From the NCBI RefSeq assembly GCF_036345255.1, contig NZ_CP107783.1:2790001-2854000 (forward strand): a stretch of DNA of 64,000 bases, written 5' to 3'. The translations under genes were made by a program, and so were the position numbers. The stretch's first letter is position 1. Each line of letters begins with the position of its first letter. The notes under the pieces were generated by a model. It searched no databases. It was given only the letters and a program-made list of their open reading frames with translations, and had not been told where the DNA came from. Of the stretch, positions 1 to 64,000 are shown piece by piece. This DNA is from Streptomyces sp. NBC_00569. GTDB lineage: Bacteria > Actinomycetota > Actinomycetes > Streptomycetales > Streptomycetaceae.

Positions 1-45
1 GGCGCCGCCCCTCGCTGTGACCCTGGCCCTCACCTTCTGCCGAAT

Positions 46-1293
46 CTAACTCGCGCCACTGACGATCGGTTCCCGTGAGGTGATCGACGCGCCGCCCTCG
101 GCGAGGAAGCGCGCGAGCGGCAGGGTCGCCGCGCCGACCGTCACGGCGTCGGGCCCGAGGCGCCCGAGTTCGATCGTGGTCTGCGCGTACGGGTGGCGCA
201 GGGCGTACGCGGCGGCCGCCCGCCGGACCGGTTCGAGGAGTCGGGGGCCGAGGAGGAGCCCGGCCCAGCCGCCGACGACGATGCGCTCCGGGTTGAAGAG
301 ATTGACGAGGTCGGCGATGCCCGCTCCGAGGAACTCCGCTGTCTCGTCGAGGAGTTCACCGGCGCCGGGGTCGGCGAGGAGTTCGGCCAGCGCCCCTTCC
401 TCGTCGGTCGAGGTCCAGTGGCCGCCGCTCTCGCGCCATCGTTCGAGCAGCGCCTCGGCACCCGCGTACGCCTCAAGGCAGCCACGCGCCCCGCACCGGC
501 AGCGGCGGCCGCCGACCTGGAGCGTCGTGTGGCCCCACTCCCCCGCACTGCCGGACGAGCCCTGGTAGGGGACGCCGTCGGCGATGACGCAGGCGCCGAC
601 GCCGGAGCCGATGAGGGTGACGACGGCGGTGCGGGCGCCGCGGCCCGCGCCGAACCACATCTCGGCGAGACCCAGTGTCCTGGCGCCGTTGTCGACGAAC
701 AGGGGCAGTTCCGTGGGGAGTTCACCGCAGTCGCGGAGCATCGCTTCGAGAGGGACGGCGTCCCAGCCGATGGCCTGCCCGTGCACGACGGCCCCGACGG
801 CGCCGCCCGCATCGGAGGCGTCGACGATGCCGGGCACGCCGATGCCGACGCCGATGAGGGCGTCCGGGGCGACCTGCGCCTCGCCGAGCACCTGCGCGAG
901 GCCGGCCGCGACGATCCGTACGACGTCCTGTGCGTCATGGTGTCCGTCGGGCAACGGGGCGTCCACACGCGCGAGTTCGTTCAGGGTGAGGTCGAACAGC
1001 TCCACCCGTACGCGTGTCTCGCCGATGTCGACGCCGGCGAGGTGGCCGCAGTGCGGGGCGACGCGCAGGAGCGTACGCGGCCTGCCGCCGTCGGAGTCGA
1101 CCGACCCGGCCTCCTCCAGGAGGCCGTCGGCGACGAGTTCGGAGACGACGTTGCTGATCGACCCCGAGCTGAGTGCGGTGAGGGGTCCCAACTCCTGTCG
1201 GCTGAGCGGTCCGTCGAAGTAGAGCTTGCGCAGCACCGTGGCGCGGTTGTTGCGTCTGAGGTCACGCACCGTGCGCCGGCGTGGTCCGGCCAT
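46..1293 (-). CDS. ROK-family transcriptional regulator
   Basis: Sugar-responsive repressor of the NagC/XylR type, 415 aa. An N-terminal winged helix-turn-helix (about residues 15-70, including LSRQELGPLTALSSGSISN) is followed by an actin-like sugar-binding domain with a GIGVPG loop and the ROK zinc motif CRCGARGCLE. In ROK kinases the catalytic Asp lies in an N-D-A motif; here the matching stretch reads FVDNGAR, with Gly in place of Asp, so sugar phosphorylation is unlikely and regulation is the expected role. I chose the second ATG because GGGGGAGG lies 6 nt before it, whereas the ATG at 1299 has no room for a ribosome site. The ligand is not deducible. A ROK protein (CsnR) controls chitosanase in S. 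lividans, and a chitosanase lies at 38.7 kb, but a link here is only speculation. Confidence 0.93.
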   Translation of the reverse strand: MAGPRRRTVRDLRRNNRATVLRKLYFDGPLSRQELGPLTALSSGSISNVVSELVADGLLEEAGSVDSDGGRPRTLLRVAPHCGHLAGVDIGETRVRVELFDLTLNELARVDAPLPDGHHDAQDVVRIVAAGLAQVLGEAQVAPDALIGVGIGVPGIVDASDAGGAVGAVVHGQAIGWDAVPLEAMLRDCGELPTELPLFVDNGARTLGLAEMWFGAGRGARTAVVTLIGSGVGACVIADGVPYQGSSGSAGEWGHTTLQVGGRRCRCGARGCLEAYAGAEALLERWRESGGHWTSTDEEGALAELLADPGAGELLDETAEFLGAGIADLVNLFNPERIVVGGWAGLLLGPRLLEPVRRAAAAYALRHPYAQTTIELGRLGPDAVTVGAATLPLARFLAEGGASITSREPIVSGAS

Positions 1294-1359
1294 CGTCATC
1301 CTCCCCCGTGCGGCGGACCCTGGACGCTGTTCGCCACACCCGGATCACGCTGTCACCCT

Positions 1360-1379
1360 CTCGACCGTAAACGATCGAG
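1360..1379. promoter_or_regulatory. Inverted repeat upstream of the ROK gene
   Basis: CTCGACCG-TAAA-CGATCGAG pairs over 8 positions with one mismatch when read as an operator. It lies about 65 bp upstream of the ROK start, between that gene and tnpB, where an autoregulatory operator would be expected. It could instead belong to the right end of the tnpB element. Confidence 0.4.
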
Positions 1380-1418
1380 CTTGTTCGCTCTGTATCGTCT
1401 ACACCTTGTCGCGCTCCC

Positions 1419-1443
1419 GACTGTCCCCTACGACGGGACGGTC
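1419..1443 (-). other. Hairpin across the tnpB stop codon (possible omega-RNA end or terminator)
   Basis: GAC-N-GTCCC pairs with GGGAC-N-GTC around a 7-nt loop (8 pairs, one mismatch). Its position at the 3' end of tnpB is where omega-RNA scaffolds end in characterised elements. No guide boundary can be fixed from one copy. Confidence 0.35.
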
Positions 1444-2632
1444 ACGGGTCGCATCTCCCCTTCGCCTCCGGCTGTGCCGCGGTGGCGGGGACGGGCATGG
1501 TGACAAATACCCACGCCGAGCGTGCGCGATCACGCACGTTGACCCCGGCGACGACGTCGGCGGGTCCAGCGAGAGCGCACCGACGACAACAAAAGTGGTC
1601 CCGAGCGGGCCGGTTGGCCTTCTCGGTATGGCCGCAGCGCGGGCAGCGCTGCGAGGTATAGGCCGCATCCACCTCAAGGAAAGCCACCCCGGCCTGTCGG
1701 GCTTTGTAGGCGAGGTGCCGGCCGAGCTGGCGGAAGGGCCAGGAGGAGAGCGTGCCGCGCTGGTCGCGTCGAAGCCGTACCCGGTCCCGGATCCCGCCGA
1801 GTTCCTCGACGGCGATGCCACGACCGGTGCGTTGCGCGACCGACACGATCTCCTTGCTGATGCGATGGTTCAGGTGGGTGGCATGCCGCTGCTCCTTCTT
1901 CGACCGCCGCGCCAGACGGCGGGTGGCCGAGCGCGTCTGCTTCTTCTGCAGCTCGGCCCGTTTGCGCGCGCACCAGTTCCGGTAGCGCCGCAAGCCGCGG
2001 CCCTGGTAGTTGACGCCGTCGGAGGTCGTGGCGAGGTTGACGATCCCGCGATCGACACCGATGAAGTCCACCGGCTCCCCAACATCAGGTTCGGGCAGGT
2101 CGCAGGTGGCGATCAGGAACCACTTCCCGCCGCGCTGCACAAGATCGGACTCGCCCTTGCGGTGCTCGTGCAGGACCTTCAGCTGGCCGGCGGAGCCGGT
2201 GTAGCGCAGGACCTTCATCCGGCCCTCGACCGTCCAGATCGACACGGTGAGTGCATCCTGCTGCCAGGACAGGCAGCGGTCGTCGAACGGCTGCGCCGCC
2301 TCGGGCCGGAAGCTGACCGGGCTGCTCATCGCCCTGCGGTAGCGCTTCGAGGTGGCCTTCCCCAGGATCCCGGCCCTGGCCTGGGCGGCCAGCGCGGCGT
2401 AGGCGTCGACGACCTTCTTCACCACCCGCACCGCGGGCTGCGCCGACAGTCCGAAGGTCGCCTTGATGTCCGTGTAGAGGAGTTTCTGCAGCCCGTTGCA
2501 GTCCTTCACACCCGTGTCGAACGCGACGGACGCGACGTGGGTGGCGGCCCTGTTGCAGACGCGCAGGGTCGCTTCCAGAGCCGCCGCCTGCTCCGGCGTC
2601 GGCAGCAGCTTGACCTGCACCACCAGCTTCAT
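1442..2632 (-). mobile_element. tnpB: Stand-alone TnpB (IS200/IS605-type RNA-guided nuclease)
   Basis: 396-aa TnpB, the RNA-guided nuclease of IS605/IS1341-like elements and ancestor of Cas12. The start is the ATG of MKLVVQVKLLPTPEQ, the family's usual N-terminus (OrfB_IS605 helix-turn-helix). The RuvC triad appears complete: Asp in FIGVDRGIVNLA, Glu in IAVEELGG, and a C-terminal Asp in ADVVAGVNVRDR. The zinc ribbon CPRCGH...CCRRC lies between the second and third. No TnpA transposase is present nearby, so the copy is non-autonomous. TnpB proteins use an omega-RNA overlapping the 3' end of their own gene; here a hairpin at 1419-1443 straddles the stop codon. It sits between the ROK gene and the response regulator, all on the minus strand. 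Confidence 0.92.
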
Positions 2633-2806
2633 GACACCTGACGCTAAAACCAACCCCCGCACACACAAACGACTTTCGCATTCCTGTCCGCGATCCAGTG
2701 ACACCCTGGACGGGTGTTCGCCTGTCCCGGCGCCGCCGGGCAGAACCGATCGCGGGCGCTCCGCGCCCTTACGAAACCGACGGGCTATTTACCCGTGCCG
2801 CGCGGG

Positions 2807-3481
2807 TCAGTCGTCCAGAAGTCCCGCGTCGTGTGTGAGGAGGGCGATCTGGACTCGGTTGTTCAGGCCGAGCTTCGCGAGGATGCGGGAGACGTGCGCC
2901 TTGACGGTGGCGACACTCATGTAGAGCTCGGCGGCGATCTCCGCGTTGGCGGCGCCGCGGCCCACGGCGACGGCCACCTCCCGCTCACGGTCGGCCAGTT
3001 CGGCGAGCCGTTCACGCGCGCGTGCCCTGCGGTCCCGCTGCGGGTCGGGGCCGGTGGCCCGCGCGATGAGCTGCCGGGTCACGGTCGGCGACAGGACGGG
3101 CGCTCCGGAGGCGACCCGGCGGACCGCCTCGACGATCTCGGCGGGCGCGGTGTCCTTGAGGACGAAACCCGCGGCCCCGGCGCGCAGTGCGCGCAGTACC
3201 TGTTCGTCGGCGTGGAACGTGGTGAGGACGATGACCTCGGGTGCGTCGGGGTGAGCCCGCAGCGCCTCGGTCGCGGCGAGCCCGTCCACGTCCGGCATGC
3301 GGATGTCCATGAGGACGACGTCGGGACGGGTCTCGGCGACGAGGGCGGGGACCTCCAAGCCGTCGCCCGCCTGGCCGACGATCTCGATGTCGGACGCGCC
3401 CCCGAGCATGAACGAGAGCCCCGCGCGCACGAGCGGGTCGTCGTCGACGAGAAGCACCCTGATCGGTTCCACCGCACTCAT
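2807..3481 (-). CDS. NarL/FixJ-family response regulator
   Basis: 224-aa DNA-binding response regulator. The receiver domain begins RVLLVDDDPLVRAGL, with the phosphoacceptor Asp59 in VVLMDIRMP and the conserved Thr and Lys in VLTT and VLKD. A LuxR-type helix-turn-helix follows at about 155-215 (LADREREVAVAVGRGAANAE, then VATVKAHVSRILAKLGL). The start at MSAVEPIRV fits the family; an ATG 69 bp upstream would add a Gly-rich stretch with no homology. It lies 120 bp downstream of its likely partner kinase on the same strand. Confidence 0.95.
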   Translation of the reverse strand: MSAVEPIRVLLVDDDPLVRAGLSFMLGGASDIEIVGQAGDGLEVPALVAETRPDVVLMDIRMPDVDGLAATEALRAHPDAPEVIVLTTFHADEQVLRALRAGAAGFVLKDTAPAEIVEAVRRVASGAPVLSPTVTRQLIARATGPDPQRDRRARARERLAELADREREVAVAVGRGAANAEIAAELYMSVATVKAHVSRILAKLGLNNRVQIALLTHDAGLLDD

Positions 3482-3601
3482 CCAGTCCCGCCTTCGCGCC
3501 CTCGTACCGCAGCCGTCACCGTCGCCGCCGCCACCGTCCCCGGGGGTCACCGTAGCGAGGCGGTGATCACCTGGTCCACGGGTGCCCGCCGCGGGCGGGG
3601 G

Positions 3602-4867
3602 TCACCCGGGCCACGGCAGCCACGCCTCGATCGCGAAGCCTCCGTCGTCGGAGGCGCCGTGGCCGAGGCTGCCACCGGCCAGGGTCGCGCGCTCCGTGAG
3701 GCCGATCAGGCCCTGGCCCGAGCCGGGCACGTGCGGGACCTCGCCGGGGGGCGGCGGGTTGCGGACCGAGACGGTGACGCCGTCGCCCGGCGCGCCGGAG
3801 ACGACGACCACGACCTCGGCGCCGGGGGCGTGCTTGCGGGCGTTGGTCAGTCCCTCCTGGACGATGCGGTAGGCGGTGCGGCCGACGGACGCGGGGACGG
3901 CGTCCGGGGCGGCGACCCGGTGGTCGAGGACGATCTTCATGCCCGCCTCGCGCGACTCGGCGACCAGGGCGTCGAGCGCGGCCAGCGTCGGCTGGGGCCG
4001 CCCCGACTCCTCTCCGTGGTCGTCGGCCCGCAGGACGCCGATGATCTCGCGCAGGTCCTGGAGCGCCTCGCGGGCGCTCTCGCGGATGACGCCGGCCGCG
4101 CGGGCGACCTCCTTCTGCGGGGCGTCGGGCCGGAACTCCAGGGCGCCCGCGTGGACGCTGAGCAGCGTGAGCCGGTGGGCGAGCACGTCGTGCATCTCGC
4201 GGGCGATGGCCTCACGGGCGAGGCGCTGCGCCTGCTCGGCCCGCAGTCCGGCCTCGGTCTCGGCGCGCCGCGCCCGGTCGCGCAGCGACAGCAGGAGCTG
4301 GCGCCGGGAGCGTACGAACATGCCCCAGCCGACGACGGTGATCGTCAGGACGATCGTGAAGGCGACGGAGACGAGGTACGGCGAGTCCGGGTCCGGCCGG
4401 ATCCAGAAGAAGAACGGGATCAGGGCGCAGGAGGCGCCGGCGACCCAGGCGACGTATCGGAAGGGGCGGTGCACGGCGAGGGTGAAGACGGCGACGAGGG
4501 TGGCGCCGCCCGCGCTGTTCGACACCATGCTGACGGCCGACAGCGCGACGGCCAGGCCCATGGGCCACCGCCTGCGCAGCCACACGGAGGCACAGGCGAG
4601 AGCGCCGAGCCACTGGTCGAGGTCGGCGAGGCCCTCGGAGGTGTTCGGGTCGTTCGAGACGGAGTGGGCGCCGAGCAGGCCGATGCCCACGGCGACACCG
4701 AAGGAAGTGAAGTCGACGACCCAGTCGCGCAGGGTGCGGCGCCTGCGGCCGGGGCGGCCGTCCGGGTCCAGGTCGAGCTCGTCGGCGACGGCCGAGGGCA
4801 GCATCCTGCGCCGCCACCGGTACCGCTCTCCCGGTGGGGTCGCATCTGTCCGCTCCTGAACCTCCAT
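3602..4867 (-). CDS. Sensor histidine kinase, HisKA_3/HATPase type
   Basis: 421-aa membrane kinase. About four to six hydrophobic segments lie between residues 45 and 190. The dimerisation/phosphoacceptor helix carries AREMHDVLAH (His about residue 220), and the ATPase domain carries the N box (GLTNARKHAP) and the glycine motif GSGQGLIGLTERA. It probably phosphorylates the response regulator encoded just downstream. ATG at 4867 is preferred; an in-frame TTG at 4876 is the alternative. Neither has a clear ribosome site, so the message may be leaderless. The stimulus is unknown. Confidence 0.94.
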   Translation of the reverse strand: MEVQERTDATPPGERYRWRRRMLPSAVADELDLDPDGRPGRRRRTLRDWVVDFTSFGVAVGIGLLGAHSVSNDPNTSEGLADLDQWLGALACASVWLRRRWPMGLAVALSAVSMVSNSAGGATLVAVFTLAVHRPFRYVAWVAGASCALIPFFFWIRPDPDSPYLVSVAFTIVLTITVVGWGMFVRSRRQLLLSLRDRARRAETEAGLRAEQAQRLAREAIAREMHDVLAHRLTLLSVHAGALEFRPDAPQKEVARAAGVIRESAREALQDLREIIGVLRADDHGEESGRPQPTLAALDALVAESREAGMKIVLDHRVAAPDAVPASVGRTAYRIVQEGLTNARKHAPGAEVVVVVSGAPGDGVTVSVRNPPPPGEVPHVPGSGQGLIGLTERATLAGGSLGHGASDDGGFAIEAWLPWPG

Positions 4868-4994
4868 GGTCGACAAATCTACGCACCCGGGGCGCCCGGG
4901 ACCGCCCCGTGGAGCGGACCGTGGACGAAAGTCGCGGCGGCCGGTACTTCGGTAGGCACGCTCCTGCGGAAGTCGCGTCCTGCGGCGGGACGCG

Positions 4995-5038
4995 CCTCGC
5001 CCCGCGGCCGATGTGCGTGGGAGGTCCGCGGGGCGAGG
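4995..5038 (+). promoter_or_regulatory. Long 5' UTR hairpin masking a ribosome site
   Basis: CCTCGCCCCGCGG (4995-5007) pairs perfectly with CCGCGGGGCGAGG (5026-5038) over 13 bp around an 18-nt loop. The only plausible Shine-Dalgarno for the ATG at 5048, GCGAGG, is the last part of the 3' strand, so the folded form would block translation. Confidence 0.5.
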
Positions 5039-5047
5039 TTGTCACCT

Positions 5048-5248
5048 ATGAAGAAGGTTCTGGAGTTCATCGGCGCGATCGCGCTCATTCAGGGCGCGAT
5101 CGGCCTGCTGCACGAGTTCACCGGATGGCTGAGCTGGGGCGTCGTCCAGCACCTCGGCTTCCTCGACGGCCACGAGGTGTACGGGAGCATCGCGCTGACC
5201 GTGCTCGCGTTCGCCCTGTTCGCCGCGTCGGAGAGCATCAGGAGCTGA
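5048..5248 (+). CDS. Small two-helix membrane protein (66 aa)
   Basis: Hypothetical. It starts MKKVLEFIGAIALIQGAIGL, a hydrophobic helix at about 5-22, has a loop with His22, Trp27, Trp30 and His35, and a second helix at about 45-60 (YGSIALTVLAFALFAAS). No family is recognised. It is divergent from the histidine kinase and convergent with the RNase gene, with 23 bp to that stop. Coding status rests on the Lys-rich start, the well-formed membrane helices, and the in-frame stop. Translation may be controlled by the upstream hairpin. Confidence 0.75.
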   Translation: MKKVLEFIGAIALIQGAIGLLHEFTGWLSWGVVQHLGFLDGHEVYGSIALTVLAFALFAASESIRS

Positions 5249-5271
5249 CGGCGCCGGTCACCGCGGACGGT

Positions 5272-5679
5272 TCAGCAGCCGCGGTCGACGAGGTCGAACG
5301 TCGCGTAGTGGTCGCCGGTGTAGTAGTCCTCCTGGGACTGCTCACCGGTGACGATGCGGCGGGCGCCGCGGGTCGGGGAGCCGGGAGTGATGACCGTGTA
5401 CTCGTGGTAGTAGCCGGTGGACTGCGAGGGCAGGACGCCTTCCCTGTTCTGGAAGACGACGCCGTCCTGGTCGTACGGGTAGGGGCCACCCTGCTCGATG
5501 AGGTCGAGGGTGTCGTGGGCCTGGGAGGGCAGCGCCGAGTAGCAGATGTCGCCGACGGCGGTCACGGAGTACGTGACGGGGGCCGGGGCCGCGGTGGCCG
5601 AGCCGGCGAGGACGGGGCCGCCGATGAGCAGGGCGGCGGCGAGGGCAGTGACACTGGCGATTCGTGGGGGGATTCGCAT
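5272..5679 (-). CDS. Secreted guanyl-specific ribonuclease, RNase Sa type
   Basis: 135-aa precursor of a T1/Sa-type RNase that cleaves single-stranded RNA 3' of guanosine outside the cell. A Sec signal (MRIPPRIASVTALAAALLIG, Ala-rich cleavage region ATAAPAP) precedes a mature domain nearly identical in motif order to RNase Sa: VVFQNREGVLPSQ guanine-binding region, catalytic Glu in YYHEYTVITPG, Arg in RGARRIVTGE, and catalytic His in TGDHYATF. The two cysteines (DICYS and the terminal DRGC) match the RNase Sa disulfide. The ATG at 5679 is chosen because it puts the signal peptide at the N-terminus. No barstar-like inhibitor gene is seen next to it. Confidence 0.96.
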   Translation of the reverse strand: MRIPPRIASVTALAAALLIGGPVLAGSATAAPAPVTYSVTAVGDICYSALPSQAHDTLDLIEQGGPYPYDQDGVVFQNREGVLPSQSTGYYHEYTVITPGSPTRGARRIVTGEQSQEDYYTGDHYATFDLVDRGC

Positions 5680-5832
5680 GGCCCTAGTGTGACGCGCGTA
5701 GAGCATGACGTGTCAACGTCAAGTCAGGGGAGTTTTCCGGAAGTTAACCGATCGGAGGCGCCGCTTCAGGCGCGCCCGGGGAGCGTTCGGCGCCCGATCG
5801 GGGCCTGATCGCCGTGCGTCCGGGGCGGTGTC

Positions 5833-6735
5833 TCAGGCGGTGGCCCGACGCCCCCATGCCGTCCCTGCCAGCACGAACACGGCTCCCGACAGGCCCAGCA
5901 GTCCCAGGCGTTCGCCGCCGATGACGATGCCGGCCGTCGCGGCCCACAGCGGCTCCGTACCGAGGAGCAGACTCACCCGGGACGGTGACGTCCGGTGGAC
6001 CGCCCACATCTGTACGAAGAAGGCGAAGAGCGTACAGAAGACGGACAGGAAGACGAGCCCCGCCCACTCGCGCGCGCCGAAGTCCGCGGCCGCATCCCAC
6101 GGCGCGGCGCCTGTCCCCGGCACCGCGCACAGGAGGGCGAACACGACCACGGAAGAGCCCAGTTGGACCGTCGTCAGGGGCAGCGCGTCCGCGCCCCGCA
6201 CGGACTTCATCCGGGCCATGGCAAGGACGTGGACGGTACGGGCGAGTGCCGCGAGCAGCATCAGGAGGTCACCGGCCGACGGGGCCGTGAAGCCGCCGCT
6301 CTGGGTGAGCAGGACGACGCCCGCCACCGAGACGGCCGCCGCGGCGAGGAACGTCCGGGACGGCCGGATCCGGGTCACCGCGGCCTCCGCGAGGGGCGTG
6401 AAGATCATGGTGAGGCTGATGATGAGGCCCGCGTTCGTCGCGGAGGTGTGGACGACGCCGTAGGTCTCCAGAAGGAAGATCCCGCTGAGGATCAGCCCGA
6501 GGAGTCCCGCCCCGCGCCACTGCGCCGCGCGCAGCCCGCGCAGCGCGCCCCACCCGGCGACGGCGAGCGCCGGAAGGACGGCGCCGAAGCGGAGCACGAG
6601 CACCGCGAGGACGGTGGTCTGTGTGGTGATGCCCTTGGCCGCGAGATAGCTGGCTCCCCAGACGACGGCCACGAGGAGAACGGGCAGGTCGGTGAGCCAG
6701 GCGCGGCGGGGCGCGGCGACGGTGAGCGTGGTCAA
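5833..6735 (-). CDS. EamA/DMT-family transporter
   Basis: About 300 aa with ten predicted membrane helices in two EamA repeats (first repeat WLTDLPVLLVAVVWGASYLA; second beginning near GDLLMLLAALARTVHVLAM). This is the size and topology of drug/metabolite exporters such as RhtA and YdcZ relatives. A longer open frame extends to 7080, but its N-terminus is Pro/Arg-rich and shows no homology. TTG at 6735 gives the family's start and has GGAG 8 nt upstream. Substrate unknown. It faces the SDR gene across a 326-bp divergent gap. Confidence 0.88.
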   Translation of the reverse strand: MTTLTVAAPRRAWLTDLPVLLVAVVWGASYLAAKGITTQTTVLAVLVLRFGAVLPALAVAGWGALRGLRAAQWRGAGLLGLILSGIFLLETYGVVHTSATNAGLIISLTMIFTPLAEAAVTRIRPSRTFLAAAAVSVAGVVLLTQSGGFTAPSAGDLLMLLAALARTVHVLAMARMKSVRGADALPLTTVQLGSSVVVFALLCAVPGTGAAPWDAAADFGAREWAGLVFLSVFCTLFAFFVQMWAVHRTSPSRVSLLLGTEPLWAATAGIVIGGERLGLLGLSGAVFVLAGTAWGRRATA

Positions 6736-7061
6736 GGTGCGGTCTCCGGCGGCGTACGGCGGGCGTGGAGACGGCGGCGGCTCGCACGGGGGCGGCTCAC
6801 CGTACCCGCGGCAAGATCGTCCGGGCCAGCGCTTTCCGCCCACCGGGCCGGCTCGGGCCACCGGGCCGACTCGGGACTTTCGCCTGATCCGGACGAGAGG
6901 CCCTGGCCGCACCCACGCCCCGCACCCACCCACCCACCCACAACTCATCGGTCTGCCCGCGTGGCCGGGGGCTGCGGCATAGGTGTCCGTTTGCCGCCAG
7001 CGCCAGGGACCGCCCGTCCATTTACTTGAAGTCATAACAACCGATGGCTTCAGGAGGACCC
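6736..7061. other. Divergent intergenic region, EamA/SDR
   Basis: No gene is supported here. A short inverted repeat ACTTgAAGT at 7024-7032 lies about 30 bp before the SDR start and could be an operator; the SDR ribosome site AGGAGG is at 7052-7057. Nothing else was recognised. Confidence 0.4.
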
Positions 7062-7793
7062 ATGAACGGCAGGGCAGCACTCGTCACCGGTGGCAGCCGT
7101 GGCATCGGCGCGGCTACCGCGCTGCGGCTCGCCCGCGAAGGCGCGGATGTGGCGGTCACCTACGTGAACGGCAAGGAGGCCGCCGAGGAGGTCGTGCGGC
7201 GCATCGAGGCCATGGGCCGGCGCGGCCTCGCCCTGCGCGCCGACTCGGCGGACGCCCACGAGGCGGCCGGCGCCGTGGAGCAGGCGGCGGAGGCGTTCGG
7301 CAGGCTCGACGTGCTGGTGAACAACGTGGGCCTGGGGGTGCTCGGACCTCTGGAGGGCTTCTCCCTCGCCGAGATCGACCACGCGCTCGCGGTGAACGTG
7401 CGCGGTGTCCTGCTGGCCTCGCAGGCCGCCGCGACGCGGCTGTCCGACGGCGGCAGGATCGTCACCGTCGGCACCTGCATGGCCAAGCGCGTACCGGGTC
7501 CCGGCGGGACGGTGTACACGACGACCAAGGCGGCCCTGATCGGCCTGACGAAGGCGCTTGCGCGCGAGTTGGGCGGCCGCGGCATCACGGCGAACATCGT
7601 CCACCCGGGGCCGATCGACACCGACATGAACCCGGCGGACGGCCCTTACGCCTCGGGCCAGACGGCTTCCGTCGCGCTGGACCGATTCGGCACGGCCGAC
7701 GAGGTGGCGTCGATGGTCGCCTATCTCGCGGGCCCCGAGGCCACGTACATCACGGGCGCGGAGTTCGCCGTGGACGGCGGGCACGCGGCGTGA
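7062..7793 (+). CDS. SDR-family oxidoreductase (FabG-like)
   Basis: 243-aa classical short-chain dehydrogenase. The NAD(P)-binding TGGSRGIG is at residues 9-16, NNVG (variant of NNAG) at 87-90, and the active-site pair Tyr152/Lys156 in VYTTTK. The catalytic Ser normally 13 residues before Tyr is Cys139 here (VGTCMAKR), which is unusual. The start has a perfect AGGAGG 4 nt upstream; an ATG at 7044 lies before that site and is rejected. Substrate unknown. A very strong hairpin terminator follows at 7801-7846. Confidence 0.93.
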   Translation: MNGRAALVTGGSRGIGAATALRLAREGADVAVTYVNGKEAAEEVVRRIEAMGRRGLALRADSADAHEAAGAVEQAAEAFGRLDVLVNNVGLGVLGPLEGFSLAEIDHALAVNVRGVLLASQAAATRLSDGGRIVTVGTCMAKRVPGPGGTVYTTTKAALIGLTKALARELGGRGITANIVHPGPIDTDMNPADGPYASGQTASVALDRFGTADEVASMVAYLAGPEATYITGAEFAVDGGHAA

Positions 7794-7800
7794 CGTGATG

Positions 7801-7846
7801 CGCGCGGGGGCGTACCGGTGCTGTCGGGCCGGTACGCCCCCGCGCG
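7801..7846. terminator. Bidirectional terminator, SDR/allantoicase
   Basis: A perfect 18-bp stem (CGCGCGGGGGCGTACCGG with its complement) around a 10-nt loop, lying between two convergent stop codons. There is no T-tract, as is common in Streptomyces. Confidence 0.85.
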
Positions 7847-7866
7847 GGTCTGCGGGAGGGACGGGA

Positions 7867-8991
7867 TCAGCCGCCGAGCTCCTGGTGGCGGGCCGTCAGG
7901 CGGGCCGTGCCCTCGTCGGTCAGCGAGCCGAACAGGCGCAGGCGGGAGATGCCGCCGTCCGGGTAGATGTCCACGCGCGCGTGGGTACCGACCGCGGGGG
8001 TGTCGAGCACGAAGCGGTGGTTGGTGTCGGGCTGCAGGCGTGTACGGGGCAGGACCTCGACCCACGCGGCTTCGTCGGTGGACTCGCCGTCGCGCACCGA
8101 GACCGAGGCCCAGCCCGCCGAGTTGCCCTTGAGGTACGCGGTGTCGATCTCCAGGGCGCGGATCTGCGACTGGGCGACCAGGCGGTAGCTGATCCAGTCG
8201 TTGCCCTGGTCGCGTCGGCGGCGGGTCTCCCAGCCGTCGTCCATCTTGCGGGAGCGACCCGGCTGGATGGTGTTGCTCGCGGGCGAGTAGAAGAGGTTGG
8301 AGGCGTCCTCGGCGCTGCCGCCGTTCTCCAGGGCGACGACGTCGAAGGTGCCGAGGGTGGCGAGCCACTTGGGGTCGGGCACGACCTCGCCGTGGACGCG
8401 CAGGCGGGCGATGCCGCCGTCGGGGTGCTGGTTGACGCGCAGGTGCGTGAAGCGCTGCTCCACGTCGACGGCGAAACCGTTGGCCGCGTGGCCGCCGACC
8501 GCCGTGCGCGGTACGAGCGTCGTCCACTTGACGTCGCCCGACAGGAGCTCCTCCGGGGTGGGCGCGCCCTCGACGGACGCGGCCTCGACGGAGACGGCCT
8601 GCGGGTAGTTGCCGCGGAAGTGGGCGGTGTCGACGATGATGCCGCGGATCACGCCGGGGGCGCCGAGCCGGACGAGCGCCCAGTCGTGGTCCTCGGCGGT
8701 CGGCCACGGGTGGTCCGCGCCGGTGCCGCGGCGACGGCGGGTCTCCCAGCCGTCCATGATCTTGCCCTTGTGGCCGAAGTGCTCGGGGTCGAACTCGGCG
8801 CGCTCGGGCACGAGGAGGTTCTCGCGCTGGGCGAAGAACTCGTCGTTGGCGGCGATGACGCCGGCGCCGAGCTGCCGCGCGGCGAGGTCGGCGTACTGCG
8901 TGAACGGGAAGTCGGAGGTGCGGTAGTCGGCGTAGGGGTCCCCGCCGCCGTAGGGGTTCGCGTCGCCGGTGAAGCCGGGTATCGCCGTCAC
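7867..8991 (-). CDS. alc: Allantoicase
   Basis: 374 aa; hydrolyses allantoate to ureidoglycolate and urea. The two tandem allantoicase jelly-roll repeats are visible as duplicated motifs: KIMDGWETRRRR ... FRGNYPQAVSVEAASV ... LRVNQHPDGGIARLRVHGEV in the first half and KMDDGWETRRRR ... LKGNSAGWASVSV ... VDIYPDGGISRLRLFG in the second. It starts with GTG 5 bp after the allantoinase stop, so the two form an operon under the allB promoter and operators. S. coelicolor keeps the same allantoinase/allantoicase/AllR neighbourhood. Confidence 0.97.
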   Translation of the reverse strand: MTAIPGFTGDANPYGGGDPYADYRTSDFPFTQYADLAARQLGAGVIAANDEFFAQRENLLVPERAEFDPEHFGHKGKIMDGWETRRRRGTGADHPWPTAEDHDWALVRLGAPGVIRGIIVDTAHFRGNYPQAVSVEAASVEGAPTPEELLSGDVKWTTLVPRTAVGGHAANGFAVDVEQRFTHLRVNQHPDGGIARLRVHGEVVPDPKWLATLGTFDVVALENGGSAEDASNLFYSPASNTIQPGRSRKMDDGWETRRRRDQGNDWISYRLVAQSQIRALEIDTAYLKGNSAGWASVSVRDGESTDEAAWVEVLPRTRLQPDTNHRFVLDTPAVGTHARVDIYPDGGISRLRLFGSLTDEGTARLTARHQELGG

Positions 8992-8996
8992 AGTGA

Positions 8997-10337
8997 TCAG
9001 TTGTTCCTTTCGAGGAGCTTGCCGGCGGGAGCGGTGAACTCGCCTTCGGCGACGATGCGCTCACCGCGCAGCCAGGTCGACTTCACGACGCCGTGCAGCG
9101 TCTTGCCCGCGTAGGCGGTGACGCGGTTGCGGTGCTGCAGCTCGGCCGGGTCGACGGTGAACGTCTCCTCGGGGGCGAGGACCGCGAAGTCGGCGTCGCG
9201 GCCGGCGGCGATGGCGCCCTTGCGGTCGTCGAGGCCGACCAGCTCCGAGGTGCGCGAGGACATCCAGCGCACCACGTCGTCGAGGGAGTGGCCGCGCTTG
9301 CGGGCCTCGGTCCAGATGGCGGAGAGACTCAGCTGGAGGCCGGAGATGCCGCCCCACGCGGTGGCGAAGTCGTCGGTCTTCAGGTCGGCGGTCGACGGCG
9401 AGTGGTCGGTGACGACGCAGTCGATGGTGCCGTCGGCGAGCGCCTGCCACAGCAGGTCCTGGTTGGCGGCCTCGCGGATGGGCGGGCAGCACTTGAACTC
9501 GCTCGCGCCGTCCGGGACTTCCTCGGCGGTGAGCGTGAGGTAGTGCGGGCACGTCTCGACGCTGAGCTTGACGCCCCCCGCCTTGGCCTCGGCGATCAGC
9601 GGCAGCGCGTCGGAGGAGGACAGGTGCAGGATGTGGACGCGGGCGCCGATCCGCTTGGCGGTGTCGATGAGCCCCTTGATCGCGACGTCCTCGGAGATCC
9701 GCGGCCGGGTCGCGAGGTAGTCGTCGTACTTGGGACCGCTGTTGTGCGGGGCGACGTCCAGCTCGTGCGGGTCCTCGGCGTGCACGATGAGCAGGCCGCC
9801 GAACCCGGCGATCTCCGCCATGGAGGCGGTGAGCTGGTCACCGTTGAGGTGCGGGAACTCGTCCACGCCGGACGGCGAGAGGAAGCACTTGAAGCCGAAG
9901 ACACCGGCGTCGTGCAGCGGACGCAGGTCCTTGACGTTGTCGGGCAGCGCGCCGCCCCAGAAGCCGACGTCGATGTGCGCCTTGGCGGCGGCGACGTCCT
10001 GCTTGGTGCGGAGGTTGGCCGCGGTCGTCGTCGGCGGCAGCGAGTTGAGCGGCATGTCGACGATCGTGGTGATGCCGCCGGCCGCGGCGGCGCGGGTGGC
10101 CGTCCAGAAGCCCTCCCACTCCGTGCGCCCCGGGTCGTTCACGTGGACATGGGTGTCCACGAGGCCGGGCATGAGGACATCGTCACCGAAGTCCTCGACC
10201 CGGGCGCCGGCCGGTACGTCCGCGTCGTGCGGAAGGACGGCGGCGATCTTTCCCCCGGCGACGGCGACCGACGCCGGCCGCGTGCCTTCGGGGGTGATGA
10301 CGCGGGTCGAGCGCAGCACCAGTTCGACGTCGGACAC
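8997..10337 (-). CDS. allB: Allantoinase
   Basis: 446-aa cyclic amidohydrolase that opens allantoin to allantoate. Metal ligands are visible: HVH in [13 protein letters not shown], the carbamylated Lys in [11 protein letters not shown], His in IVHAED and RVHILHLSS, and Asp in [11 protein letters not shown] at 10337 follows GAGAGGGG and precedes [12 protein letters not shown], the usual start; the longer frame to 10361 would run through a 17-bp palindrome. Allantoicase follows at once. The promoter region to allR holds a sigma70-like promoter (10475-10503), a motif A pair and a motif B site, so expression is probably induced when the allantoin pathway is active. Confidence 0.97.
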
Positions 10338-10356
10338 CCGAGCCCCTCTCAGTAAA

Positions 10357-10373
10357 TTCAACGTTCTGTTGAA
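10357..10373. promoter_or_regulatory. Motif B operator at allB
   Basis: TTCAAC-GTTCT-GTTGAA, a perfect 6-5-6 palindrome 20 bp upstream of the allantoinase GTG. The same motif lies at uraD (48509-48525) and twice at katA (51264-51303). Here it would lie in the 5' UTR of the upstream promoter, or near the start of a possible second promoter (TTGACG read on the minus strand near 10400). Confidence 0.6.
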
Positions 10374-10440
10374 GGAGTTTTCACTCCGGTCCAGGGTCCG
10401 TCAAGACCCGTCTCGTACGGGGCGACGCCGTCCTGGACGT

Positions 10441-10476
10441 TTCCACAAAGTGGAATTAGAATTCCGTAAGCCAGAA
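10441..10476. promoter_or_regulatory. Motif A operator pair at allB (probable AllR site)
   Basis: Strong box TTCCACAAAGTGGAA (10441-10455, perfect palindrome) and weaker box TTCCGTAAGCCAGAA (10462-10476), starts 21 bp apart. The weak box overlaps the -10 and start of the allB promoter. The same paired arrangement occurs at aceB, hyi and gcl. Confidence 0.7.
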
Positions 10477-10503
10477 CGTAGCTATCTACGACGACACCGT
10501 CAA
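10475..10503 (-). promoter_or_regulatory. allB promoter
   Basis: Read on the minus strand: TTGACG, a 17-bp spacer, then TACGTT. The predicted start near 10468 lies inside the weaker motif A box. Confidence 0.6.
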
Positions 10504-10641
10504 GAGAACACGGGTACGGCCCGGCGACACCCGGACAAAGACGCCCTGACCGGCCGGAACAACCCGGGCCGTGCCACACCCCCCGCGGTGACCGCCGGGT
10601 AGGCTGCAGCCTTGCCCTTCCGCCCCGAAAGGAACGCGCCC

Positions 10642-11442
10642 GTGCCGACGTCAAGCGCCAGCACCAAGTCCTCTGGCCCTTCCGCCCCGACCGGCGGAGT
10701 CCAGTCCCTCGAGCGCGCCTTCGACCTCCTGGAGCGGATGGCCGACGCCGGGGGCGAGGTGGGTCTCAGTGAGCTCTCCGCGAGCAGCGGCCTTCCCCTG
10801 CCGACGATCCACCGACTGATGCGCACCCTGGTCGCCTGCGGCTACGTGCGCCAGCAGACCAACAGGCGCTACTCGCTCGGCCCCCGCCTGATCCGCCTCG
10901 GCGAGTCCGCCTCCCGCCTGCTCGGCACCTGGGCCCGCCCCTATCTCGCCCGCCTCGTCGAGGTGACCGGTGAGACGGCGAACATGGCGCTGCTCGACGG
11001 GGACGAGATCGTGTACGTCGCGCAGGTGCCGTCCAAGCACTCGATGCGGATGTTCACCGAGGTGGGCCGTCGCGTCCTGCCGCACTCGACGGGCGTGGGC
11101 AAGGCCCTGCTCGCCGACACCCCGGCCAACGAGGTGCGCGCGCTGCTCGCGCGGACCGGCATGCCGGCCGCCACGGAGAAGACGATCACGACACCCGAAG
11201 GCTTCCTCGACGCGCTCGCCGAGGTGCGCACCGCCGGGTACGCGGTCGACGACAACGAGCAGGAGATCGGTGTGCGCTGCCTCGCCGTCTCCGTGCCCAA
11301 CTCCCCCACGGCCGCCGCGATCTCGATCTCGGGGCCGGCGGGCCGCGTCACCGACGCGGCGACCGAGAAGATCGTGCCGGTGCTTCAGCAGGTCGCCGAA
11401 GAGCTGTCGGTGGCGCTGTCGAGCTCCGGGGTGGGCGTGTAG
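10642..11442 (+). CDS. allR: IclR-family repressor of allantoin genes, AllR-like
   Basis: 266-aa IclR regulator. A winged helix at about residues 20-80 (VQSLERAFDLLERMADAGGE, then GLPLPTIHRLMRTLVACGYV) is followed by the IclR effector domain (LPHSTGVGKALLA, EIGVRCLAVSVPN). In S. coelicolor the orthologous AllR represses allantoin-pathway genes including malate synthase and glyoxylate carboligase; in E. coli AllR responds to allantoin and glyoxylate. Divergent location from allB and the four paired 15-bp boxes in this window fit that role. GTG at 10642 is preferred because GAAAGGAA precedes it; a TTG at 10612 is an alternative. The 3' end overlaps the convergent ABC ATPase by 58 bp. Confidence 0.92.
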   Translation: MPTSSASTKSSGPSAPTGGVQSLERAFDLLERMADAGGEVGLSELSASSGLPLPTIHRLMRTLVACGYVRQQTNRRYSLGPRLIRLGESASRLLGTWARPYLARLVEVTGETANMALLDGDEIVYVAQVPSKHSMRMFTEVGRRVLPHSTGVGKALLADTPANEVRALLARTGMPAATEKTITTPEGFLDALAEVRTAGYAVDDNEQEIGVRCLAVSVPNSPTAAAISISGPAGRVTDAATEKIVPVLQQVAEELSVALSSSGVGV

Positions 11443-12143
11443 CGGGCACCGCCCGCGGTGTCACGGGACGGGTCGGCCTTCGTGAGCCGCCCGTCCACCA
11501 TTTCGCACACCTCGTCCGCGACCGCGAGATGCGCCCGGTCGTGCGTGACCAGGACCGTCGCGGTGCCGCGCTGCCTCGTGAGGCGGGCGAGCAGATCCAG
11601 TACGGCCGCCCCGCGCTCGTGGTCGAGGGCGCTCGTCGGCTCGTCCACGAGCAGGACCGACGGCTCGTTCATCAGGGCGCGGGCGATGTTGACGCGCTGG
11701 CGCTGACCGCCGGACAGCTGGTGGGGGCGGCGCCGAGCCTGGTCCGTGAGCCCGACCGCGGCCAGCAACTCCCCTGCCCTCTCCCGCACTTCGCGCGGCT
11801 TGCGGCCGTCCAGGTGGGCCATGACCTGGAGCTGTTCGAGGGCGGTCAGGGACGGCAGCAGATTGGGCTGCTGGAAGACGATGCCGAGGGAGCGGCGGCG
11901 CAGCTCGGCGCGTTCGGCCGGGCCGATCGAGTCCGTCGGCGTGCCGCCCACCGTCACGGTGCCGCTGTCGGGCGTGACCAGCGTCGCCGCGACCGCGAGG
12001 AGGCTGGACTTGCCCGAGCCGGACGGGCCGACGACGGCGGTGACCGTGCCGGCCGGGACGTGCAGCGTGACCCCGTCGAGCGCCGTGATGCGGCCGTCGC
12101 CGTCCGGGTAGGTCAGGGTGATCTCGTCTAGGTCGAGGCTCAT
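11385..12143 (-). CDS. ABC transporter ATP-binding protein (MacB/LolD type)
   Basis: 252-aa ATPase. Walker A GPSGSGKSSLL, Q loop FQQPNLLPS, signature LSGGQRQRVNIARAL, Walker B VLLVDEPTSALD and switch His in VLVTHDRAHL are all intact. The start ATG overlaps the permease stop as ATGA, so the pair is translationally coupled. The C-terminal tail (after MVDGRLTK) runs 58 bp into the convergent allR gene. It powers the FtsX-type permease encoded upstream, as in MacB-like mechanotransmission systems. Confidence 0.95.
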   Translation of the reverse strand: MSLDLDEITLTYPDGDGRITALDGVTLHVPAGTVTAVVGPSGSGKSSLLAVAATLVTPDSGTVTVGGTPTDSIGPAERAELRRRSLGIVFQQPNLLPSLTALEQLQVMAHLDGRKPREVRERAGELLAAVGLTDQARRRPHQLSGGQRQRVNIARALMNEPSVLLVDEPTSALDHERGAAVLDLLARLTRQRGTATVLVTHDRAHLAVADEVCEMVDGRLTKADPSRDTAGGARYTPTPELDSATDSSSATC

Positions 12144-13216
12144 CGGGCGCTCCCGAGTGCGGTGAGGGGGTCGACGGCGGTGATGCGCCGGATGGACAGG
12201 GCGGCGCCGGCCGCGCCGAGGACGGTCATGACGGCGGCCGGGCCGAGCGTGGTGAGCGGCTCCATGACGAACGGCACGCTGTCGGGCACGAAGACGGCGA
12301 CGAGCGCCGCGAGTGCCGTACCGAGAGCAGTACCGCCGACGAGCATGACCACGGCCTGCCCGAGCGCGTCCTTGAGCAGATAGGGCGTCGAGGAGCCGAG
12401 AGCCTTGAGGACCGCGATGTCGCCGCTGCGCTGGATCGTCCACACGGTGAAGAAAGCGCCGATGACCATCGCCGAGATGACGAAGAGGAAGCCCCGCATC
12501 AGCTGGAGCGAGCCGTTCTCGGCCTGGTAGGACCCTATGGCCTCCAGCGCCCCGTCGACGGTCCGCGTCTCGGTGCCCGCGGCCCGGTCCGCGGCGCCCA
12601 GGTCGGCGCCGTCCCCGGTGCGCAGGGCGATCACCGTGGCCTGCTCCCCGGAGCGCTGCCCGCCCGGCGCCACGCTCTGCCAGTCACCGAGGTCGATCCA
12701 GACGACGGGCGTGTGACTGTACGAGGCGTCGCCCGCGACCGCGCTCACCGTGAGGGACGTGCCGGACAGGGCGATACGGTCACCGGGCCCCGCGCCCAGA
12801 TCGTCCGCCGCCTGCTGGGACAGGACGGCCGTGCCGGGCGCCGTCGTGTCGGGCGCGAGCCCCGAGCGGGGCCGCACACCGAACGCGGACACGGCCGCCG
12901 TGTGATGGCCCGCTTCGGCGTTGACGGTGCTGATTCCGAGCGGCTGCGCGCTGTCGACCCCCGGGCTCGCGGCGAGCGCGCGCCACTGCCCGGCCGCGAC
13001 CGTCGACCCGGTGAACGACACCGCCTGGCCGTCCGGGGGCCGGGCGAAGGCCAGACGGTCGGCGGCCAGCCCGGTCAGCGCCGAGGTGTTGTCCCGGGCC
13101 AGGCCCGCGGTCAGGCCGGACAACAGGCCGACAAGCAGCGTGATCAGCACGACCACGCTTCCCATCAGCGCGAACCGGCCCTTGGCGAACCGTAGATCTC
13201 TCCATGCGACGAACAT
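12140..13216 (-). CDS. FtsX/MacB-type ABC permease
   Basis: 358 aa. One N-terminal membrane helix (GSVVVLITLLVGLLSGLTAG), a large extracytoplasmic MacB-like domain (about 45-235), then three C-terminal helices (FLFVISAMVIGAFFTVWTIQ; AVVMLVGGTALGTALAALVA; AAVMTVLGAAGAALSI). This is the topology of FtsX-superfamily permeases. The longer open frame to 14284 is antisense to the kinase gene and is rejected; MFVAWRDLRFAKGRFAL is the family start. It is divergent from a histidine kinase/response regulator pair that is the likely controller of this exporter. Confidence 0.92.
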   Translation of the reverse strand: MFVAWRDLRFAKGRFALMGSVVVLITLLVGLLSGLTAGLARDNTSALTGLAADRLAFARPPDGQAVSFTGSTVAAGQWRALAASPGVDSAQPLGISTVNAEAGHHTAAVSAFGVRPRSGLAPDTTAPGTAVLSQQAADDLGAGPGDRIALSGTSLTVSAVAGDASYSHTPVVWIDLGDWQSVAPGGQRSGEQATVIALRTGDGADLGAADRAAGTETRTVDGALEAIGSYQAENGSLQLMRGFLFVISAMVIGAFFTVWTIQRSGDIAVLKALGSSTPYLLKDALGQAVVMLVGGTALGTALAALVAVFVPDSVPFVMEPLTTLGPAAVMTVLGAAGAALSIRRITAVDPLTALGSAR

Positions 13217-13351
13217 GGTCCCCAGCCTGCGGCCGGGCCCTCGTCCCGGGCATCGCGCCACAGCACGCTTCACCCGGATCGAAGGAAGGAGCCACCTTTC
13301 AAACTTTCGGTTGACCGCGGGCCGGGATCTTCTGCCTACGCTGGTGACGGT

Positions 13352-14530
13352 ATGGATCCACGTTCCCTGACCCCCGTTCTGCGCGTCCTGCGCCTGTGCC
13401 TGCATCTGCTGATGGCCGGGCTGCTCGTGCTGGTCGCCGGCCGGGCACTGGCCGGGGACTCCACGGGGGCGGGCGCCGTGGTGGCCGCCGCGGTCGTGAT
13501 GGCCGTCGTGTACGGCGCGGGCCCGCTGATCCCGGCCGTACGGGCCACGCGGGCGGGGGCGGCGCTGTGGCTCGGGGCGCTGTGCGCGGTGTGGCTGGTG
13601 CTCCTCGCCCTCTCCCCCGACGGCCTGTGGCTGGCGTTCCCGCTGTACTTCCTCGAGCTGCATCTGCTGCCCGCCCGCTGGGGCGTGCCCGCCGTGACGC
13701 TCACCGCGGGCGCGGCCATCGCCTCGTACGTGCGTCATGGGCAGCCTCTCAACCCGGGGGCGTTCATAGGGCCGCTCCTCGGCGCGGCCGTGGCCGTGGC
13801 GACGGTCATCGGCTACCAGACGCTGTACCGCGAGAGCGAGCGCAGACGGCACCTGATCGAGGAGCTGATGGCGACGCGCGCCGAACTCGCCGCCGCCGAG
13901 CGCACGGCGGGCACCCTCGCCGAGCGGGAGCGACTGGCCCGCGAGATCCACGACACCCTCGCGCAGGGCCTGTCCTCGATCCAGCTCCTGCTGCGCGCGG
14001 CCCAGCGCGCGCTGCCGCCGCAGTCCCCGGCCGCCCCGCACATCGAACAGGCGCGCGCGGCCGCCCAGGACAACCTGGCGGAGGCCCGCCGTTTCGTACG
14101 GGCCCTGTCCCCGCCGGACCTGGACAACGGGTCGCTCGCCGGGGCCCTGGAGCGGCTGTGCGCGACAGCTCCCGGGCTCACCGTCCGCTTCACGGAAAGC
14201 GGCACGCCGGCCGGGCTGCCGACGCCGTACGAGGTCGCGCTGCTGCGCATCGCGCAGTCGGCCCTCGCCAACACCGTGCGGCACGCGGGTGCGCGCCGAG
14301 CCGAGATCACCCTCAGCTTCATGGACACGGCCGTGGCGCTCGACATCGTGGACGACGGGCGCGGCTTCGACCCCGCGTCGGCCCCGGCCGGTGACGGCGG
14401 GTTCGGCCTGCCCGCGATGCGCTCACGCGCCGAGTCCCTCGGGGGCACGTTCACGGTGGAGTCGGCGCCGGGTCAGGGCACGGCTGTCGCGATCACGCTC
14501 CCTCTTCCGGTGGCGGGAGGGGTGGCATGA
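13352..14530 (+). CDS. Sensor histidine kinase
   Basis: 392 aa. Four to six membrane helices lie in residues 10-155, then a HisKA_3 domain with LAREIHDTLAQGLSSIQ (phosphoacceptor His about 201) and an HATPase domain with N box and FDPAS...GGFGLPAMRSRAES. Stop and start overlap as ATGA with the response regulator. A possible promoter, TTGACC at 13311 with a TA-rich hexamer about 18-20 bp later, precedes the ATG. It faces the ABC permease, a common arrangement for antibiotic- or envelope-stress-responsive exporters. Confidence 0.95.
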   Translation: MDPRSLTPVLRVLRLCLHLLMAGLLVLVAGRALAGDSTGAGAVVAAAVVMAVVYGAGPLIPAVRATRAGAALWLGALCAVWLVLLALSPDGLWLAFPLYFLELHLLPARWGVPAVTLTAGAAIASYVRHGQPLNPGAFIGPLLGAAVAVATVIGYQTLYRESERRRHLIEELMATRAELAAAERTAGTLAERERLAREIHDTLAQGLSSIQLLLRAAQRALPPQSPAAPHIEQARAAAQDNLAEARRFVRALSPPDLDNGSLAGALERLCATAPGLTVRFTESGTPAGLPTPYEVALLRIAQSALANTVRHAGARRAEITLSFMDTAVALDIVDDGRGFDPASAPAGDGGFGLPAMRSRAESLGGTFTVESAPGQGTAVAITLPLPVAGGVA

Positions 14531-15153
14531 GCATCCGGCTCCTGCTCGCCGACGACCACCCCGTCGTACGCGCCGGGCTCCGCGCGGTCCTCGACGCCGA
14601 ACCCGACTTCGAGATCGCCGCGGAGGCCGCCACGGCGGAACGGGCCGTGGAGCTCGCCGCGGCCGGCGGGGTCGACGTCGTCCTCATGGACCTCCAGTTC
14701 GGCGCCGGCATGCACGGCTCGGAGGCGACCGCGGCCATCGCGGCGAGGCCCGGTGCGCCGCGCGTCCTCGTCCTGACCACGTACGACACGGACGCGGACA
14801 TCCTGGCCGCGGTGGAGGCGGGCGCGTCCGGCTATCTGCTGAAGGACGCGCCGCCGGAGGAGCTCGCGGCGGCGGTCCGCACGGCGGCCTCCGGCCAGTC
14901 CGCGCTCGCGCCCGCGATCGCGCACCGCCTGATGGACCGCATGCGGGCCCCGGCCGAGGCGCTCAGCCGCCGCGAGCTGGAGGTCCTCCAGCTCGTCAGG
15001 GACGGCCTGTCGAACCAGCGGATCAGCAAGGAACTGTTCCTCAGCCAGGCGACGGTGAAGTCCCATCTGGTGCACATCTACGCCAAGTTGGGCGTCGATT
15101 CACGCACGGCGGCGGTCGCCGCGGCCACCGCGCGCGGCCTGATGCGCCGCTGA
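14527..15153 (+). CDS. NarL/FixJ-family response regulator
   Basis: 208 aa. Receiver with DDHPVVRAGL and Asp55 in VVLMDLQFG, Thr in LVLTTYD, Lys in YLLKDA; LuxR helix-turn-helix at the C-terminus (LSRRELEVLQLVRDGLSNQR, ATVKSHLVHIYAKLGVDSR). It is coupled to the kinase gene by a 4-bp overlap and probably controls the divergent ABC exporter. Confidence 0.96.
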   Translation: MSIRLLLADDHPVVRAGLRAVLDAEPDFEIAAEAATAERAVELAAAGGVDVVLMDLQFGAGMHGSEATAAIAARPGAPRVLVLTTYDTDADILAAVEAGASGYLLKDAPPEELAAAVRTAASGQSALAPAIAHRLMDRMRAPAEALSRRELEVLQLVRDGLSNQRISKELFLSQATVKSHLVHIYAKLGVDSRTAAVAAATARGLMRR

Positions 15154-15171
15154 CCCGCCTGCCGGACCCCC

Positions 15172-15520
15172 AACGCCGCGAAGTCACCCGCACCCACCCA
15201 CCGCAGCCCATGCCATCCCGGCACCAGCACCATCAGCACCACCGGCCGACGCGCACCCCACGCCCACGCCGGGGATCCACGCAACGACCATCACCGCCCG
15301 CAAGCTCACGCGGCGCTGCGCCCGGTCACCCTGTCCGACCCACCGCCGCGAAATCACCTGCGGTCACCCACCGCAGCCATACCGCCCCAGCACCGTCAGC
15401 ACCACCGGCCGACGCGTCCCACGCCCACGCCGGGGATCCGCCCAGCGACCGTCACCGGCCGCGGGCCCACGCGGCGCTGCGCCCGGTCACCCCGCCGGAC
15501 CCGCCGCCGCGAAGTCATGT
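15172..15520. repeat. Tandem partial copies of the stress-protein 3' end
   Basis: About 330 bp without a gene. It holds two imperfect direct repeats (period about 170 then 161 bp) sharing GCCGCGAARTCAC, CACCCACCGCAGCC, CATCAGCACCACCGGCCGACG and CCACGCCCACGCCGGGGATCC-type blocks; the third, shorter match (from about 15489) is the last codons of the universal stress protein gene. It looks like repeated duplication of that gene's tail followed by decay. Confidence 0.7.
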
Positions 15521-16020
15521 GCGCTCGCCCGGCGCAGCGCGCGCAGCTCGTGCCGTGCCAGCGGCGGCGCGGGCACGGTCAGGACCGGGCAGCCGGCGTG
15601 TGCGACGACGTAGCGGTGGATCCGGCCGCGCCACATGCGGCGCGGCCGGACGCCGATGACGAGCAGGTCGTCCGGGCCCGCCACCGCGTCGCGCAGGGCG
15701 CGGCCCGGCCTGGCCCTGACCACACGGCGTACCAGGTCCACGTCCCGGGGCGGCCCGCCGAGGGCCTCGGCGAAGGCGCGGTCGAGGCGGGCGCGGGCCT
15801 CTCCGTGCCAGTGCCGGGCCCACTGCCGGTCGGGGCGGCGGGCGTACATGCCCTCGCCCTCGGGCGGCTCCCAGGCGAGGACGGCGACGAGGACCCGGCC
15901 CGAGCGGCGCGCCTGCTCGGCGGCCGCGCGCAGCGCCGCGAGCCCGCCGAGCGAGTCGCTCACCCCGACGACGACCCGCCCGGCCACTGTCTCGGGGCGC
16001 CGGGCCACGACCCCGGTCAC
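15487..16020 (-). CDS. Universal stress protein (UspA family)
   Basis: 177 aa, single Usp domain. It begins VVVGVSDSLGGLAALRAAAE and ends with the nucleotide-loop region DLLVIGVRPRRMWRGRIHRYVVAHAGCPVLTVP. The usual G-x2-G-x9-G-S ATP loop is altered (VRPRRMWRGRIHRY), so ATP binding is doubtful. GTG at 16020 has GGAGG 7 nt upstream; the longer frame to 16440 is unsupported. The start overlaps the stop of a 47-aa gene as GTGA. Confidence 0.85.
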   Translation of the reverse strand: MTGVVARRPETVAGRVVVGVSDSLGGLAALRAAAEQARRSGRVLVAVLAWEPPEGEGMYARRPDRQWARHWHGEARARLDRAFAEALGGPPRDVDLVRRVVRARPGRALRDAVAGPDDLLVIGVRPRRMWRGRIHRYVVAHAGCPVLTVPAPPLARHELRALRRASAHDFAAAGPAG

Positions 16021-16160
16021 GGCTTCCTCCCCTTGCGCCGCTTCCCGTTCACGAGCGCGCGCACCCAGGCGCCCGCCGGGCGTACGGTGCGCGCTTCCGC
16101 CCGACGCTGCATCTCCCGTTCGAAACGGTCCGTGACACAGCCCGCCCCGTATCCGTCCAT
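16017..16160 (-). CDS. Small basic protein (47 aa) coupled to usp
   Basis: Not recognised. It starts MDGYGAGCVTDRFEREMQRR and ends in a Lys/Arg-rich tail (NGKRRKGRKP). An AGGAGG lies 6 nt before the ATG and the stop overlaps the stress-protein start by 4 bp, which together argue for a real translated gene. The net positive charge would suit nucleic-acid or membrane binding, but this is only inference. Confidence 0.6.
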   Translation of the reverse strand: MDGYGAGCVTDRFEREMQRRAEARTVRPAGAWVRALVNGKRRKGRKP

Positions 16161-16222
16161 GGCATGCCTCCTCAGCCGCTCCCCAGGCCAAAGCCTCTGA
16201 CCTCTGTCGAGTCTGTACGCTG

Positions 16223-16246
16223 ATTGGCCTGGACAGCAGGGCCAAT
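16223..16246. promoter_or_regulatory. Palindrome upstream of the MocR gene
   Basis: ATTGGCC-N10-GGCCAAT, a perfect 7-bp inverted repeat ending 14 bp before the ATG. MocR regulators commonly bind ATTGG-type repeats in their own promoters, so an autoregulatory operator is likely. Confidence 0.6.
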
Positions 16247-16260
16247 AACGGAGAGTTGGC

Positions 16261-17754
16261 ATGGCAGGCAATCGAGTGGTCCACGCCTTGAACACTCCGG
16301 GCGCGGACAGCATGAACAGATCCCTGGGCAGCCGCCGCCTCGCCGGCCTCCTGGCGGTGACCGCCGGGGAGAGGCCCGGCTACCGCGCCCTCGCCCAGGG
16401 CGTGCGCACCCTGCTGCTCGACGGTCGTATCCCGCTGCACACCCGGCTGCCCGCCGAGCGCGAGCTGGCCACGGCCCTAGGGGTCAGCCGCGCCACGGTC
16501 ACCGCCGCCTACGACCTGCTGCGCGAGGGCGGCTACGCCCGCAGCAGGCGCGGCGCGGGCACCTGGACCGAGCTGCCCGAGGGACAGCGGCCCGCCAGCG
16601 TGGCCGTCTTCCCCACGGGCGACGACGTGATCGACCTCGCCGTCGCGGCGCCCGGCGCGCCCGAGGCGGAACTCGCCGACGCGCTCGCCGCCGCGAGCAC
16701 ACTGCTGCCCCGGCACGCGTCGACGCCCGGCTACCACCCGTACGGACTTCCCGAGCTGCGGGCCGCGGTCGCCGAGCGGTTCACTCGGCGCGGCCTGCCG
16801 ACGCTCCCCGAGCAGATCCTCATCACCTCGGGCGCCCAGCAGGCGGTGTCGCTCACCCTGGGGCTCCTCGCGAGGGCGGGCGACCGCGTCCTGGTCGAGA
16901 ACCCCTCGTACCCGAACGCCCTGGACGCGCTGAACAGGGGCGGGATGCGGGCCACGCCGGTGCCGGTCACGGACGGCGGCTGGGACACGGACCTGTTCGA
17001 GTCGGCGCTGCGGCAGACCGCGCCGCGGCTCGCCTATCTGATCCCGGACTTCCACAATCCGACCGGGCGGCTGATGCCGCGCGAGCAGCGGGTGCGGCTC
17101 CTCGATGCGGCGCGGGCGACCGGGACCTGGCTGGTCGTGGACGAGACGGTCGCCGACATCGCGCTGGACGTGCCAGCGCCCGCGCCGTTCGCCTCGCTCG
17201 CCGCGCACGGCGCGGGCGAACAGGTCGTCACCGTGGGCTCGTTGAGCAAGTCGCACTGGGGCGGGCTGCGTATCGGCTGGGTGCGGGCCGGGTCGCGGCT
17301 CATCACGGAACTGGCCACGGCACGGGTGCCGTTCGACATGTCGGGTTCCGTGCTCGACCAGCTCGTCGCGCTGCGGCTGCTCGACCGGATGGACGAGGTC
17401 CTGAGCGAGCGCCTGCCGCGGATGCGGGCCCAGCGGGACGCGCTCGCCGAGGACCTGGCGCGTGAACTGCCGGAGTGGCGCTGGCAGTTGCCGCCGGGCG
17501 GCCTGTCGCTCTGGATCGACCTGGGCCGCCCGATCGCCTCGGCCCTCGCCCGGGCCGCCCTGCGGCACGGGGTACGTATCGAGGGCGGCTCCCGCTTCGG
17601 CGCGGACCCGGGCACGCACGAGCACCGGCTGCGCTTCCCCTACACCCAGCCTCCCGAGGTCGCCAGGGAGGCGGTGCGCCGCCTGGCGCAGACACTCGCG
17701 GACGGCCTCGGCGCGACGGGGGACGAGCCGGGCCGGCCCCACTGGGTGGCGTGA
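16261..17754 (+). CDS. MocR/GabR-type regulator (GntR helix-turn-helix fused to aminotransferase fold)
   Basis: 497 aa. A GntR winged helix at about residues 40-105 (LPAERELATALGVSRATVTA) is fused to a fold-I PLP-dependent aminotransferase domain: PGYHPYGLPELRAAV, NPSYPNALDALN, IPDFHNPTGRLM, and the PLP-lysine in VTVGSLSKSHWGGLRIGW. Such proteins sense an amine or PLP derivative and regulate a neighbouring gene; a YczE-like membrane protein is often that neighbour, but none is present here. ATG at 16261 has GGAGAG 5 nt upstream. Confidence 0.94.
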   Translation: MAGNRVVHALNTPGADSMNRSLGSRRLAGLLAVTAGERPGYRALAQGVRTLLLDGRIPLHTRLPAERELATALGVSRATVTAAYDLLREGGYARSRRGAGTWTELPEGQRPASVAVFPTGDDVIDLAVAAPGAPEAELADALAAASTLLPRHASTPGYHPYGLPELRAAVAERFTRRGLPTLPEQILITSGAQQAVSLTLGLLARAGDRVLVENPSYPNALDALNRGGMRATPVPVTDGGWDTDLFESALRQTAPRLAYLIPDFHNPTGRLMPREQRVRLLDAARATGTWLVVDETVADIALDVPAPAPFASLAAHGAGEQVVTVGSLSKSHWGGLRIGWVRAGSRLITELATARVPFDMSGSVLDQLVALRLLDRMDEVLSERLPRMRAQRDALAEDLARELPEWRWQLPPGGLSLWIDLGRPIASALARAALRHGVRIEGGSRFGADPGTHEHRLRFPYTQPPEVAREAVRRLAQTLADGLGATGDEPGRPHWVA

Positions 17755-17789
17755 CACCGGACTGAGGGACCGTCAACCCGCTTACGAGG

Positions 17790-18104
17790 TCAGTGCAGTG
17801 GCGGCCCGCCGAACAGCTCCACCGCGTTCCGCACATCCCCGAGGCCCTTCGCCAGGGCACTGACCGAGCCGATCGCGCCCGCGATGAGCAGCAGGGAGCG
17901 GCGCAGGCGCGGGATCTCGGGGAGGCCGCCGGCGGCCATCGCGTCCAGGGCGGCCAGTTCGTCCTCGGCGACGGCCCGGTCGGGGAACTCGGCCGGATGG
18001 GCGGCCAGTTCACGGCGCAGCCTGGACACCGCGGTGCGTAACTCCGCCACCCGCGGATCCTCTTCCCTGACCGCCACCAGCTTCTGCCCCACGCTCCGCA
18101 ACAC
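17790..18104 (-). CDS. Actinobacterial protein of unknown function (probably DUF5955)
   Basis: 104 aa. It is helical: LRSVGQKLVAVREEDPRV, then a heptad-like stretch ELRTAVSRLRRELAAHPAEF, and a hydrophobic segment SLLLIAGAIGSVSALA near the C-terminus. I recall a Streptomyces-wide family of this kind but am unsure of the number. GTG at 18104 is chosen because GGGGGGAG precedes it; upstream codons are Arg/Ser-rich and look non-coding. Role unknown. Confidence 0.7.
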   Translation of the reverse strand: MLRSVGQKLVAVREEDPRVAELRTAVSRLRRELAAHPAEFPDRAVAEDELAALDAMAAGGLPEIPRLRRSLLLIAGAIGSVSALAKGLGDVRNAVELFGGPPLH

Positions 18105-18328
18105 CGCTCTCCCCCCTCGCACGCCTTTGTGCGACCGCGAACGTGCGCGTTCCGCACGCCGTACGCCTTCCGCAGCCCCGGCGGGGCGTCGGCCGGACTC
18201 GCCACATCGGGGTCGCCGGCCAGTAAACGCCACTTTCTGCCGCGCCCGCCACCGTGCCGACCGAATTCCGGCCTCACGAGTGTCCCGGAGGTCGGCGCGC
18301 GGGGCGCCCGGTGAGGTATCCAGGCTTC

Positions 18329-18934
18329 ATGACACACGCAACGGATGACGCTCCGGTGACGGGACTGCTGCTCGCGGCGGGCGGCGGGCGCAGGCTCGGC
18401 GGGCGGCCGAAGGCGCTCCTGACGCACCGCGGCCGCCCCCTGGTGGAGCACGCGGTGGCGGTGCTGCGTGCGGGCGGCTGCGAGCGCGTCCACGTCGTGC
18501 TCGGCGCGGCCGCCGAGGACGTACGGGCGCGGGCGGACCTCACGGGGTGCGTGCTCGTGGAGAACCCGGCCTGGGAGGAGGGCATGGGGTCCTCTCTGCG
18601 GGCGGGCCTCGGCTCGCTCGCCGGCACGGGGGCGTCGGCCGCACTCGTACTCCTGGTGGACCAACCGGGCATCGGGGCGCCTGCGGTGGCTCGGGTCCGG
18701 GCCGCGTACCGGTCGGCGGGGTCGCTCGCGGCGGCCGCGTACGACGGGGAACGCGGGCATCCGGTCCTGTTCGGGGCGGAGCACTGGCCGGGGATCGTGG
18801 CGAGCGCGGCCGGGGACCGCGGGGCGCGCGCGTACCTGAAGGAGCACGCGCCGGAACTCACGCTCGTGGAGTGCGGCGATGTGGCCGATGACTACGACAT
18901 CGACACCGAGGCCGACCTCGAGCACCTTGAATGA
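18329..18934 (+). CDS. MobA/MocA-like nucleotidyltransferase
   Basis: 201 aa, NTP_transf_3 fold. The nucleotide motif LLLAAGGGRRLGGRPKALL is at residues 12-30; later motifs are VLVENPAWEEGMGSSL and VLLVDQPG. Members add CMP or GMP to molybdopterin to make the cofactor of xanthine dehydrogenase-type enzymes, which would suit a purine-catabolism locus, although no xanthine dehydrogenase subunit is in the window. Cytidylyl versus guanylyl specificity cannot be told. The ATG at 18329 is the family start but has no clear ribosome site. Confidence 0.85.
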   Translation: MTHATDDAPVTGLLLAAGGGRRLGGRPKALLTHRGRPLVEHAVAVLRAGGCERVHVVLGAAAEDVRARADLTGCVLVENPAWEEGMGSSLRAGLGSLAGTGASAALVLLVDQPGIGAPAVARVRAAYRSAGSLAAAAYDGERGHPVLFGAEHWPGIVASAAGDRGARAYLKEHAPELTLVECGDVADDYDIDTEADLEHLE

Positions 18935-19028
18935 GTGAGGGGTGGGCGAGGGCATGAACGGGGCGTGAGGGGCCTGGCACCGAGCGCCACGTTATGTCGA
19001 CCCGAAGAATCTCGACATCAACAAACCA

Positions 19029-19057
19029 TTGAACTTCCACAATGAGGAAACTAGTAT
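19029..19057 (+). promoter_or_regulatory. aceB promoter
   Basis: TTGAAC, a 17-bp spacer and TAGTAT. The strong motif A box occupies the first 15 bp of the spacer and the weaker one overlaps the -10 and start, so a bound repressor would cover the promoter. Confidence 0.65.
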
Positions 19058-19070
19058 CCACTGTTCAGAA
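19035..19070. promoter_or_regulatory. Motif A operator pair at aceB (probable AllR site)
   Basis: TTCCACAATGAGGAA (19035-19049) and ATCCACTGTTCAGAA (19056-19070), starts 21 bp apart, as at allB, hyi and gcl. The first box matches the TTCC-N7-GGAA core exactly; the second is degenerate. Confidence 0.65.
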
Positions 19071-19164
19071 GGGCCGGTCCCCCCGCGCGGGGTCCGTAGT
19101 CGTATCCCGGCGCCCACGGCACTCGGTGCCGCCCGCGCCCGTTCGCTGAAGGAAGTGACAGCTC

Positions 19165-20802
19165 ATGTCCGCACCAGCGCCGTCCCCGCTGGCCATCGTC
19201 GACGCAGAGCCCCTGCCCAGGCAGGAAGAGGTGCTCACGGACGCGGCCCTCGCCTTCGTGGCCGAGCTGCACCGGCTGTTCACGCCCCGGCGTGACGAGC
19301 TCCTCACCCGCCGCGCGGAGCGTCGCGCCGAGATCGCCCGCACCTCCACGCTCGACTTCCTCCCGGAGACCGCTCATATCCGCGAGGACACCACCTGGCG
19401 CGTCGCGCCCGCCCCGGCCGCGCTGAACGACCGCCGCGTCGAGATCACCGGTCCCACCGACCGCAAGATGACCATCAACGCCCTCAACTCGGGCGCCAAG
19501 GTCTGGCTCGCGGACTTCGAGGACGCCTCGGCCCCCACCTGGGAGAACGTCGTCCTGGGCCAGGTCAACCTGGTCGACGCCTACACGCGCAGCATCGACT
19601 TCACGGACGAGCGCAGCGGCAAGTCGTACGCCCTCAAGGGCAACGACGAGCTCGCGACCGTCGTGATGCGCCCGCGCGGCTGGCACCTGGACGAGCGCCA
19701 CCTCAAGGACGAGGCCGGCCGCCCCGTTCCCGGCGCGCTCGTCGACTTCGGCCTGTACTTCTTCCACAACGCCAAGCGTCTGATCGAGCTCGGCAAGGGC
19801 CCGTACTTCTACCTCCCGAAGACGGAGTCGCACCTGGAGGCCCGCCTCTGGAACGAGATCTTCGTCTTCGCGCAGGACTACGTCGGGATCCCGCAGGGCA
19901 CCGTCCGCGCGACCGTCCTGATCGAGACGATCACGGCCGCGTACGAGATGGAAGAGATCCTCTACGAGCTCCGCGACCACGCCGCCGGCCTGAACGCGGG
20001 CCGCTGGGACTACCTGTTCTCCATCGTCAAGAACTTCCGTGACGGCGGCGCCAAGTTCGTCCTGCCGGACCGCAACCTGGTCACGATGACGGCACCGTTC
20101 ATGCGCGCCTACACCGAACTCCTCGTCCGCACCTGCCACAAGCGCGGCGCGCACGCGATCGGCGGCATGGCCGCGTTCATCCCGTCGCGGCGCGACGCCG
20201 AGGTCAACAAGGTCGCGTTCGAGAAGGTCAAGAACGACAAGGACCGCGAGGCCGGTGACGGCTTCGACGGCTCGTGGGTCGCCCACCCCGACCTGGTCCC
20301 GATCGCGATGGCGTCCTTCGACGCGGTCCTCGGCGACCGGCCGAACCAGAAGGAGCGCCTGCGCGAGGACGTGTCCGTCGCGCCCGGCGACCTGATCGCG
20401 ATCGACTCCCTCGACGCCAGGCCCACCTACGACGGCCTGGTCAACGCCGTCCAGGTCGGCATCCGCTACATCGAGGCGTGGCTGCGCGGCCTCGGCGCCG
20501 TCGCCATCTTCAACCTGATGGAGGACGCGGCCACCGCCGAGATCTCCCGCTCGCAGATCTGGCAGTGGATCAACGCCGGTGTCGTCTTCGAGGGCGGCGA
20601 GCACTCCGGCACGACCGTCACGGCCGACCTGGCCCGTGAGGTCGCGGCCCAGGAGCTCGCGAACATCAAGGCCGAGATCGGCGAGGAGGCCTTCGCGGCC
20701 GGCAAGTGGCAGCAGGCCCACGACCTCCTCCTCCAGGTCTCCCTGGACGCGGACTACGCGGACTTCCTGACGCTGCCCGCGTACGAGCAGCTCGCCGGCT
20801 GA
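19165..20802 (+). CDS. aceB: Malate synthase A
   Basis: 545 aa; condenses glyoxylate with acetyl-CoA to malate. Family motifs include WLADFEDASAPTWENVVLGQ (Mg/glyoxylate region), ATVLIETITAAYEMEEILYE, GLNAGRWDYLFSIVKNF, GGMAAFIPSRRD, VAHPDLVPIAM and FNLMEDAATAEISRSQIWQW near the catalytic Asp. Length is typical of the A isoform. The start codon is preceded by GAAGGAAGTGA. In this setting it assimilates allantoin-derived glyoxylate rather than serving only the glyoxylate shunt (no isocitrate lyase here). The upstream paired operator makes it a probable AllR target, as reported for the S. coelicolor orthologue. Confidence 0.98.
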   Translation: MSAPAPSPLAIVDAEPLPRQEEVLTDAALAFVAELHRLFTPRRDELLTRRAERRAEIARTSTLDFLPETAHIREDTTWRVAPAPAALNDRRVEITGPTDRKMTINALNSGAKVWLADFEDASAPTWENVVLGQVNLVDAYTRSIDFTDERSGKSYALKGNDELATVVMRPRGWHLDERHLKDEAGRPVPGALVDFGLYFFHNAKRLIELGKGPYFYLPKTESHLEARLWNEIFVFAQDYVGIPQGTVRATVLIETITAAYEMEEILYELRDHAAGLNAGRWDYLFSIVKNFRDGGAKFVLPDRNLVTMTAPFMRAYTELLVRTCHKRGAHAIGGMAAFIPSRRDAEVNKVAFEKVKNDKDREAGDGFDGSWVAHPDLVPIAMASFDAVLGDRPNQKERLREDVSVAPGDLIAIDSLDARPTYDGLVNAVQVGIRYIEAWLRGLGAVAIFNLMEDAATAEISRSQIWQWINAGVVFEGGEHSGTTVTADLAREVAAQELANIKAEIGEEAFAAGKWQQAHDLLLQVSLDADYADFLTLPAYEQLAG

Positions 20803-20813
20803 GTCCTGCCCCG

Positions 20814-20860
20814 CACCACCCGAGCCCTCGGCACCGCACAGCGCCGGGGGTTCGGTGGTG
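20814..20860. terminator. Hairpin after aceB
   Basis: An imperfect stem, CACCACC(C)GA...CGGC with GCCG...TCGGTGGTG, closes a 10-nt loop 11 bp after the aceB stop and before the convergent HipA-like gene. Confidence 0.55.
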
Positions 20861-20889
20861 TCCGGGGCGGACACCCCGATCGGCCGAGG

Positions 20890-21804
20890 TCAGCCGAGGT
20901 GGACGGACCAGTCCTGCTCGGCGGCCGGCTTGCCGTGCAGGTCGGGGACGCGTTTGAGCCAGTCGGGGCGGCCCTTCTCCGTGTCGGCGGCGCGGCGTGC
21001 GTCGGCCGCCGCGAGCTGGTCGCGCGACGGGAAGTCCGTCGGCAGCCAGGCGCCGGACGTACGGGCGCGGGCCGCGAGGTAGGAGACGTATGCCTCGCGG
21101 ACCTCGTCCGGCGAGGTGAAGCCCGGCTCGTCGGTCAGCCACGCGTCGGGGACGAGAGCGGTGATCTCGCGGAGCATCTCCTCGGTGACGAGGGGTGCCA
21201 GCTCCGCGTCGGCGGCCGCCGTGTCGGGCCCGTAGGCGCCGAGGGCGTGATGGCGGAAGTCGTACGCCTTGTCGGGCGCGGACGCGTCCCAGCGGTGGTG
21301 GAAGATCAGGGCCGCGCCGTGGTCGATCAGCCACAGCTTCGGCTCCTGGATGCCGAAGGTGGGCCAGATCATCAGGTTCGAACTGTGGATCGTACGGTCC
21401 ACGTTGACCGTGAGAGCGTCGAGCCACACGATCTTCCCGGCCTCCAGCGGGCCGACCGTGAAGGCGGCGGCGACCTCGGGCGTGAAGTCCTTCGCGCCCG
21501 GCAGGAAGTCCATCCCGAGGTTGAGCCCGTCGCTCGCGCGCAGCAGGTCCTGGACCTCCTGGTGCGGCTCGTGGGCGGCCACCTCGGGGTCGAAGTGCGT
21601 GAGGACCAGCTCGGGGAAGCGCAGGCCGAGGCGGCGCGCGAGCTCACCGACGACGATCTCCGCGACGAGCGCCTTGCGGCCCTGCGCGGAGCCGGTGAAC
21701 TTCACGACGTAGGTCCCCAGGTCGTCGGCCTCGACGACCCCCGGCACGGAGCCGCCGGTCCGCAGGGGAGTCAGATACCGGACAGCCGTCACTTCTCGCA
21801 GCAC
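20890..21804 (-). CDS. HipA-like kinase
   Basis: 304 aa. Matches the small HipA-family kinases: a lysine near FTGSAQGRKALVAEI, a catalytic-loop-like WLDALTVNVDRTIHSSNLMI, and a metal-binding LWLIDHGAAL. It has no HipB-type helix-turn-helix partner next to it, so a toxin-antitoxin role is not supported. Members of this group often pair with a DUF3037 gene, which is also absent. Substrate unknown. Confidence 0.8.
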   Translation of the reverse strand: MLREVTAVRYLTPLRTGGSVPGVVEADDLGTYVVKFTGSAQGRKALVAEIVVGELARRLGLRFPELVLTHFDPEVAAHEPHQEVQDLLRASDGLNLGMDFLPGAKDFTPEVAAAFTVGPLEAGKIVWLDALTVNVDRTIHSSNLMIWPTFGIQEPKLWLIDHGAALIFHHRWDASAPDKAYDFRHHALGAYGPDTAAADAELAPLVTEEMLREITALVPDAWLTDEPGFTSPDEVREAYVSYLAARARTSGAWLPTDFPSRDQLAAADARRAADTEKGRPDWLKRVPDLHGKPAAEQDWSVHLG

Positions 21805-21971
21805 ACCCGCCAGCCTAACCGGCGGCCCCCACGGCCGGGGGTGGCCGGGAACGCACCGTGCGGGCTCCGGGTCCGCGCGGCGCCCGGCGACTGCCGGTAC
21901 CGTCGTCCCGGCCGCGGAGATCTCCTCGCGCCATCTCCCTTGCGCGGGACCGAGGACGGGGACGGATACGC

Positions 21972-23231
21972 ATGGTGAACGGTGGCCGGGTCGCGGTCGT
22001 GGGCGGGAGCATCGCGGGCTGCGCGGCGGCTCTCGCGGCGCATCGCGGGGGCGCGGACGAGATCGTCGTGTACGAGCGGGCCGCGGGCTCCCTCGCGGAG
22101 CGCGGCGTGGGGCTCGCGGTGCACGACGCGCGGTACGCCGAGCTGGAGTCGGCCGGGTACATGGACGCGGGCATGCCGTGGGTGGGCCTGGTGCGCCGCC
22201 GCTGGTACGTACGCGACGGAGACGGCGGGTCCGCGAGGGACACAGTGCTCGGCCGCGAGATCGCCACCATGCCGTTCCCGTTCCGTACGTACAACTGGGG
22301 GCCGCTCTGGCGCGAACTGCGCCGGGCGGTGCCGGCGGGCGTCGAGTTCCGTACGGGTGCGGCGGTGGCGCGGGTCGAGGCGACGGCGGGCGGGGCCCGC
22401 GTGCACTGCGCGGCCGGCGGCGCCGAGGAGTTCGGCCTCGTCATCGGCGCGGACGGCTACCGCTCGGCGGTCAGGGCCTGCGCGTTCCCCGACGTACAGC
22501 CACGGTACGCGGGGTATCTGGCCTGGCGGGGCGCGTTCCCGGCCGAGCGCCTCGCCGAGCCCGGGCTGTGGGCCGAGGAGGACTGCGCGTACGTCGTGTT
22601 CCCCGGCGGACACCTCATCGTCTACCGGATCCCGGACGGCGGCCCGGCCGGCGGCCACCGCGTGAACTGGGTTCTCTACACGGCTCCCCCGCCGGGCGTC
22701 GACGCGGCGCTGCGCGTCGACCTGCCGACGAGCCTGCCGCCCGGCACCCTCACCGACGCGCTGCACTCCCATCTCGCCCATGTGGCCGAGGAGTTGCTGC
22801 CGTCGTACTGGGGCGACCTGGTCCGCCTCACCACCCCGGAGGAGCTCGCGCTCCAGCCCATGTACGACTTCACGGCCCCGCGGTACGCGACGGGCCGGTT
22901 CCTGCTGGCCGGGGACGCGGCGACGGTCGCGCGCCCGCACACCGGGGCGGGCGCGGTGAAGGCCCTCCAGGACGGCGCCGCCCTCGAATCCGCGTTGCGC
23001 TCCGCGGCGGACGTCGACGAGGCGCTCGCCGCGTACGACGACTCCCGCACGGCCGCCGGCGGTGCGCTGGTCGGGCTCGGGCGGAGCCTGGGCCGGGCGC
23101 TCGTGCAGGAGACCCCCGACTGGCGGGAGTTGGACCGGGCCGGGCTCGAGGCATGGTGGGCACAGGCGGACGGAACCGGGGTGTTCGGCGGGAAACAGCT
23201 GGATTCCGGCACCGGCCCGCATCCCCGCTGA
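21972..23231 (+). CDS. FAD-dependent aromatic-type monooxygenase
   Basis: 419 aa. N-terminal Rossmann motif VAVVGGSIAGCAAAL (residues 6-20), a mid-chain VIGADGYRSAVR, and the FAD ribityl motif FLLAGDAATVARPHTGAGAV are those of the p-hydroxybenzoate hydroxylase group; the pattern resembles 2,6-dihydroxypyridine 3-monooxygenase. It would use NAD(P)H and O2 to hydroxylate a ring substrate that cannot be deduced. The frame is open back to 21858, but the ATG at 21972 gives the standard FAD motif at the N-terminus. Confidence 0.88.
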   Translation: MVNGGRVAVVGGSIAGCAAALAAHRGGADEIVVYERAAGSLAERGVGLAVHDARYAELESAGYMDAGMPWVGLVRRRWYVRDGDGGSARDTVLGREIATMPFPFRTYNWGPLWRELRRAVPAGVEFRTGAAVARVEATAGGARVHCAAGGAEEFGLVIGADGYRSAVRACAFPDVQPRYAGYLAWRGAFPAERLAEPGLWAEEDCAYVVFPGGHLIVYRIPDGGPAGGHRVNWVLYTAPPPGVDAALRVDLPTSLPPGTLTDALHSHLAHVAEELLPSYWGDLVRLTTPEELALQPMYDFTAPRYATGRFLLAGDAATVARPHTGAGAVKALQDGAALESALRSAADVDEALAAYDDSRTAAGGALVGLGRSLGRALVQETPDWRELDRAGLEAWWAQADGTGVFGGKQLDSGTGPHPR

Positions 23232-23276
23232 GCACTCGTTTTGTTGTGTGCGTACGTTGATCCATAAGATCCGGCG

Positions 23277-24548
23277 ATGATCATAAGAAAACGGCTGGCG
23301 GCGGGAACCTGCGTCCTGTTCGCCGCCCTGACCATGGGGCTGACACCCGTCGGCGCCTCCGCGGCGGACAATCCCGACGGGCAGCCCACGGCCGCTCCGA
23401 AGGTCGAGCTCGTGCTCGATGTGAGCGGTTCCATGCGGGCGCGCGACATCGACGGCGGAAGCCGCATGGCCGCCGCGAAGCAGGCGTTCAACGAGGTGCT
23501 CGACGCGACGCCGAAGGAGGTCGAGCTCGGCATCCGCACGCTGGGCGCCGACTACCGCGGCGAGGACCGGAAGGTGGGCTGCAAGGACACCGCGCAGCTC
23601 TACCCGGTCGGGCCGCTCGACCGCACCGAGGCGAAGACCGCCGTCGCCACCCTCTCGCCGACCGGCTGGACGCCGATCGGCCCCGCGCTCCTGAAGGCGG
23701 CCGAGGACCTGGACGGCGGCGACGGATCGCGCCGCATCGTCCTCATCAGCGACGGCGAGGACACCTGCCAGCCGCTGGACCCGTGCGAGGTCGCGCGCGA
23801 CATCGCCGCCAAGGGCATCAACCTCACCATCGACACGCTCGGCCTGGTCCCGGACGCCAAGACGCGTGACCAGCTCAGCTGCATCGCCGAGGCCACCGGC
23901 GGGACCTACACCTCCGTGCGGCACACCGACGAACTCACCGACCGCGTCGGCCAGTTGGTGGACCGGGCGGCCGACCCCGTGGTCAACCCCGTGGCCGTCG
24001 AGGGCACCGACGAGTGCACCGGCGCGCCGGAGATCAAGCCCGGTCTGTACACGGACCGCGAGACGTTCGGGGAGCACCGCTTCTACCGTGTGGCCGTCGC
24101 TCCCGGACAGGAACTGCGCGCCTCGGTGAGCGTCGCCGCGGACCGCGCCGTCAACAAGGACTACGGCGTGCTGCTGCGCGCGGTCACCGAGCACGGCCGT
24201 GAGATCGTCCGGGGCTCGGAGGCGGGCGACGGGCGTACGGACGTGATCTCGACGGGTCTGCGCTACCCGAAGCCCGAGCAGGACGGCGACGAGGCGGCGC
24301 CCGAGACCGTGTGCCTCCAGGTGTCGAACTCCTACTCGGCCCCCGCGTCGGTCAAGACGACGCCGGGGCTCCCGGTCGAGCTGACCGTCGACGTCGTGGA
24401 CGCGCCGAGCGCGGCGTCCGACGTGGCCGCGTTCGGCCTCGGCCGCGGCTGGTGGCTGCTCGGCGCCCTGGTGCTCACCGGCTTCGCCGCGGGTGTGCTG
24501 TGGGGCTGGATCTCGCGCTGGCGGGTCGCGGTCTGGAGGACCAACTGA
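23277..24548 (+). CDS. Exported VWA-domain protein with C-terminal membrane anchor
   Basis: 423 aa. Signal peptide MIIRKRLAAGTCVLFAALTM, cleaved near ASAAD; VWA domain about 40-220 with an intact MIDAS (DVSGSM, later SPTGWTPIG and ISDGEDTC); a beta-rich domain with YTDRETFGEHRFYRVAVAPG; and a C-terminal helix GWWLLGALVLTGFAAGVLW with a short Arg-rich cytoplasmic tail. It probably acts on the outer face of the membrane as a metal-dependent adhesion or scaffold protein. The next gene overlaps by one base (TGATG). Confidence 0.9.
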   Translation: MIIRKRLAAGTCVLFAALTMGLTPVGASAADNPDGQPTAAPKVELVLDVSGSMRARDIDGGSRMAAAKQAFNEVLDATPKEVELGIRTLGADYRGEDRKVGCKDTAQLYPVGPLDRTEAKTAVATLSPTGWTPIGPALLKAAEDLDGGDGSRRIVLISDGEDTCQPLDPCEVARDIAAKGINLTIDTLGLVPDAKTRDQLSCIAEATGGTYTSVRHTDELTDRVGQLVDRAADPVVNPVAVEGTDECTGAPEIKPGLYTDRETFGEHRFYRVAVAPGQELRASVSVAADRAVNKDYGVLLRAVTEHGREIVRGSEAGDGRTDVISTGLRYPKPEQDGDEAAPETVCLQVSNSYSAPASVKTTPGLPVELTVDVVDAPSAASDVAAFGLGRGWWLLGALVLTGFAAGVLWGWISRWRVAVWRTN

Positions 24549-25399
24549 TGCGTACGACCAAACTGCTGGTGACGGCGGGACTTCTCGGCGCGAGCGCGCT
24601 GACCGCGCTGCTCGGGGCCGGTACGGCGTTCGCCGGCTCCGGCGACTCCGGCTCCTCCGGTGACGACAAGGCCCCCACCGAGGCGGGCACGTCGTTCCGT
24701 ACCGCGCAGGAGGTGAAGCAGGGCCAGCAGGCCACCGCGGGCGCCTCCACGGGCGACTACCTGTACTGGTCGTTCCCGGCGGACGCCGGGCAGCGTCCCA
24801 CGGTCAAGGCGACGGTGAAGCTGCCGGACTCGGCCGCGCGGCCCTCGGGCGCGATATGGCGGATCGACGTGTACGACGGACTGAGGCGCCGTCAGTCCTG
24901 CATGTACGGGATGCAGTCGAGGGCGACGGCGCCGGACGCGACGTCGGTCGGGCTGTCCTGCACCCTGCGTACGGTGCGGGCCTGGTCGGAGCAGTGGGCG
25001 AACGACCCGCTGCCGGGCACGTACTACGTCCGGCTCACGGCGGCCACACTGACGCCCTCGGACCAGGGGCTGCCCGTCTCGGCCGAGGTCGAGGTGACCT
25101 CCAAGGACGTCGGCGGGTCCTCGGCGGTGGACGGCACGCTGGCGGCCCCGCTCGTGCCGGGCTCGACGACGAAGGAAGCCGCTGCCGCCTCCGACGACGG
25201 CTCCGACGAGGAGAACGGCTCGTCGGCCGGCCAGGCCCTCGCGACGGGTGAGCCCGAGGACGGCTGGTCCTCCGGCTGGTGGTCGGACCGCTGGGTCTGG
25301 ACGGCGGCGGGCGGCATCCTGGCGGCGCTCGCGGGCATCGGCGGCTACGCCCTGACGCGCGGCACGGGCCGCCCGTCCCGGGTACCGCCGGGCATGTGA
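24548..25399 (+). CDS. Exported membrane-anchored partner of the VWA protein
   Basis: 283 aa. Signal peptide MRTTKLLVTAGLLGASALTA, then a beta-sandwich-like domain (about 45-190; EAGTSFRTAQEVKQGQQATAG, DYLYWSFPADAGQ, with two Cys that could pair), a low-complexity Asp/Ser linker, and a C-terminal helix VWTAAGGILAALAGIGGYAL. The ectodomain resembles the second half of the VWA protein in style (ligand-free YWSFPADAGQ versus FYRVAVAPGQ). GGAGGA lies 7 nt upstream, inside the VWA gene, and the start overlaps its stop, so the two are translationally coupled and probably form a complex. Function unknown. Confidence 0.82.
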   Translation: MRTTKLLVTAGLLGASALTALLGAGTAFAGSGDSGSSGDDKAPTEAGTSFRTAQEVKQGQQATAGASTGDYLYWSFPADAGQRPTVKATVKLPDSAARPSGAIWRIDVYDGLRRRQSCMYGMQSRATAPDATSVGLSCTLRTVRAWSEQWANDPLPGTYYVRLTAATLTPSDQGLPVSAEVEVTSKDVGGSSAVDGTLAAPLVPGSTTKEAAAASDDGSDEENGSSAGQALATGEPEDGWSSGWWSDRWVWTAAGGILAALAGIGGYALTRGTGRPSRVPPGM

Positions 25400-25406
25400 C
25401 ACCCCC

Positions 25407-25448
25407 GCCCATGGCGCCCGCGCACCTCAAGTGCCGGACGCCATGGGC
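25407..25448. terminator. Convergent terminator hairpin
   Basis: GCCCATGGCG pairs perfectly with CGCCATGGGC (10 bp) around a 22-nt loop between the convergent VWA-partner and HxlR genes. Confidence 0.55.
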
Positions 25449-25463
25449 GAGTCGGCCGCTGCG

Positions 25464-26102
25464 TCACGCCACCCGCAGCGCCTTCGCCAGGGCGCCGTCC
25501 CCGGACACGGCGACACGGCCGGCGCGCGCCGCCTCCTCCAGCGTCAGCTCGCCCCGCACCACGGCGACACAGGTCTCCGTGCCGAGGACGAGCCGCGCGT
25601 CGGACTCACCGGCCACGGGCCCCTCGCCGTACACAGGCCCGTCCGCGCCCGAGCCGCCGACCCGCACATGGAACTCCCCCTCGTCGAGGCGTACTTCCAC
25701 CACGCCCTCGCCGCCCAGCCGCTCCAGATGGCTCAGGAGAGGCAGGGCGAACCAGTGCGCGCGCACCGCGTCCGTGGGCCCGCGCTCCTCCAGGGCCGGC
25801 GCGCCCCACTCCCCCAGCGCCTGGAGCACCGGCAGCAACTGCCTTCCGCGCGGGGTCAGTTCGTACACATACGCCGAGACGGGCGCGGGAAGCCTGCGGC
25901 GCTCCGCGACGCCTTCGCGCTCCATGTCCTTCAGACGTGAGGCGAGTACGTCCGTGCTGACGCCGGGCAGGTCGGCGTGCAGATCGGTGTAGCGGCGCGG
26001 CCCCGCGAGGAGCTCACGGACGATCAGGAGCGTCCAGCGGTCCCCGACGGCGTCGAGGGCGCGGGCGGCGGCGCAGTACTGGTCGTAGCTTCGGCGTGGC
26101 AT
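25464..26102 (-). CDS. HxlR-family transcriptional regulator
   Basis: 212 aa. A HxlR winged helix occupies residues 1-100 (YDQYCAAARALDAVGDRWTL, LLAGPRRYTDLHADLPGVST, VLASRLKDMEREGV, YELTPRGRQLLPVLQALGEW). The C-terminal half is an added domain resembling a sterol-carrier/ligand-binding fold, as in longer HxlR members. It is divergent from the aminotransferase gene; a perfect 17-bp palindrome in the shared 92-bp gap is the likely operator. ATG at 26102 is preferred over one 18 bp upstream. Confidence 0.9.
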   Translation of the reverse strand: MPRRSYDQYCAAARALDAVGDRWTLLIVRELLAGPRRYTDLHADLPGVSTDVLASRLKDMEREGVAERRRLPAPVSAYVYELTPRGRQLLPVLQALGEWGAPALEERGPTDAVRAHWFALPLLSHLERLGGEGVVEVRLDEGEFHVRVGGSGADGPVYGEGPVAGESDARLVLGTETCVAVVRGELTLEEAARAGRVAVSGDGALAKALRVA

Positions 26103-26143
26103 GGCTCGCAGTCTATGCAACTTGTTGGACTTTCCAAGCGGTC

Positions 26144-26160
26144 ACTTGGTAAAACCAAGT
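26144..26160. promoter_or_regulatory. Palindromic operator, HxlR/aminotransferase gap
   Basis: ACTTGGT-AAA-ACCAAGT, a perfect 7-3-7 inverted repeat in the divergent promoter region. HxlR proteins bind comparable short palindromes next to their own genes. Confidence 0.65.
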
Positions 26161-26194
26161 CACACACGTCACGGGCAGTCCGGGAGGGCACCAC

Positions 26195-27403
26195 ATGGAG
26201 TTCCGGCAGTCGAGCAAGCTCAGCGAGGTCTGCTACGAGATCCGCGGCCCGGTGATCGAGCACGCCAACGCCCTTGAGGAGGCGGGCCACAGCGTCCTGC
26301 GCCTCAACACCGGCAACCCCGCGCTCTTCGGCTTCGAGGCGCCCGAGGAGATCGTCCAGGACATGATCCGGATGCTCCCCCAGGCCCATGGCTACACCGA
26401 CTCGCGGGGCGTCCTGTCCGCCCGCCGCGCCGTCGCCCAGCGCTACCAGGCGCTCGGCCTCGAGGTCGGCGTCGACGACGTGTTCCTCGGCAACGGCGTG
26501 TCCGAGCTGGTCTCCATGGCCGTACAGGCACTCCTGGAGGACGGCGACGAAGTCCTCATCCCCGCCCCGGACTTCCCGCTGTGGACGGCCGTCACGACGC
26601 TCTCCGGCGGCAAGGCCGTGCACTACGTCTGCGACGAGTCGGCCGACTGGTACCCCGACCTCGACGACATGGCCGCGAAGATCACCGACCGCACCAAGGC
26701 CGTCGTCATCATCAACCCCAACAACCCCACGGGCGCCGTCTACCCGAAGGAGATCATCGAGGGCATCCTCGACCTCGCCCGCCGGCACGGCCTGATGGTG
26801 CTCGCCGACGAGATCTACGACCAGATCCTGTACGACGACGCGGTCCACCACAGCGCCGCCGCCCTCGCCCCCGACCTGGTCGTCCTCACCTTCTGCGGGC
26901 TCTCCAAGACATACCGCGTCGCGGGCTTCCGCTCCGGCTGGCTGGTCGTCACGGGACCGCGGCAGCACGCCCGTGACTACCTGGAGGGCCTGACGATGCT
27001 CGCCTCCATGAGGCTGTGCGCCAACGCCCCCGCCCAGTACGCCATCCAGGCCGCGCTCGGCGGCCGCCAGTCCATCCGCGAACTGACCGCGCCGGGCGGC
27101 CGCCTCCTCGAACAGCGCGACAAGGCCTGGGAGAAGCTCAACGAGATCCCGGGGGTCTCCTGCGTGAAGCCCAAGGGCGCCCTGTACGCGTTCCCGCGCA
27201 TCGACCCCAAGGTCCACCCCATCGTCGACGACGAGAAGTTCGTCCTCGACCTGCTGCTCCGCGAGAAGATCCAGGTTGTCCAGGGTACCGGCTTCAACTG
27301 GCCGCGCCCGGACCACTTCCGCATCCTCACCCTCCCGTACGCTGACGATCTAGACGCCGCGATCAGCCGGATCGGCCGCTTCCTGAGTGGGTACCGCCAG
27401 TGA
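26195..27403 (+). CDS. Class I/II aminotransferase, AlaA-like
   Basis: 402 aa fold-I PLP enzyme. Motifs: GYTDSRGVLSARRAVAQRYQ, NGVSELVSMAVQALL, IINPNNPTGAVYP, and the PLP lysine in TFCGLSKTYRVAGFRSGW. The whole-length pattern (MEFRQSSKLSEVCYEIRGPV start) is that of actinobacterial and enterobacterial AlaA, glutamate-pyruvate aminotransferase for alanine synthesis. GGGAGGGC precedes the ATG. The next gene starts inside its stop (GTGA), so the two are co-translated, and the upstream operator places both under the HxlR regulator. Confidence 0.92.
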   Translation: MEFRQSSKLSEVCYEIRGPVIEHANALEEAGHSVLRLNTGNPALFGFEAPEEIVQDMIRMLPQAHGYTDSRGVLSARRAVAQRYQALGLEVGVDDVFLGNGVSELVSMAVQALLEDGDEVLIPAPDFPLWTAVTTLSGGKAVHYVCDESADWYPDLDDMAAKITDRTKAVVIINPNNPTGAVYPKEIIEGILDLARRHGLMVLADEIYDQILYDDAVHHSAAALAPDLVVLTFCGLSKTYRVAGFRSGWLVVTGPRQHARDYLEGLTMLASMRLCANAPAQYAIQAALGGRQSIRELTAPGGRLLEQRDKAWEKLNEIPGVSCVKPKGALYAFPRIDPKVHPIVDDEKFVLDLLLREKIQVVQGTGFNWPRPDHFRILTLPYADDLDAAISRIGRFLSGYRQ

Positions 27404-28032
27404 CGTTCTGCACCACCTGCGCCCTGCCGAGCCTGACGCAGTTCGCCTCGCCCGAACTCGTCGAGGCGATCGTGGAGGGCGGCCACGACCGCGCGGACGA
27501 CCCCGCCTGGGAGACCTCGGGCGCGGCCACGGTGGAGGACTACGCGCGGTGGTGCGGCCATCTGTGCGGCCTGACCTGCCTGCGCATGGCACTCGGCCCG
27601 ACCGCTCCCAGCCTGTTCGACCTGCGTGACGGAGCGCTCAAGTACGGCGCGTACACCGTGGACGCGGAGGGCGACATCCACGGTCTGATCTACGCCCCGT
27701 TCGCCGAGTACGCCCGCGAGGAACTCGGCCTGGACGCGACCGTGCACCGCACACTGACGGTCGACGAGATCTCCGGGCTGCTCGATGGGGGCCGTACGGT
27801 CATGGCGTCGGTCCACTACGGGATCCGGCGCCCGGAACGGCCCGCGCCCGGCCGGGGCGGACACCTGGTCCTGCTCACGGCCCACGACGGTGACCGCTTC
27901 CGCTTCCACAACCCGTCGGGGATCAGCCCCGAGACCCGTTGCGCGGAACTGCCGTCGGCGACGTTCGAGACGTTCTTCGCGGGGCGGGGAGTCTCGTTGG
28001 GTCCCGGACACGGAGCGGGTCCGAGGGCGTAG
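27400..28032 (+). CDS. C39-like peptidase fold protein
   Basis: 210 aa. It looks like a papain-fold/C39-like protein: candidate nucleophile Cys52 in RWCGHLCGLTCLRMAL, candidate His in GRGGHLVLLTAHDGD, and an Asn in FRFHNPSG. There is no signal peptide or transporter fusion, so a cytosolic or pathway-specific role is more likely than bacteriocin export. The GTG start overlaps the aminotransferase stop by 4 bp. Function unknown; the tight coupling to an aminotransferase suggests a shared small-molecule or peptide pathway. Confidence 0.75.
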   Translation: MTFCTTCALPSLTQFASPELVEAIVEGGHDRADDPAWETSGAATVEDYARWCGHLCGLTCLRMALGPTAPSLFDLRDGALKYGAYTVDAEGDIHGLIYAPFAEYAREELGLDATVHRTLTVDEISGLLDGGRTVMASVHYGIRRPERPAPGRGGHLVLLTAHDGDRFRFHNPSGISPETRCAELPSATFETFFAGRGVSLGPGHGAGPRA

Positions 28033-28084
28033 CCGGCCCCCGGACCCCATGAATGCCACTCACATCACACGCCGACACGCTTGA

Positions 28085-28190
28085 GGACCCGGGTCAGTGT
28101 CAATGCCCTGCGTCCTGCCTTTGGACTACCGCCCATCGAGCTGGGCGGGCCGGATTCGAACCGGCAATTCGGGGCCTGGGGCCCGGGTCC
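28085..28190 (-). ncRNA. tRNA-like structured RNA, Y RNA (YrlA)-like architecture
   Basis: Read on the minus strand, in order: outer strand GGACCCGGG (28190-28182); CCCCG (28174-28170); a canonical T arm, stem GCCGG/CCGGC with loop TTCGAAT (28165-28149); acceptor 3' strand CCGCCCA (28148-28142); a 6-nt loop; acceptor 5' strand TGGGCGG (28135-28129); TA; a D arm with 4-bp stem GTCC/GGAC and loop AAAGGCA (28126-28112); CAGGG pairing with CCCCG at 4 of 5 positions; and outer strand CCCGGGTCC (28093-28085), which pairs perfectly over 9 bp. A normal tRNA has the opposite order. This circularly permuted layout, closed by a long outer stem, is that of bacterial YrlA Y RNAs, whose effector domain mimics tRNA. 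No Ro60/Rsr (TROVE) or RtcB gene is in the window. A permuted or decayed tRNA is the alternative. No clear promoter was found. Confidence 0.5.
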
Positions 28191-28248
28191 GATCGATTCG
28201 GCGATGAGCGGCGAATACTGAGTCTGGAGCAAGAGTCTGAGATTGATG

Positions 28249-28275
28249 GCGGTCCGCGTGTGCTGTGCGGACCGC
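28249..28275. other. Hairpin upstream of the tRNA-like RNA
   Basis: GCGGTCCGC pairs perfectly with GCGGACCGC (9 bp, 9-nt loop). It lies 59 bp upstream of the tRNA-like RNA on the minus strand and could be an additional arm of that transcript or an independent terminator. Confidence 0.45.
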
Positions 28276-28319
28276 ACCGTCACGACAAGCTTCAGCTTCA
28301 GCTTTGCGCTCCTCGCGCA

Positions 28320-28348
28320 CCCCGGCCGCCGCTCAGCGGCGCCCGGGG
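28320..28348 (-). terminator. Terminator of the 28370-29125 gene
   Basis: CCCCGG-N-CGCCGC pairs with GCGGCG-N-CCGGGG (12 bp, one central mismatch, TCA loop), 22 bp after the stop on the minus strand. If efficient, the tRNA-like RNA downstream needs its own promoter. Confidence 0.7.
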
Positions 28349-28369
28349 AGTCTTGAATGTGCCCCTGGA

Positions 28370-29125
28370 TCAGCCGAAGAGGTAGCTGAACACGGGGTCA
28401 CCCGCCCGCTGGTCGGCGACCTCCGCCGCGTTCGCCTCCTCGCGGGCGAACTTGACGGCCTGCTGGAGCCTCTCGATCCGCTCGAGCAGCTCGTTCACCC
28501 TGCGCGCGGGCAGCGCCCCGGAGAACTTCACGGTCGTCCAGTACCCGACGGGCACGTCCTCGTAGTACACCTCGACCTGCGCCGGGTGCTTCTCGGTCGC
28601 CTCGGCCTTCACGTGGTTGCGCGGCACCTTCTTGGTGCGCAGCGTCCGCACCGGCTCCGTCTTCCAGTCGTCGGTCGACGGGTCCTGCGTCCACGCCTCG
28701 GAGGCGTCGAGCACGGGCAGCTTGCGCACGAAGGCGTTAAGGTCGACGAGCTGCTTCTCCAGGAAGAGCAGATACGCGACCGGCACCTGGCTCAGGACGG
28801 CCCGTCCGTCGACGGTGACATCGGCGCGCGCCTCGCAGTTCGCCCAGTCCTTGGTGGCGGTCACATCGAACAGCCGGGTGAGCGTCTTCGCGGTGTCCCG
28901 CAGCACGTGCTCGGCCCTCACCTGGACCCGTGTCGACTCGGGCGGCAGCTGCTCGCCCTCCTCGTCCTTGGGCTGGTAGGTACGCGAGATCCCGGCCAGG
29001 AGTGCCGGCTTGTGAAGCCCGTGATGGGCCGCCGTCAGGTCCTGGTGTGCCTTGGACTTGACGCCTTTCTCGACTGCGATGATCTGATTGAGTTTCGTTG
29101 CCACGCGAGAAAGGTAGTCAGGCAC
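28370..29125 (-). CDS. Conserved actinobacterial protein of unknown function
   Basis: 251 aa, soluble. The start MPDYLSRVATKLNQIIAVEK and the end DPVFSYLFG look well conserved to me for a Streptomyces family, but I can give it no function. It has mixed alpha/beta character with charged C-terminal helices (LLERIERLQQAVKFAREEAN) and no nuclease, kinase or membrane motif. It lies directly upstream of, and on the same strand as, the tRNA-like RNA, so a functional link to that RNA is worth considering but is not shown. Confidence 0.85.
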   Translation of the reverse strand: MPDYLSRVATKLNQIIAVEKGVKSKAHQDLTAAHHGLHKPALLAGISRTYQPKDEEGEQLPPESTRVQVRAEHVLRDTAKTLTRLFDVTATKDWANCEARADVTVDGRAVLSQVPVAYLLFLEKQLVDLNAFVRKLPVLDASEAWTQDPSTDDWKTEPVRTLRTKKVPRNHVKAEATEKHPAQVEVYYEDVPVGYWTTVKFSGALPARRVNELLERIERLQQAVKFAREEANAAEVADQRAGDPVFSYLFG

Positions 29126-29175
29126 CGCACTCCGAATCGAATGGTTTTTCCCCGGACCACGAGGAGCAACTCACC

Positions 29176-29634
29176 ATGGATGCGGCGCTGATAGCCGTGC
29201 TCGGCACCCTGCTCGGGTCCGTCGTCACCCACTTCTTCCAGGCGCGGTCCACGGAGCGGGTCGCCGGGCTCGCCCGTGCCGAGCAGCTGCGTCAGGAGCG
29301 GATCTCCAGTTACAGCGCGTTCGCCGGGGCCCTGTTCGACTACCGGCGCAGTCAGAACGACCGGTGGTTCCGGGCGCAGGAGTTGCCGGGTTCCTCGCAG
29401 GCGGAGGAGGCCCGCTTCGCGTCGTACGAGGCGCGGATCAGCGCGCGGCAGGCGCTGGCGCGGCTCCAGTTGGTGTGCGACCGGGCGGAAACCCGTCAAC
29501 TGGCGGAGTCCGCCTTCGAGTTGGCGAACTGTCTGCACGAGTCGGTGGACGAGGAGGACCGGGACCGGCGGTCGCGGCGGTGCAAGGACGCCCTGACGAG
29601 GTTCATCGAGTCGGCGGCCCCGAGCGTGCGCTGA
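29176..29634 (+). CDS. Membrane-anchored coiled-coil protein of unknown function
   Basis: 152 aa. A single N-terminal hydrophobic segment, MDAALIAVLGTLLGSVVTHF, is followed by a cytosolic, helix-rich, highly charged domain (AEQLRQERISSYSAFAGALF, EARISARQALARLQLV). This is the layout of many small actinobacterial membrane-tethered proteins. GAGGAG lies 9 nt before the ATG. Divergent from the 28370-29125 gene; role unknown. Confidence 0.75.
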   Translation: MDAALIAVLGTLLGSVVTHFFQARSTERVAGLARAEQLRQERISSYSAFAGALFDYRRSQNDRWFRAQELPGSSQAEEARFASYEARISARQALARLQLVCDRAETRQLAESAFELANCLHESVDEEDRDRRSRRCKDALTRFIESAAPSVR

Positions 29635-29690
29635 CGGTGTGTCCGGCGGCGCGATGAGCGATCACCGGTCTCACTGGGCAACACCTCTGC

Positions 29691-30224
29691 ATGACAGACA
29701 GGCCGCTGCTCCTCCTCGACGTCGACGGACCCCTCAACCCGTACGCCGCCCGCCTCCCCCGTCTGCGCGGATACGCCGCTCACCGCTGCCACCCGGCGAA
29801 CTGGCTCGCGCGCCAGACCCCCGGCTCCCGCCGCCACCGCCGCGGGTTACGGGTCGTGCTCAACCCCTCCCACGGCCGGCGCTTGGTCGGCCTGCCCTTC
29901 GAACTGGCCTGGGCGACCACGTGGATGCACGAGGCGAACGAGATGATCGGCCCGGCGATCGGACTGCCCGCCGCGCTCCCCGTGATCGAGTGGCCCGAAC
30001 TGTTCGCCCGCGATCCCGACGGCCTCTACTGGAAGACGCGCCCGCTGCTCGACTGGGCGGCCGGGCGGCCCTTCGCCTGGGTCGACGACATGATCACGGA
30101 CCTGGACTCCCGTCATGTGACGGCGCACCACGACGCCCCGGCGCTGCTCCTGCGCATCCACCCGCGCCACGGGCTGCGCGAGAGGGACTTCACGACGCTG
30201 ACGCGGTGGGCCGAGGCGTTGTGA
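29691..30224 (+). CDS. HAD-like hydrolase
   Basis: 177 aa. The N-terminal LLLLDVDGPLNPYAA is a HAD motif I with the nucleophile and general acid Asp pair (D-x-D), and FAWVDDMITDLD carries the motif IV acidic residues. HAD motif II is less clear (LNPSHG), and a cap domain is minimal. Substrate unknown. No ribosome site precedes the ATG, so translation may be leaderless. Confidence 0.8.
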   Translation: MTDRPLLLLDVDGPLNPYAARLPRLRGYAAHRCHPANWLARQTPGSRRHRRGLRVVLNPSHGRRLVGLPFELAWATTWMHEANEMIGPAIGLPAALPVIEWPELFARDPDGLYWKTRPLLDWAAGRPFAWVDDMITDLDSRHVTAHHDAPALLLRIHPRHGLRERDFTTLTRWAEAL

Positions 30225-30303
30225 AGACCGTGCCCGGTCGTGGGCCGGAGCCGTGAGTCGTGCGCCGTGAGCCGTACGCCTTGTGGGAGCGAGCTCTTGA
30301 CGG

Positions 30304-30452
30304 CCCGCCGGCCCGGCCCGGCCTTCAGCAGCCGAGCAGTGCCGTGAGGGCGCCCACCGGGTCCGTGTCGGGGGTGCGCCCGCCGGCCCGGCCCGGCCTT
30401 CAGCGGCCGAGCAATGCCGTGAGGGCGCCCACCGGGTCCGTGTCGGGGGTGC
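30304..30452. repeat. 75-bp tandem duplication of the SWIM gene tail
   Basis: Two copies (30304-30378 and 30379-30452), about 97% identical. The right copy is the last codons and stop of the SWIM gene; the left copy would encode the same TPDTDPVGALTALLG ending but lies after the stop. This is a recent duplication of a gene's 3' end. Confidence 0.9.
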
Positions 30453-31677
30453 CTCTCGGCCACCAGTCCTCGCGGCCGGGGTCCGACTCGTAGCCGTACC
30501 AGAGGCCTTCGCGGCCGAGGCGGAGCTGGAGGTTGTCGGTCGAGAGCCGGTTACGGTGGGGGCGGAAGTGGGGGAAGTCCGCGGCGATGAGGGCCGGGCG
30601 GGCGCGGTCGAAGGGACCGGCCGGCGGGTCCCACTCCCCTTCGAGGACGTCCAGGCCCGCGAGTCCGCCCTGGCGCCAGGCGGCGACGGCGCGGGCCAGG
30701 TCGGTGGCCGTGCGTCCGGTGCCCTGGGCGAGGGACTTGTACAGCGCGCGCGTGGACGCCGCGAGGCCGGAGCCGGGGTGGGCGGCGGCGAGCCGGACCG
30801 CGTCCTGCCAGGGGGTGAGTCCGGCGATCGGGTCGATGCCCCGGGTGAGGAACGTGTGGGCGCGGGCCGCGGCCTCCGTGGCGAGGAGGTCGAGGGCGAG
30901 CGGGTCGGGGGCGCCGGAGGCGTGCGGGTAGACGGGCGGGCGGCCCGGGTGCGCGGGGGCCGGGAACGGCGGGGGCAGGTGCGGCAGGGTGCGGGGGGCG
31001 AGGGCTTCGCGGGCCTCGACCGAGGGCAGCGCGGGAGCCGTGGCGGAGCGCTCGCCGGCGGCACGGGCCGCGTTGCGCCGGGTCAGGTCGGCGAGGAGCT
31101 CCTGTTCGCCGCGGCCACGCAGCAGGAACAGGACGAACGGGTCCTCGTCGAGCAGTCGTGCCGTCTGGTAGCAGAGCGCGGCCGCGTGCTTGCAGGGGTG
31201 ACCGTCGTCCGGGCAGGAGCAGTCGGGGATCAGGTCGCCGACGGCGGGCAGGAGGTCGGCGACGGCGGCCAGCGCGTGCGGCACGTCCTTGTCGAGGAGC
31301 GCGGCCATGTGGTCGGGGCGGGCGGCCGCCGTGTCGAGGATGCGCTCCCAGTCGTCGTCGTGAAGGGTGCGCAGACGGATCTCCGTGCGGTACGGCCGGG
31401 GGCGTGAGCCGTGGACGTAGGCCATGACGCGGCCGGGGGTCGCGGTGATGGCGTCGACGTGCCCTCGGTCGGCGTAGGCGCGGCCGCGGGTGAGGCGGGC
31501 CGTGTCGAGCGCCGTGTCCACGAGGGCGTCCACCCACGCGTTCCCCCACCAGGTCAGGGCGAAGTCGTCGGCCGTGCGGGTGCGGGGCGGCAGGGGCGGG
31601 AAGGTGCGGCGGCGGTCGTCGACGCGGGCGCGGGCCTGGGCGTGCGCGCCCGCGCGGCCCGGCGTGTGGGGGGTCAT
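30400..31677 (-). CDS. SWIM zinc-finger protein partnered with SNF2 helicase
   Basis: 425 aa. N-terminal TWWGNAWVDALVDTALDTAR, then the SWIM motif CSCPDDGHPCKHAAAL (C-x-C-x6-C-x-H) at about 190-205, and a helical remainder. SWIM fingers bind DNA or proteins and are often encoded next to SNF2 ATPases. The start overlaps the SNF2 stop as ATGA. The 3' end lies in a 75-bp tandem duplication. Confidence 0.93.
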   Translation of the reverse strand: MTPHTPGRAGAHAQARARVDDRRRTFPPLPPRTRTADDFALTWWGNAWVDALVDTALDTARLTRGRAYADRGHVDAITATPGRVMAYVHGSRPRPYRTEIRLRTLHDDDWERILDTAAARPDHMAALLDKDVPHALAAVADLLPAVGDLIPDCSCPDDGHPCKHAAALCYQTARLLDEDPFVLFLLRGRGEQELLADLTRRNAARAAGERSATAPALPSVEAREALAPRTLPHLPPPFPAPAHPGRPPVYPHASGAPDPLALDLLATEAAARAHTFLTRGIDPIAGLTPWQDAVRLAAAHPGSGLAASTRALYKSLAQGTGRTATDLARAVAAWRQGGLAGLDVLEGEWDPPAGPFDRARPALIAADFPHFRPHRNRLSTDNLQLRLGREGLWYGYESDPGREDWWPRGTPDTDPVGALTALLGR

Positions 31678-34535
31678 GCCGTCCTCCTGAGGGAGACGAG
31701 GTCGGCGAGCTCCCGGTCGGTCAGCTCGGTCAGGGCGGCTTCGCCGGAGCCGAGCACGGCGTCCGCGAGGGCCTTCTTGGCGGCGAGCATCTCGGCGATA
31801 CGGTCCTCGACGGTGCCCTCGGTGATGAGGCGGTGGACCTGGACGGGCTGGGTCTGGCCGATGCGGTAGGCGCGGTCGGTGGCCTGCTCCTCGACGGCCG
31901 GATTCCACCAGCGGTCGAAGTGGACGACGTGGCCCGCGCGCGTGAGGTTGAGGCCGGTACCGGCGGCCTTGAGGGAGAGCAGGAAGACGGGTACCTCGCC
32001 GGACTGGAAGCGGTCGACCATGCGCTCGCGTTCGGCCACGGGCGTTCCGCCGTGCAGGAGTTGGGAGGGGATCGCGCGGGAGGCCAGGTGGGTCGCGAGG
32101 AGGCGGGCCATGGACACGTACTGCGTGAAGACGAGGACGGAGCCGTCCTCCGCGAGGATCGTGTCGAGGAGTTCGTCGAGCAGGGCGAGCTTGCCGGAGC
32201 GGCCGGTGAGGCGGGCGCGCGGGCCGTCCGCCTCCTTGAGGAACTGCGCCGGGTGGTTGCAGATCTGCTTGAGCGACGTCAGGAGTTTCATGATCAGGCC
32301 GCGGCGTGCGATGCCTTCTGCGGCCTCGATCTCGGCCATCGCCTCGCGGACGACCGCCTCGTAGAGCGAGGCCTGTTCGCGGGTGAGGGGGGCCGGGTGG
32401 TCCGACTCGGTCTTGGGCGGCAGCTCGGGGACGATGCCGGGGTCGGACTTCTTGCGGCGGAGCAGGAACGGCCGCACCAGGCGGGCCAGGCGCTCGACGG
32501 CCTCGGCGTCCTCACCGGTCTCCACGGCGCGCGCGTGCCGTGCGCGGAACGACTTGAGCGGGCCGAGCAGCCCGGGGGTCGTCCAGTCGAGCAGGGCCCA
32601 CAGCTCGGAGAGGTTGTTCTCCACGGGCGTGCCGGTGAGCGCGACACGGGCGGGCGACGGGATCGTGCGCAGCGCCTTGGCGGTGGCGGAGAAGGGGTTC
32701 TTGATGTGCTGCGCCTCGTCGGCGACGACCATGCCCCAGGTGTGGCCGGCCAGTTCGGCGGCGCGGGTGCGCAGGGTGCCGTACGTGGTGAGGACGAAGC
32801 CGCCGTCGAGGCCGTCGAGGGTGCGGTCGGCGCCGTGGAAGCGGCGGACCGGGACGCCGGGGGCGAAGCGGATGATCTCCCGCTGCCAGTTCCCGAGGAG
32901 GGACGCCGGGCAGACGACGAGGGTGGGCGCCGCCTTGTTCCTGCGCAGGTGGAGCGCGATGAGGGTGACCGTCTTGCCGAGGCCCATGTCGTCGGCGAGG
33001 CAGCCGCCGAGGCCGAGCGAGGTCATGAGGTCGAGCCAGGCGAGGCCCCGCAGCTGGTAGTCGCGGAGCGTGGCGTGCAGGCCCGCGGGCTGGGCGGCGG
33101 CGGAGGGGCCTTCGACGAGGCGGTCGCGCAGGTGGGCGAGGACTCCGGTGGGGACGGCCTCGACCCGCTCCCCGTCGATCTCGGCCTCGCCGGTGAGGGC
33201 CACGGCGAGCGCGTCGACGGGCTGGAGCAGCCCCAGTTCGCGCTTGCGGGCCTTGCGGACGAGGTCGGGGTCGACGACGACCCACTGGTCGCGCAGCCGG
33301 ACGACGGGACGGTGGGACTCGGCGAGTTCGTCCATCTCACGCTCGGTGAGCGGGTCGCCGTCGAGCGCCAACTGCCAGTTGAACTTGAGGAGTTCCTCCC
33401 CGTCGAAGAACGGGGTGCCGTCGGTGGCGGAGCCGGGCGCGGCGGCGCGCACCACGGCGGTGGCGGTGAGGGCGCGGGCCAGGTCCCTGGGCCAGTGAAC
33501 CTCGACGCCCGCGTCCGCGAGGCGGGCGGTGGCCGGGCCGAGGAGGTCGAGGAGCTCGCCCTCGGAGAGCGCGAGGACGGCGGGCACGTCGCGCTCCAGG
33601 ACGCGGCCGAGCGGGGGCCAGACGCGGGCGGCGCGGCGCAGGGCGAGAACGGCGTCGATCCTGGCGCGCGGGCCGAAGTGCGCCTCGCCGTCGCCGGCCC
33701 AGAGCCGCGCCGCGTCGACGACCTGGGTGGGGTCGGCGAGGCTGTGCACCTGGACGAGCGCGGCCCCGGCCCGCCGCCGCTCCTCGGTACCGGCGCTTGC
33801 CGGGCCGTCCTCACGGGCAGAGGTGTCGGCGGGGCCGGGGGCGTCGTCCGTGTCGAAGAGCGTGAAGTTCGACAGGTCGAGGCGCAGGGAGACCCGCACG
33901 CCCGCGTCCATGCCTGCGGCCGCCTCGACCGCCCAGGCACGCGCGCGGGGCAGGTGCTGCGGCGCGAAGGAGGCGAAGGGCGCCCCGGCCGCGAAGGGGG
34001 CGGCGGGGCTGCGCGGCAGGGAGTCGGCGACCGCGTCGAGGAACGCGCGCACGAGAGCTTCGGGATCGGGCAGCCGCAGCGGCTCGGAGCCCTCCACCGG
34101 CGCGGCATGGGCCTCGTACGGCATGGCGGCGGCGATGGCGCGCAGCTGTGCGATGTCGTCCGCGTCGAGCGGGCCCGCACGCCACGCGTCGTGATCGGAG
34201 GCGGTGAGGCCGGGCAGGAGGCGGCCGCGGCCCACGAGGTGCAGGGCGTGCAGGGCGGCGGCGCCCCAGCAGGCCGCGGCGGGGTGGGCGCCGGGGGTGT
34301 GCCGCGCCCGCACGAGCAGGGGCAGGGCGTCGGTGACGGACAGCCGGACGGCGGGCACGGTCCGGGTGCGGGCGCCCGCTCCGTGCGGCCGGACGACGGT
34401 GAGCGGGGTGGCGCCGGGCAGGTCCGTGCCGTCCGGGTGCCAGAACGCGACCGTGCTCTCGCGCGGCAGGGGCGCGGGGAGGAACACGGCGGCCGCGGAG
34501 ACGGTGACGCCCCGGTGGTGGGTCTGCTCCGTCAT
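31674..34535 (-). CDS. SNF2/Rad54-family DEAD-box ATPase
   Basis: 953 aa. An N-terminal SNF2-associated region (about 1-440) is followed by the helicase core: LADDMGLGKTVTLIAL (motif I), VVADEAQHIKN (II), ALTGTPVENNLSELW (III), VLVFTQYVSM (IV), LLSLKAAGTGLNL (V) and DRAYRIGQTQPVQVHRL (VI). It is a DNA-translocating chromatin-remodelling-like ATPase; bacterial roles are poorly known (transcription recycling or DNA repair are proposed). Coupled to the SWIM gene. No methyltransferase or nuclease of the DISARM type is adjacent, so a defence role is not supported by context. Confidence 0.95.
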   Translation of the reverse strand: MTEQTHHRGVTVSAAAVFLPAPLPRESTVAFWHPDGTDLPGATPLTVVRPHGAGARTRTVPAVRLSVTDALPLLVRARHTPGAHPAAACWGAAALHALHLVGRGRLLPGLTASDHDAWRAGPLDADDIAQLRAIAAAMPYEAHAAPVEGSEPLRLPDPEALVRAFLDAVADSLPRSPAAPFAAGAPFASFAPQHLPRARAWAVEAAAGMDAGVRVSLRLDLSNFTLFDTDDAPGPADTSAREDGPASAGTEERRRAGAALVQVHSLADPTQVVDAARLWAGDGEAHFGPRARIDAVLALRRAARVWPPLGRVLERDVPAVLALSEGELLDLLGPATARLADAGVEVHWPRDLARALTATAVVRAAAPGSATDGTPFFDGEELLKFNWQLALDGDPLTEREMDELAESHRPVVRLRDQWVVVDPDLVRKARKRELGLLQPVDALAVALTGEAEIDGERVEAVPTGVLAHLRDRLVEGPSAAAQPAGLHATLRDYQLRGLAWLDLMTSLGLGGCLADDMGLGKTVTLIALHLRRNKAAPTLVVCPASLLGNWQREIIRFAPGVPVRRFHGADRTLDGLDGGFVLTTYGTLRTRAAELAGHTWGMVVADEAQHIKNPFSATAKALRTIPSPARVALTGTPVENNLSELWALLDWTTPGLLGPLKSFRARHARAVETGEDAEAVERLARLVRPFLLRRKKSDPGIVPELPPKTESDHPAPLTREQASLYEAVVREAMAEIEAAEGIARRGLIMKLLTSLKQICNHPAQFLKEADGPRARLTGRSGKLALLDELLDTILAEDGSVLVFTQYVSMARLLATHLASRAIPSQLLHGGTPVAERERMVDRFQSGEVPVFLLSLKAAGTGLNLTRAGHVVHFDRWWNPAVEEQATDRAYRIGQTQPVQVHRLITEGTVEDRIAEMLAAKKALADAVLGSGEAALTELTDRELADLVSLRRTA

Positions 34536-34757
34536 GGCCCGGCTCCTTCCCTGATCCGTACGGCATGCGTTCGCCCTGGTCGGTGCGGCGCGCGTCGTCC
34601 TCGTCCGGCGGGACCGACGACGTCTACGACCTTACGGGCGGGGTCTGACAATCAAGGCCGGGCGTCCCTCCCGCACCGCGTGTACGGTTCGAACGACGGG
34701 CCGGGCAAGATCGCCGGGCCCGACCGACGGCAGCCTCGGAGAGAACAGGACAGTCGC

Positions 34758-35351
34758 ATGGGTGACCTGCTGCTGGTCCGGCACGGCGAGACCGAGTGGG
34801 CCCTGTCCGGGCAGCACACGAGCTGGACCGACATCCCGCTGACGGAGAACGGCCGCGAGCAGGCCCGCAAGCTCGCCCCGCTCGTCCACAGCTATCACGT
34901 CGGTGCCGTCTTCTCGAGCCCGATGGTGCGTGCGCACGAGACCGCGAAACTCGCGGGTCTCGGGAACGTGCGGGTCGACGCCGACCTCTGCGAGTGGGAC
35001 TACGGCGCGTACGAGGGCGTCACCACGCTCGAGATCCAGCGCACCCGGCCCGGCTGGTTCCTCTTCACGGACGGGGTCGCGCCAGGGCCCCCGGAGCACC
35101 CCGGCGAGAGCCCCGAAGAGGTCGGGGCGCGGGCCGACCGGATGCTGGCCAAGGTGGACGCCGCGCTGTCGGAGAACGAGGGCAGTGTCGTCCTCGTCGG
35201 CCACGGCCACTTCCTGCGGGTCCTCACGGCGCGCAGGCTCGGCCTGACCCCGGCGGACGGCGCGCACTTCCTGCTCGCGACGGGCACGGTCAGCAGGCTG
35301 AGCACGGAACACAGCCGCCCGGTCGTCGCCGGGTGGAACCTGCGACCCTGA
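34758..35351 (+). CDS. Histidine phosphatase (phosphoglycerate-mutase-like)
   Basis: 197 aa. The catalytic LLVRHGETEWAL (RHG) is at residues 5-16; further active-site residues are Arg/Glu in SSPMVRAHETAKL and WDYGAYEG, and the second His in VLVGHGHFLRVL. It is a soluble phosphatase of the branch annotated as acid or sugar phosphatase; its substrate is unknown. GAGAGAACAGGA precedes the ATG by several nt. Confidence 0.94.
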   Translation: MGDLLLVRHGETEWALSGQHTSWTDIPLTENGREQARKLAPLVHSYHVGAVFSSPMVRAHETAKLAGLGNVRVDADLCEWDYGAYEGVTTLEIQRTRPGWFLFTDGVAPGPPEHPGESPEEVGARADRMLAKVDAALSENEGSVVLVGHGHFLRVLTARRLGLTPADGAHFLLATGTVSRLSTEHSRPVVAGWNLRP

Positions 35352-35444
35352 TACGCCGTCGGACCGGCCGTTGTCAGACCCTTGCTGCACCATCGGAACG
35401 TACGGAGCACGCACGGCCGAGGGACGGGATCAGGGGGTGGCGCC

Positions 35445-36083
35445 ATGACCAGGCCGCTGTCCGCCGCGCAGCGGCGCATCGTCGAGGAGGCCGACCCGGT
35501 CACCGGGCGGCTGAAGGGCGGCGACGCGCAGCTCGCGCGTCTCGTCCTGATGAAGCTCGCGTTCCGGCACCCGCGCCCGCCGCACGACCACTTCCTGACA
35601 CCGACCGGACACCGGATACGGGAGGCGGGGGACGTGCCCGAGCGCGCCGAGCGGCCCCCGCCGCCGGAGGCTTCGGGCGGCGGCCCGTTCGCGGCACGGG
35701 TGGGCGGAGAGGCGCCGGGTCCTCGCGGTCCGGCGCGGGCGCGCGAGGTGCGCAGCGCCTGGCAGGGGCTCGTGGAGATGCGCCGCATGACCAATCCGGA
35801 CGGCGCCACCGACCGGCCGTGCGCCTGGGAGCGCACGCATCTGGTGCAGGCCGCCGCCCTCGCCCTGGAGGCGGCGGGCTGCCCACCGGCGGAGGGCACG
35901 GACGGGGACGGCTATAGAGTCGGCGGCACACCACAGCCGGAGGCCGTGGCCGTGAGGGGGCGTGGACCGGACGGAACCGCGGGCTGCGCCGCCGCGTTGG
36001 AGCGGGCGGGGTGGCAGGTCAGCGAGCACGCGGAACCCCGCACCGGGGGCCGGTACTTGCTGGCGTCGCCGAGAAGATCATGA
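35445..36083 (+). CDS. Conserved hypothetical protein
   Basis: 212 aa, not recognised. The N-terminal region MTRPLSAAQRRIVEEADPVTGRL is helical; the middle (about 60-105) is Pro/Gly/Arg-rich and probably disordered; the C-terminus is a compact domain with GYRVGGTPQPEAVAVRGRG and GWQVSEH...RYLLASP. The ATG at 35445 follows AGGGGGTGGCGCC and is preferred over the frame opening at 35382. Confidence 0.7.
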   Translation: MTRPLSAAQRRIVEEADPVTGRLKGGDAQLARLVLMKLAFRHPRPPHDHFLTPTGHRIREAGDVPERAERPPPPEASGGGPFAARVGGEAPGPRGPARAREVRSAWQGLVEMRRMTNPDGATDRPCAWERTHLVQAAALALEAAGCPPAEGTDGDGYRVGGTPQPEAVAVRGRGPDGTAGCAAALERAGWQVSEHAEPRTGGRYLLASPRRS

Positions 36084-36144
36084 CGATCAGGCACCAGCCG
36101 TAGCAGTCGAAGCAGCAGACCCAGTAGCCGGCGAAGGGGACATC

Positions 36145-36567
36145 GTGGCCGAGCCGTTCACCGTGCGCATTCAAGTGCGCGGGTACGAGACCGACTCGCA
36201 GGGGCACCTCAATCAGAGCGTGTATCTGCAGTACGCGGAGCACGCGCGATGGGCGCTGCTCCAGCACGGCGGGATCCAGCAGGCCGACCTGCTGGCGAAG
36301 GGGGTCGGCCCGGTCACCCTGGAGACGACCGTCCGCTACCGCCGCGAGCTGCGCGCGGGCGACGAGGTGGACGTGAGCTGTACGTTCGTGTGGACGGAGG
36401 GCAAGACGTTCCGGATCGAGCAGTCGGTGCGCAAGGCCGACGGCACACTCGCGGCGGAGGTGACCGGGGTGGGGGGCCTGATGGACCTCAAGGAGCGCAG
36501 GCTCGTGGCGGATCCGCGCGAATACTTCCGGGCACTCGCGTCGGATCCACGCGCTTTCGGTCTCTGA
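36145..36567 (+). CDS. Acyl-CoA thioesterase, hotdog fold (YbgC/4HBT type)
   Basis: 140 aa. The 4HBT motif RGYETDSQGHLNQSVYLQYAEHAR contains the D-x(2)-GH-N active-site pattern (written D-S-Q-G-H-L-N), and the second strand region is VTLETTVRYRRELRAGDEVDV. It would hydrolyse an acyl-CoA; chain preference unknown. The GTG start has GAAGGGGA 5 nt upstream. Convergent with the NmrA-like gene, with a short hairpin (36570-36592) between. Confidence 0.92.
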   Translation: MAEPFTVRIQVRGYETDSQGHLNQSVYLQYAEHARWALLQHGGIQQADLLAKGVGPVTLETTVRYRRELRAGDEVDVSCTFVWTEGKTFRIEQSVRKADGTLAAEVTGVGGLMDLKERRLVADPREYFRALASDPRAFGL

Positions 36568-36615
36568 TTCCGGAAGAACCACGCGCTTCCGGGCAGGACT
36601 ACTCACCCAACAGCC

Positions 36616-37470
36616 TTACACGAACGCCTCCTTGTGCTCCTCGACCCACAGGGCGAAGGTGCGGGGCGGGCGTCCGAGGATGCGTTCGACGTCGTCCGTG
36701 ACGATCGCGTTACGGCCGGCGCGGACGTAGGCGAACCCTTCGAGAACGCTGTCCACGGACTGCTCGGCGATGCCCGCGGCGCGCACGTACTCGCGGGCGG
36801 ACTCCGGGGTCAGTTCGACGGTCTCGACAGACCGGCCGGCCACCGCGGCGACGGCGGCCGCCTGGTCGGGCACGGTGAGGAGTTCGGGCCCGGTGAGGGT
36901 GTAGACGCGGCCGTCGTGCCCGTCGGCGAGGAGGGTCTCCACGGCTGCCTCGGCGACGTCGCGCGGGTCGATCACGCCCTGGGCGCCGTCCCCGAACTGG
37001 TTGGGGACGGGCCGCCCCGCGCGGATCTCCGGCGCCGACCACAGGAAGTTCGACGCGAACGTCGTGGGACGCAGCACGGTCCACTCCACGTCACCCGCCC
37101 GCAGCGCCTCTTCACCCGGGACGTGCCACATGCCGAAGCCTCCGGCGCCCGGCTCACCCGTGCCGATCGCCGAGAGCTTCACGACCCTGCGTACGCCCGC
37201 CGCCACGGCCGCGTCCAGCAGGGCCTTGTCCTGGGCCCCTGGCCCTGAGCCCGAGCCGGGCAGGGTCACCATGAAGACGGCCGTGGCGCCGGCCGTCGCC
37301 GCGTCGAGGGTCCTCGGGTCGTCGAGGTCCCCGCGGACGACCTCGGTGGCGGGTCCGAAGGCGGCTCGGGCCGGATCACGGGTCAGGGCGCGGTGCGGGA
37401 CGCCGCGCGCGGCGAGGAGACGGGTCACTTCACTGCCGATGGTGCCGGTGGCACCGGTGATGAGGATCAT
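36616..37470 (-). CDS. NmrA/atypical SDR NAD(P)-binding protein
   Basis: 284 aa. The N-terminal MILITGATGTIGSEVTRLLA is the G-x2-G-x2-G dinucleotide motif; VVKLSAIG, FGMWHVPGEEALRAGDVEWT and VLRPTTFASNF are typical of NmrA/QOR2-type oxidoreductases that lack the YxxxK dyad. The longer open frame to 37797 overlaps the divergent AraC gene and is rejected. Together with that regulator it forms a divergent pair, so the regulator probably controls it. Confidence 0.9.
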   Translation of the reverse strand: MILITGATGTIGSEVTRLLAARGVPHRALTRDPARAAFGPATEVVRGDLDDPRTLDAATAGATAVFMVTLPGSGSGPGAQDKALLDAAVAAGVRRVVKLSAIGTGEPGAGGFGMWHVPGEEALRAGDVEWTVLRPTTFASNFLWSAPEIRAGRPVPNQFGDGAQGVIDPRDVAEAAVETLLADGHDGRVYTLTGPELLTVPDQAAAVAAVAGRSVETVELTPESAREYVRAAGIAEQSVDSVLEGFAYVRAGRNAIVTDDVERILGRPPRTFALWVEEHKEAFV

Positions 37471-37566
37471 GGCTTCGACGCTGCCGGTCAGCGGGCCACC
37501 GCGGCTAGGAAATTCCGGCACAGCCGGCGGCCCCCGGACGGCACTCCCCCCGGTTAACGTGGAGCG

Positions 37567-38505
37567 GTGACCATGCTGCGGGACAGGACAGCTGAAGAGG
37601 CGGGGACGCCGGACCGCACCCGCACCCCCGCTCACCACAGCACCCCTCGGCACCACAGCACCCCCGGGCGCTACGGCACCGCTGTCGCGCCGCCGGAGGT
37701 GCTGCGGCCCTGGATCACCGAGATCGACTCGATCGACTCCGTCGGCTCCGTCGGCTCCCCGGACTTCGGTCAGGGGGACACCGGCGCGATCACTCACGTC
37801 CCGGACACGGCTACGCGGCTCGTGTTCCGTGTGCTGCCGGACGGCGGCACCGACGTGGTCGCCATCGGGCCGCGCACCAAGGCGTCGTACTACGAGGAGA
37901 AGCGGCTCCCGATGTGTCTGCAGCTCCGGTTCCGGCCCGGTGCCGCACGCCCGCTGTTCGGGGTGTCCGTACGCGAACTCGTGGGCCGCGCCGAGCCGTT
38001 GGAGTCACTTCCGGGCGAGGCGGGCCGGCGGCTCGCGCGCGGGCTCGCCGCCCTCGGGCCCGCTCCGGACCCGGACGCCGTGCTCGCGCGCATGGCGGAG
38101 CTGTTGCCGGAGGACCTCATGCCCCGCGACCGGGACGAGCGTGCCCGCGACGGCCTGGTGCGGGCGGCGGTCGAGGCTCTGTCGACCGCCCCGGGGCGCG
38201 ACCGGCCGGGGACGGTCACGCAGGTGGCGCGGCAACTCGCCGTGAGCGAGCGCCAGTTGCGCAATGTCTTCGCGGATGACATCGGCCTGTCCCCCAAGCA
38301 TTTCGCTCGGATCGACCGGGTGCGCCAGGTGCTCGCCGGGGCGGGCGCCGGGGGGAACCCGCGGTGGGCGGGGCTCGCGCAGGCCACCGGTTACTACGAC
38401 CAGTCGCACATGACGGCGGAGTTCCACGCGCTGTTCGGCGTACCGCCGACGGCGTTCGTCTCGGGGCGCCTCCCGGCCGCGCGCCCCTGCGGCCCGGGCC
38501 GCTGA
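37567..38505 (+). CDS. AraC-family transcriptional regulator
   Basis: 312 aa. The C-terminal third is the AraC double helix-turn-helix (VTQVARQLAVSERQLRNVFA, GLSPKHFARIDRVRQVLAGA, AQATGYYDQSHMTAEFHALF). The N-terminus is a ligand-binding domain preceded by a low-complexity segment with a near-repeat HHSTPRHHSTPG. GTG at 37567 or ATG at 37573 could start it. Divergent from the NmrA-like gene by 96 bp. Confidence 0.92.
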   Translation: MTMLRDRTAEEAGTPDRTRTPAHHSTPRHHSTPGRYGTAVAPPEVLRPWITEIDSIDSVGSVGSPDFGQGDTGAITHVPDTATRLVFRVLPDGGTDVVAIGPRTKASYYEEKRLPMCLQLRFRPGAARPLFGVSVRELVGRAEPLESLPGEAGRRLARGLAALGPAPDPDAVLARMAELLPEDLMPRDRDERARDGLVRAAVEALSTAPGRDRPGTVTQVARQLAVSERQLRNVFADDIGLSPKHFARIDRVRQVLAGAGAGGNPRWAGLAQATGYYDQSHMTAEFHALFGVPPTAFVSGRLPAARPCGPGR

Positions 38506-38638
38506 CGCACCTCCCCTCTCCCCGCCACACATAAAACCGCCGTTCACGTGCGGGAACACCTGCACCAGTACGGCGACCCCCGCCCCGGACCCCCAACTCC
38601 CTCCCGCTTGACGGGTATACGTCACCCGCAATCTCTGG

Positions 38639-38653
38639 TAGGAAACCTTCCTA
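38639..38653. promoter_or_regulatory. Operator-like palindrome at the chitosanase promoter
   Basis: TAGGAA-ACC-TTCCTA, a perfect 6-3-6 palindrome about 40 bp before the start. TTGACG at 38608-38613 with a hexamer 17-18 bp later would place the transcription start inside it. In S. lividans a ROK repressor (CsnR) controls chitosanase through a palindrome at this position. Confidence 0.65.
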
Positions 38654-38692
38654 ACAGTTCGCGGAACAACGAGCTCCCCCCATGGAGGTCCC

Positions 38693-39517
38693 GTGCACAC
38701 CCCCCACATACGCACGTCGCGTCGCACCCTGCTCGCCCTGATCGGCGCCTCGGTCGTCGCGGCCCCGCTGCTCACGACCCAGCTCGCGACGGCCACGCCC
38801 GTCTCCGCGGGCGGGCTCGACGACCCGGCGAAGAAGGAGATCGCCATGAAGCTGGTGTCGAGCGCGGAGAACTCCTCGCTCGACTGGAAGGCCCAGTACG
38901 GCTACATCGAGGACATCGGCGACGGCCGCGGCTACACCGCCGGGATCATCGGCTTCTGTTCCGGCACCGGCGACATGCTCGACCTCGTGGAGCTCTACAC
39001 CCGGCGCAAGCCCGGCAACGTCCTGGCGAAGTACCTGCCCGCCCTGCGCGAGGTGGACGGCACCGACTCGCACGACGGCCTCGACCCCGACTACCGGCGC
39101 GACTGGGGGAAGGCGGCCGAGGACTCCGCGTTCCAGCAGGCCCAGAACGACGAGCGCGACCGCGTGTACTTCAACCCGGCGGTCTCACAGGGCAAGGCCG
39201 ACGGCATCGGCACGCTCGGGCAGTTCGCGTACTACGACGCCATCGTGATGCACGGTGACGGCGACGACGCGACCAGCTTCCGCAACATCCGCAAGCGCGC
39301 TCTCGCCCGGGCGAAGCCACCGGCGCAGGGTGGCGACGAGGTCGCGTACCTGAACGCGTTCCTCGACGCGCGGGTGTGGGCCATGAAGCAGGAGGAGGCC
39401 CACAGCGACACGAGCCGCGTCGACACCGCGCAGCGCGTCTTCCTGAAGAACGGCAACCTGGACCTGGACCCGCCGCTGGACTGGATGGTGTACGGGGACA
39501 GCTACCACATCGGCTGA
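38693..39517 (+). CDS. csnA: Secreted GH46 chitosanase
   Basis: 274-aa precursor of an endo-chitosanase (hydrolysis of beta-1,4-linked glucosamine). The signal has a twin-arginine core TSRRTLLALIG and a cleavage region near ATPVSAG, implying Tat export as for the S. lividans/N174 enzyme. The catalytic pair is Glu59 (VSSAENSSLDW) and Asp77 (DIGDGRGY), 18 residues apart as in CsnN174 (Glu22/Asp40). The rest aligns closely, e.g. RDRVYFNPAVSQGKADGI and DTSRVDTAQRVFLKNGNLDL. The GTG start has GGAGG 4 nt upstream. Probably repressed through the palindrome at 38639-38653. Confidence 0.97.
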   Translation: MHTPHIRTSRRTLLALIGASVVAAPLLTTQLATATPVSAGGLDDPAKKEIAMKLVSSAENSSLDWKAQYGYIEDIGDGRGYTAGIIGFCSGTGDMLDLVELYTRRKPGNVLAKYLPALREVDGTDSHDGLDPDYRRDWGKAAEDSAFQQAQNDERDRVYFNPAVSQGKADGIGTLGQFAYYDAIVMHGDGDDATSFRNIRKRALARAKPPAQGGDEVAYLNAFLDARVWAMKQEEAHSDTSRVDTAQRVFLKNGNLDLDPPLDWMVYGDSYHIG

Positions 39518-39647
39518 CAACTCCCCTTGTGGGGCGGCGCGTTCGGCACCTGCCGGTGCCGTGCGCGCCGCTTTCGTCCAAGCCGAACAGCCACCCTCAC
39601 GACGCGGCGCCCGCCACGGGCGGCCGAGGGAGACGCGGCGAGAGGCC

Positions 39648-40391
39648 CTAGCGCCGGCTGTGCTCCCCCGGTGTGCAGCCGAACGCGCGGCGGAACACGT
39701 CGATGAACGCGCTGGTGGAGGACCAGCCGCAGCGGTGCGCGACCGCGGTGACCGGGTCGCCCTCCGCCAGCATCCGCAGCGCGTGGTAGAGGCGGAGCTG
39801 GGTGCGCCACTGGGGGAAGGTCATCCCCAGTTCGCGGCGGAAGAGGCGGCTCAGCGTGCGTTCGCCGGCTCCGGACGCCCTCCCGAGCGCGGCCAGGGGG
39901 CGGGCGTCGGCCGGGTCGTCGTACAGGAGGTCACAGACCGCCTTCAGGCGCGGGTCGGTGGGGGTGGGGAGTTGGAGGGGCTGCTGTGGGGACGCCCGCA
40001 GCTGGTCGAGGAGGACGGCGCGCAGGCGCCTGCTCTCGGGGCGGTCGTCGTAAGGGCCACGGGTGGCGGCAAGGAGCAGTTCGCGCAGGAGCGGGCCGAC
40101 GGTCAGGACGGTGGGCGCTTCCAGACCGAGCGGGTTGACCCGGGCGGGCAGGCCGAGTGTGTGGAGGTCCAGGTGGCCGTGGGCGCGGTGGGCGTGGACA
40201 CAGCCGGCCGGTACCCAGATGGCGCGGGTGCCGGGCGCGAACCAGGTGCCGGCGTCGGTGGTGACGGCGAGGACCCCTGAGCCCGCGTAGACGATCTGGT
40301 GCTCGTCGTGCCGGTGCGGCTCGATCCGTCCGCCCGCCGCCAGCGTCTGGGTGCGGGTGGGCGCCTGCGGGGTGTGGCGGATATCCGGCAT
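39648..40391 (-). CDS. AraC-family regulator with cupin domain
   Basis: 247 aa. An N-terminal cupin (IEPHRHDEHQIVYAGSGVLAV, IWVPAGCVHAHRAHG) is followed by an AraC helix-turn-helix pair (LGRASGAGERTLSRLFRREL, RMLAEGDPVTAVAHRCGWSS, SAFIDVFRRAFGCTPGEHSR). It is divergent from the MFS gene by about 54 bp and very probably controls it; cupin-AraC/MFS pairs of this kind usually respond to a small molecule exported by the transporter. Confidence 0.94.
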   Translation of the reverse strand: MPDIRHTPQAPTRTQTLAAGGRIEPHRHDEHQIVYAGSGVLAVTTDAGTWFAPGTRAIWVPAGCVHAHRAHGHLDLHTLGLPARVNPLGLEAPTVLTVGPLLRELLLAATRGPYDDRPESRRLRAVLLDQLRASPQQPLQLPTPTDPRLKAVCDLLYDDPADARPLAALGRASGAGERTLSRLFRRELGMTFPQWRTQLRLYHALRMLAEGDPVTAVAHRCGWSSTSAFIDVFRRAFGCTPGEHSRR

Positions 40392-40445
40392 ACGTTGGCA
40401 CTTTATCGGAAGCGCGCCACCGTGGCCGGTACGGACGATGGGCGG

Positions 40446-41696
40446 GTGTCAGACAACCGGACCTCCGTTTCCCCCGCACCCGCGACTGCGACGACCGGGC
40501 CCACGACTCCACCCACGCATGCCCCCGGACCGTCGGACTCCCGGCGCGGGCCCATCACCCTGCTCGCCCTGGGGCACGCGTGTGTGGACGTCTACCAGGG
40601 CGCGGTGGCCGCTCTGGTGCCGTTCTTCGTCTCCGAGCGGGCCTACACGTACGCCGCCGCCTCCGGGATCGTCCTGGCCGCGTCCCTGCTGTCGTCGGTG
40701 GTGCAGCCCCTGTTCGGCGCACTCACCGACCGGTGGGCGATGCCATGGCTGCTTCCGGTGAGCTGCGTGGTGGGCGGGGCCGGTGTGGCGCTGGCCGGCG
40801 TCGGGGACTCGTACGCCCTCACACTGGTGGTGGTCGCGGTGTCCGGGATCGGGGTGGCCGCCTACCACCCGGAGGCCGCGCGCGTGGCCCGCGCCGCGAG
40901 CCGTGGCAGCCATACGGCGATGGGCTGGTTCTCGCTGGGCGGCAACCTCGGATTCGCCACCGCGCCCCTGCTGGTCTCGGCCGTGGTCGCGACCGGCGGG
41001 CTGCACGCGTCGCCGCTGCTCGTCGTCCCGGGCCTGGCCGGAGCGGCGCTGTGCGTGGCCGCCCTGCGCTCGGGCCGGAGAGATGCCCCGGCGACGGCCG
41101 GACCCGCGCTCGCGGCGGCCGACAGGGCCGACTGGCCGTCGTTCCTCAAGCTGACGGGCGCCATCATGTGCCGCTCGGTCGTCTTCGTCGGCCTGAGCGC
41201 GTTCATCTCGCTGTACGCGCGCCAGCGGGCGGGCGGGGGCGAGGTGGCGGGCACGGCCGCGTTGTTCGTGCTCTACGTCGGCGGCGCGGTGGGCACCGTG
41301 GCGGGCGGCAGACTCGCGACCCGCTTCGGCCGCGTGCCGGTGCTCCGCTGGTCGTACGCCCTGACGGTCCTCGCCGTGGCCGGGGTCGTCTTCGTCCCCG
41401 GTCCCGCGCTCTACGGGTGCGTGGCGCTGACGTCGGCCGGTCTGTACGTGCCGTTCTCGCTGCACATCACGCTCGGCCAGGACTATCTGCCGAGGCGCGT
41501 GGGCACCGCGAGCGGCGTCACGCTGGGCCTCGCGGTCAGCGTCGGCGGCATCGCGAGCCCGGCGATCGGCGCCCTCGCGGACGCCACCTCCCTGCGGACA
41601 GCGCTCGCTCCGCTGACCGTCCTGCCGGCGCTCGGCTGGCTGCTCGTACGGACGCTGCGCGAGCCCGGCGGAAGGTCCGCGAAGGAGGCGGAATGA
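40446..41696 (+). CDS. MFS transporter, fosmidomycin-resistance (Fsr)-like
   Basis: 416 aa with about 12 helices. Start region ITLLALGHACVDVYQGAVAALVPFFV and the AAYHPEAARVARAASRG loop are typical of Fsr-type exporters. Likely exports a small amphipathic compound; substrate unknown. GTG at 40446 (VSDNRTSV) is preferred; another GTG at 40422 is possible. The first 40 residues are Pro/Thr-rich. It lies next to the divergent AraC-type regulator gene. Confidence 0.9.
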   Translation: MSDNRTSVSPAPATATTGPTTPPTHAPGPSDSRRGPITLLALGHACVDVYQGAVAALVPFFVSERAYTYAAASGIVLAASLLSSVVQPLFGALTDRWAMPWLLPVSCVVGGAGVALAGVGDSYALTLVVVAVSGIGVAAYHPEAARVARAASRGSHTAMGWFSLGGNLGFATAPLLVSAVVATGGLHASPLLVVPGLAGAALCVAALRSGRRDAPATAGPALAAADRADWPSFLKLTGAIMCRSVVFVGLSAFISLYARQRAGGGEVAGTAALFVLYVGGAVGTVAGGRLATRFGRVPVLRWSYALTVLAVAGVVFVPGPALYGCVALTSAGLYVPFSLHITLGQDYLPRRVGTASGVTLGLAVSVGGIASPAIGALADATSLRTALAPLTVLPALGWLLVRTLREPGGRSAKEAE

Positions 41697-41767
41697 CGGT
41701 CAGCGCGGCAGCCCGCACGTCAGGGTGTCATTCATGGGTGGCGCTTCTTCCGTGCTGTGACGCCGGG

Positions 41768-41804
41768 GCCGGTCCCGTCGCGCAGCGGCTCACACGGGAC
41801 CGGC
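41768..41804. terminator. Convergent terminator, MFS/NCS2
   Basis: GCCGGTCCCGT pairs perfectly with ACGGGACCGGC (11 bp, 15-nt loop) between two convergent genes. Confidence 0.75.
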
Positions 41805-41865
41805 AATCCGGGTTAACTGGAAAGTAACTTCCGCCATGCGGTCGGCGGCGTCGCGCACGTTACGT

Positions 41866-43359
41866 TCAGTGCACCCCTGCCGCGGAAGACCCTGCCGAGG
41901 TGGAGGCGCCGGCGACCGTGCGCGTCTGAGCGATCTCACCGCCCGGCTCCATCGGGGCCGTCACGTCGTCCGCGTCCTCGCCGCGGCCGATGTGGTTGAA
42001 CATCAGATTGAGGATCACCGCGGCCACACAGCCCGTGGAGATACCCGAATCCAGGATGATCTTCGCGGTCTCCGGGAAGGCGTGGTAGAACTCCGGCGCC
42101 GCGATCGGGATGAGCCCGACGGCCAGCGAAACGGCCACGATCAGCACGTTGTTGTCCCGCTCCAGGTTCGCCTTGACGAGGGTCTGGATGCCGCTCGCCG
42201 CGACCGAACCGAAGAGCACGACGCCCGCGCCGCCGAGGACGGGCCGGGGCACGACCGCGATCAGCGAAGCGGCCATCGGGCACAGACCCATCAGGACGAG
42301 GAAGCCGCCGCCCGTGGCGACGACGTACCGGCTGCGGATCTTCGTCATCGCGACGAGGCCGATGTTCTGGGCGAACGCGCTGCACATGAAGCCGTTGAAC
42401 AACGGGCTGAGCGCCGAGCCGAGCGTGTCGGCCCGCAGACCGGCCGCGATGGTCTTCTCGTCGGCGGGGCGCTCCACGATCTCGCCGAGCGCCAGCATGT
42501 CGGCCGTGGACTCGGTCATCGAGACGACCATGACGACGCACAGGGAGACGATCGCCGCGGCGGCGAACTGCGGGGCGCCGAAGTGGAACGGCGTCGGGAA
42601 TCCGACGACGTCCGCGTCGCCGATCGGGCTGAAGTCCGTGACGCCGAAGGGGATGGCGACGAGTGTGCCGATGATCAGGCCGAGTAGTACGGCGATCTGC
42701 TTCACGAAGCCCGTGGTGAACCTGCGCAGCAGCAGGACGATGACCAGGGTGATGCCGGCCAGCGTGAGATAGGTCGTCGAACCGTAGTCCTTCGCCGCGG
42801 GGTTGGGCCCCTGGGCCCAGCCGAACGCGACGGGCATCAGCGAGACGCCGATGAGGGTGATGACCGTGCCGGTCACGACCGGCGGGAAGAACCGCACCAG
42901 CTTGCTGAAGAAGGGGGCGGCGATGAAACCGAGAACGCCGGCGACGATCACGGCCCCGAAGATGACGGGCAGCGCGTCCTTCTTGTCGTCGGTCGAGTTG
43001 ACGACCGCGATCATGGGGGCGACGCCGGCGAAGGTGACGCCGTTGACGAACGGCAGACGGGCACCGATCTTCCAGAATCCGAGGGTCTGGAGGAAGGTGG
43101 CGAGCCCCGCGGTGAAGAGGCAGGCGCCGGTCAGGAAGGTGAGCTCCTTGGGCGACAGGCCCACGGCGGCGCCCACGATGAGGGGCGGCGCGACGACGCC
43201 CGCGTACATGGCGGCGACGTGCTGGAGGCCGGTCGTCGCCATCTTCAGCGGCGGCAGCTTCTCGTCCACCGGGTGCTTGCCCGTCGGATGTTCGGTGTGC
43301 CCCTCGGATATCTCGTCGGGGGTGGTGCCTTGCTTGGTGAACCTGGGCTTGATGGCCAC
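41866..43359 (-). CDS. NCS2 nucleobase:cation symporter (urate/xanthine permease)
   Basis: 497 aa with about 14 helices. The NCS2 signature QNIGLVAMTK is intact, as are the TM1 motif MATTGLQHVAAMYAGVVAPP and the TM8-9 VSMTESTADMLALGEI with the conserved acidic residue. It imports a purine base or urate with protons. GTG at 43359 has GGAGGAG 5 nt upstream. A second, divergent NCS2 copy lies 1.7 kb away; the two probably differ in specificity. A strong terminator separates it from the deaminase gene, so it has its own promoter. Confidence 0.95.
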   Translation of the reverse strand: MAIKPRFTKQGTTPDEISEGHTEHPTGKHPVDEKLPPLKMATTGLQHVAAMYAGVVAPPLIVGAAVGLSPKELTFLTGACLFTAGLATFLQTLGFWKIGARLPFVNGVTFAGVAPMIAVVNSTDDKKDALPVIFGAVIVAGVLGFIAAPFFSKLVRFFPPVVTGTVITLIGVSLMPVAFGWAQGPNPAAKDYGSTTYLTLAGITLVIVLLLRRFTTGFVKQIAVLLGLIIGTLVAIPFGVTDFSPIGDADVVGFPTPFHFGAPQFAAAAIVSLCVVMVVSMTESTADMLALGEIVERPADEKTIAAGLRADTLGSALSPLFNGFMCSAFAQNIGLVAMTKIRSRYVVATGGGFLVLMGLCPMAASLIAVVPRPVLGGAGVVLFGSVAASGIQTLVKANLERDNNVLIVAVSLAVGLIPIAAPEFYHAFPETAKIILDSGISTGCVAAVILNLMFNHIGRGEDADDVTAPMEPGGEIAQTRTVAGASTSAGSSAAGVH

Positions 43360-43476
43360 AGCGGCTCCTCCGGTTGTTTTCCAGTGCCTGGGCGGCACTC
43401 GCTTCTGGGAGGTGGTACGACGTGCAAGGACTTGCCGGTATTCGGTTGTGGGTACTGCGCCCAGGTAGTGCTGACC

Positions 43477-43546
43477 GCCCCGGGATCGTGAAGTGTTGGG
43501 CCACGATCCGGGGCGGCACTTGAGCAGCCCGCTCGGCAGCTCAAGT
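43477..43546. other. Two hairpins before the NCS2 gene
   Basis: GCCCCGG(G)ATCGTG...CACGATCCGGGGC (43477-43514, 13 bp with one bulge) and ACTTGAGC...GCTCAAGT (43518-43546, 8 bp). They lie upstream of the permease start on the minus strand and may be leader structures. They do not match a purine riboswitch I recognise. Confidence 0.45.
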
Positions 43547-43574
43547 CCGGTCGGGGGCCGTCCCCCCCGACCGG
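43547..43574 (-). terminator. Terminator of the deaminase gene
   Basis: CCGGTCGGGGG pairs perfectly with CCCCCGACCGG (11 bp, 6-nt loop), 13 bp after the deaminase stop on the minus strand. Confidence 0.8.
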
Positions 43575-43587
43575 AGTTCCAGGGTTG

Positions 43588-44976
43588 TCAGGCCTCGGCG
43601 GTGATCCGCGCGAGGCGCTGGGCCTCCTGACGCGCATCGCGGGCGATGGCGTCCTCGTCGGCGTGCAGCAGGCGTCCGTCCTCGACGACCGGCTTTCCGT
43701 TGACGAGGGAGAGGGTGACCGGGGCCGCCGCGCCGAAGACGATGGCGGTGACCGGGTCGGCGATCGAGGAGTGCCCGATGCCGTCGATCTTCCACAGGAC
43801 CAGGTCGGCGAGCTTGCCCGCCTCCAGGGAGCCGATCTCGGCGGCGCGGCCCAGGACCCGGGCCCCGCCGGCGGTGCCGAGCCGGAGCGCCTGACGGGCG
43901 TTCAGGGCGGCCTCGCGGTGCGCGCCGAGCCGGTTGATGAGGAGCGCGTTGCGCAGCTCGGTGTGCAGCTCGCCCGACTCGTTGGACGCGGTGCCGTCGA
44001 CGCCGAGACCGACGGGAACGCCGGCCTTGAGCATGTCCGGGACGCGGGCGATGCCGGCCGCCAGACGCGCGTTGGACGACGGGCAGTGCGCGACACCCGT
44101 GCCCGTACGGGCGAAGGCCGCGATGTCCGAGTCGTTCATGTGGACGCAGTGCGCCATCCACACGTCCTCACCGAGCCAGCCCGTCGACTCGAAGTAGTCG
44201 GTCGGGCCCATGCCGAAGAGCTCGTGGCAGAACTTCTCCTCCTCGACCGTCTCGCTGCCGTGGGTGTGCAGCCGTACCCCGAGCCGACGCGCCAGCTCGG
44301 CGCCCTGCTTCATGAGTTCGGTGGACACGGAGAACGGCGAACAGGGGGCGACGGCCACCTGGGTCATCGCGCCGAAGGAGGCGTCATGGTGCTTGTCGAC
44401 GGTCTCCTCGGTGGCCGCGAGCGCACCCTCGAGGGTCTCGACCGCGAAGTCCGGCGGCAGGCCGCCGTCCTTCTCGGAGCGGTCCATGGAGCCACGGGCG
44501 AGCGTGAAGCGGACACCCATGTCGGAGGCGGCCCCGATGATGGCGCCGGACAGGTCGCCGGAGCCCTTCGGGTACACGTAGTGGTGGTCCATCGCGGTGG
44601 TCACACCGCCGCGGGCCATCATCGCGAGGGAGCCCTGCGCGGCGACGCGGGCCATCTGCTCGTCGATGCGTGCCCACGTCGGGTACAGCGCGACCAGCCA
44701 GTTGAACAGGTTGTGGTCCGTGGCCAGGCCGCGGGTGATCCACTGGTAGAAGTGGTGGTGCGTGTTGATCAGACCGGGCGTGACGAGGTGGCCGGTGCCG
44801 TCGACGCGGCGCACGACGTTCTCCAGGCCCGCGGGGGCCTGGCCGGCGCCGATGGACTCGATCTTGTTGTCGGCGACGACCACGTACCCCGAGGCGTACT
44901 CGGTGTCGTTGGCGTCGACCGTCGCGATGGCCGCGTTCTCGATGACGATGCGGGAAGGGGCTGCCGAAGGTGCCAT
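43588..44976 (-). CDS. 8-oxoguanine/guanine deaminase-type amidohydrolase
   Basis: 462 aa. Amidohydrolase-superfamily metal site: GLINTHHHFYQWIT (HxH), LHTHGSETVEEE, MAHCVHMND and GVDGTASNESGEL. The HHHFYQ variant and overall length are those of enzymes annotated as 8-oxoguanine deaminase, which yields urate from 8-oxoguanine; guanine deaminase (xanthine product) is the alternative. Either product feeds the uricase genes upstream. ATG at 44976 follows AAGGAAG; the longer frame is not supported. It lies 44 bp downstream of the second permease, probably in one transcript. Confidence 0.88.
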   Translation of the reverse strand: MAPSAAPSRIVIENAAIATVDANDTEYASGYVVVADNKIESIGAGQAPAGLENVVRRVDGTGHLVTPGLINTHHHFYQWITRGLATDHNLFNWLVALYPTWARIDEQMARVAAQGSLAMMARGGVTTAMDHHYVYPKGSGDLSGAIIGAASDMGVRFTLARGSMDRSEKDGGLPPDFAVETLEGALAATEETVDKHHDASFGAMTQVAVAPCSPFSVSTELMKQGAELARRLGVRLHTHGSETVEEEKFCHELFGMGPTDYFESTGWLGEDVWMAHCVHMNDSDIAAFARTGTGVAHCPSSNARLAAGIARVPDMLKAGVPVGLGVDGTASNESGELHTELRNALLINRLGAHREAALNARQALRLGTAGGARVLGRAAEIGSLEAGKLADLVLWKIDGIGHSSIADPVTAIVFGAAAPVTLSLVNGKPVVEDGRLLHADEDAIARDARQEAQRLARITAEA

Positions 44977-45020
44977 GGTGCTTCCTTCATGAGTGAGTGG
45001 CGATTGGGCACGGCAGGACC

Positions 45021-46376
45021 CTAGGAGGATTTGAGTGCCGCGGCGGCGGTGGCGCGGCCGCGGGTGCCGAGATGGTGAAAGAACAGGTTCAGCGAAACGG
45101 CCACCAGGGCGCCCGCGCTGATGCCGGAGCCGAGGACGGTCTGTGCCCACGCCGGGAATTCGGCGTAGAAGGTGGGCGCCGCGAGCGGGATGATGCCCGC
45201 ACCGAGCGAGACGGCGACCAGGATGATGTTCGAGCTGTCGTCGAGGCCGGCCTCGGACAGCGTACGGATGCCGCTGACGGCGATGGAGCCGAAGAGGACG
45301 ATGCCCGCGCCGCCGAGGACCGGCATCGGCACCGTGGAGACCACCGCGCCGAGCACCGGGAAGGCGCCGAGGACCAGGAGCGCGCCTCCCGCGGCGGCGA
45401 CCACGTAGCGGCTGCGCACCTTCGTCAGCGAGACGACGCCGACGTTCTGGGCGAAGGCCGAGGTGGGGAAGCCGCCGAAGACGGGGCCGAGAAGCGTGGC
45501 GAGGCCGTCGGTGCGCAGGCCGCGGGTGATGGTCCTGCCGCTGGTCTCCCGGTCGCAGATCTCGCCGATGGCGAGCATTCCGGCGCTGGACTCCGTCATC
45601 AGGACGAGCATCACCAGGCAGAGCGAGAGGATCGCGGCGGGCTGGAACTCGGGCGTGCCGAAGGCGAACGGTGTGGGCAGTGCGGCGACCGGGGCCGACC
45701 TGAGGGCGCCGAAGTCCGCCATGCCGAACGGGATCGCGGCCAGCGTGCCGACCAACAGGCCCAGAAGCAGGGCGACTTGCTTGACGAAGCCGCGGCCGAA
45801 GCGCTGGATCATCAGGATGACGACAAGCGTGAAGGCGGCGAGTCCCAGGTACTTCATGTCGCCGAAGTCGGCGGCGGTCCTGTCGCCGCCCTGGGCCCAG
45901 GCGACCGGGACCGGCATCAGGGTCACCCCGATGAGGGTGATGACGACGCCCGTGACGAGCGGCGGGAAGAAGCGCAGGAGCCTGCCGAAGAAGGGGCCGA
46001 TCGCGAGACAGAAGACGCCGGCGACCATCACCGCACCGTAGATGGCGGGGAGTTGGTCACCCCGCGCGTTGGTCTCGGCGATGGCGAGCATCGGCGCGAT
46101 GCCGGCCGAGGAGGCGGCGTTGACGAAGGGCAGCCGGTTGCCGACGAGCCCCTTGACGCCGAGGGTCTGCAGGAGGGTGGCCACGCCCGCGATGAGCAGG
46201 CTGGCGGCGATGAGGCGGGTCTGGCCCGCCGTGTCGAGGTGGACGGCCTGACCGATGATGAGCGGGGGCGTGACCACGCCCGCGTACATCGCGGCGATGT
46301 GCTGGAGTGCCGCGGGGACGAGCCGCGAGGGGTGGAGCTTCTGGTCAACCGGGTGGACGGTCAAGTCCTGCACCAT
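45021..46376 (-). CDS. NCS2 nucleobase:cation symporter (urate permease, PucJ/K-like)
   Basis: 451 aa with about 14 helices. Signature QNVGVVSLTK, first-helix motif LVPAALQHIAAMYAGVVTPP and the LMTESSAGMLAIGEI segment with conserved acidic residue are present. It is shorter at the N-terminus than the 41866-43359 paralogue and about half identical by eye. Encoded between uricase and deaminase, so urate or xanthine uptake is likely. Confidence 0.94.
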   Translation of the reverse strand: MVQDLTVHPVDQKLHPSRLVPAALQHIAAMYAGVVTPPLIIGQAVHLDTAGQTRLIAASLLIAGVATLLQTLGVKGLVGNRLPFVNAASSAGIAPMLAIAETNARGDQLPAIYGAVMVAGVFCLAIGPFFGRLLRFFPPLVTGVVITLIGVTLMPVPVAWAQGGDRTAADFGDMKYLGLAAFTLVVILMIQRFGRGFVKQVALLLGLLVGTLAAIPFGMADFGALRSAPVAALPTPFAFGTPEFQPAAILSLCLVMLVLMTESSAGMLAIGEICDRETSGRTITRGLRTDGLATLLGPVFGGFPTSAFAQNVGVVSLTKVRSRYVVAAAGGALLVLGAFPVLGAVVSTVPMPVLGGAGIVLFGSIAVSGIRTLSEAGLDDSSNIILVAVSLGAGIIPLAAPTFYAEFPAWAQTVLGSGISAGALVAVSLNLFFHHLGTRGRATAAAALKSS

Positions 46377-46530
46377 TGACGTCTCCTGAGCTGTAGTAAA
46401 CCGCTCGTCTTCCTACGGGAGGGCGGTCAGGGCTTGACCGTCATGAGACCGTACGGCCGAGTGAAGAGCCCCTTGGGGCGGAGTCACTGCTGTTCCCTCC
46501 GGTGATGTGACCGGTCGTTGCGGGAACTCG

Positions 46531-46561
46531 GTCCCCGGGGCCGTTGCAGAGCCCCGGGGAC
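46531..46561 (-). terminator. Terminator of the uricase operon
   Basis: GTCCCCGGGGC pairs perfectly with GCCCCGGGGAC (11 bp, 9-nt loop), 11 bp beyond the uricase stop on the minus strand. It separates the uraD-uraH-uricase operon from the permease-deaminase pair. Confidence 0.8.
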
Positions 46562-46572
46562 ATCGACTGCCG

Positions 46573-47520
46573 TCAGAGGTTGGTCATGTCGACCGGGATG
46601 TGCGGCTCGCAGCCGTCGCGCAGGATGGTGGCCTCGATCAGGCCGTAGGGGCGGTCGGCCGCGTAGTACACGGCGCCGTCCTTGGCTTCGTTCTCCAGAC
46701 CGAAGGCGGAGAGATCCTGCCGGAAGTGGTGCTTGTTGGGCGCGGAGAAGCGGATCTCGTCGATCTCGCTGCGGTTGTTGATGACCCGCGAACCCATTTG
46801 GTACAGCGTCTGCTGGAGCGAGAGCGAGTACGTCTCCACGAACGCCTGGAGGATGTGCTTCTTGGACTGCTCGTAGGACTTCTCCCACTGCGGCATGCGC
46901 TGCTCGTCGGAGGTCCAGTTGTGCCGCCACCACGTCGACAGGGACGTGGCGAGGATGCGGTCGTAGTCCTCCTGGAGCGTCGTGTACTTGTCCTTGATGT
47001 AGCCCCAGAACTCGGAGTTCGTGGAGTTCATCACGGTCAGGTCCTTGAGCCCGGACAGGACTTCGAACTTCCCTCCCCCGTCACCTTCGGCGGAGTACGT
47101 GATCTGCGCGAGGCGGGTCTCCTGGCCCTTACGGACGAAGGAGTGCTTCACCTCGTCGGCGCCGATGAACTTGGAGTTGCCGTCGGAGCCGGAGATGCGC
47201 TCCCAGGAGTACTCCTCGATGCGGATGCGCGCACGGTGGATGGACGGCTGGCTGTCCACGAAGTGCCGGGCGAGGTGGATGCCGTACTGCTCGGCCGACT
47301 CGATGCCGTATTCCTTGGCGAACGCGAAGCAGGTGTTCTTCGTCGTGTCCGTCGGAAGGCAGTTGGCGTTCGAGCCGTTGTAGTGGACGTCGTCGAGGTC
47401 GCCGGAGAGGGCGACGGAGACGTTCAGGTCCTTGATGTGGTGGGTGTCGCCGTCCCGCGTGATCTTGACGACGCGGTTCTCTGCTTTGCCGTACTGGTTC
47501 TGGCCGAGAATCGTGGGCAT
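46573..47520 (-). CDS. pucL: Urate oxidase (uricase)
   Basis: 315 aa; oxidises urate with O2 to 5-hydroxyisourate and H2O2, without cofactor. T-fold motifs: NQYGKAENRVVKITRDGDTH with the catalytic Lys, VALSGDLDDVHYNGSN with Asp-Asn of the dioxygen site (NVSVALSGD...), FAKEYGIESAEQYGIHLARH, LTVMNSTNSEFWGYIKDKYT and SAPNKHHFRQDLSAFG with the relay His. It starts 5 bp after the HIU hydrolase stop. The longer frame to 47802 overlaps uraH and is rejected. The H2O2 it makes gives a reason for the catalase gene 4 kb away. Confidence 0.98.
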   Translation of the reverse strand: MPTILGQNQYGKAENRVVKITRDGDTHHIKDLNVSVALSGDLDDVHYNGSNANCLPTDTTKNTCFAFAKEYGIESAEQYGIHLARHFVDSQPSIHRARIRIEEYSWERISGSDGNSKFIGADEVKHSFVRKGQETRLAQITYSAEGDGGGKFEVLSGLKDLTVMNSTNSEFWGYIKDKYTTLQEDYDRILATSLSTWWRHNWTSDEQRMPQWEKSYEQSKKHILQAFVETYSLSLQQTLYQMGSRVINNRSEIDEIRFSAPNKHHFRQDLSAFGLENEAKDGAVYYAADRPYGLIEATILRDGCEPHIPVDMTNL

Positions 47521-47525
47521 GTCTG

Positions 47526-47915
47526 CTAGCTCCCTCGGTAAACGGAGTAGCCGAACGGGTTGAGCAGCAGCGGTACGTGATAGTGCTCGCCCGGCTTGAC
47601 GGCGAACGTGATCGCCACCTCCGGGAAGAACGCACCGCTGTCCCTTACGCGGGGGGCGTCCTGCTGCGCCTCGGCTTGCTTCTTTTCGAAGTACGTCTCG
47701 ACGGCGAAGTCGAGGCGTACGTGGGTGGTGCCCTCCGGCAGCGCCGGCAGGTCCTTGCAGCGCCCGTCCGCGTCGGTCGCGGAGCCGCCGAGCGCCACCC
47801 ACTCGGCGTCGCTGCCCGAGCGGGCGGCGAGCGAGATGGCGACGCCCTCGGCGGGGCGTCCGATGCTGGTGTCGAGAATGTGCGTCGACACCGACGCGGT
47901 GGTCGCGGTGCTCAT
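47526..47915 (-). CDS. uraH: 5-hydroxyisourate hydrolase (transthyretin-like)
   Basis: 129 aa. N-terminal VSTHILDTSIGRPAEGVAIS carries the first catalytic His; VRLDFAVETYF and the C-terminal YHVPLLLNPFGYSVYRGS (YRGS tetrapeptide) are the family signature. Converts HIU to OHCU. Its ATG overlaps the uraD stop by one base (TGATG). Confidence 0.98.
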   Translation of the reverse strand: MSTATTASVSTHILDTSIGRPAEGVAISLAARSGSDAEWVALGGSATDADGRCKDLPALPEGTTHVRLDFAVETYFEKKQAEAQQDAPRVRDSGAFFPEVAITFAVKPGEHYHVPLLLNPFGYSVYRGS

Positions 47916-48445
47916 CAGTCCTTGTCCTCTTCCACTTCTACGTCTTCTTCGGCGAGGCGGGTCAGGCGGATACGGTTGATCTTCCCCAGTTCCGTGCGCA
48001 CGATCTCGCGCTCCGTACCCGTGTCGTTACCGATCCTGGCCTTCATCGCGTCGCGCATCTGCTCGCCGGTCGCCCCGGTGGCGCAGATCAGGAAGACATG
48101 ACCGAACCGCTCCTGGTACGCCAGGTTCAGTTCGAGCATCTCGGCCTTGAGCTCCTCGGAGGCGCCGGCCATGCCCCGCTGCTCGCGGGACGAGGTCGGG
48201 TCGCCCGGCTTCGGGCGGCCGATCGGGGGATGCCCCGCCATCGCCTCGGCGAGATCCTCCGCTGCGAGCTCGGCCATGGCGGCGTCGCTGGCGGCGAAGA
48301 GTTCCTCCACGGTGGTGAAGGGGCGCTGGGCGAGGAGCTTGCTCCCCCACGCCGAGCTGGCACACACCTCGTGGAGCGCGGCGGCGGCCGCGTTCTCCTG
48401 AAGCGTGTTGAACCGGGAAAGCCCCGGCATCGGACGTGAAGTCAC
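47915..48445 (-). CDS. uraD: OHCU decarboxylase
   Basis: 176 aa; decarboxylates OHCU to S-allantoin. Start region LSRFNTLQENAAAAALHEVC, the catalytic His in MAGHPPIG, Glu in SSREQRGMAG, and the FGHVFLICATG strand match the family. GTG at 48445 has GGAGG 7 nt upstream; ATG at 48430 is the alternative. First gene of the uraD-uraH-uricase operon. The promoter carries a motif B site whose end forms the -35, nearly identical to the katA promoter. Confidence 0.95.
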   Translation of the reverse strand: MTSRPMPGLSRFNTLQENAAAAALHEVCASSAWGSKLLAQRPFTTVEELFAASDAAMAELAAEDLAEAMAGHPPIGRPKPGDPTSSREQRGMAGASEELKAEMLELNLAYQERFGHVFLICATGATGEQMRDAMKARIGNDTGTEREIVRTELGKINRIRLTRLAEEDVEVEEDKD

Positions 48446-48483
48446 GGGAAGCCTCCGTGGCCTTGTGCTGGACGGGCTGCGGA

Positions 48484-48525
48484 TAGCTAACGCCCTCCGA
48501 AACACCACGTCAACACTTTGTTGAA
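48484..48525 (-). promoter_or_regulatory. uraD promoter with motif B operator
   Basis: On the minus strand TTCAACAAAGTGTTGAC (48525-48509) is followed by G to give -35 TTGACG, an 18-bp spacer, and TAGCTA (48489-48484). The 17-mer differs from the katA copies at one base, and the -35/spacer layout is the same. Confidence 0.7.
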
Positions 48526-48601
48526 AACTCGGAGTTACAAAAACCGCCGCCCGGTATCCGGACGGCGGCTGGTTCGACACCTTGGCGTGCTAGAGGGCGG
48601 C

Positions 48602-48979
48602 CTACTCTCCCTTGGCCGCGTTTTCCCTGTTCAGGTAGTTGTAGACGGTGAACCTGGAGACGCCGAGCGCCCCGGCCACGGTCTCCACTCCGTGCCGCAC
48701 GGAGAAGGCACCTCGTGCCTCCAGTATCCGCACGACCTCCTGTTTGGCCTTGCGGTCGAGGGCCGACAGGGGCATGCCCTGTCCGCGCTCCATGGCCACC
48801 AGGATGTGATCCAGGGAGTCGGCCAGCTGGGGCAGCCGTACGGCGATGACCTCGCGACCCTCCCAGTGCAGGACGACGTCATCCTTGCCCGCCTCCTGCG
48901 GCGGCAGCATCTCGCCCCCCATGGCGTCCACCAGCGGCTTCACCGCGCTGACGAAGGGGACGTCTCCTGTAGCGGTCAC
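48602..48979 (-). CDS. Helix-turn-helix regulator (YheO-like HTH)
   Basis: 125 aa. The C-terminal HTH reads FSVRHGVETVAGALGVSRFT with VYNYLNRE, the pattern of the YheO/HTH_22 group; the N-terminal half (about 1-60) is a small PAS-like or ligand-binding region (DDVVLHWEGREVIAVRLPQL). It lies just upstream of the uraD operon and is the best local candidate for binding motif B. Its ATG overlaps the stop of the upstream 83-aa gene (ATGA). Confidence 0.82.
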   Translation of the reverse strand: MTATGDVPFVSAVKPLVDAMGGEMLPPQEAGKDDVVLHWEGREVIAVRLPQLADSLDHILVAMERGQGMPLSALDRKAKQEVVRILEARGAFSVRHGVETVAGALGVSRFTVYNYLNRENAAKGE

Positions 48980-49227
48980 TTATCGCCCTCCCCCATCACA
49001 TTGACCTGGAGCGAGACGCGGGTGGCGCCGGCCGCCAGGGCCTGGCGCAGCAGCGCGTCCACCGCGCCGAGCACGGCCTGCGCCTCCCCTTCGGCGGTGT
49101 TGCCGAAGGGTCCGACATCCACCGCGTCCAGTTCGGCCTTCTGGATGACGTCGCGGGCGACGACCGCGTGGGGCGGCGCCTCGTCGAGGTCGAAGGGCTC
49201 GGTCGTGAACTCCACTCTCAATCGCAC
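48976..49227 (-). CDS. Small thiamine-binding-like (MTH1187/YkoF-type) protein
   Basis: 83 aa. A ferredoxin-like alpha/beta protein by appearance: VRLRVEFTTEPFDLDE-like first strand, helix AEGEAQAVLGAVDALLRQAL, and last strand ATRVSLQVNVMGEG. This resembles the MTH1187/thiamine-binding family, but the match is by eye only. GTG start; coupled to the HTH gene. It is divergent from hyi across 160 bp holding the hyi promoter and paired operator. A role as sensor subunit for the HTH protein is possible but unproven. Confidence 0.65.
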   Translation of the reverse strand: MRLRVEFTTEPFDLDEAPPHAVVARDVIQKAELDAVDVGPFGNTAEGEAQAVLGAVDALLRQALAAGATRVSLQVNVMGEGDK

Positions 49228-49270
49228 GGGGTCAACCTACTGCCGCGCGCCGATTTTCCGGCAGCCCCTC

Positions 49271-49300
49271 TTGACAAGAGCGAAGCATCCCCGGCAGTCT
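49271..49300 (+). promoter_or_regulatory. hyi promoter
   Basis: TTGACA (49271-49276), 18-bp spacer, CAGTCT (49295-49300). The predicted start falls in the weaker motif A box. Confidence 0.5.
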
Positions 49301-49335
49301 TCCATCAAGCAGAAACGAACTTCCGCTATACGGAA
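49300..49335. promoter_or_regulatory. Motif A operator pair at hyi (probable AllR site)
   Basis: Weaker TTCCATCAAGCAGAA (49300-49314) and perfect palindrome TTCCGCTATACGGAA (49321-49335), starts 21 bp apart, the same geometry as at allB, aceB and gcl. Confidence 0.7.
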
Positions 49336-49387
49336 CTCGACACCGAGTGCCGTACGGATCTCGATACGGAAGGGAGCGCCGACCCCC

Positions 49388-50227
49388 ATGGGATTCGCAG
49401 ACCAGCGCTTCAACGTCAACCTGTCGATCCTCTTCACGGAACTCCCGCTCCTGGAGCGTCCCGCGGCCGCCGCCGCGGCGGGCTTCACCGCGGTCGAGCT
49501 GTGGTGGCCCTGGGTCGACGCCCCCACCCCCGAGCAGTCCGAGCTCGACGCCCTCAAGAAGGCGATCGAGGACGCGGGCGTACAGCTCACCGGGCTCAAC
49601 TTCTACGCCGGACAGCTGCCGGGCCCCGACCGCGGCGCCCTGTCGGTTCCCGGCGAGGAGAGCGACAGGTTCCGCGCGAACATCGACATCGCGGCGGACT
49701 TCGCGCAGTCCCTCGGCTGCAAGGCGCTCAACGCGCTGTACGGCAACCGCGTCGACGGCGTGGACCCGGCCGTGCAGGACGAGCTCGCCCTGGAGAACCT
49801 GGTGCTCGCGGCCCGTGCCGCCGACCGCGTCGGCGCGATCCTCCTGATCGAGGCCCTGAACAAGCCCGAGTCGCCGCTGTGCCCGATCGTGAGCGCCCCC
49901 AAGGCGATCGAGATCGTCGACAAGGTGAACGCCGCCACGGGCCTCGGCAACGCCAAGTTCCTCATGGACCTGTACCACCTGTCCATGAACGGCGAGGACC
50001 TGGCCGCAGTGATCGAGCAGTACACCGCGAAGACCGGCCACGTGCAGATCGCCGACAACCCGGGCCGCGGCGCCCCCGGCACCGGTTCGCTGCCGCTCGA
50101 GGAACTGCTCGACCAGCTGGCGAAGACGGGCTACGAGGGCTACGTCGGCCTGGAGTACAAGCCCGGCGACAAGCCGAGCGCCGAGGCCTTCGACTGGCTG
50201 CCCACCGCGGCCCGCGCCGCGCGCTGA
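49388..50227 (+). CDS. hyi: Hydroxypyruvate isomerase
   Basis: 279 aa TIM-barrel (AP endonuclease family 2 fold). Motifs: FNVNLSILFTELPLLERPAA start, LTGLNFYAGQLPGPDRG, catalytic Glu in ILLIEALNK and second Glu in YVGLEYKPG, metal residues in FLMDLYHLSMNGE and GHVQIADNPGRGAPGTG. Interconverts hydroxypyruvate and tartronate semialdehyde downstream of Gcl. GGAAGGGAG lies upstream. glxR follows 56 bp later on the same strand, so the two are probably co-transcribed from the operator-bearing promoter. Confidence 0.96.
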   Translation: MGFADQRFNVNLSILFTELPLLERPAAAAAAGFTAVELWWPWVDAPTPEQSELDALKKAIEDAGVQLTGLNFYAGQLPGPDRGALSVPGEESDRFRANIDIAADFAQSLGCKALNALYGNRVDGVDPAVQDELALENLVLAARAADRVGAILLIEALNKPESPLCPIVSAPKAIEIVDKVNAATGLGNAKFLMDLYHLSMNGEDLAAVIEQYTAKTGHVQIADNPGRGAPGTGSLPLEELLDQLAKTGYEGYVGLEYKPGDKPSAEAFDWLPTAARAAR

Positions 50228-50283
50228 GCATTCCGACGCGCGCCAACTCACTTACGTACGACCGCAGTTAGAGAGGCACCCTC

Positions 50284-51174
50284 ATGAGCAACCTTCCCAA
50301 GATCGCGTGGATCGGACTCGGCATCATGGGCTCCCCCATGTCCGAGAACCTGATCAAGGCTGGTTACTCGGTGACCGGCTTCACCCTCGAGAAGGACAAG
50401 CTGGAGCGGCTCGCGGCCGCCGGCGGCACCGCGGCCGGCTCGATCGCCGAGGCCGTCAAGGACGCCGACGTCATCGTCACGATGGTGCCCGCCTCTCCGC
50501 AGGTCGAGGCCATCGCGTACGGCGAGAACGGCATCCTCGAGAACGCGAGGTCCGGCGCGCTGATCATCGACATGTCGTCGATCACGCCGCAGACCTCGGT
50601 GGACCTCGCGAAGGCCGCCAAGGACAAGGGCATCCGCGTCATCGACGCCCCGGTCTCCGGTGGCGAGGCCGGCGCGATCGAGGCCGTCCTGTCGATCATG
50701 GTCGGCGGTGAGCAGGCCGACTTCGACGAGGCCAAGCCGCTCCTCGACGTCCTCGGCAAGACCATCGTGCTGTGCGGTCCGCACGGCTCGGGCCAGACCG
50801 TGAAGGCCGCCAATCAGCTGATCGTCGCCGTGAACATCCAGGCGTGCGCCGAGGCCGTGGTCTTCCTGGAGAAGTCCGGCGTGGACCTGACGGCCGCGCT
50901 CGACGTCCTCAACGGCGGCCTGGCCGGCTCGACCGTCCTGACCCGCAAGAAGGACAACTTCCTGAACCGGGACTTCAAGCCCGGCTTCCGGATCGACCTG
51001 CACCACAAGGACATGGGCATCGTCACCGACGCCGCCCGCAACGTGGGCGCCGCCCTGCCCGTCGGCGGCGTGGTCGCCCAGCTCGTCGCCTCCCTGCGCG
51101 CCCAGGGCGACGGCGGCCTCGACCACTCCGCGCTGCTGCGCGGCGTCGAGCGCCTCTCCGGTCAGCAGGTCTGA
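50284..51174 (+). CDS. glxR: Tartronate semialdehyde reductase (2-hydroxy-3-oxopropionate reductase)
   Basis: 296 aa beta-hydroxyacid dehydrogenase. Dinucleotide motif WIGLGIMGSPM (residues 9-19), substrate loop VIDAPVSGGEAGA, catalytic Lys in GSGQTVKAANQ, and cofactor-side KDMGIVTDAA. Reduces tartronate semialdehyde from Gcl to D-glycerate. GAGAGG precedes the ATG. It shares the hyi promoter. Confidence 0.96.
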   Translation: MSNLPKIAWIGLGIMGSPMSENLIKAGYSVTGFTLEKDKLERLAAAGGTAAGSIAEAVKDADVIVTMVPASPQVEAIAYGENGILENARSGALIIDMSSITPQTSVDLAKAAKDKGIRVIDAPVSGGEAGAIEAVLSIMVGGEQADFDEAKPLLDVLGKTIVLCGPHGSGQTVKAANQLIVAVNIQACAEAVVFLEKSGVDLTAALDVLNGGLAGSTVLTRKKDNFLNRDFKPGFRIDLHHKDMGIVTDAARNVGAALPVGGVVAQLVASLRAQGDGGLDHSALLRGVERLSGQQV

Positions 51175-51263
51175 CCCCCCCCCCGGACTTCCGGGCCGTG
51201 GCGGCGCTGACACCTGTCCTGTCGCGCCCAGGCGTCGCCACGGCCCGGAACCATGCCTTTCAC

Positions 51264-51328
51264 TTCAACAAACTGTTGACCACAACTTCAACAAACTGTT
51301 GACGTAGCTGTTCAGAGCCTCTTACGCT
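51264..51328 (+). promoter_or_regulatory. katA promoter with two motif B operators
   Basis: TTCAACAAACTGTTGAC occurs twice, at 51264-51280 and 51287-51303 (23-bp period). The end of the second plus the next G forms -35 TTGACG (51299-51304), then an 18-bp spacer and TACGCT (51323-51328). This matches the uraD promoter layout. Confidence 0.75.
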
Positions 51329-51383
51329 CCGGTTCACCGTCAGCAGTCCCAGCAGTTCCGTACGGAAGGTCACCCTCGCCACC

Positions 51384-52841
51384 ATGTCGAAGCGTGTGCT
51401 CACGACCGAGTCCGGCGCTCCTGTCGCCGACAACCAGAATTCCGCCACCGCCGGCGTCGGTGGCCCGCTTCTCCTCCAGGACCAGCACCTCCTCGAGAAG
51501 CTCGCTCGCTTCAACCGCGAGCGCATCCCGGAGCGTGTCGTCCACGCGCGCGGTTCCGGCGCGTACGGCTACTTCGAGGTGACGGACGACGTCACCGGCT
51601 TCACCCACGCCGACTTCCTCAACACGGTCGGCAAGCGCACCGAGACGTTCATCCGCTTCTCCACCGTCGCGGACAACCTCGGCGGCGCGGACGCGGTCCG
51701 CGACCCGCGCGGCTTCGCGCTGAAGTTCTACACCGAAGAGGGCAACTACGACCTCGTCGGCAACAACACCCCGGTGTTCTTCATCAAGGACCCGATCAAG
51801 TTCCCCGACTTCATCCACTCCCAGAAGCGCGACCCCTTCACGGGCAAGCAGGAGGCGGACAACGTCTGGGACTTCTGGGCGCACGCCCCCGAGGCCACGC
51901 ACCAGATCACCTGGCTGATGGGCGACCGCGGCATCCCGGCCTCGTACCGCCACATGAACGGCTACGGCTCGCACACCTACCAGTGGACGAACGCCGAGGG
52001 CGAGGCCTTCTTCGTCAAGTACCACTTCAAGACGAACCAGGGCATCCGCTCGCTGTCCGGCGAGCAGGCCGCCGAGATCGCGGGCAAGGACCCCAACTCG
52101 CACCAGACGGACCTGCTCCAGGCCATCGAGCGCGGCGTCAACCCGTCCTGGACCCTGTACGTGCAGCTCATGCCGGTCGCCGAGGCGGACGACTACCGCT
52201 TCAACCCCTTCGACCTCACGAAGGTGTGGCCGCACAAGGACTACCCGCTGCAGCGCGTGGGCCGCCTGGTCCTCGACCGCAACCCGGACAATGTCTTCGC
52301 CGAGGTCGAGCAGGCCGCGTTCTCCCCGAACAACTTCGTGCCCGGCATCGGCCCCTCCCCGGACAAGATGCTCCAGGGCCGCCTGTTCGCCTACGCGGAC
52401 GCGCACCGTTACCGCCTGGGCGTCAACCACACGCAGCTCGCGGTGAACGCGCCGAAGGCGACCGACGCCGACAACTACGGCCGCGACGGCCTGATGGCCT
52501 CGAACGCGTACGGCCGCGACCGCAAGAACTACGAGCCCAACTCGTACGACGGGCCCGCCGAGACCGGCCGCCCGCTGTCGGCCCCGCTCGCCGTCGCCGG
52601 CTACACCGGCACGCACGAGGCGCCCGCCCACACCAAGGACGACGACTTCTTCCAGGCGGGCGAGCTGTTCCGCCTGATGTCGGAGGACGAGAAGTCCCGT
52701 CTGATCGCCAACATCGCCGGCGGCCTCTCGCAGGTCTCGCGCGACGACGTGATCGAGAAGAACCTGGCTCACTTCCACGCCGCCGACGCCGAGTACGGCA
52801 AGCGCGTCGAGGAAGCGGTCCGCGCCCTGCGCGAGGACTAG
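51384..52841 (+). CDS. katA: Heme catalase (clade 3 type)
   Basis: 485 aa monofunctional catalase. Active-site His in [16 protein letters not shown], Asn in [15 protein letters not shown], heme-facing [20 protein letters not shown], and proximal Tyr in [14 protein letters not shown]. Removes H2O2. Sequence length and lack of an extra C-terminal domain place it with small-subunit catalases. It sits between glxR and gcl and carries the uraD-type operator, which fits detoxification of uricase-made H2O2. A strong hairpin terminator follows. Confidence 0.97.
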
Positions 52842-52850
52842 CACCCGAGC

Positions 52851-52889
52851 CGCGTCCGGGGTCTGACGGGAGGTCAGGTCCCGGACGCG
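52851..52889 (+). terminator. katA terminator
   Basis: CGCGTCCGGG pairs with CCCGGACGCG (10 bp) and an inner CTGAC/GTCAG adds 5 bp, starting 10 bp after the katA stop. Confidence 0.8.
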
Positions 52890-53157
52890 AAGCCCGCGCC
52901 ACTGTGCAGACCCGGATGAGGGGTGGTCACACGGCGGTGCGGGCGGTCCGCCCCAGGCGGACAGGTACGGTCCGCGGCGGCTCTGCGAGCCAGTGCGGTG
53001 GTCAAGATCCTGGCGGCCCCTTCTCGACCTGAGGGAAAGGCAGCCGCCGGGGTTCATCTCAGACCGCCGCGGTACCGTCCACACCACAGAATCCGCCCGG
53101 CGGCACGCATGCATGTTTCGCCAGTCGCGTGCCTTCGGGCGGCACCAACGTCAACGT
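52890..53157. other. Intergenic region, katA to Shedu
   Basis: No gene is supported. A small hairpin GTCCGCC-CCA-GGCGGAC lies at 52946-52962. The rest has no feature I can name. Confidence 0.4.
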
Positions 53158-54423
53158 TCATCTGACGTCAGGCCAGAGTGCCGGTACGGACGGTCCCGTA
53201 CCGGCACTCTTCTGCGTGCCGAGCGCGCGGCGCGCGTTGTCCAGGAGCTCCTTGTAGGTGAGGACCTCGACGCGGTTCACGTGCGTGTTGAACGTGCGCA
53301 GTGCCTCGCTGATCTCGGCCTCCGGCACGTCGGCCTGAAGATCAGGATGCCCGATCAGGACGATCGCACTGGCACGGCGTGTCTCGATGCAGAACTCCTC
53401 GCGGATGCGGTCACGGTTCTCGTCCAGGCCCACAAGGTAGTTGACGGCCTGTCCCACGGCGTCGTGCACCTGGGCCGTCGGCACCCACGCGTCGCGGTAC
53501 CTCTTGACCAGTGATCCCTTCAGGCTCATCGCACGCTTGAGTTCCACCACGTGCAGAGCGCCGTCCCCGCGGATCAAAGGGATGTCCACCTCGTCGCCCG
53601 GCACCAGCCTGCGTTGAACGGCCTCGCCCACATAGCGTCCGCCGAAGATCCACGGCTGGCCCTGGAGAGCCCGGTGCAGGTCCTGCTCGGATGCCGCGGG
53701 GTCCTCGACGACCTTGCACAACGCCTTCAGGCCGGCGGCCCTGCGCTGCAACTCTGCCGCCTGGAGCAGCAGTTGCCCCTCGCTGTCCGCGGCGAGCAGC
53801 GCCAGCGCCTCCGGCCGCGTGACGATCTTCCGGGCCGACTCGGCGGGGTCCTCGATGTCGATGCGGCCGTCGCTCAGGATGCGCTCCAGCCAGATCGCGG
53901 TCTCGGCCCGGCCGCGGGGGATGACGTAGCGTCCGGGTCGGCTGTCGGGAGCCTCCATGAACCTGGCGTCCTCGCCCTGGATCCGGAAGTGCTCCACCAG
54001 CTCTCCCGCGGTGGCGTCGGGGCGGTCCTTCATGAACTCGCGGGCGGCAGACACCATCCAGTGGTGTGTCGCCCACAGTGTGCGCGCGAGGAAGTCACGC
54101 TTGCCCTCGTCGCGCGCCCCGTCCTGGAAGAGCCGGTAGCGCTCCTCGAAGTCCGGCCGGAGGATGCGCCCCTCCGCATAGGCGATCGAGTCGTGGAGCT
54201 GCCGTACGGCCTCCCACTCCCCCGCGCGAGCGGCTGTCTCGCGCGCCAGGACGAGCAGGCGCACGAGCGCCTTGCCGCCCCGGCGCTTACGGCCGCTCCC
54301 ACCGTGCATGTACGTCTCCACGGCGGATATCGCCGTCCGCACCCCTTCGTCGGCGGCCTCTCCGCCGATCTGGCGGAGCTGCCACTCCAACGACATGTCA
54401 ACTCGTATCGTCATGCGTCGCAT
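53158..54423 (-). CDS. sduA: Shedu-type (DUF4263) defence nuclease
   Basis: 421 aa. The C-terminal domain matches Shedu SduA: LHRALQGQPWIFGGRYVGEA followed by a PD-(D/E)xK-like core DEVDIPLI...LHVVELKRA, and IVLIGHPDLQ with AEISEALRTFNTHVNRVEVL. Shedu is a single-gene anti-phage system whose nuclease is normally held inactive by its N-terminal half; here that half (about 1-250) is long and helical. It is inserted among metabolic genes between katA and gcl. ATG at 54423 or 54414 could be the start; neither has a clear ribosome site. A 15-bp perfect hairpin lies inside its last codons. Confidence 0.88.
   Translation of the reverse strand: MRRMTIRVDMSLEWQLRQIGGEAADEGVRTAISAVETYMHGGSGRKRRGGKALVRLLVLARETAARAGEWEAVRQLHDSIAYAEGRILRPDFEERYRLFQDGARDEGKRDFLARTLWATHHWMVSAAREFMKDRPDATAGELVEHFRIQGEDARFMEAPDSRPGRYVIPRGRAETAIWLERILSDGRIDIEDPAESARKIVTRPEALALLAADSEGQLLLQAAELQRRAAGLKALCKVVEDPAASEQDLHRALQGQPWIFGGRYVGEAVQRRLVPGDEVDIPLIRGDGALHVVELKRAMSLKGSLVKRYRDAWVPTAQVHDAVGQAVNYLVGLDENRDRIREEFCIETRRASAIVLIGHPDLQADVPEAEISEALRTFNTHVNRVEVLTYKELLDNARRALGTQKSAGTGPSVPALWPDVR
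53175..53210. terminator. 15-bp hairpin inside the Shedu 3' end
   Basis: AGAGTGCCGGTACGG pairs perfectly with its complement around a 6-nt loop. It overlaps roughly the last dozen codons of the Shedu gene, so termination would occur at or just after the stop. It may also stop readthrough from katA. Confidence 0.65.
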
Positions 54424-54520
54424 TGTGGCGCGCGGCGCTGACAACGGCTCCGCGCAAGCCGAAGGGGCGGCCCACCCCCCATCGGGTGGACCGCCCCTGA
54501 TCGGACCGGCAGGCGCCCGA

Positions 54521-56308
<1,788 letters not shown>

Positions 56309-56405
56309 TGAGTTCTCCTGCTTCGGCTGTCGGATTCGCGCTCCCGTCGCGCCCCGCGGCGAGCTGTGAGTCCGTGTCGTCTTCGTACTGTCTTCAGCGT
56401 CTAAT

Positions 56406-56441
56406 TTCCACATTGCGGAAACTAGGTTCTGCTATATGGAA
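56406..56441. promoter_or_regulatory. Motif A operator pair at gcl (probable AllR site)
   Basis: TTCCACATTGCGGAA (56406-56420) and TTCTGCTATATGGAA (56427-56441), starts 21 bp apart. The second is the strongest of the secondary boxes. Same geometry as at allB, aceB and hyi. Confidence 0.7.
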
Positions 56442-56443
56442 GC

Positions 56444-56472
56444 AATGTAGGCGGCGACCCCCCGACCGTCAA
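56444..56472 (-). promoter_or_regulatory. gcl promoter
   Basis: On the minus strand TTGACG, 17-bp spacer, TACATT. The predicted start near 56437 lies inside the weaker motif A box, as at allB. Confidence 0.6.
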
Positions 56473-56656
56473 GGGACGGCCTCTCGTCGACGGATCCGGA
56501 GGGATCTCGCCCGACTGCCTGCCGCGGCCGGGGAGTTTGGAGGACGATGGGCACCGAGGGTCTTTCGTCCGGCCTGATCCGAACGAAAGACCCAAGGGCG
56601 GGAAGCCATCGCGTGAGCCCGGGTGCGGAGCCCCGGGCGGATGCCGGGAGTGGGTC

Positions 56657-57457
56657 ATGGCTCAGAACGTGCCGGTGCGGTGCCCCGCCTGCCGGCGTGA
56701 ACAGGTGTATGCGCCACCGGTCTATCCGTGCTCGTGCGGCGCGCCCGTCGTGGCGCCGGTGCGGCGCGGGGCGCCCGCGGAGCCGGTCACGCACCGCACC
56801 TGGCTCGACGACTGGGTGACCGTGCGATGCGGGGCCTGCGGGCGCCGGGACCGCTGGCCGCGCCCGGAGCTCGGCTGCGCGTGCGGCACGGTGCTGCGGA
56901 TCCCGGTCGAGGGCGATCCGGCGCCGAGCCATGACGCGTCGCCGGACTCCGCCGTGGCGGGCGGCGCCACCTGGCCGGGGCCCGCGCACCCGCCCACGCC
57001 GGGCGGTCCGGATCCGGCCGGCACGACGCGACCCGGGCCCGCCCACATTCCGCTGCCGCCCACGGCTCCCGCCCCGCGCCCCGCGTTCCAGCCGGTGGCC
57101 ATCCGCACGGCGCGCGACGCCGTGACCGCCGTCGCCCTCTATCTGCGCTGGCTCGGCTACCGGGACGTGCGCCGCGCCGACCAGCGCCCCTCGTCCGGCA
57201 TAGGCCTCGCGGCCCGCGGCGTCGTCGCCCAGGTCGAGCCGTCGGTGCGGCCCGCCACTCTGCGGGACGTGGAGTGCCTGTGGCTGACCGGCATGACGGA
57301 GTCGGCGGTGTGCGTCTACTTCTCCCTCGCGGGCTACGACGAGGACGCGCGCACCCGCGCCGACGAACTCGATGTCCCGCTCTTCGTCCTCGACCTGGCG
57401 GGCGTGCCCCAGCCGGTCAACAATCCGGCGGACGAACTGATAGCTGCCGGGGCGTAG
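56657..57457 (+). CDS. Zinc-ribbon protein with degenerate Mrr-like nuclease domain
   Basis: 266 aa. Two Cys4-type ribbons at the N-terminus (RCPACRREQVYAPPVYPCSC and RCGACGRRDRWPRPELGCAC), a Pro/Gly linker (about 95-150), and a C-terminal domain resembling Mrr-type restriction endonucleases (AVTAVALYLRWLGYRDVRRA ... GIGLAARGVVAQVEPSVRPA). In active Mrr nucleases the matching positions are Asp and Q-x-K; here they read G-I-G-L and Q-V-E, so catalysis is doubtful. It may keep DNA binding only. The frame opening at 56537 is rejected in favour of MAQNVPVRCPAC. Confidence 0.75.
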   Translation: MAQNVPVRCPACRREQVYAPPVYPCSCGAPVVAPVRRGAPAEPVTHRTWLDDWVTVRCGACGRRDRWPRPELGCACGTVLRIPVEGDPAPSHDASPDSAVAGGATWPGPAHPPTPGGPDPAGTTRPGPAHIPLPPTAPAPRPAFQPVAIRTARDAVTAVALYLRWLGYRDVRRADQRPSSGIGLAARGVVAQVEPSVRPATLRDVECLWLTGMTESAVCVYFSLAGYDEDARTRADELDVPLFVLDLAGVPQPVNNPADELIAAGA

Positions 57458-57519
57458 GCCCTGCCGGGTTCTTCCGTCTCAGGGACAGGTAGGGGGGCGG
57501 GCACGACGACAGGCACGGG

Positions 57520-57562
57520 GCGGGGCCCCACCTGGGCCGATCGCGCCCGGGTGAGGCCCCGC
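57520..57562. terminator. Convergent terminator
   Basis: GCGGGGCC-N-CACC-N-GGGC pairs with GCCC-N-GGTG-N-GGCCCCGC (16 bp with mismatches, 7-nt loop) between the Mrr-like gene and the acyl-CoA synthetase. Confidence 0.7.
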
Positions 57563-57577
57563 AGACATCCGTATGTC

Positions 57578-59224
57578 TCAGCCGGCGTCGCCCCCGTACC
57601 CCTCCCGCAGTTCGATCTTGCGGACCTTGCCGCTCACCGTCATCGGGAACGCGTCCAGGATGCGCAGCCGGGTCGGCGTCTTGTAGTGGGCCAGCCGGTC
57701 GTGGCAGTACGCGCGCAGTTCCCCCAGGGTGAGCGTGTCCTCGGGGGCGCGGAGGATGACACAGGCCATGACCTCCTCGCCGTACCGCTCGTCCGGCACG
57801 CCCACGACCTGGACGTCCGCGATCTTCGGGTGCGCGTAGAGGAACTCCTCGATCTCTCGCGGGTAGACGTTCTCGCCGCCCCTGATGATCATGTCCTTGA
57901 TGCGGCCGACGATCTGGACATAGCCGTCCTCGCGCAGAACCGCCAGGTCACCGGTGTGCATCCACCGTCCCGGGTCGATGACCTCGGCCGTCTTCTCCGG
58001 CTCCTCCCAGTAGCCGAGCATCACGCTGTAGCCGCGCGTGCACAGCTCCCCCGGCTCGCCGCGCGGCAGCGTCACGCCGCTGACCGGGTCGACGACCTTG
58101 ACCTCGATGTGCGGAAGGACGCGGCCGACCGTGCCGGTGCGGCGCTCCAGGTCGTCGTCGCGGCGCGTCTGCGTGGAGACGGGCGACGTCTCCGTCATGC
58201 CGTAGCAGATGGACACCTCCGCCATGTGCATCTCGGCGACGACCCGCTTCATGACCTCGACGGGGCACGGCGAACCCGCCATGATGCCGGTCCGCAGCGA
58301 CGACAGGTCGTACGTCGCGAAGTCGGCGAGGTTCAGCTCGGCGATGAACATGGTCGGGACGCCGTACAGCGACGTGCACCGTTCGCGCTCGACCGCGTGG
58401 AGCGTGGCGACGGGGTCGAAGGACGGGGCGGGAATGACGATGCAGGCGCCGTGCGACGTGGCGCCGAGGTTTCCCATCACCATGCCGAAGCAGTGGTAGA
58501 AGGGCACGGGCAGACAGACCCGGTCCTGCTCGGTGTAGCCGACCGTCTCGCCCACCCAGAAGCCGTTGTTCAGGATGTTGTGGTGGGAGAGCGTGGCGCC
58601 CTTCGGGAAGCCGGTCGTGCCCGAGGTGTACTGGATGTTGACCGGGTCGTCACAACTCAACTCCGCTTGCCTGGCGTCGAGTTGCTCCACCGTCACCGCT
58701 GCCGCGCCCGCCGTCAGGGCGTCCCAGCCGTCGTCGCCGATGAAGACCGCCTCGCGCAGCTCGGGGCACCGTTCCCGCACCTGCCGGACGAGGGCCCGGT
58801 AGTCGCTGCCCTTGTGTTCGGTCGAGGCGACGAGGAGGGAGACGCCGGCCTGCTTGAGCACGAACTCCAACTCGTGCGCGCGGTAGGCGGGGTTGATGTT
58901 CACCATGACCGCACCGATGCGCGCGGTCGCGTACTGCACAAGGACCCATTCGGGGCAGTTGACCGCCCAGATCCCGACCCGGTCCCCCTTGAGCACGCCC
59001 CTGGCGAGCAGTCCGCGCGCCAACTCGTCGACGTCCGCGCCGAATTGGGCGTAGGTCCAGCGCCGTCCGGACGGCACGTCGACCAGTGCGTCACGGTCGG
59101 GGTGGGCGGCCACGGCCCGGTCGAGATTGCGGCCGATCGTGTCGCCGAGGAGCGGCGCCGAGTCCGTCCCGTGCGCGTACGAGAGCGGCGGGGACTGGAT
59201 CGTCGTGAGGGATTCGCGTGTCAT
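57578..59224 (-). CDS. Acyl-CoA synthetase (fatty-acid--CoA ligase type)
   Basis: 548 aa adenylate-forming enzyme. AMP motif [40 protein letters not shown], and the hinge/catalytic region [20 protein letters not shown] ... [11 protein letters not shown] with the catalytic Lys. Likely activates a medium- or short-chain fatty acid. Its ATG overlaps the stop of the upstream synthetase gene by 4 bp. Confidence 0.95.
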
Positions 59225-60918
59225 CGGAAGTCCTCCTCGCGGTACTCGGCCGTGGAACCCTGCGCCGTGCGCTCGCGCAGCTCGATCCGCCGGATCTTGC
59301 CGGAGACCGTCTTCGGCAGCTCCGCGAACTCCACACGCCGGACGCGCTTGTACGGCGCGAGGACGTCCCGCGAGTGCTCGAACAGCAGCTTCGCCGTGTC
59401 GGGCCCGGGCTCGTACCCCTCGGCAAGGACGACGTACGCCTTGGGGACGGCCAGCCGCAGCTCGTCGGGGGCGGGCACGACCGCCGCCTCGGCGACCGCC
59501 TCGTGCTCCAGGAGCGCGCTCTCCAGCTCGAACGGGCTGATCTTGTAGTCGGACGCCTTGAACACGTCGTCCGAGCGGCCGACGTACGTGAGATACCCGT
59601 CGGCGTCACGCGAGCCGATGTCGCCGGTGCGGTAGTAACCGCCCGCCATCGCCTCGGCCGTGCGCTCGGGGTCTCCGTGATAGCCGACCATGAGGCCGAC
59701 GGGGCACTCGGACAGGTCGAGGCTGATTTCGCCCTCCTGCGCGCCGGGTTCGCCGGTGACCGGGTCCAGCAGCTCCACCCTGTAGCCGGGGCTGGGGCGC
59801 CCCATGGATCCGGTCTTCAGCTCCTGACCGGGGCTGTTGGAGACCTGTACGGCCGTCTCCGTCTGCCCGAACCCGTCCCGGATGGTGATACCCCAGGCGC
59901 GCCGCACCTGCTCGATGACCTCGGGGTTCAGCGGCTCCCCCGCGGCGACGACCGCGCGCGGCGGCGTCGCGAGCTGTGTCAGGTCGGCCTGGATCAGCAT
60001 GCGCCACACGGTGGGCGGGGCGCAGAACGACGTGACGCCCGCGCGCTCCATGACCTCCATGAGCCGGCCCGCGTCGAAGCGCGTGTAGTTGTAGAGGAAG
60101 ACGGTCGCCTCCGCGTTCCACGGCGCGAAGAAGTTCGACCAGGCGTGCTTGGCCCAGCCCGGCGACGAGATGTTCAGATGGACGTCGCCGGGACGCAGAC
60201 CGATCCAGAACATGGTCGCCAAGTGCCCCACGGGATACGACACATGAGTGTGCTCGACGAGCTTGGGCCGGGCGGTCGTGCCGGAGGTGAAGTACAGGAG
60301 GAGCGGGTCCTTCGCGAGGGTGACGCCGTCGGGCTCGAACGTCTCGGGGGCGTCATCGGCGTCCTCGTAGGAGAGCCAGCCGTTCGTGGCGCCCGCGCCG
60401 ACCACGGTTCGGGTGAAGTCGCCGGGGACCTCGGTGAACTTCTCGACGTCCTCGGGCCGCACGATGACGTGCCGGGCCCGGCCGCGGTCGACGCGGTCGC
60501 GCAGGTCGGCGGGGCCGAGCAGCGGCGTCGCGGGGATGACGACGGCCCGCAGCTTCATCGCGGCGAGCATGATCTCCCACAGCTCCACCTGGTTGCCGAG
60601 CATCAGGAGGACCCGGTCGCCCGCGCGAACACCCTGGCCGCGCAGCCAGTTCGCGACGCGGTTCGAGCGGCGGCGCAGCTCGTCGAAGGTGAAGCGGCCC
60701 TCGCGGCCGTCCTCCTCGACGATGTGCAGGGCCGTCTTCCCGTTGCCGTCGGCGATGGCGTCGAACCAGTCGAGGGCCCAGTTGAACCGCTCGGGGCGCG
60801 GCCAGGCGAAGCCCTCGTACGCGGTGGTGTAGTCGTCCGCGTTGCGCAGCAGGAAGTCCCTCGCCGTGCGGAACTGCTCGGTCGGGCTCGGATCCGTACC
60901 GCTGGTCGCCGTCGTCAT
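59221..60918 (-). CDS. AMP-dependent synthetase (medium-chain/MACS-like)
   Basis: 565 aa. Motifs [72 protein letters not shown] and [11 protein letters not shown]. The pattern resembles eukaryotic-type medium-chain acyl-CoA and acetyl-CoA synthetases. The first gene of a two-synthetase operon; two non-orthologous synthetases in one transcript suggest different acyl substrates. Divergent from a LuxR regulator, with a 24-bp palindrome between them. Confidence 0.95.
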
Positions 60919-60973
60919 GTGTCCTCCTCATTGCGGACCGTGCATGCCATCGTGTAATCCGTGACGCAGATCT

Positions 60974-60997
60974 CACCACCCCCGGACGGGGGTGGTG
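60974..60997. promoter_or_regulatory. 24-bp palindrome between acyl-CoA synthetase and LuxR genes
   Basis: CACCACCCCC-GGAC-GGGGGTGGTG, a perfect 10-bp inverted repeat. It lies 30 bp before the LuxR GTG and 56 bp before the synthetase start, fitting an operator of the LuxR-type regulator; as RNA it would form a hairpin in the LuxR leader. Confidence 0.55.
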
Positions 60998-61027
60998 GAC
61001 GACCCGCTCTCTGGAGGGACACGGCGA

Positions 61028-61942
61028 GTGAGCGCAGACGGGGCCGACGCGGTGGAGATGCGTGCCGCTCTGGTGCGGCTGCGGCGGGGCACCGGACTGC
61101 CCGTCGCGTTCGGCGGACTCATGGCGGGCGGCGCCGGCTCGGTGCGCATCGGTGAGCTGAGCGGCGCGGTGACGGGCGCGCTCCGCGGTCTCGCCATCGC
61201 GACGGGCAACGGCCTGGGCGGCAAGGCGCTCGCCCTGTCCCGGCCGTGCGCCGTCACGGACTACCCGGTGTCGCGGCACATCAGCCATGAGTACGACGCG
61301 GCGGTCGCGGCCGAGGGCCTGCTCTCGGTCCTCGCGGTCCCCGTCGTCGTACGCCGCCGGGTCCGGGGCGTCCTCTACGGCGCCCTGCGCACCGCCCAAC
61401 CACTGGGCGACCGCACGCTGGGCGAGGCGGTCGCCGCCGCGCGCGACGTGGAACAGGCACTGGTGGTACGGGACGAGGCGCGCGCGCTGCTGGCGGCGGT
61501 GGCGGGAGCGGGAGCCGCCGGCCCGGTGGCCGGCGGGATGGCCGGGGCGGTGGCCGGTGCGGGTGGTCCGGCGGCCGGTTCGGGGGCCGTTGCGGCGGTC
61601 GGCTCGGCGGCGTGGGAGGAGGTGCGGGAGGCGCACGGTGCGCTGCGGGCGCTCGCGCCTCGCGTCGTGGATCCGGCACTGCGCGAGGAACTCCTCGCGG
61701 TGTGCGGGCGGCTCGCCTCGGCGACGGCTCCGCCACGGGTACGCGACGTGGGCCTCACCCCACGCGAGGTGGACGTCCTCGCGTGCGTGGCCACGGGCGC
61801 GACGAACGCGGTCACGGCCGAGCGGCTCGGCCTGCGGTCCGAGACGGTCAAGGGCTATCTGCGGTCGGCGATGCGGAAACTGGGCGCGCACACGCGCCTG
61901 GAGGCCGTGGTGGCGGCGCGGAGGGCAGGGCTGCTGCCTTAG
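61028..61942 (+). CDS. LuxR-type regulator with GAF-like domain
   Basis: 304 aa. A GAF-like region (about 20-150; GNGLGGKALALSRPCAVTDY, VLAVPVVVRRRVRGVLYGAL) and an Ala/Gly-rich linker precede a LuxR helix-turn-helix (LTPREVDVLACVATGATNAV, GLRSETVKGYLRSAMRKLGA). It probably controls the divergent acyl-CoA synthetase genes. GTG at 61028 with GGAGGG about 9 nt upstream is preferred; GTG at 60992 is inside the palindrome. Confidence 0.85.
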   Translation: MSADGADAVEMRAALVRLRRGTGLPVAFGGLMAGGAGSVRIGELSGAVTGALRGLAIATGNGLGGKALALSRPCAVTDYPVSRHISHEYDAAVAAEGLLSVLAVPVVVRRRVRGVLYGALRTAQPLGDRTLGEAVAAARDVEQALVVRDEARALLAAVAGAGAAGPVAGGMAGAVAGAGGPAAGSGAVAAVGSAAWEEVREAHGALRALAPRVVDPALREELLAVCGRLASATAPPRVRDVGLTPREVDVLACVATGATNAVTAERLGLRSETVKGYLRSAMRKLGAHTRLEAVVAARRAGLLP

Positions 61943-62022
61943 CCGCTCCTCGAGGGCAAGGCCCTCGGTGACCGGGAGCACCGCCTCAGGCGCTCCATGG
62001 ACGCGAAAGGGGGGAGCGGGAC

Positions 62023-62679
62023 ATGCTGGGCGCCATGGTGTCCACAGACCGGTATCTCGCCTTCGCGGCGATGTCGCTCCTCGTGATCGTGATCCCTGGG
62101 CCGAGCGTGCTGTTCGTGATCGGGCGCGCGCTCGCGCACGGCCGGCGGACGGCGGTCGCGACGGCGCTCGGCAATGTCATCGGCTCGTACGTGCTCGTGG
62201 TGGCCGTGGCACTCGGGATCGGTTCCCTGGTGGAGCGCTCGGCCGGGGTGTTCATGGCCGTGAAGCTGGCGGGAGCCGCGTATCTGGTCCTCCTCGGCGT
62301 GCAGGCTTTCCGGCACCGCAAAGAGATGCGGGCCGAGGACATCCGGGGGCCGCAGGGCCCGCCGCGCGGAGATCTGCGAACGGTGGCGGACGGCGCGCTC
62401 GTCGGGGTCACCAACCCCAAGGGCATCGTCTTCTTCGCGGCGGTCCTGCCGCAGTTCGTGGACCACTCGGCCGGTCAAGTGCCGGCACAGATGCTCCTGT
62501 TGGGACTGATGCCTATCTCGATCGGCCTGGTCACGGACACGCTGTGGGGCCTGACGGCGTCCGCCGCGCGTACGTGGTTCGCCCGGTCCGACCGGCGCCT
62601 GTCACTGATCGGCGGCACGGGAGGCTTCGCGATGATCGGCCTGGGCGTGACGGTCGCGGCGACGGGCCGCGCCGACTGA
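62023..62679 (+). CDS. LysE-family amino-acid exporter
   Basis: 218 aa with about six helices. Start YLAFAAMSLLVIVIPGPSVL (PGPs motif), then LGNVIGSYVLVVAVALGIG, VKLAGAAYLVLLGVQAFR and the LVGVTNPKGIVFFAAVLPQF motif (NPK) of RhtB/LysE exporters. Substrate probably an amino acid such as homoserine or threonine, not determinable. GGGGAGCGGGAC precedes the ATG. Confidence 0.95.
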   Translation: MLGAMVSTDRYLAFAAMSLLVIVIPGPSVLFVIGRALAHGRRTAVATALGNVIGSYVLVVAVALGIGSLVERSAGVFMAVKLAGAAYLVLLGVQAFRHRKEMRAEDIRGPQGPPRGDLRTVADGALVGVTNPKGIVFFAAVLPQFVDHSAGQVPAQMLLLGLMPISIGLVTDTLWGLTASAARTWFARSDRRLSLIGGTGGFAMIGLGVTVAATGRAD

Positions 62680-62785
62680 TCCCCGGCGGACGGCTTCCGA
62701 CGATCACCCCGCGCCGGCCGCATTTGGGCCATATATCCTGCGCAGTGGCCGAAGTGACAGCCGTTTCGACACGCAAGGCGGAGAC

Positions 62786-63949
62786 ATGGCAGAGCGGCGG
62801 GCCCGCCCCGGAGTGGAACCGAAGAAGTACATGTGGCGCCGCACCACCGGACAGCCACCGGTGAACCGGCCCAGGCTCGACACCACTCCGCCCCCGCCCG
62901 CCGCACCCACGAGCCCCGGGCCGGAGACGGCCAGCGTGGTGCAGGCGGCGCTGTACCGGGACGGGGTACGGGTGTCGTCGCCCGCGACGCTCGCCGAGAC
63001 GTTCCGCGAGCTGCGCGAGCAGCCGGACGGCATGGCGTGGATCGGCCTGGCCCGCCCGACCGAGTCCGAGCTCCTCTCCCTGGCGGCCGAGTTCGACCTG
63101 CATCCGCTCGCGGTCGAGGACGCTCTGGAGGCACATCAGCGGCCGAAGCTGGAGCGGTACGGGGACACGCTGTTCGTCGTCCTGCGCGCCGCCCGCTACC
63201 TGGACGCGCCGGAGGAGGTCGAGTTCGGGGAGCTGCACGTGTTCGTCGGCGCGGACTTCGTCATCACGGTCCGCCACGGCGCGGCCCCCGACCTGTCCGG
63301 TGTGCGCCGCCGCATGGAGGACTCCCCCGAGCTGCTGAAACTCGGCCCCGAGGCGGTGCTCTACGCGATCCTCGACGCGGTCGTGGACGGCTACGCCCCG
63401 GTCGTCGCCGGCGTCCAGACGGACATCGACGAGATCGAGACGGAGGTGTTCAGCGGTGCGCCCGAGGTGTCCCGGCGCATCTACGAACTCTCGCGCGAGA
63501 TGGTCGAGTTCCAGCGCGCGACCCGCCCCCTGGTGGGCATGCTGCACGGCTTGATGGCGGGCTTCGCCAAGTACGGCACGGACGAGGAACTCCAGCGCTA
63601 CCTGCGGGACGTGGCCGACCACGTCACGCACACCAGCGAACGGGTCGACGGCTTCCGCCAGGCCCTCGCGGACATCCTGACGGTGAACGCGACGCAGGTG
63701 ACCCAGCAGCAGAACGCGGAGATGCGGGCACTGGCGGAGGCGGGCTTCGAGCAGAACGAGGAGATCAAGAAGATCTCGTCCTGGGCGGCCATCCTCTTCG
63801 CCCCGACCCTGGTCGGCACGATCTACGGCATGAACTTCGACCACATGCCGGAGCTGGGCTGGGGGTTCGGCTACCCGTTCGCGATCCTTCTGATGGCGGT
63901 GGTGTGTGTGAGCCTGTACTTCATCTTCAAGCGGCGGGACTGGCTGTGA
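62786..63949 (+). CDS. corA: CorA-family magnesium/cobalt channel
   Basis: 387 aa. A large cytosolic N-terminal domain with the willow helices (ILDAVVDGYAPVVAGVQTDI ... QALADILTVNATQVTQQQNA) is followed by two C-terminal helices. The pore loop YGMNFDHMPEL contains the invariant GMN selectivity motif, and the end FKRRDWL is Lys/Arg-rich as usual. It forms a pentameric Mg2+ channel. No magnesium riboswitch was recognised in the 106-bp leader. The first 50 residues are Pro-rich and non-conserved. Confidence 0.96.
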   Translation: MAERRARPGVEPKKYMWRRTTGQPPVNRPRLDTTPPPPAAPTSPGPETASVVQAALYRDGVRVSSPATLAETFRELREQPDGMAWIGLARPTESELLSLAAEFDLHPLAVEDALEAHQRPKLERYGDTLFVVLRAARYLDAPEEVEFGELHVFVGADFVITVRHGAAPDLSGVRRRMEDSPELLKLGPEAVLYAILDAVVDGYAPVVAGVQTDIDEIETEVFSGAPEVSRRIYELSREMVEFQRATRPLVGMLHGLMAGFAKYGTDEELQRYLRDVADHVTHTSERVDGFRQALADILTVNATQVTQQQNAEMRALAEAGFEQNEEIKKISSWAAILFAPTLVGTIYGMNFDHMPELGWGFGYPFAILLMAVVCVSLYFIFKRRDWL

Positions 63950-64000
63950 CGACGAGCGGACCGGCGAGAGCCGCTGCGCCGTCCGCACGCCTCAGATGCT
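63950..64000. other. Right window edge
   Basis: No gene or structured element is supported in the last 51 bp. Confidence 0.5.

Follow-up and report, generated by a model that had tools for sequence, protein, structure and literature searches.

What might a transcript do that is folded like a tRNA with its two halves exchanged? The question is raised by positions 28085 to 28190 of the 64,000-nt stretch of Streptomyces sp. NBC_00569 DNA analyzed here (the window), which a first-pass annotation had described as a circularly permuted tRNA mimic resembling the YrlA Y RNAs of bacteria. All of the elements named there, that is the outer stem, the T arm, the two acceptor strands, the dinucleotide TA and the D arm, are present on the minus strand at the positions given for them (Table 1), and their order is indeed the permuted one: in a permissive local scan the Rfam YrlA model (RF02553) aligned end to end with the module (35.5 bits, E 3.7e-6 over 501 bases), with few matching letters in the outer stem, the part of a YrlA RNA in which a Ro60-binding sequence would be expected. 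A default Rfam scan of the window returned 0 matches, with no family at its gathering score; YrlA does not appear in it because 35.5 bits is under that family's gathering score of 69. ARAGORN called neither a tRNA nor a tmRNA in the window. The fold predicted for 28085-28190 has a minimum free energy of -54.3 kcal/mol (z -2.5; 4 of 200 dinucleotide shuffles were as stable), a value that by itself is modest and only mildly unusual. Evidence beyond chance comes from the YrlA alignment and from comparison with other loci.

The annotated interval contains real elements and covers only the second half of a conserved RNA. A covariance model, R1, was built from 25 loci other than the window (319 positions, 47 pairs) and found a single match in the 64-kb window. 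This match is full-length, begins about 45 nt beyond the stop codon of the gene upstream on the same strand, and thus adjoins a gene for a protein of family DUF7873 (PF25283), the arrangement by which the DUF7873-linked RNA is recognized; on sequence grounds the window RNA is almost certainly a member. The family is a widespread RNA of predicted structure, about 340 nt long with its hairpins, encoded immediately downstream of DUF7873 genes. One or two circularly permuted tRNA modules extend from a predicted central body of several helices, and each predicted module consists of a T arm, an acceptor stem capped by a loop, and a D arm, rooted on an equivalent of the anticodon stem. The module first noticed in the window is module 2; a plain hairpin stands in the place of module 1.

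Table 1. Features of the DUF7873-linked RNA and its neighborhood in the window
Feature	Position	Strand	Basis or remark
DUF7873 (PF25283) gene	28370..29125	minus	Pfam E 3e-118; same-strand upstream neighbor of the RNA
5' hairpin, CCCCGGGCGCCGC-TGA-GCGGCGGCCGGGG	28320..28348	minus	read from the sequence; similar hairpins in other loci, uncounted
Conserved RNA, full-length R1 match	28061..28325	minus	184.8 bits, E 1.9e-64, model positions 1-319
Region A, GAGCGC and hexamer repeats (ARRYTN)	28287..28311	minus	GAGC pairs with GCTC of region B; helix 1, 88.0% of cells paired
Plain hairpin replacing module 1, 9-bp stem, 9-nt loop	28249..28275	minus	compared with loci that keep module 1
Region B, CTCAGACTCTTGCTC, partner of region A	28227..28241	minus	alignments of 68 and 25 loci
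Helix CGCCGA/TCGGCG (helix 5 of A4), 5' strand	28198..28203	minus	6/6 pairs changed on both sides
Outer stem, 5' strand, GGACCCGGG	28182..28190	minus	9 bp; helix 6 of A4; 6/6 pairs changed on both sides
U48 equivalent of module 2	28166	minus	just outside the T arm
Module 2 T arm, loop TTCGAAT at 28154-28160	28149..28165	minus	helix 7 of the A4 alignment
Acceptor hairpin CCGCCCA, loop GCTCGA, TGGGCGG	28129..28148	minus	U1-A72 and G73 equivalents; helix 8 of A4
Acceptor strands	28148-28142 and 28135-28129	minus	followed by TA before the D arm
D arm, GTCC-AAAGGCA-GGAC	28112..28126	minus	A14 = 28122, A15 = 28121; helix 9 of A4
Outer stem, 3' strand, CCCGGGTCC	28085..28093	minus	pairs with 28190-28182; same basis as the 5' strand
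TTAAACG-like conserved segment, here TCAAGCG	28084-28078		
Helix CGCCGA/TCGGCG, 3' strand	28070..28075	minus	after the TTAAACG-like segment
Hairpin beyond the 3' end of the R1 match, 12-bp stem, loop with GGCTAC	28017..28047	minus	read from the sequence

Two further elements recur around the modelled core. Three or more ARRYTN hexamers in tandem precede module 1 in 21 of 68 loci, compared with 0 of 3400 mononucleotide shuffles, and might form a repeat bound by an oligomeric protein. Similar hexamers also occur after module 1, and pairing between regions A and B accounts for them only in part. Downstream, a hairpin with a GGNTAY loop is found from Streptomyces to Pseudanabaena phages (45 of 68 loci, against 7 of 1360 mononucleotide shuffles); the conservation of this predicted loop is greater than a terminator would need. 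In the window this hairpin overlaps the end of a convergent open reading frame (27400-28032).

The RNA follows the DUF7873 gene closely. DUF7873 is encoded in 32 of the 61 genomes of a set centered on this one, and R1 matches of at least 74 bits occur in exactly those 32. Each of these matches lies within about 100 nt of the DUF7873 gene when the coordinates are compared by eye, that of genome G051 being in two pieces. Among the matches listed for the 29 DUF7873-negative genomes, the best score was 54.4 bits (G013), in the tRNA-like part; the scan of the 61 genomes used stricter filters. Partial R1 matches at C1:6688011 and C1:7872738 of the present genome proved to be tandem ordinary tRNA genes, not permuted RNAs, and the other partial matches that are universal in Streptomyces are taken to be likewise ordinary tRNA genes. 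In an even draw of Actinomycetota, DUF7873 was found in 6 of 296 genomes, this one included, all in the same genus.

Outside chromosomes, 73 of 50,697 phage records contain DUF7873 (phages of Vibrio, Gordonia, Rhizobium, Klebsiella, Serratia, Arthrobacter, Pseudanabaena, Rhodococcus and Microcoleus), as do 4 of 72,556 plasmid records. R1 matches 91 of 95 phage, plasmid and IMG/VR loci with an E value no higher than 0.001; 20 of these 95 loci had themselves supplied sequences to R1. A match was sought beside DUF7873 in L148, L149 and L183 and none was found; L201 has only 134 nt downstream of the gene. Two loci gave partial matches only (L121, 21.2 bits; L122, 35.8 bits), and in L181, L190 and L117 the best match sits on the opposite strand, ahead of the gene, or 1.8 kb beyond it. 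The gene-RNA pair is chromosomal in Streptomyces and Streptosporangiales and is carried, often within tRNA arrays, by phages of Gordonia, Arthrobacter, Rhodococcus, Rhizobium, Klebsiella and Pseudanabaena. DUF7873 sits amid tRNA genes in phages Mimi, Phendrix, NiceHouse, RHph_TM21B and RHph_Y65 and has a few tRNAs nearby in Keelan, RHph_Y1_11 and two Vibrio phages; no tRNA is annotated near it in the displayed stretch of Pam2, My-WqHQDG, KpLz-2_45 or PA-SR01.

To compare the modules themselves, we used a finder that requires the T, acceptor and D arms to pair, the T loop to contain TTCRA and the D loop to contain GG. At least one permuted T arm-acceptor-D arm module was found 3' of DUF7873 in 201 of 205 loci, as against 43 of 205 upstream of the gene and 23 of 205 on the reverse strand, the finder being permissive (spacers of up to 150 nt) and firing in tRNA arrays too. 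Two or more modules were found in 145 of 205 loci (by set 26/30, 55/80, 12/15 and 52/80). For the analysis of module pairs we kept the 138 of 205 loci with two modules 110-290 nt apart, or 134 after dropping L190, L141, L170 and L176, where the wrong modules had been paired up; non-redundant subsets of 74 and 68 loci were used below, the 68 being required also to have enough flanking sequence. By eye, the D arm of module 1 resembles that of tRNA-Leu and module 2 is variable. Module 1 has been lost in many other Streptomyces, with hairpins of varied sequence in its place, so two handles would be inessential. Loci with a single module were sorted by a rough regular expression (bins of 48, 9 and 11) that classed L137 and L154 as single although both have a second module, and no count is drawn from it.

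The first-pass annotation had called for a search for compensatory changes in the outer, acceptor and D stems, and these were found. Of the 28 loci that passed a length filter, 25 were aligned (L116, L056 and L063 were left out), and on this alignment, A4, RNAalifold predicted 47 pairs, 39 of which are changed on both sides. Over all helices 96.0% of the cells are paired, compared with 73.2% after shuffling and 41.7-45.1% when the strands are slid. Because the finder's criteria (arm pairing and the T- and D-loop motifs) had shaped the choice of loci, agreement in those features is partly built in, and the three helices not selected for (1, 5 and 6 of the full set) provide a cleaner test. In these helices, which were predicted on the same A4 alignment, 90.1% of cells are paired (71.4% shuffled, 34.0-51.6% slid), 14 of 15 pairs are changed on both sides, and the covariation score is 0.653 compared with 0.281; none of 500 shuffles attained 0.653. 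An alignment of 68 sequences yields the same helices, and a mutual-information scan ranks the unselected helices alongside the arms.

The finder likewise did not select for U8, the 15-48 pair or the anticodon-stem equivalent. U8 is present in 74 of 74 copies of one module and 73 of 74 of the other, and A is found at position 14 in 74/74 copies of module 1 and 67/74 of module 2. Positions 15 and 48 form the Levitt pair, a tertiary contact of folded tRNA. In module 2 this pair is A-U in 56 loci and G-C in 18, with 0 others (n = 74), and the A15-U48 of the window module fits the pattern; in module 1 it is A-U in 71 of 74, the exceptions being L136, L031 and L034. An anticodon-stem equivalent of at least 5 bp can form in 49 of 68 loci for module 1 and 51 of 68 for module 2; controls made by exchanging strands among loci gave 23% and 26%. 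The covariation, including that of the tertiary 15-48 pair, indicates that the modules would fold into a tRNA elbow. Since both the permuted register and the helices around it covary, a decayed ordinary tRNA, the outcome that would have undone the first description, can be ruled out. Possible anticodons (CAG following module 1, UUG in the window) were dropped, as they are not conserved at a 7-nt loop.

The neighboring gene had been described as encoding a conserved protein of unknown function and a possible dedicated partner. The presence of DUF7873 tracks that of the RNA, as a dedicated partner's would. PF25283 is a large family, with 5946 proteins above threshold among 7998 candidates scored, and DUF7873 is absent from the openly licensed PMC literature searched. 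The DUF7873 region of the window is, at the protein level, 98% identical to that of Streptomyces sp. CB01635. A GTG at 29104 is the probable conserved start of the protein, giving 244 amino acids, since homologues in phages start opposite about residue 9. An AlphaFold2 model (75 sequences; mean pLDDT 93.0, pTM 0.78) predicts long helices together with a group of beta strands. We found no reliable structural relative of this model in the PDB or in a viral library, and no RNA-binding fold was indicated; for a predicted structure, such a missing match is no evidence for a new fold.

Our preferred explanation of the whole, with a probability of roughly 0.55, is that the DUF7873-linked RNA acts as a tRNA-mimicking ribonucleoprotein. 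DUF7873 would bind the RNA, and the tRNA-shaped arms would, by analogy with YrlA, engage enzymes that recognize the tRNA elbow and acceptor stem; in phages, near tRNA arrays, the particle may act on the processing or turnover of host or phage tRNA. That the arms serve such a DUF7873 particle specifically as handles or decoys is a more tentative suggestion. Several observations sit poorly with the preferred explanation: DUF7873 occurs without an R1 match in the three loci named above, several phages carry it without an annotated tRNA nearby, the confident protein model has no match showing an RNA-binding fold, module 1 is often missing, and some copies encode a CCA that a purely closed mimic would not need.

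This last point leads to a different reading, which we consider rather unlikely: that the RNA is a permuted precursor which RNase P and 3' processing would open at the acceptor loops, as in a two-piece tmRNA, and whose aminoacylated CCA ends serve in translation or ribosome rescue. In permuted tmRNA the T arm and acceptor precede the 5' acceptor strand, an order shared with the DUF7873-linked RNA. N73 followed by CCA is encoded in 27 of 74 module 1 copies and 15 of 74 module 2 copies, a likeness to two-piece tmRNA that nevertheless is missing from most copies and from the window. Passages in PMC10085705 and PMC3978253 describe two-piece RNAs made from permuted tmRNA genes. Cleavage at the loops is harder to reconcile with the 4-nt acceptor loops of module 1 in 9 of 134 loci, though module 2 loops have 6 nt or more. 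The window has no tmRNA (RF00023) match; a comparison of loci found no one frame across regions A and B, whose spacing differs by non-multiples of three; and the DUF7873-linked RNA differs further in its full D arm and in often having two modules. We had also considered a translated tag, as codons for Lys/Arg and for Leu alternate when the hexamers of regions A and B are translated. It was dropped because, in the loci compared, the distance from A to B does not keep to multiples of three and because Arg would be AGA/AGG even in GC-rich Streptomyces. An ordinary permuted tRNA gene, with its termini ligated into a tRNA as in red algae, is very improbable. Passages in PMC3978253 on such genes (algae, Thermofilum) give the same order, the 3' half ahead of the 5' half with intervening sequence, and the anticodon-stem equivalents described above would suit it; however, there is no 7-nt anticodon loop, the stem continues into conserved covarying helices of a larger conserved RNA, and a hairpin can replace module 1. 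It is also improbable that the element is no RNA gene and simply forms an untranslated 3' region with a role in regulating or protecting the DUF7873 mRNA. It does follow DUF7873 immediately, and on the same strand, in nearly every locus, but its predicted structure, with tRNA tertiary covariation, goes far beyond a terminator's needs, and in L117, L181 and L190 the RNA is out of place.

The remaining reading builds on the original one: a true Y RNA, which would bind Ro60 (Rsr) and link it to a nuclease, with DUF7873 as an accessory protein. YrlA is held to engage tRNA-recognizing enzymes through its tRNA-shaped arm. The window RNA shares with it the permuted T arm, the looped acceptor stem and the D arm on an outer stem, and is detected by its model. 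The genome-wide search for TROVE genes proposed at the outset gave a single match, C1:8106447, so the genome does have a gene for such a protein; it lies 5.3 Mb from the window RNA. Upstream of it is a YrlA-like module of its own (L232:1892-1999, equal to G000:C1 8105391-8105498), which scores 36.3 bits, also under the gathering score, and looks like the strain's own Y RNA. ARAGORN also calls the 5' part of that module a tRNA-Asn gene. As the Ro60-side RNA of the strain is no better a match than the window RNA, the gathering score alone is indecisive. TROVE is absent from 9 of 32 DUF7873-positive genomes and from 9 of the 10 phage records behind DUF7873 loci (it is present in one), and within the genus it is found in 13 of 20 DUF7873-positive and 10 of 17 negative genomes, so the occurrence of DUF7873 and that of Ro60 are unrelated there. 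Of the marks of a YrlA RNA, the locus thus has the permuted tRNA-like module and lacks an adjoining Ro60 (TROVE) gene, its partner gene being DUF7873. The DUF7873-linked RNA differs further in its extra conserved helices, hexamer repeats and 3' hairpin, and in often having two modules. Tethering of Ro60 by this RNA is accordingly doubtful and a true Y RNA quite unlikely; of the phrase "Y RNA or related RNA", the YrlA-like permuted domain stands and Y RNA identity is not supported. By analogy we infer a putative YrlA-like mode of action, through tRNA mimicry. For comparison, passages in PMC7824862 describe TROVE in jumbo phages, passages in PMC7790460 present Y RNAs as partners of Rsr, and a passage in PMC7765460 mentions YrlA in phages.

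In its setting, the nearest parallel to the DUF7873-linked RNA, judging from passages in PMC6582537 and PMC9569102, is GOLLD, a large phage-linked RNA of unknown function found in tRNA clusters of phages and mycobacteria and holding a predicted (pseudo) tRNA gene. The DUF7873-linked RNA differs in having a dedicated protein neighbor, and no GOLLD match was found in the window or in L112-L116, L118 and L003. We found no published description of this RNA in the openly licensed PMC literature, where a joint search for permuted tRNA, bacteria and Y RNA also returned nothing; descriptions elsewhere are possible. The RNA is conserved and shows tRNA tertiary covariation, and in the window no Rfam family attains its curated score. 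It is possible, at odds we would place somewhat below even, that the tRNA-mimicking ribonucleoproteins form an undescribed class, shared by phages and multicellular actinobacteria and built on one or two permuted tRNA folds, that captures or redirects tRNA-handling machinery and in phages perhaps shields translation from host tRNA-cleaving defenses. Permuted tRNA mimicry would then extend beyond Ro60 and be tied to phage tRNA arrays, DUF7873 would gain a concrete candidate partner, and whatever binds the tRNA shapes would offer a way into what phage tRNA arrays need. Finally, two phage arrays contain neighbors of some interest. In Gordonia phage Phendrix, an 89-bit tmRNA match (L113:1078-1606) lies in the same tRNA array as the DUF7873-linked RNA, at a separate place, and the annotation of that array lists no tmRNA. 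In Rhodococcus phage NiceHouse (L115:4371-5243), DUF7873 is followed by a gene for a band-7-like membrane protein, with one tRNA gene between them.
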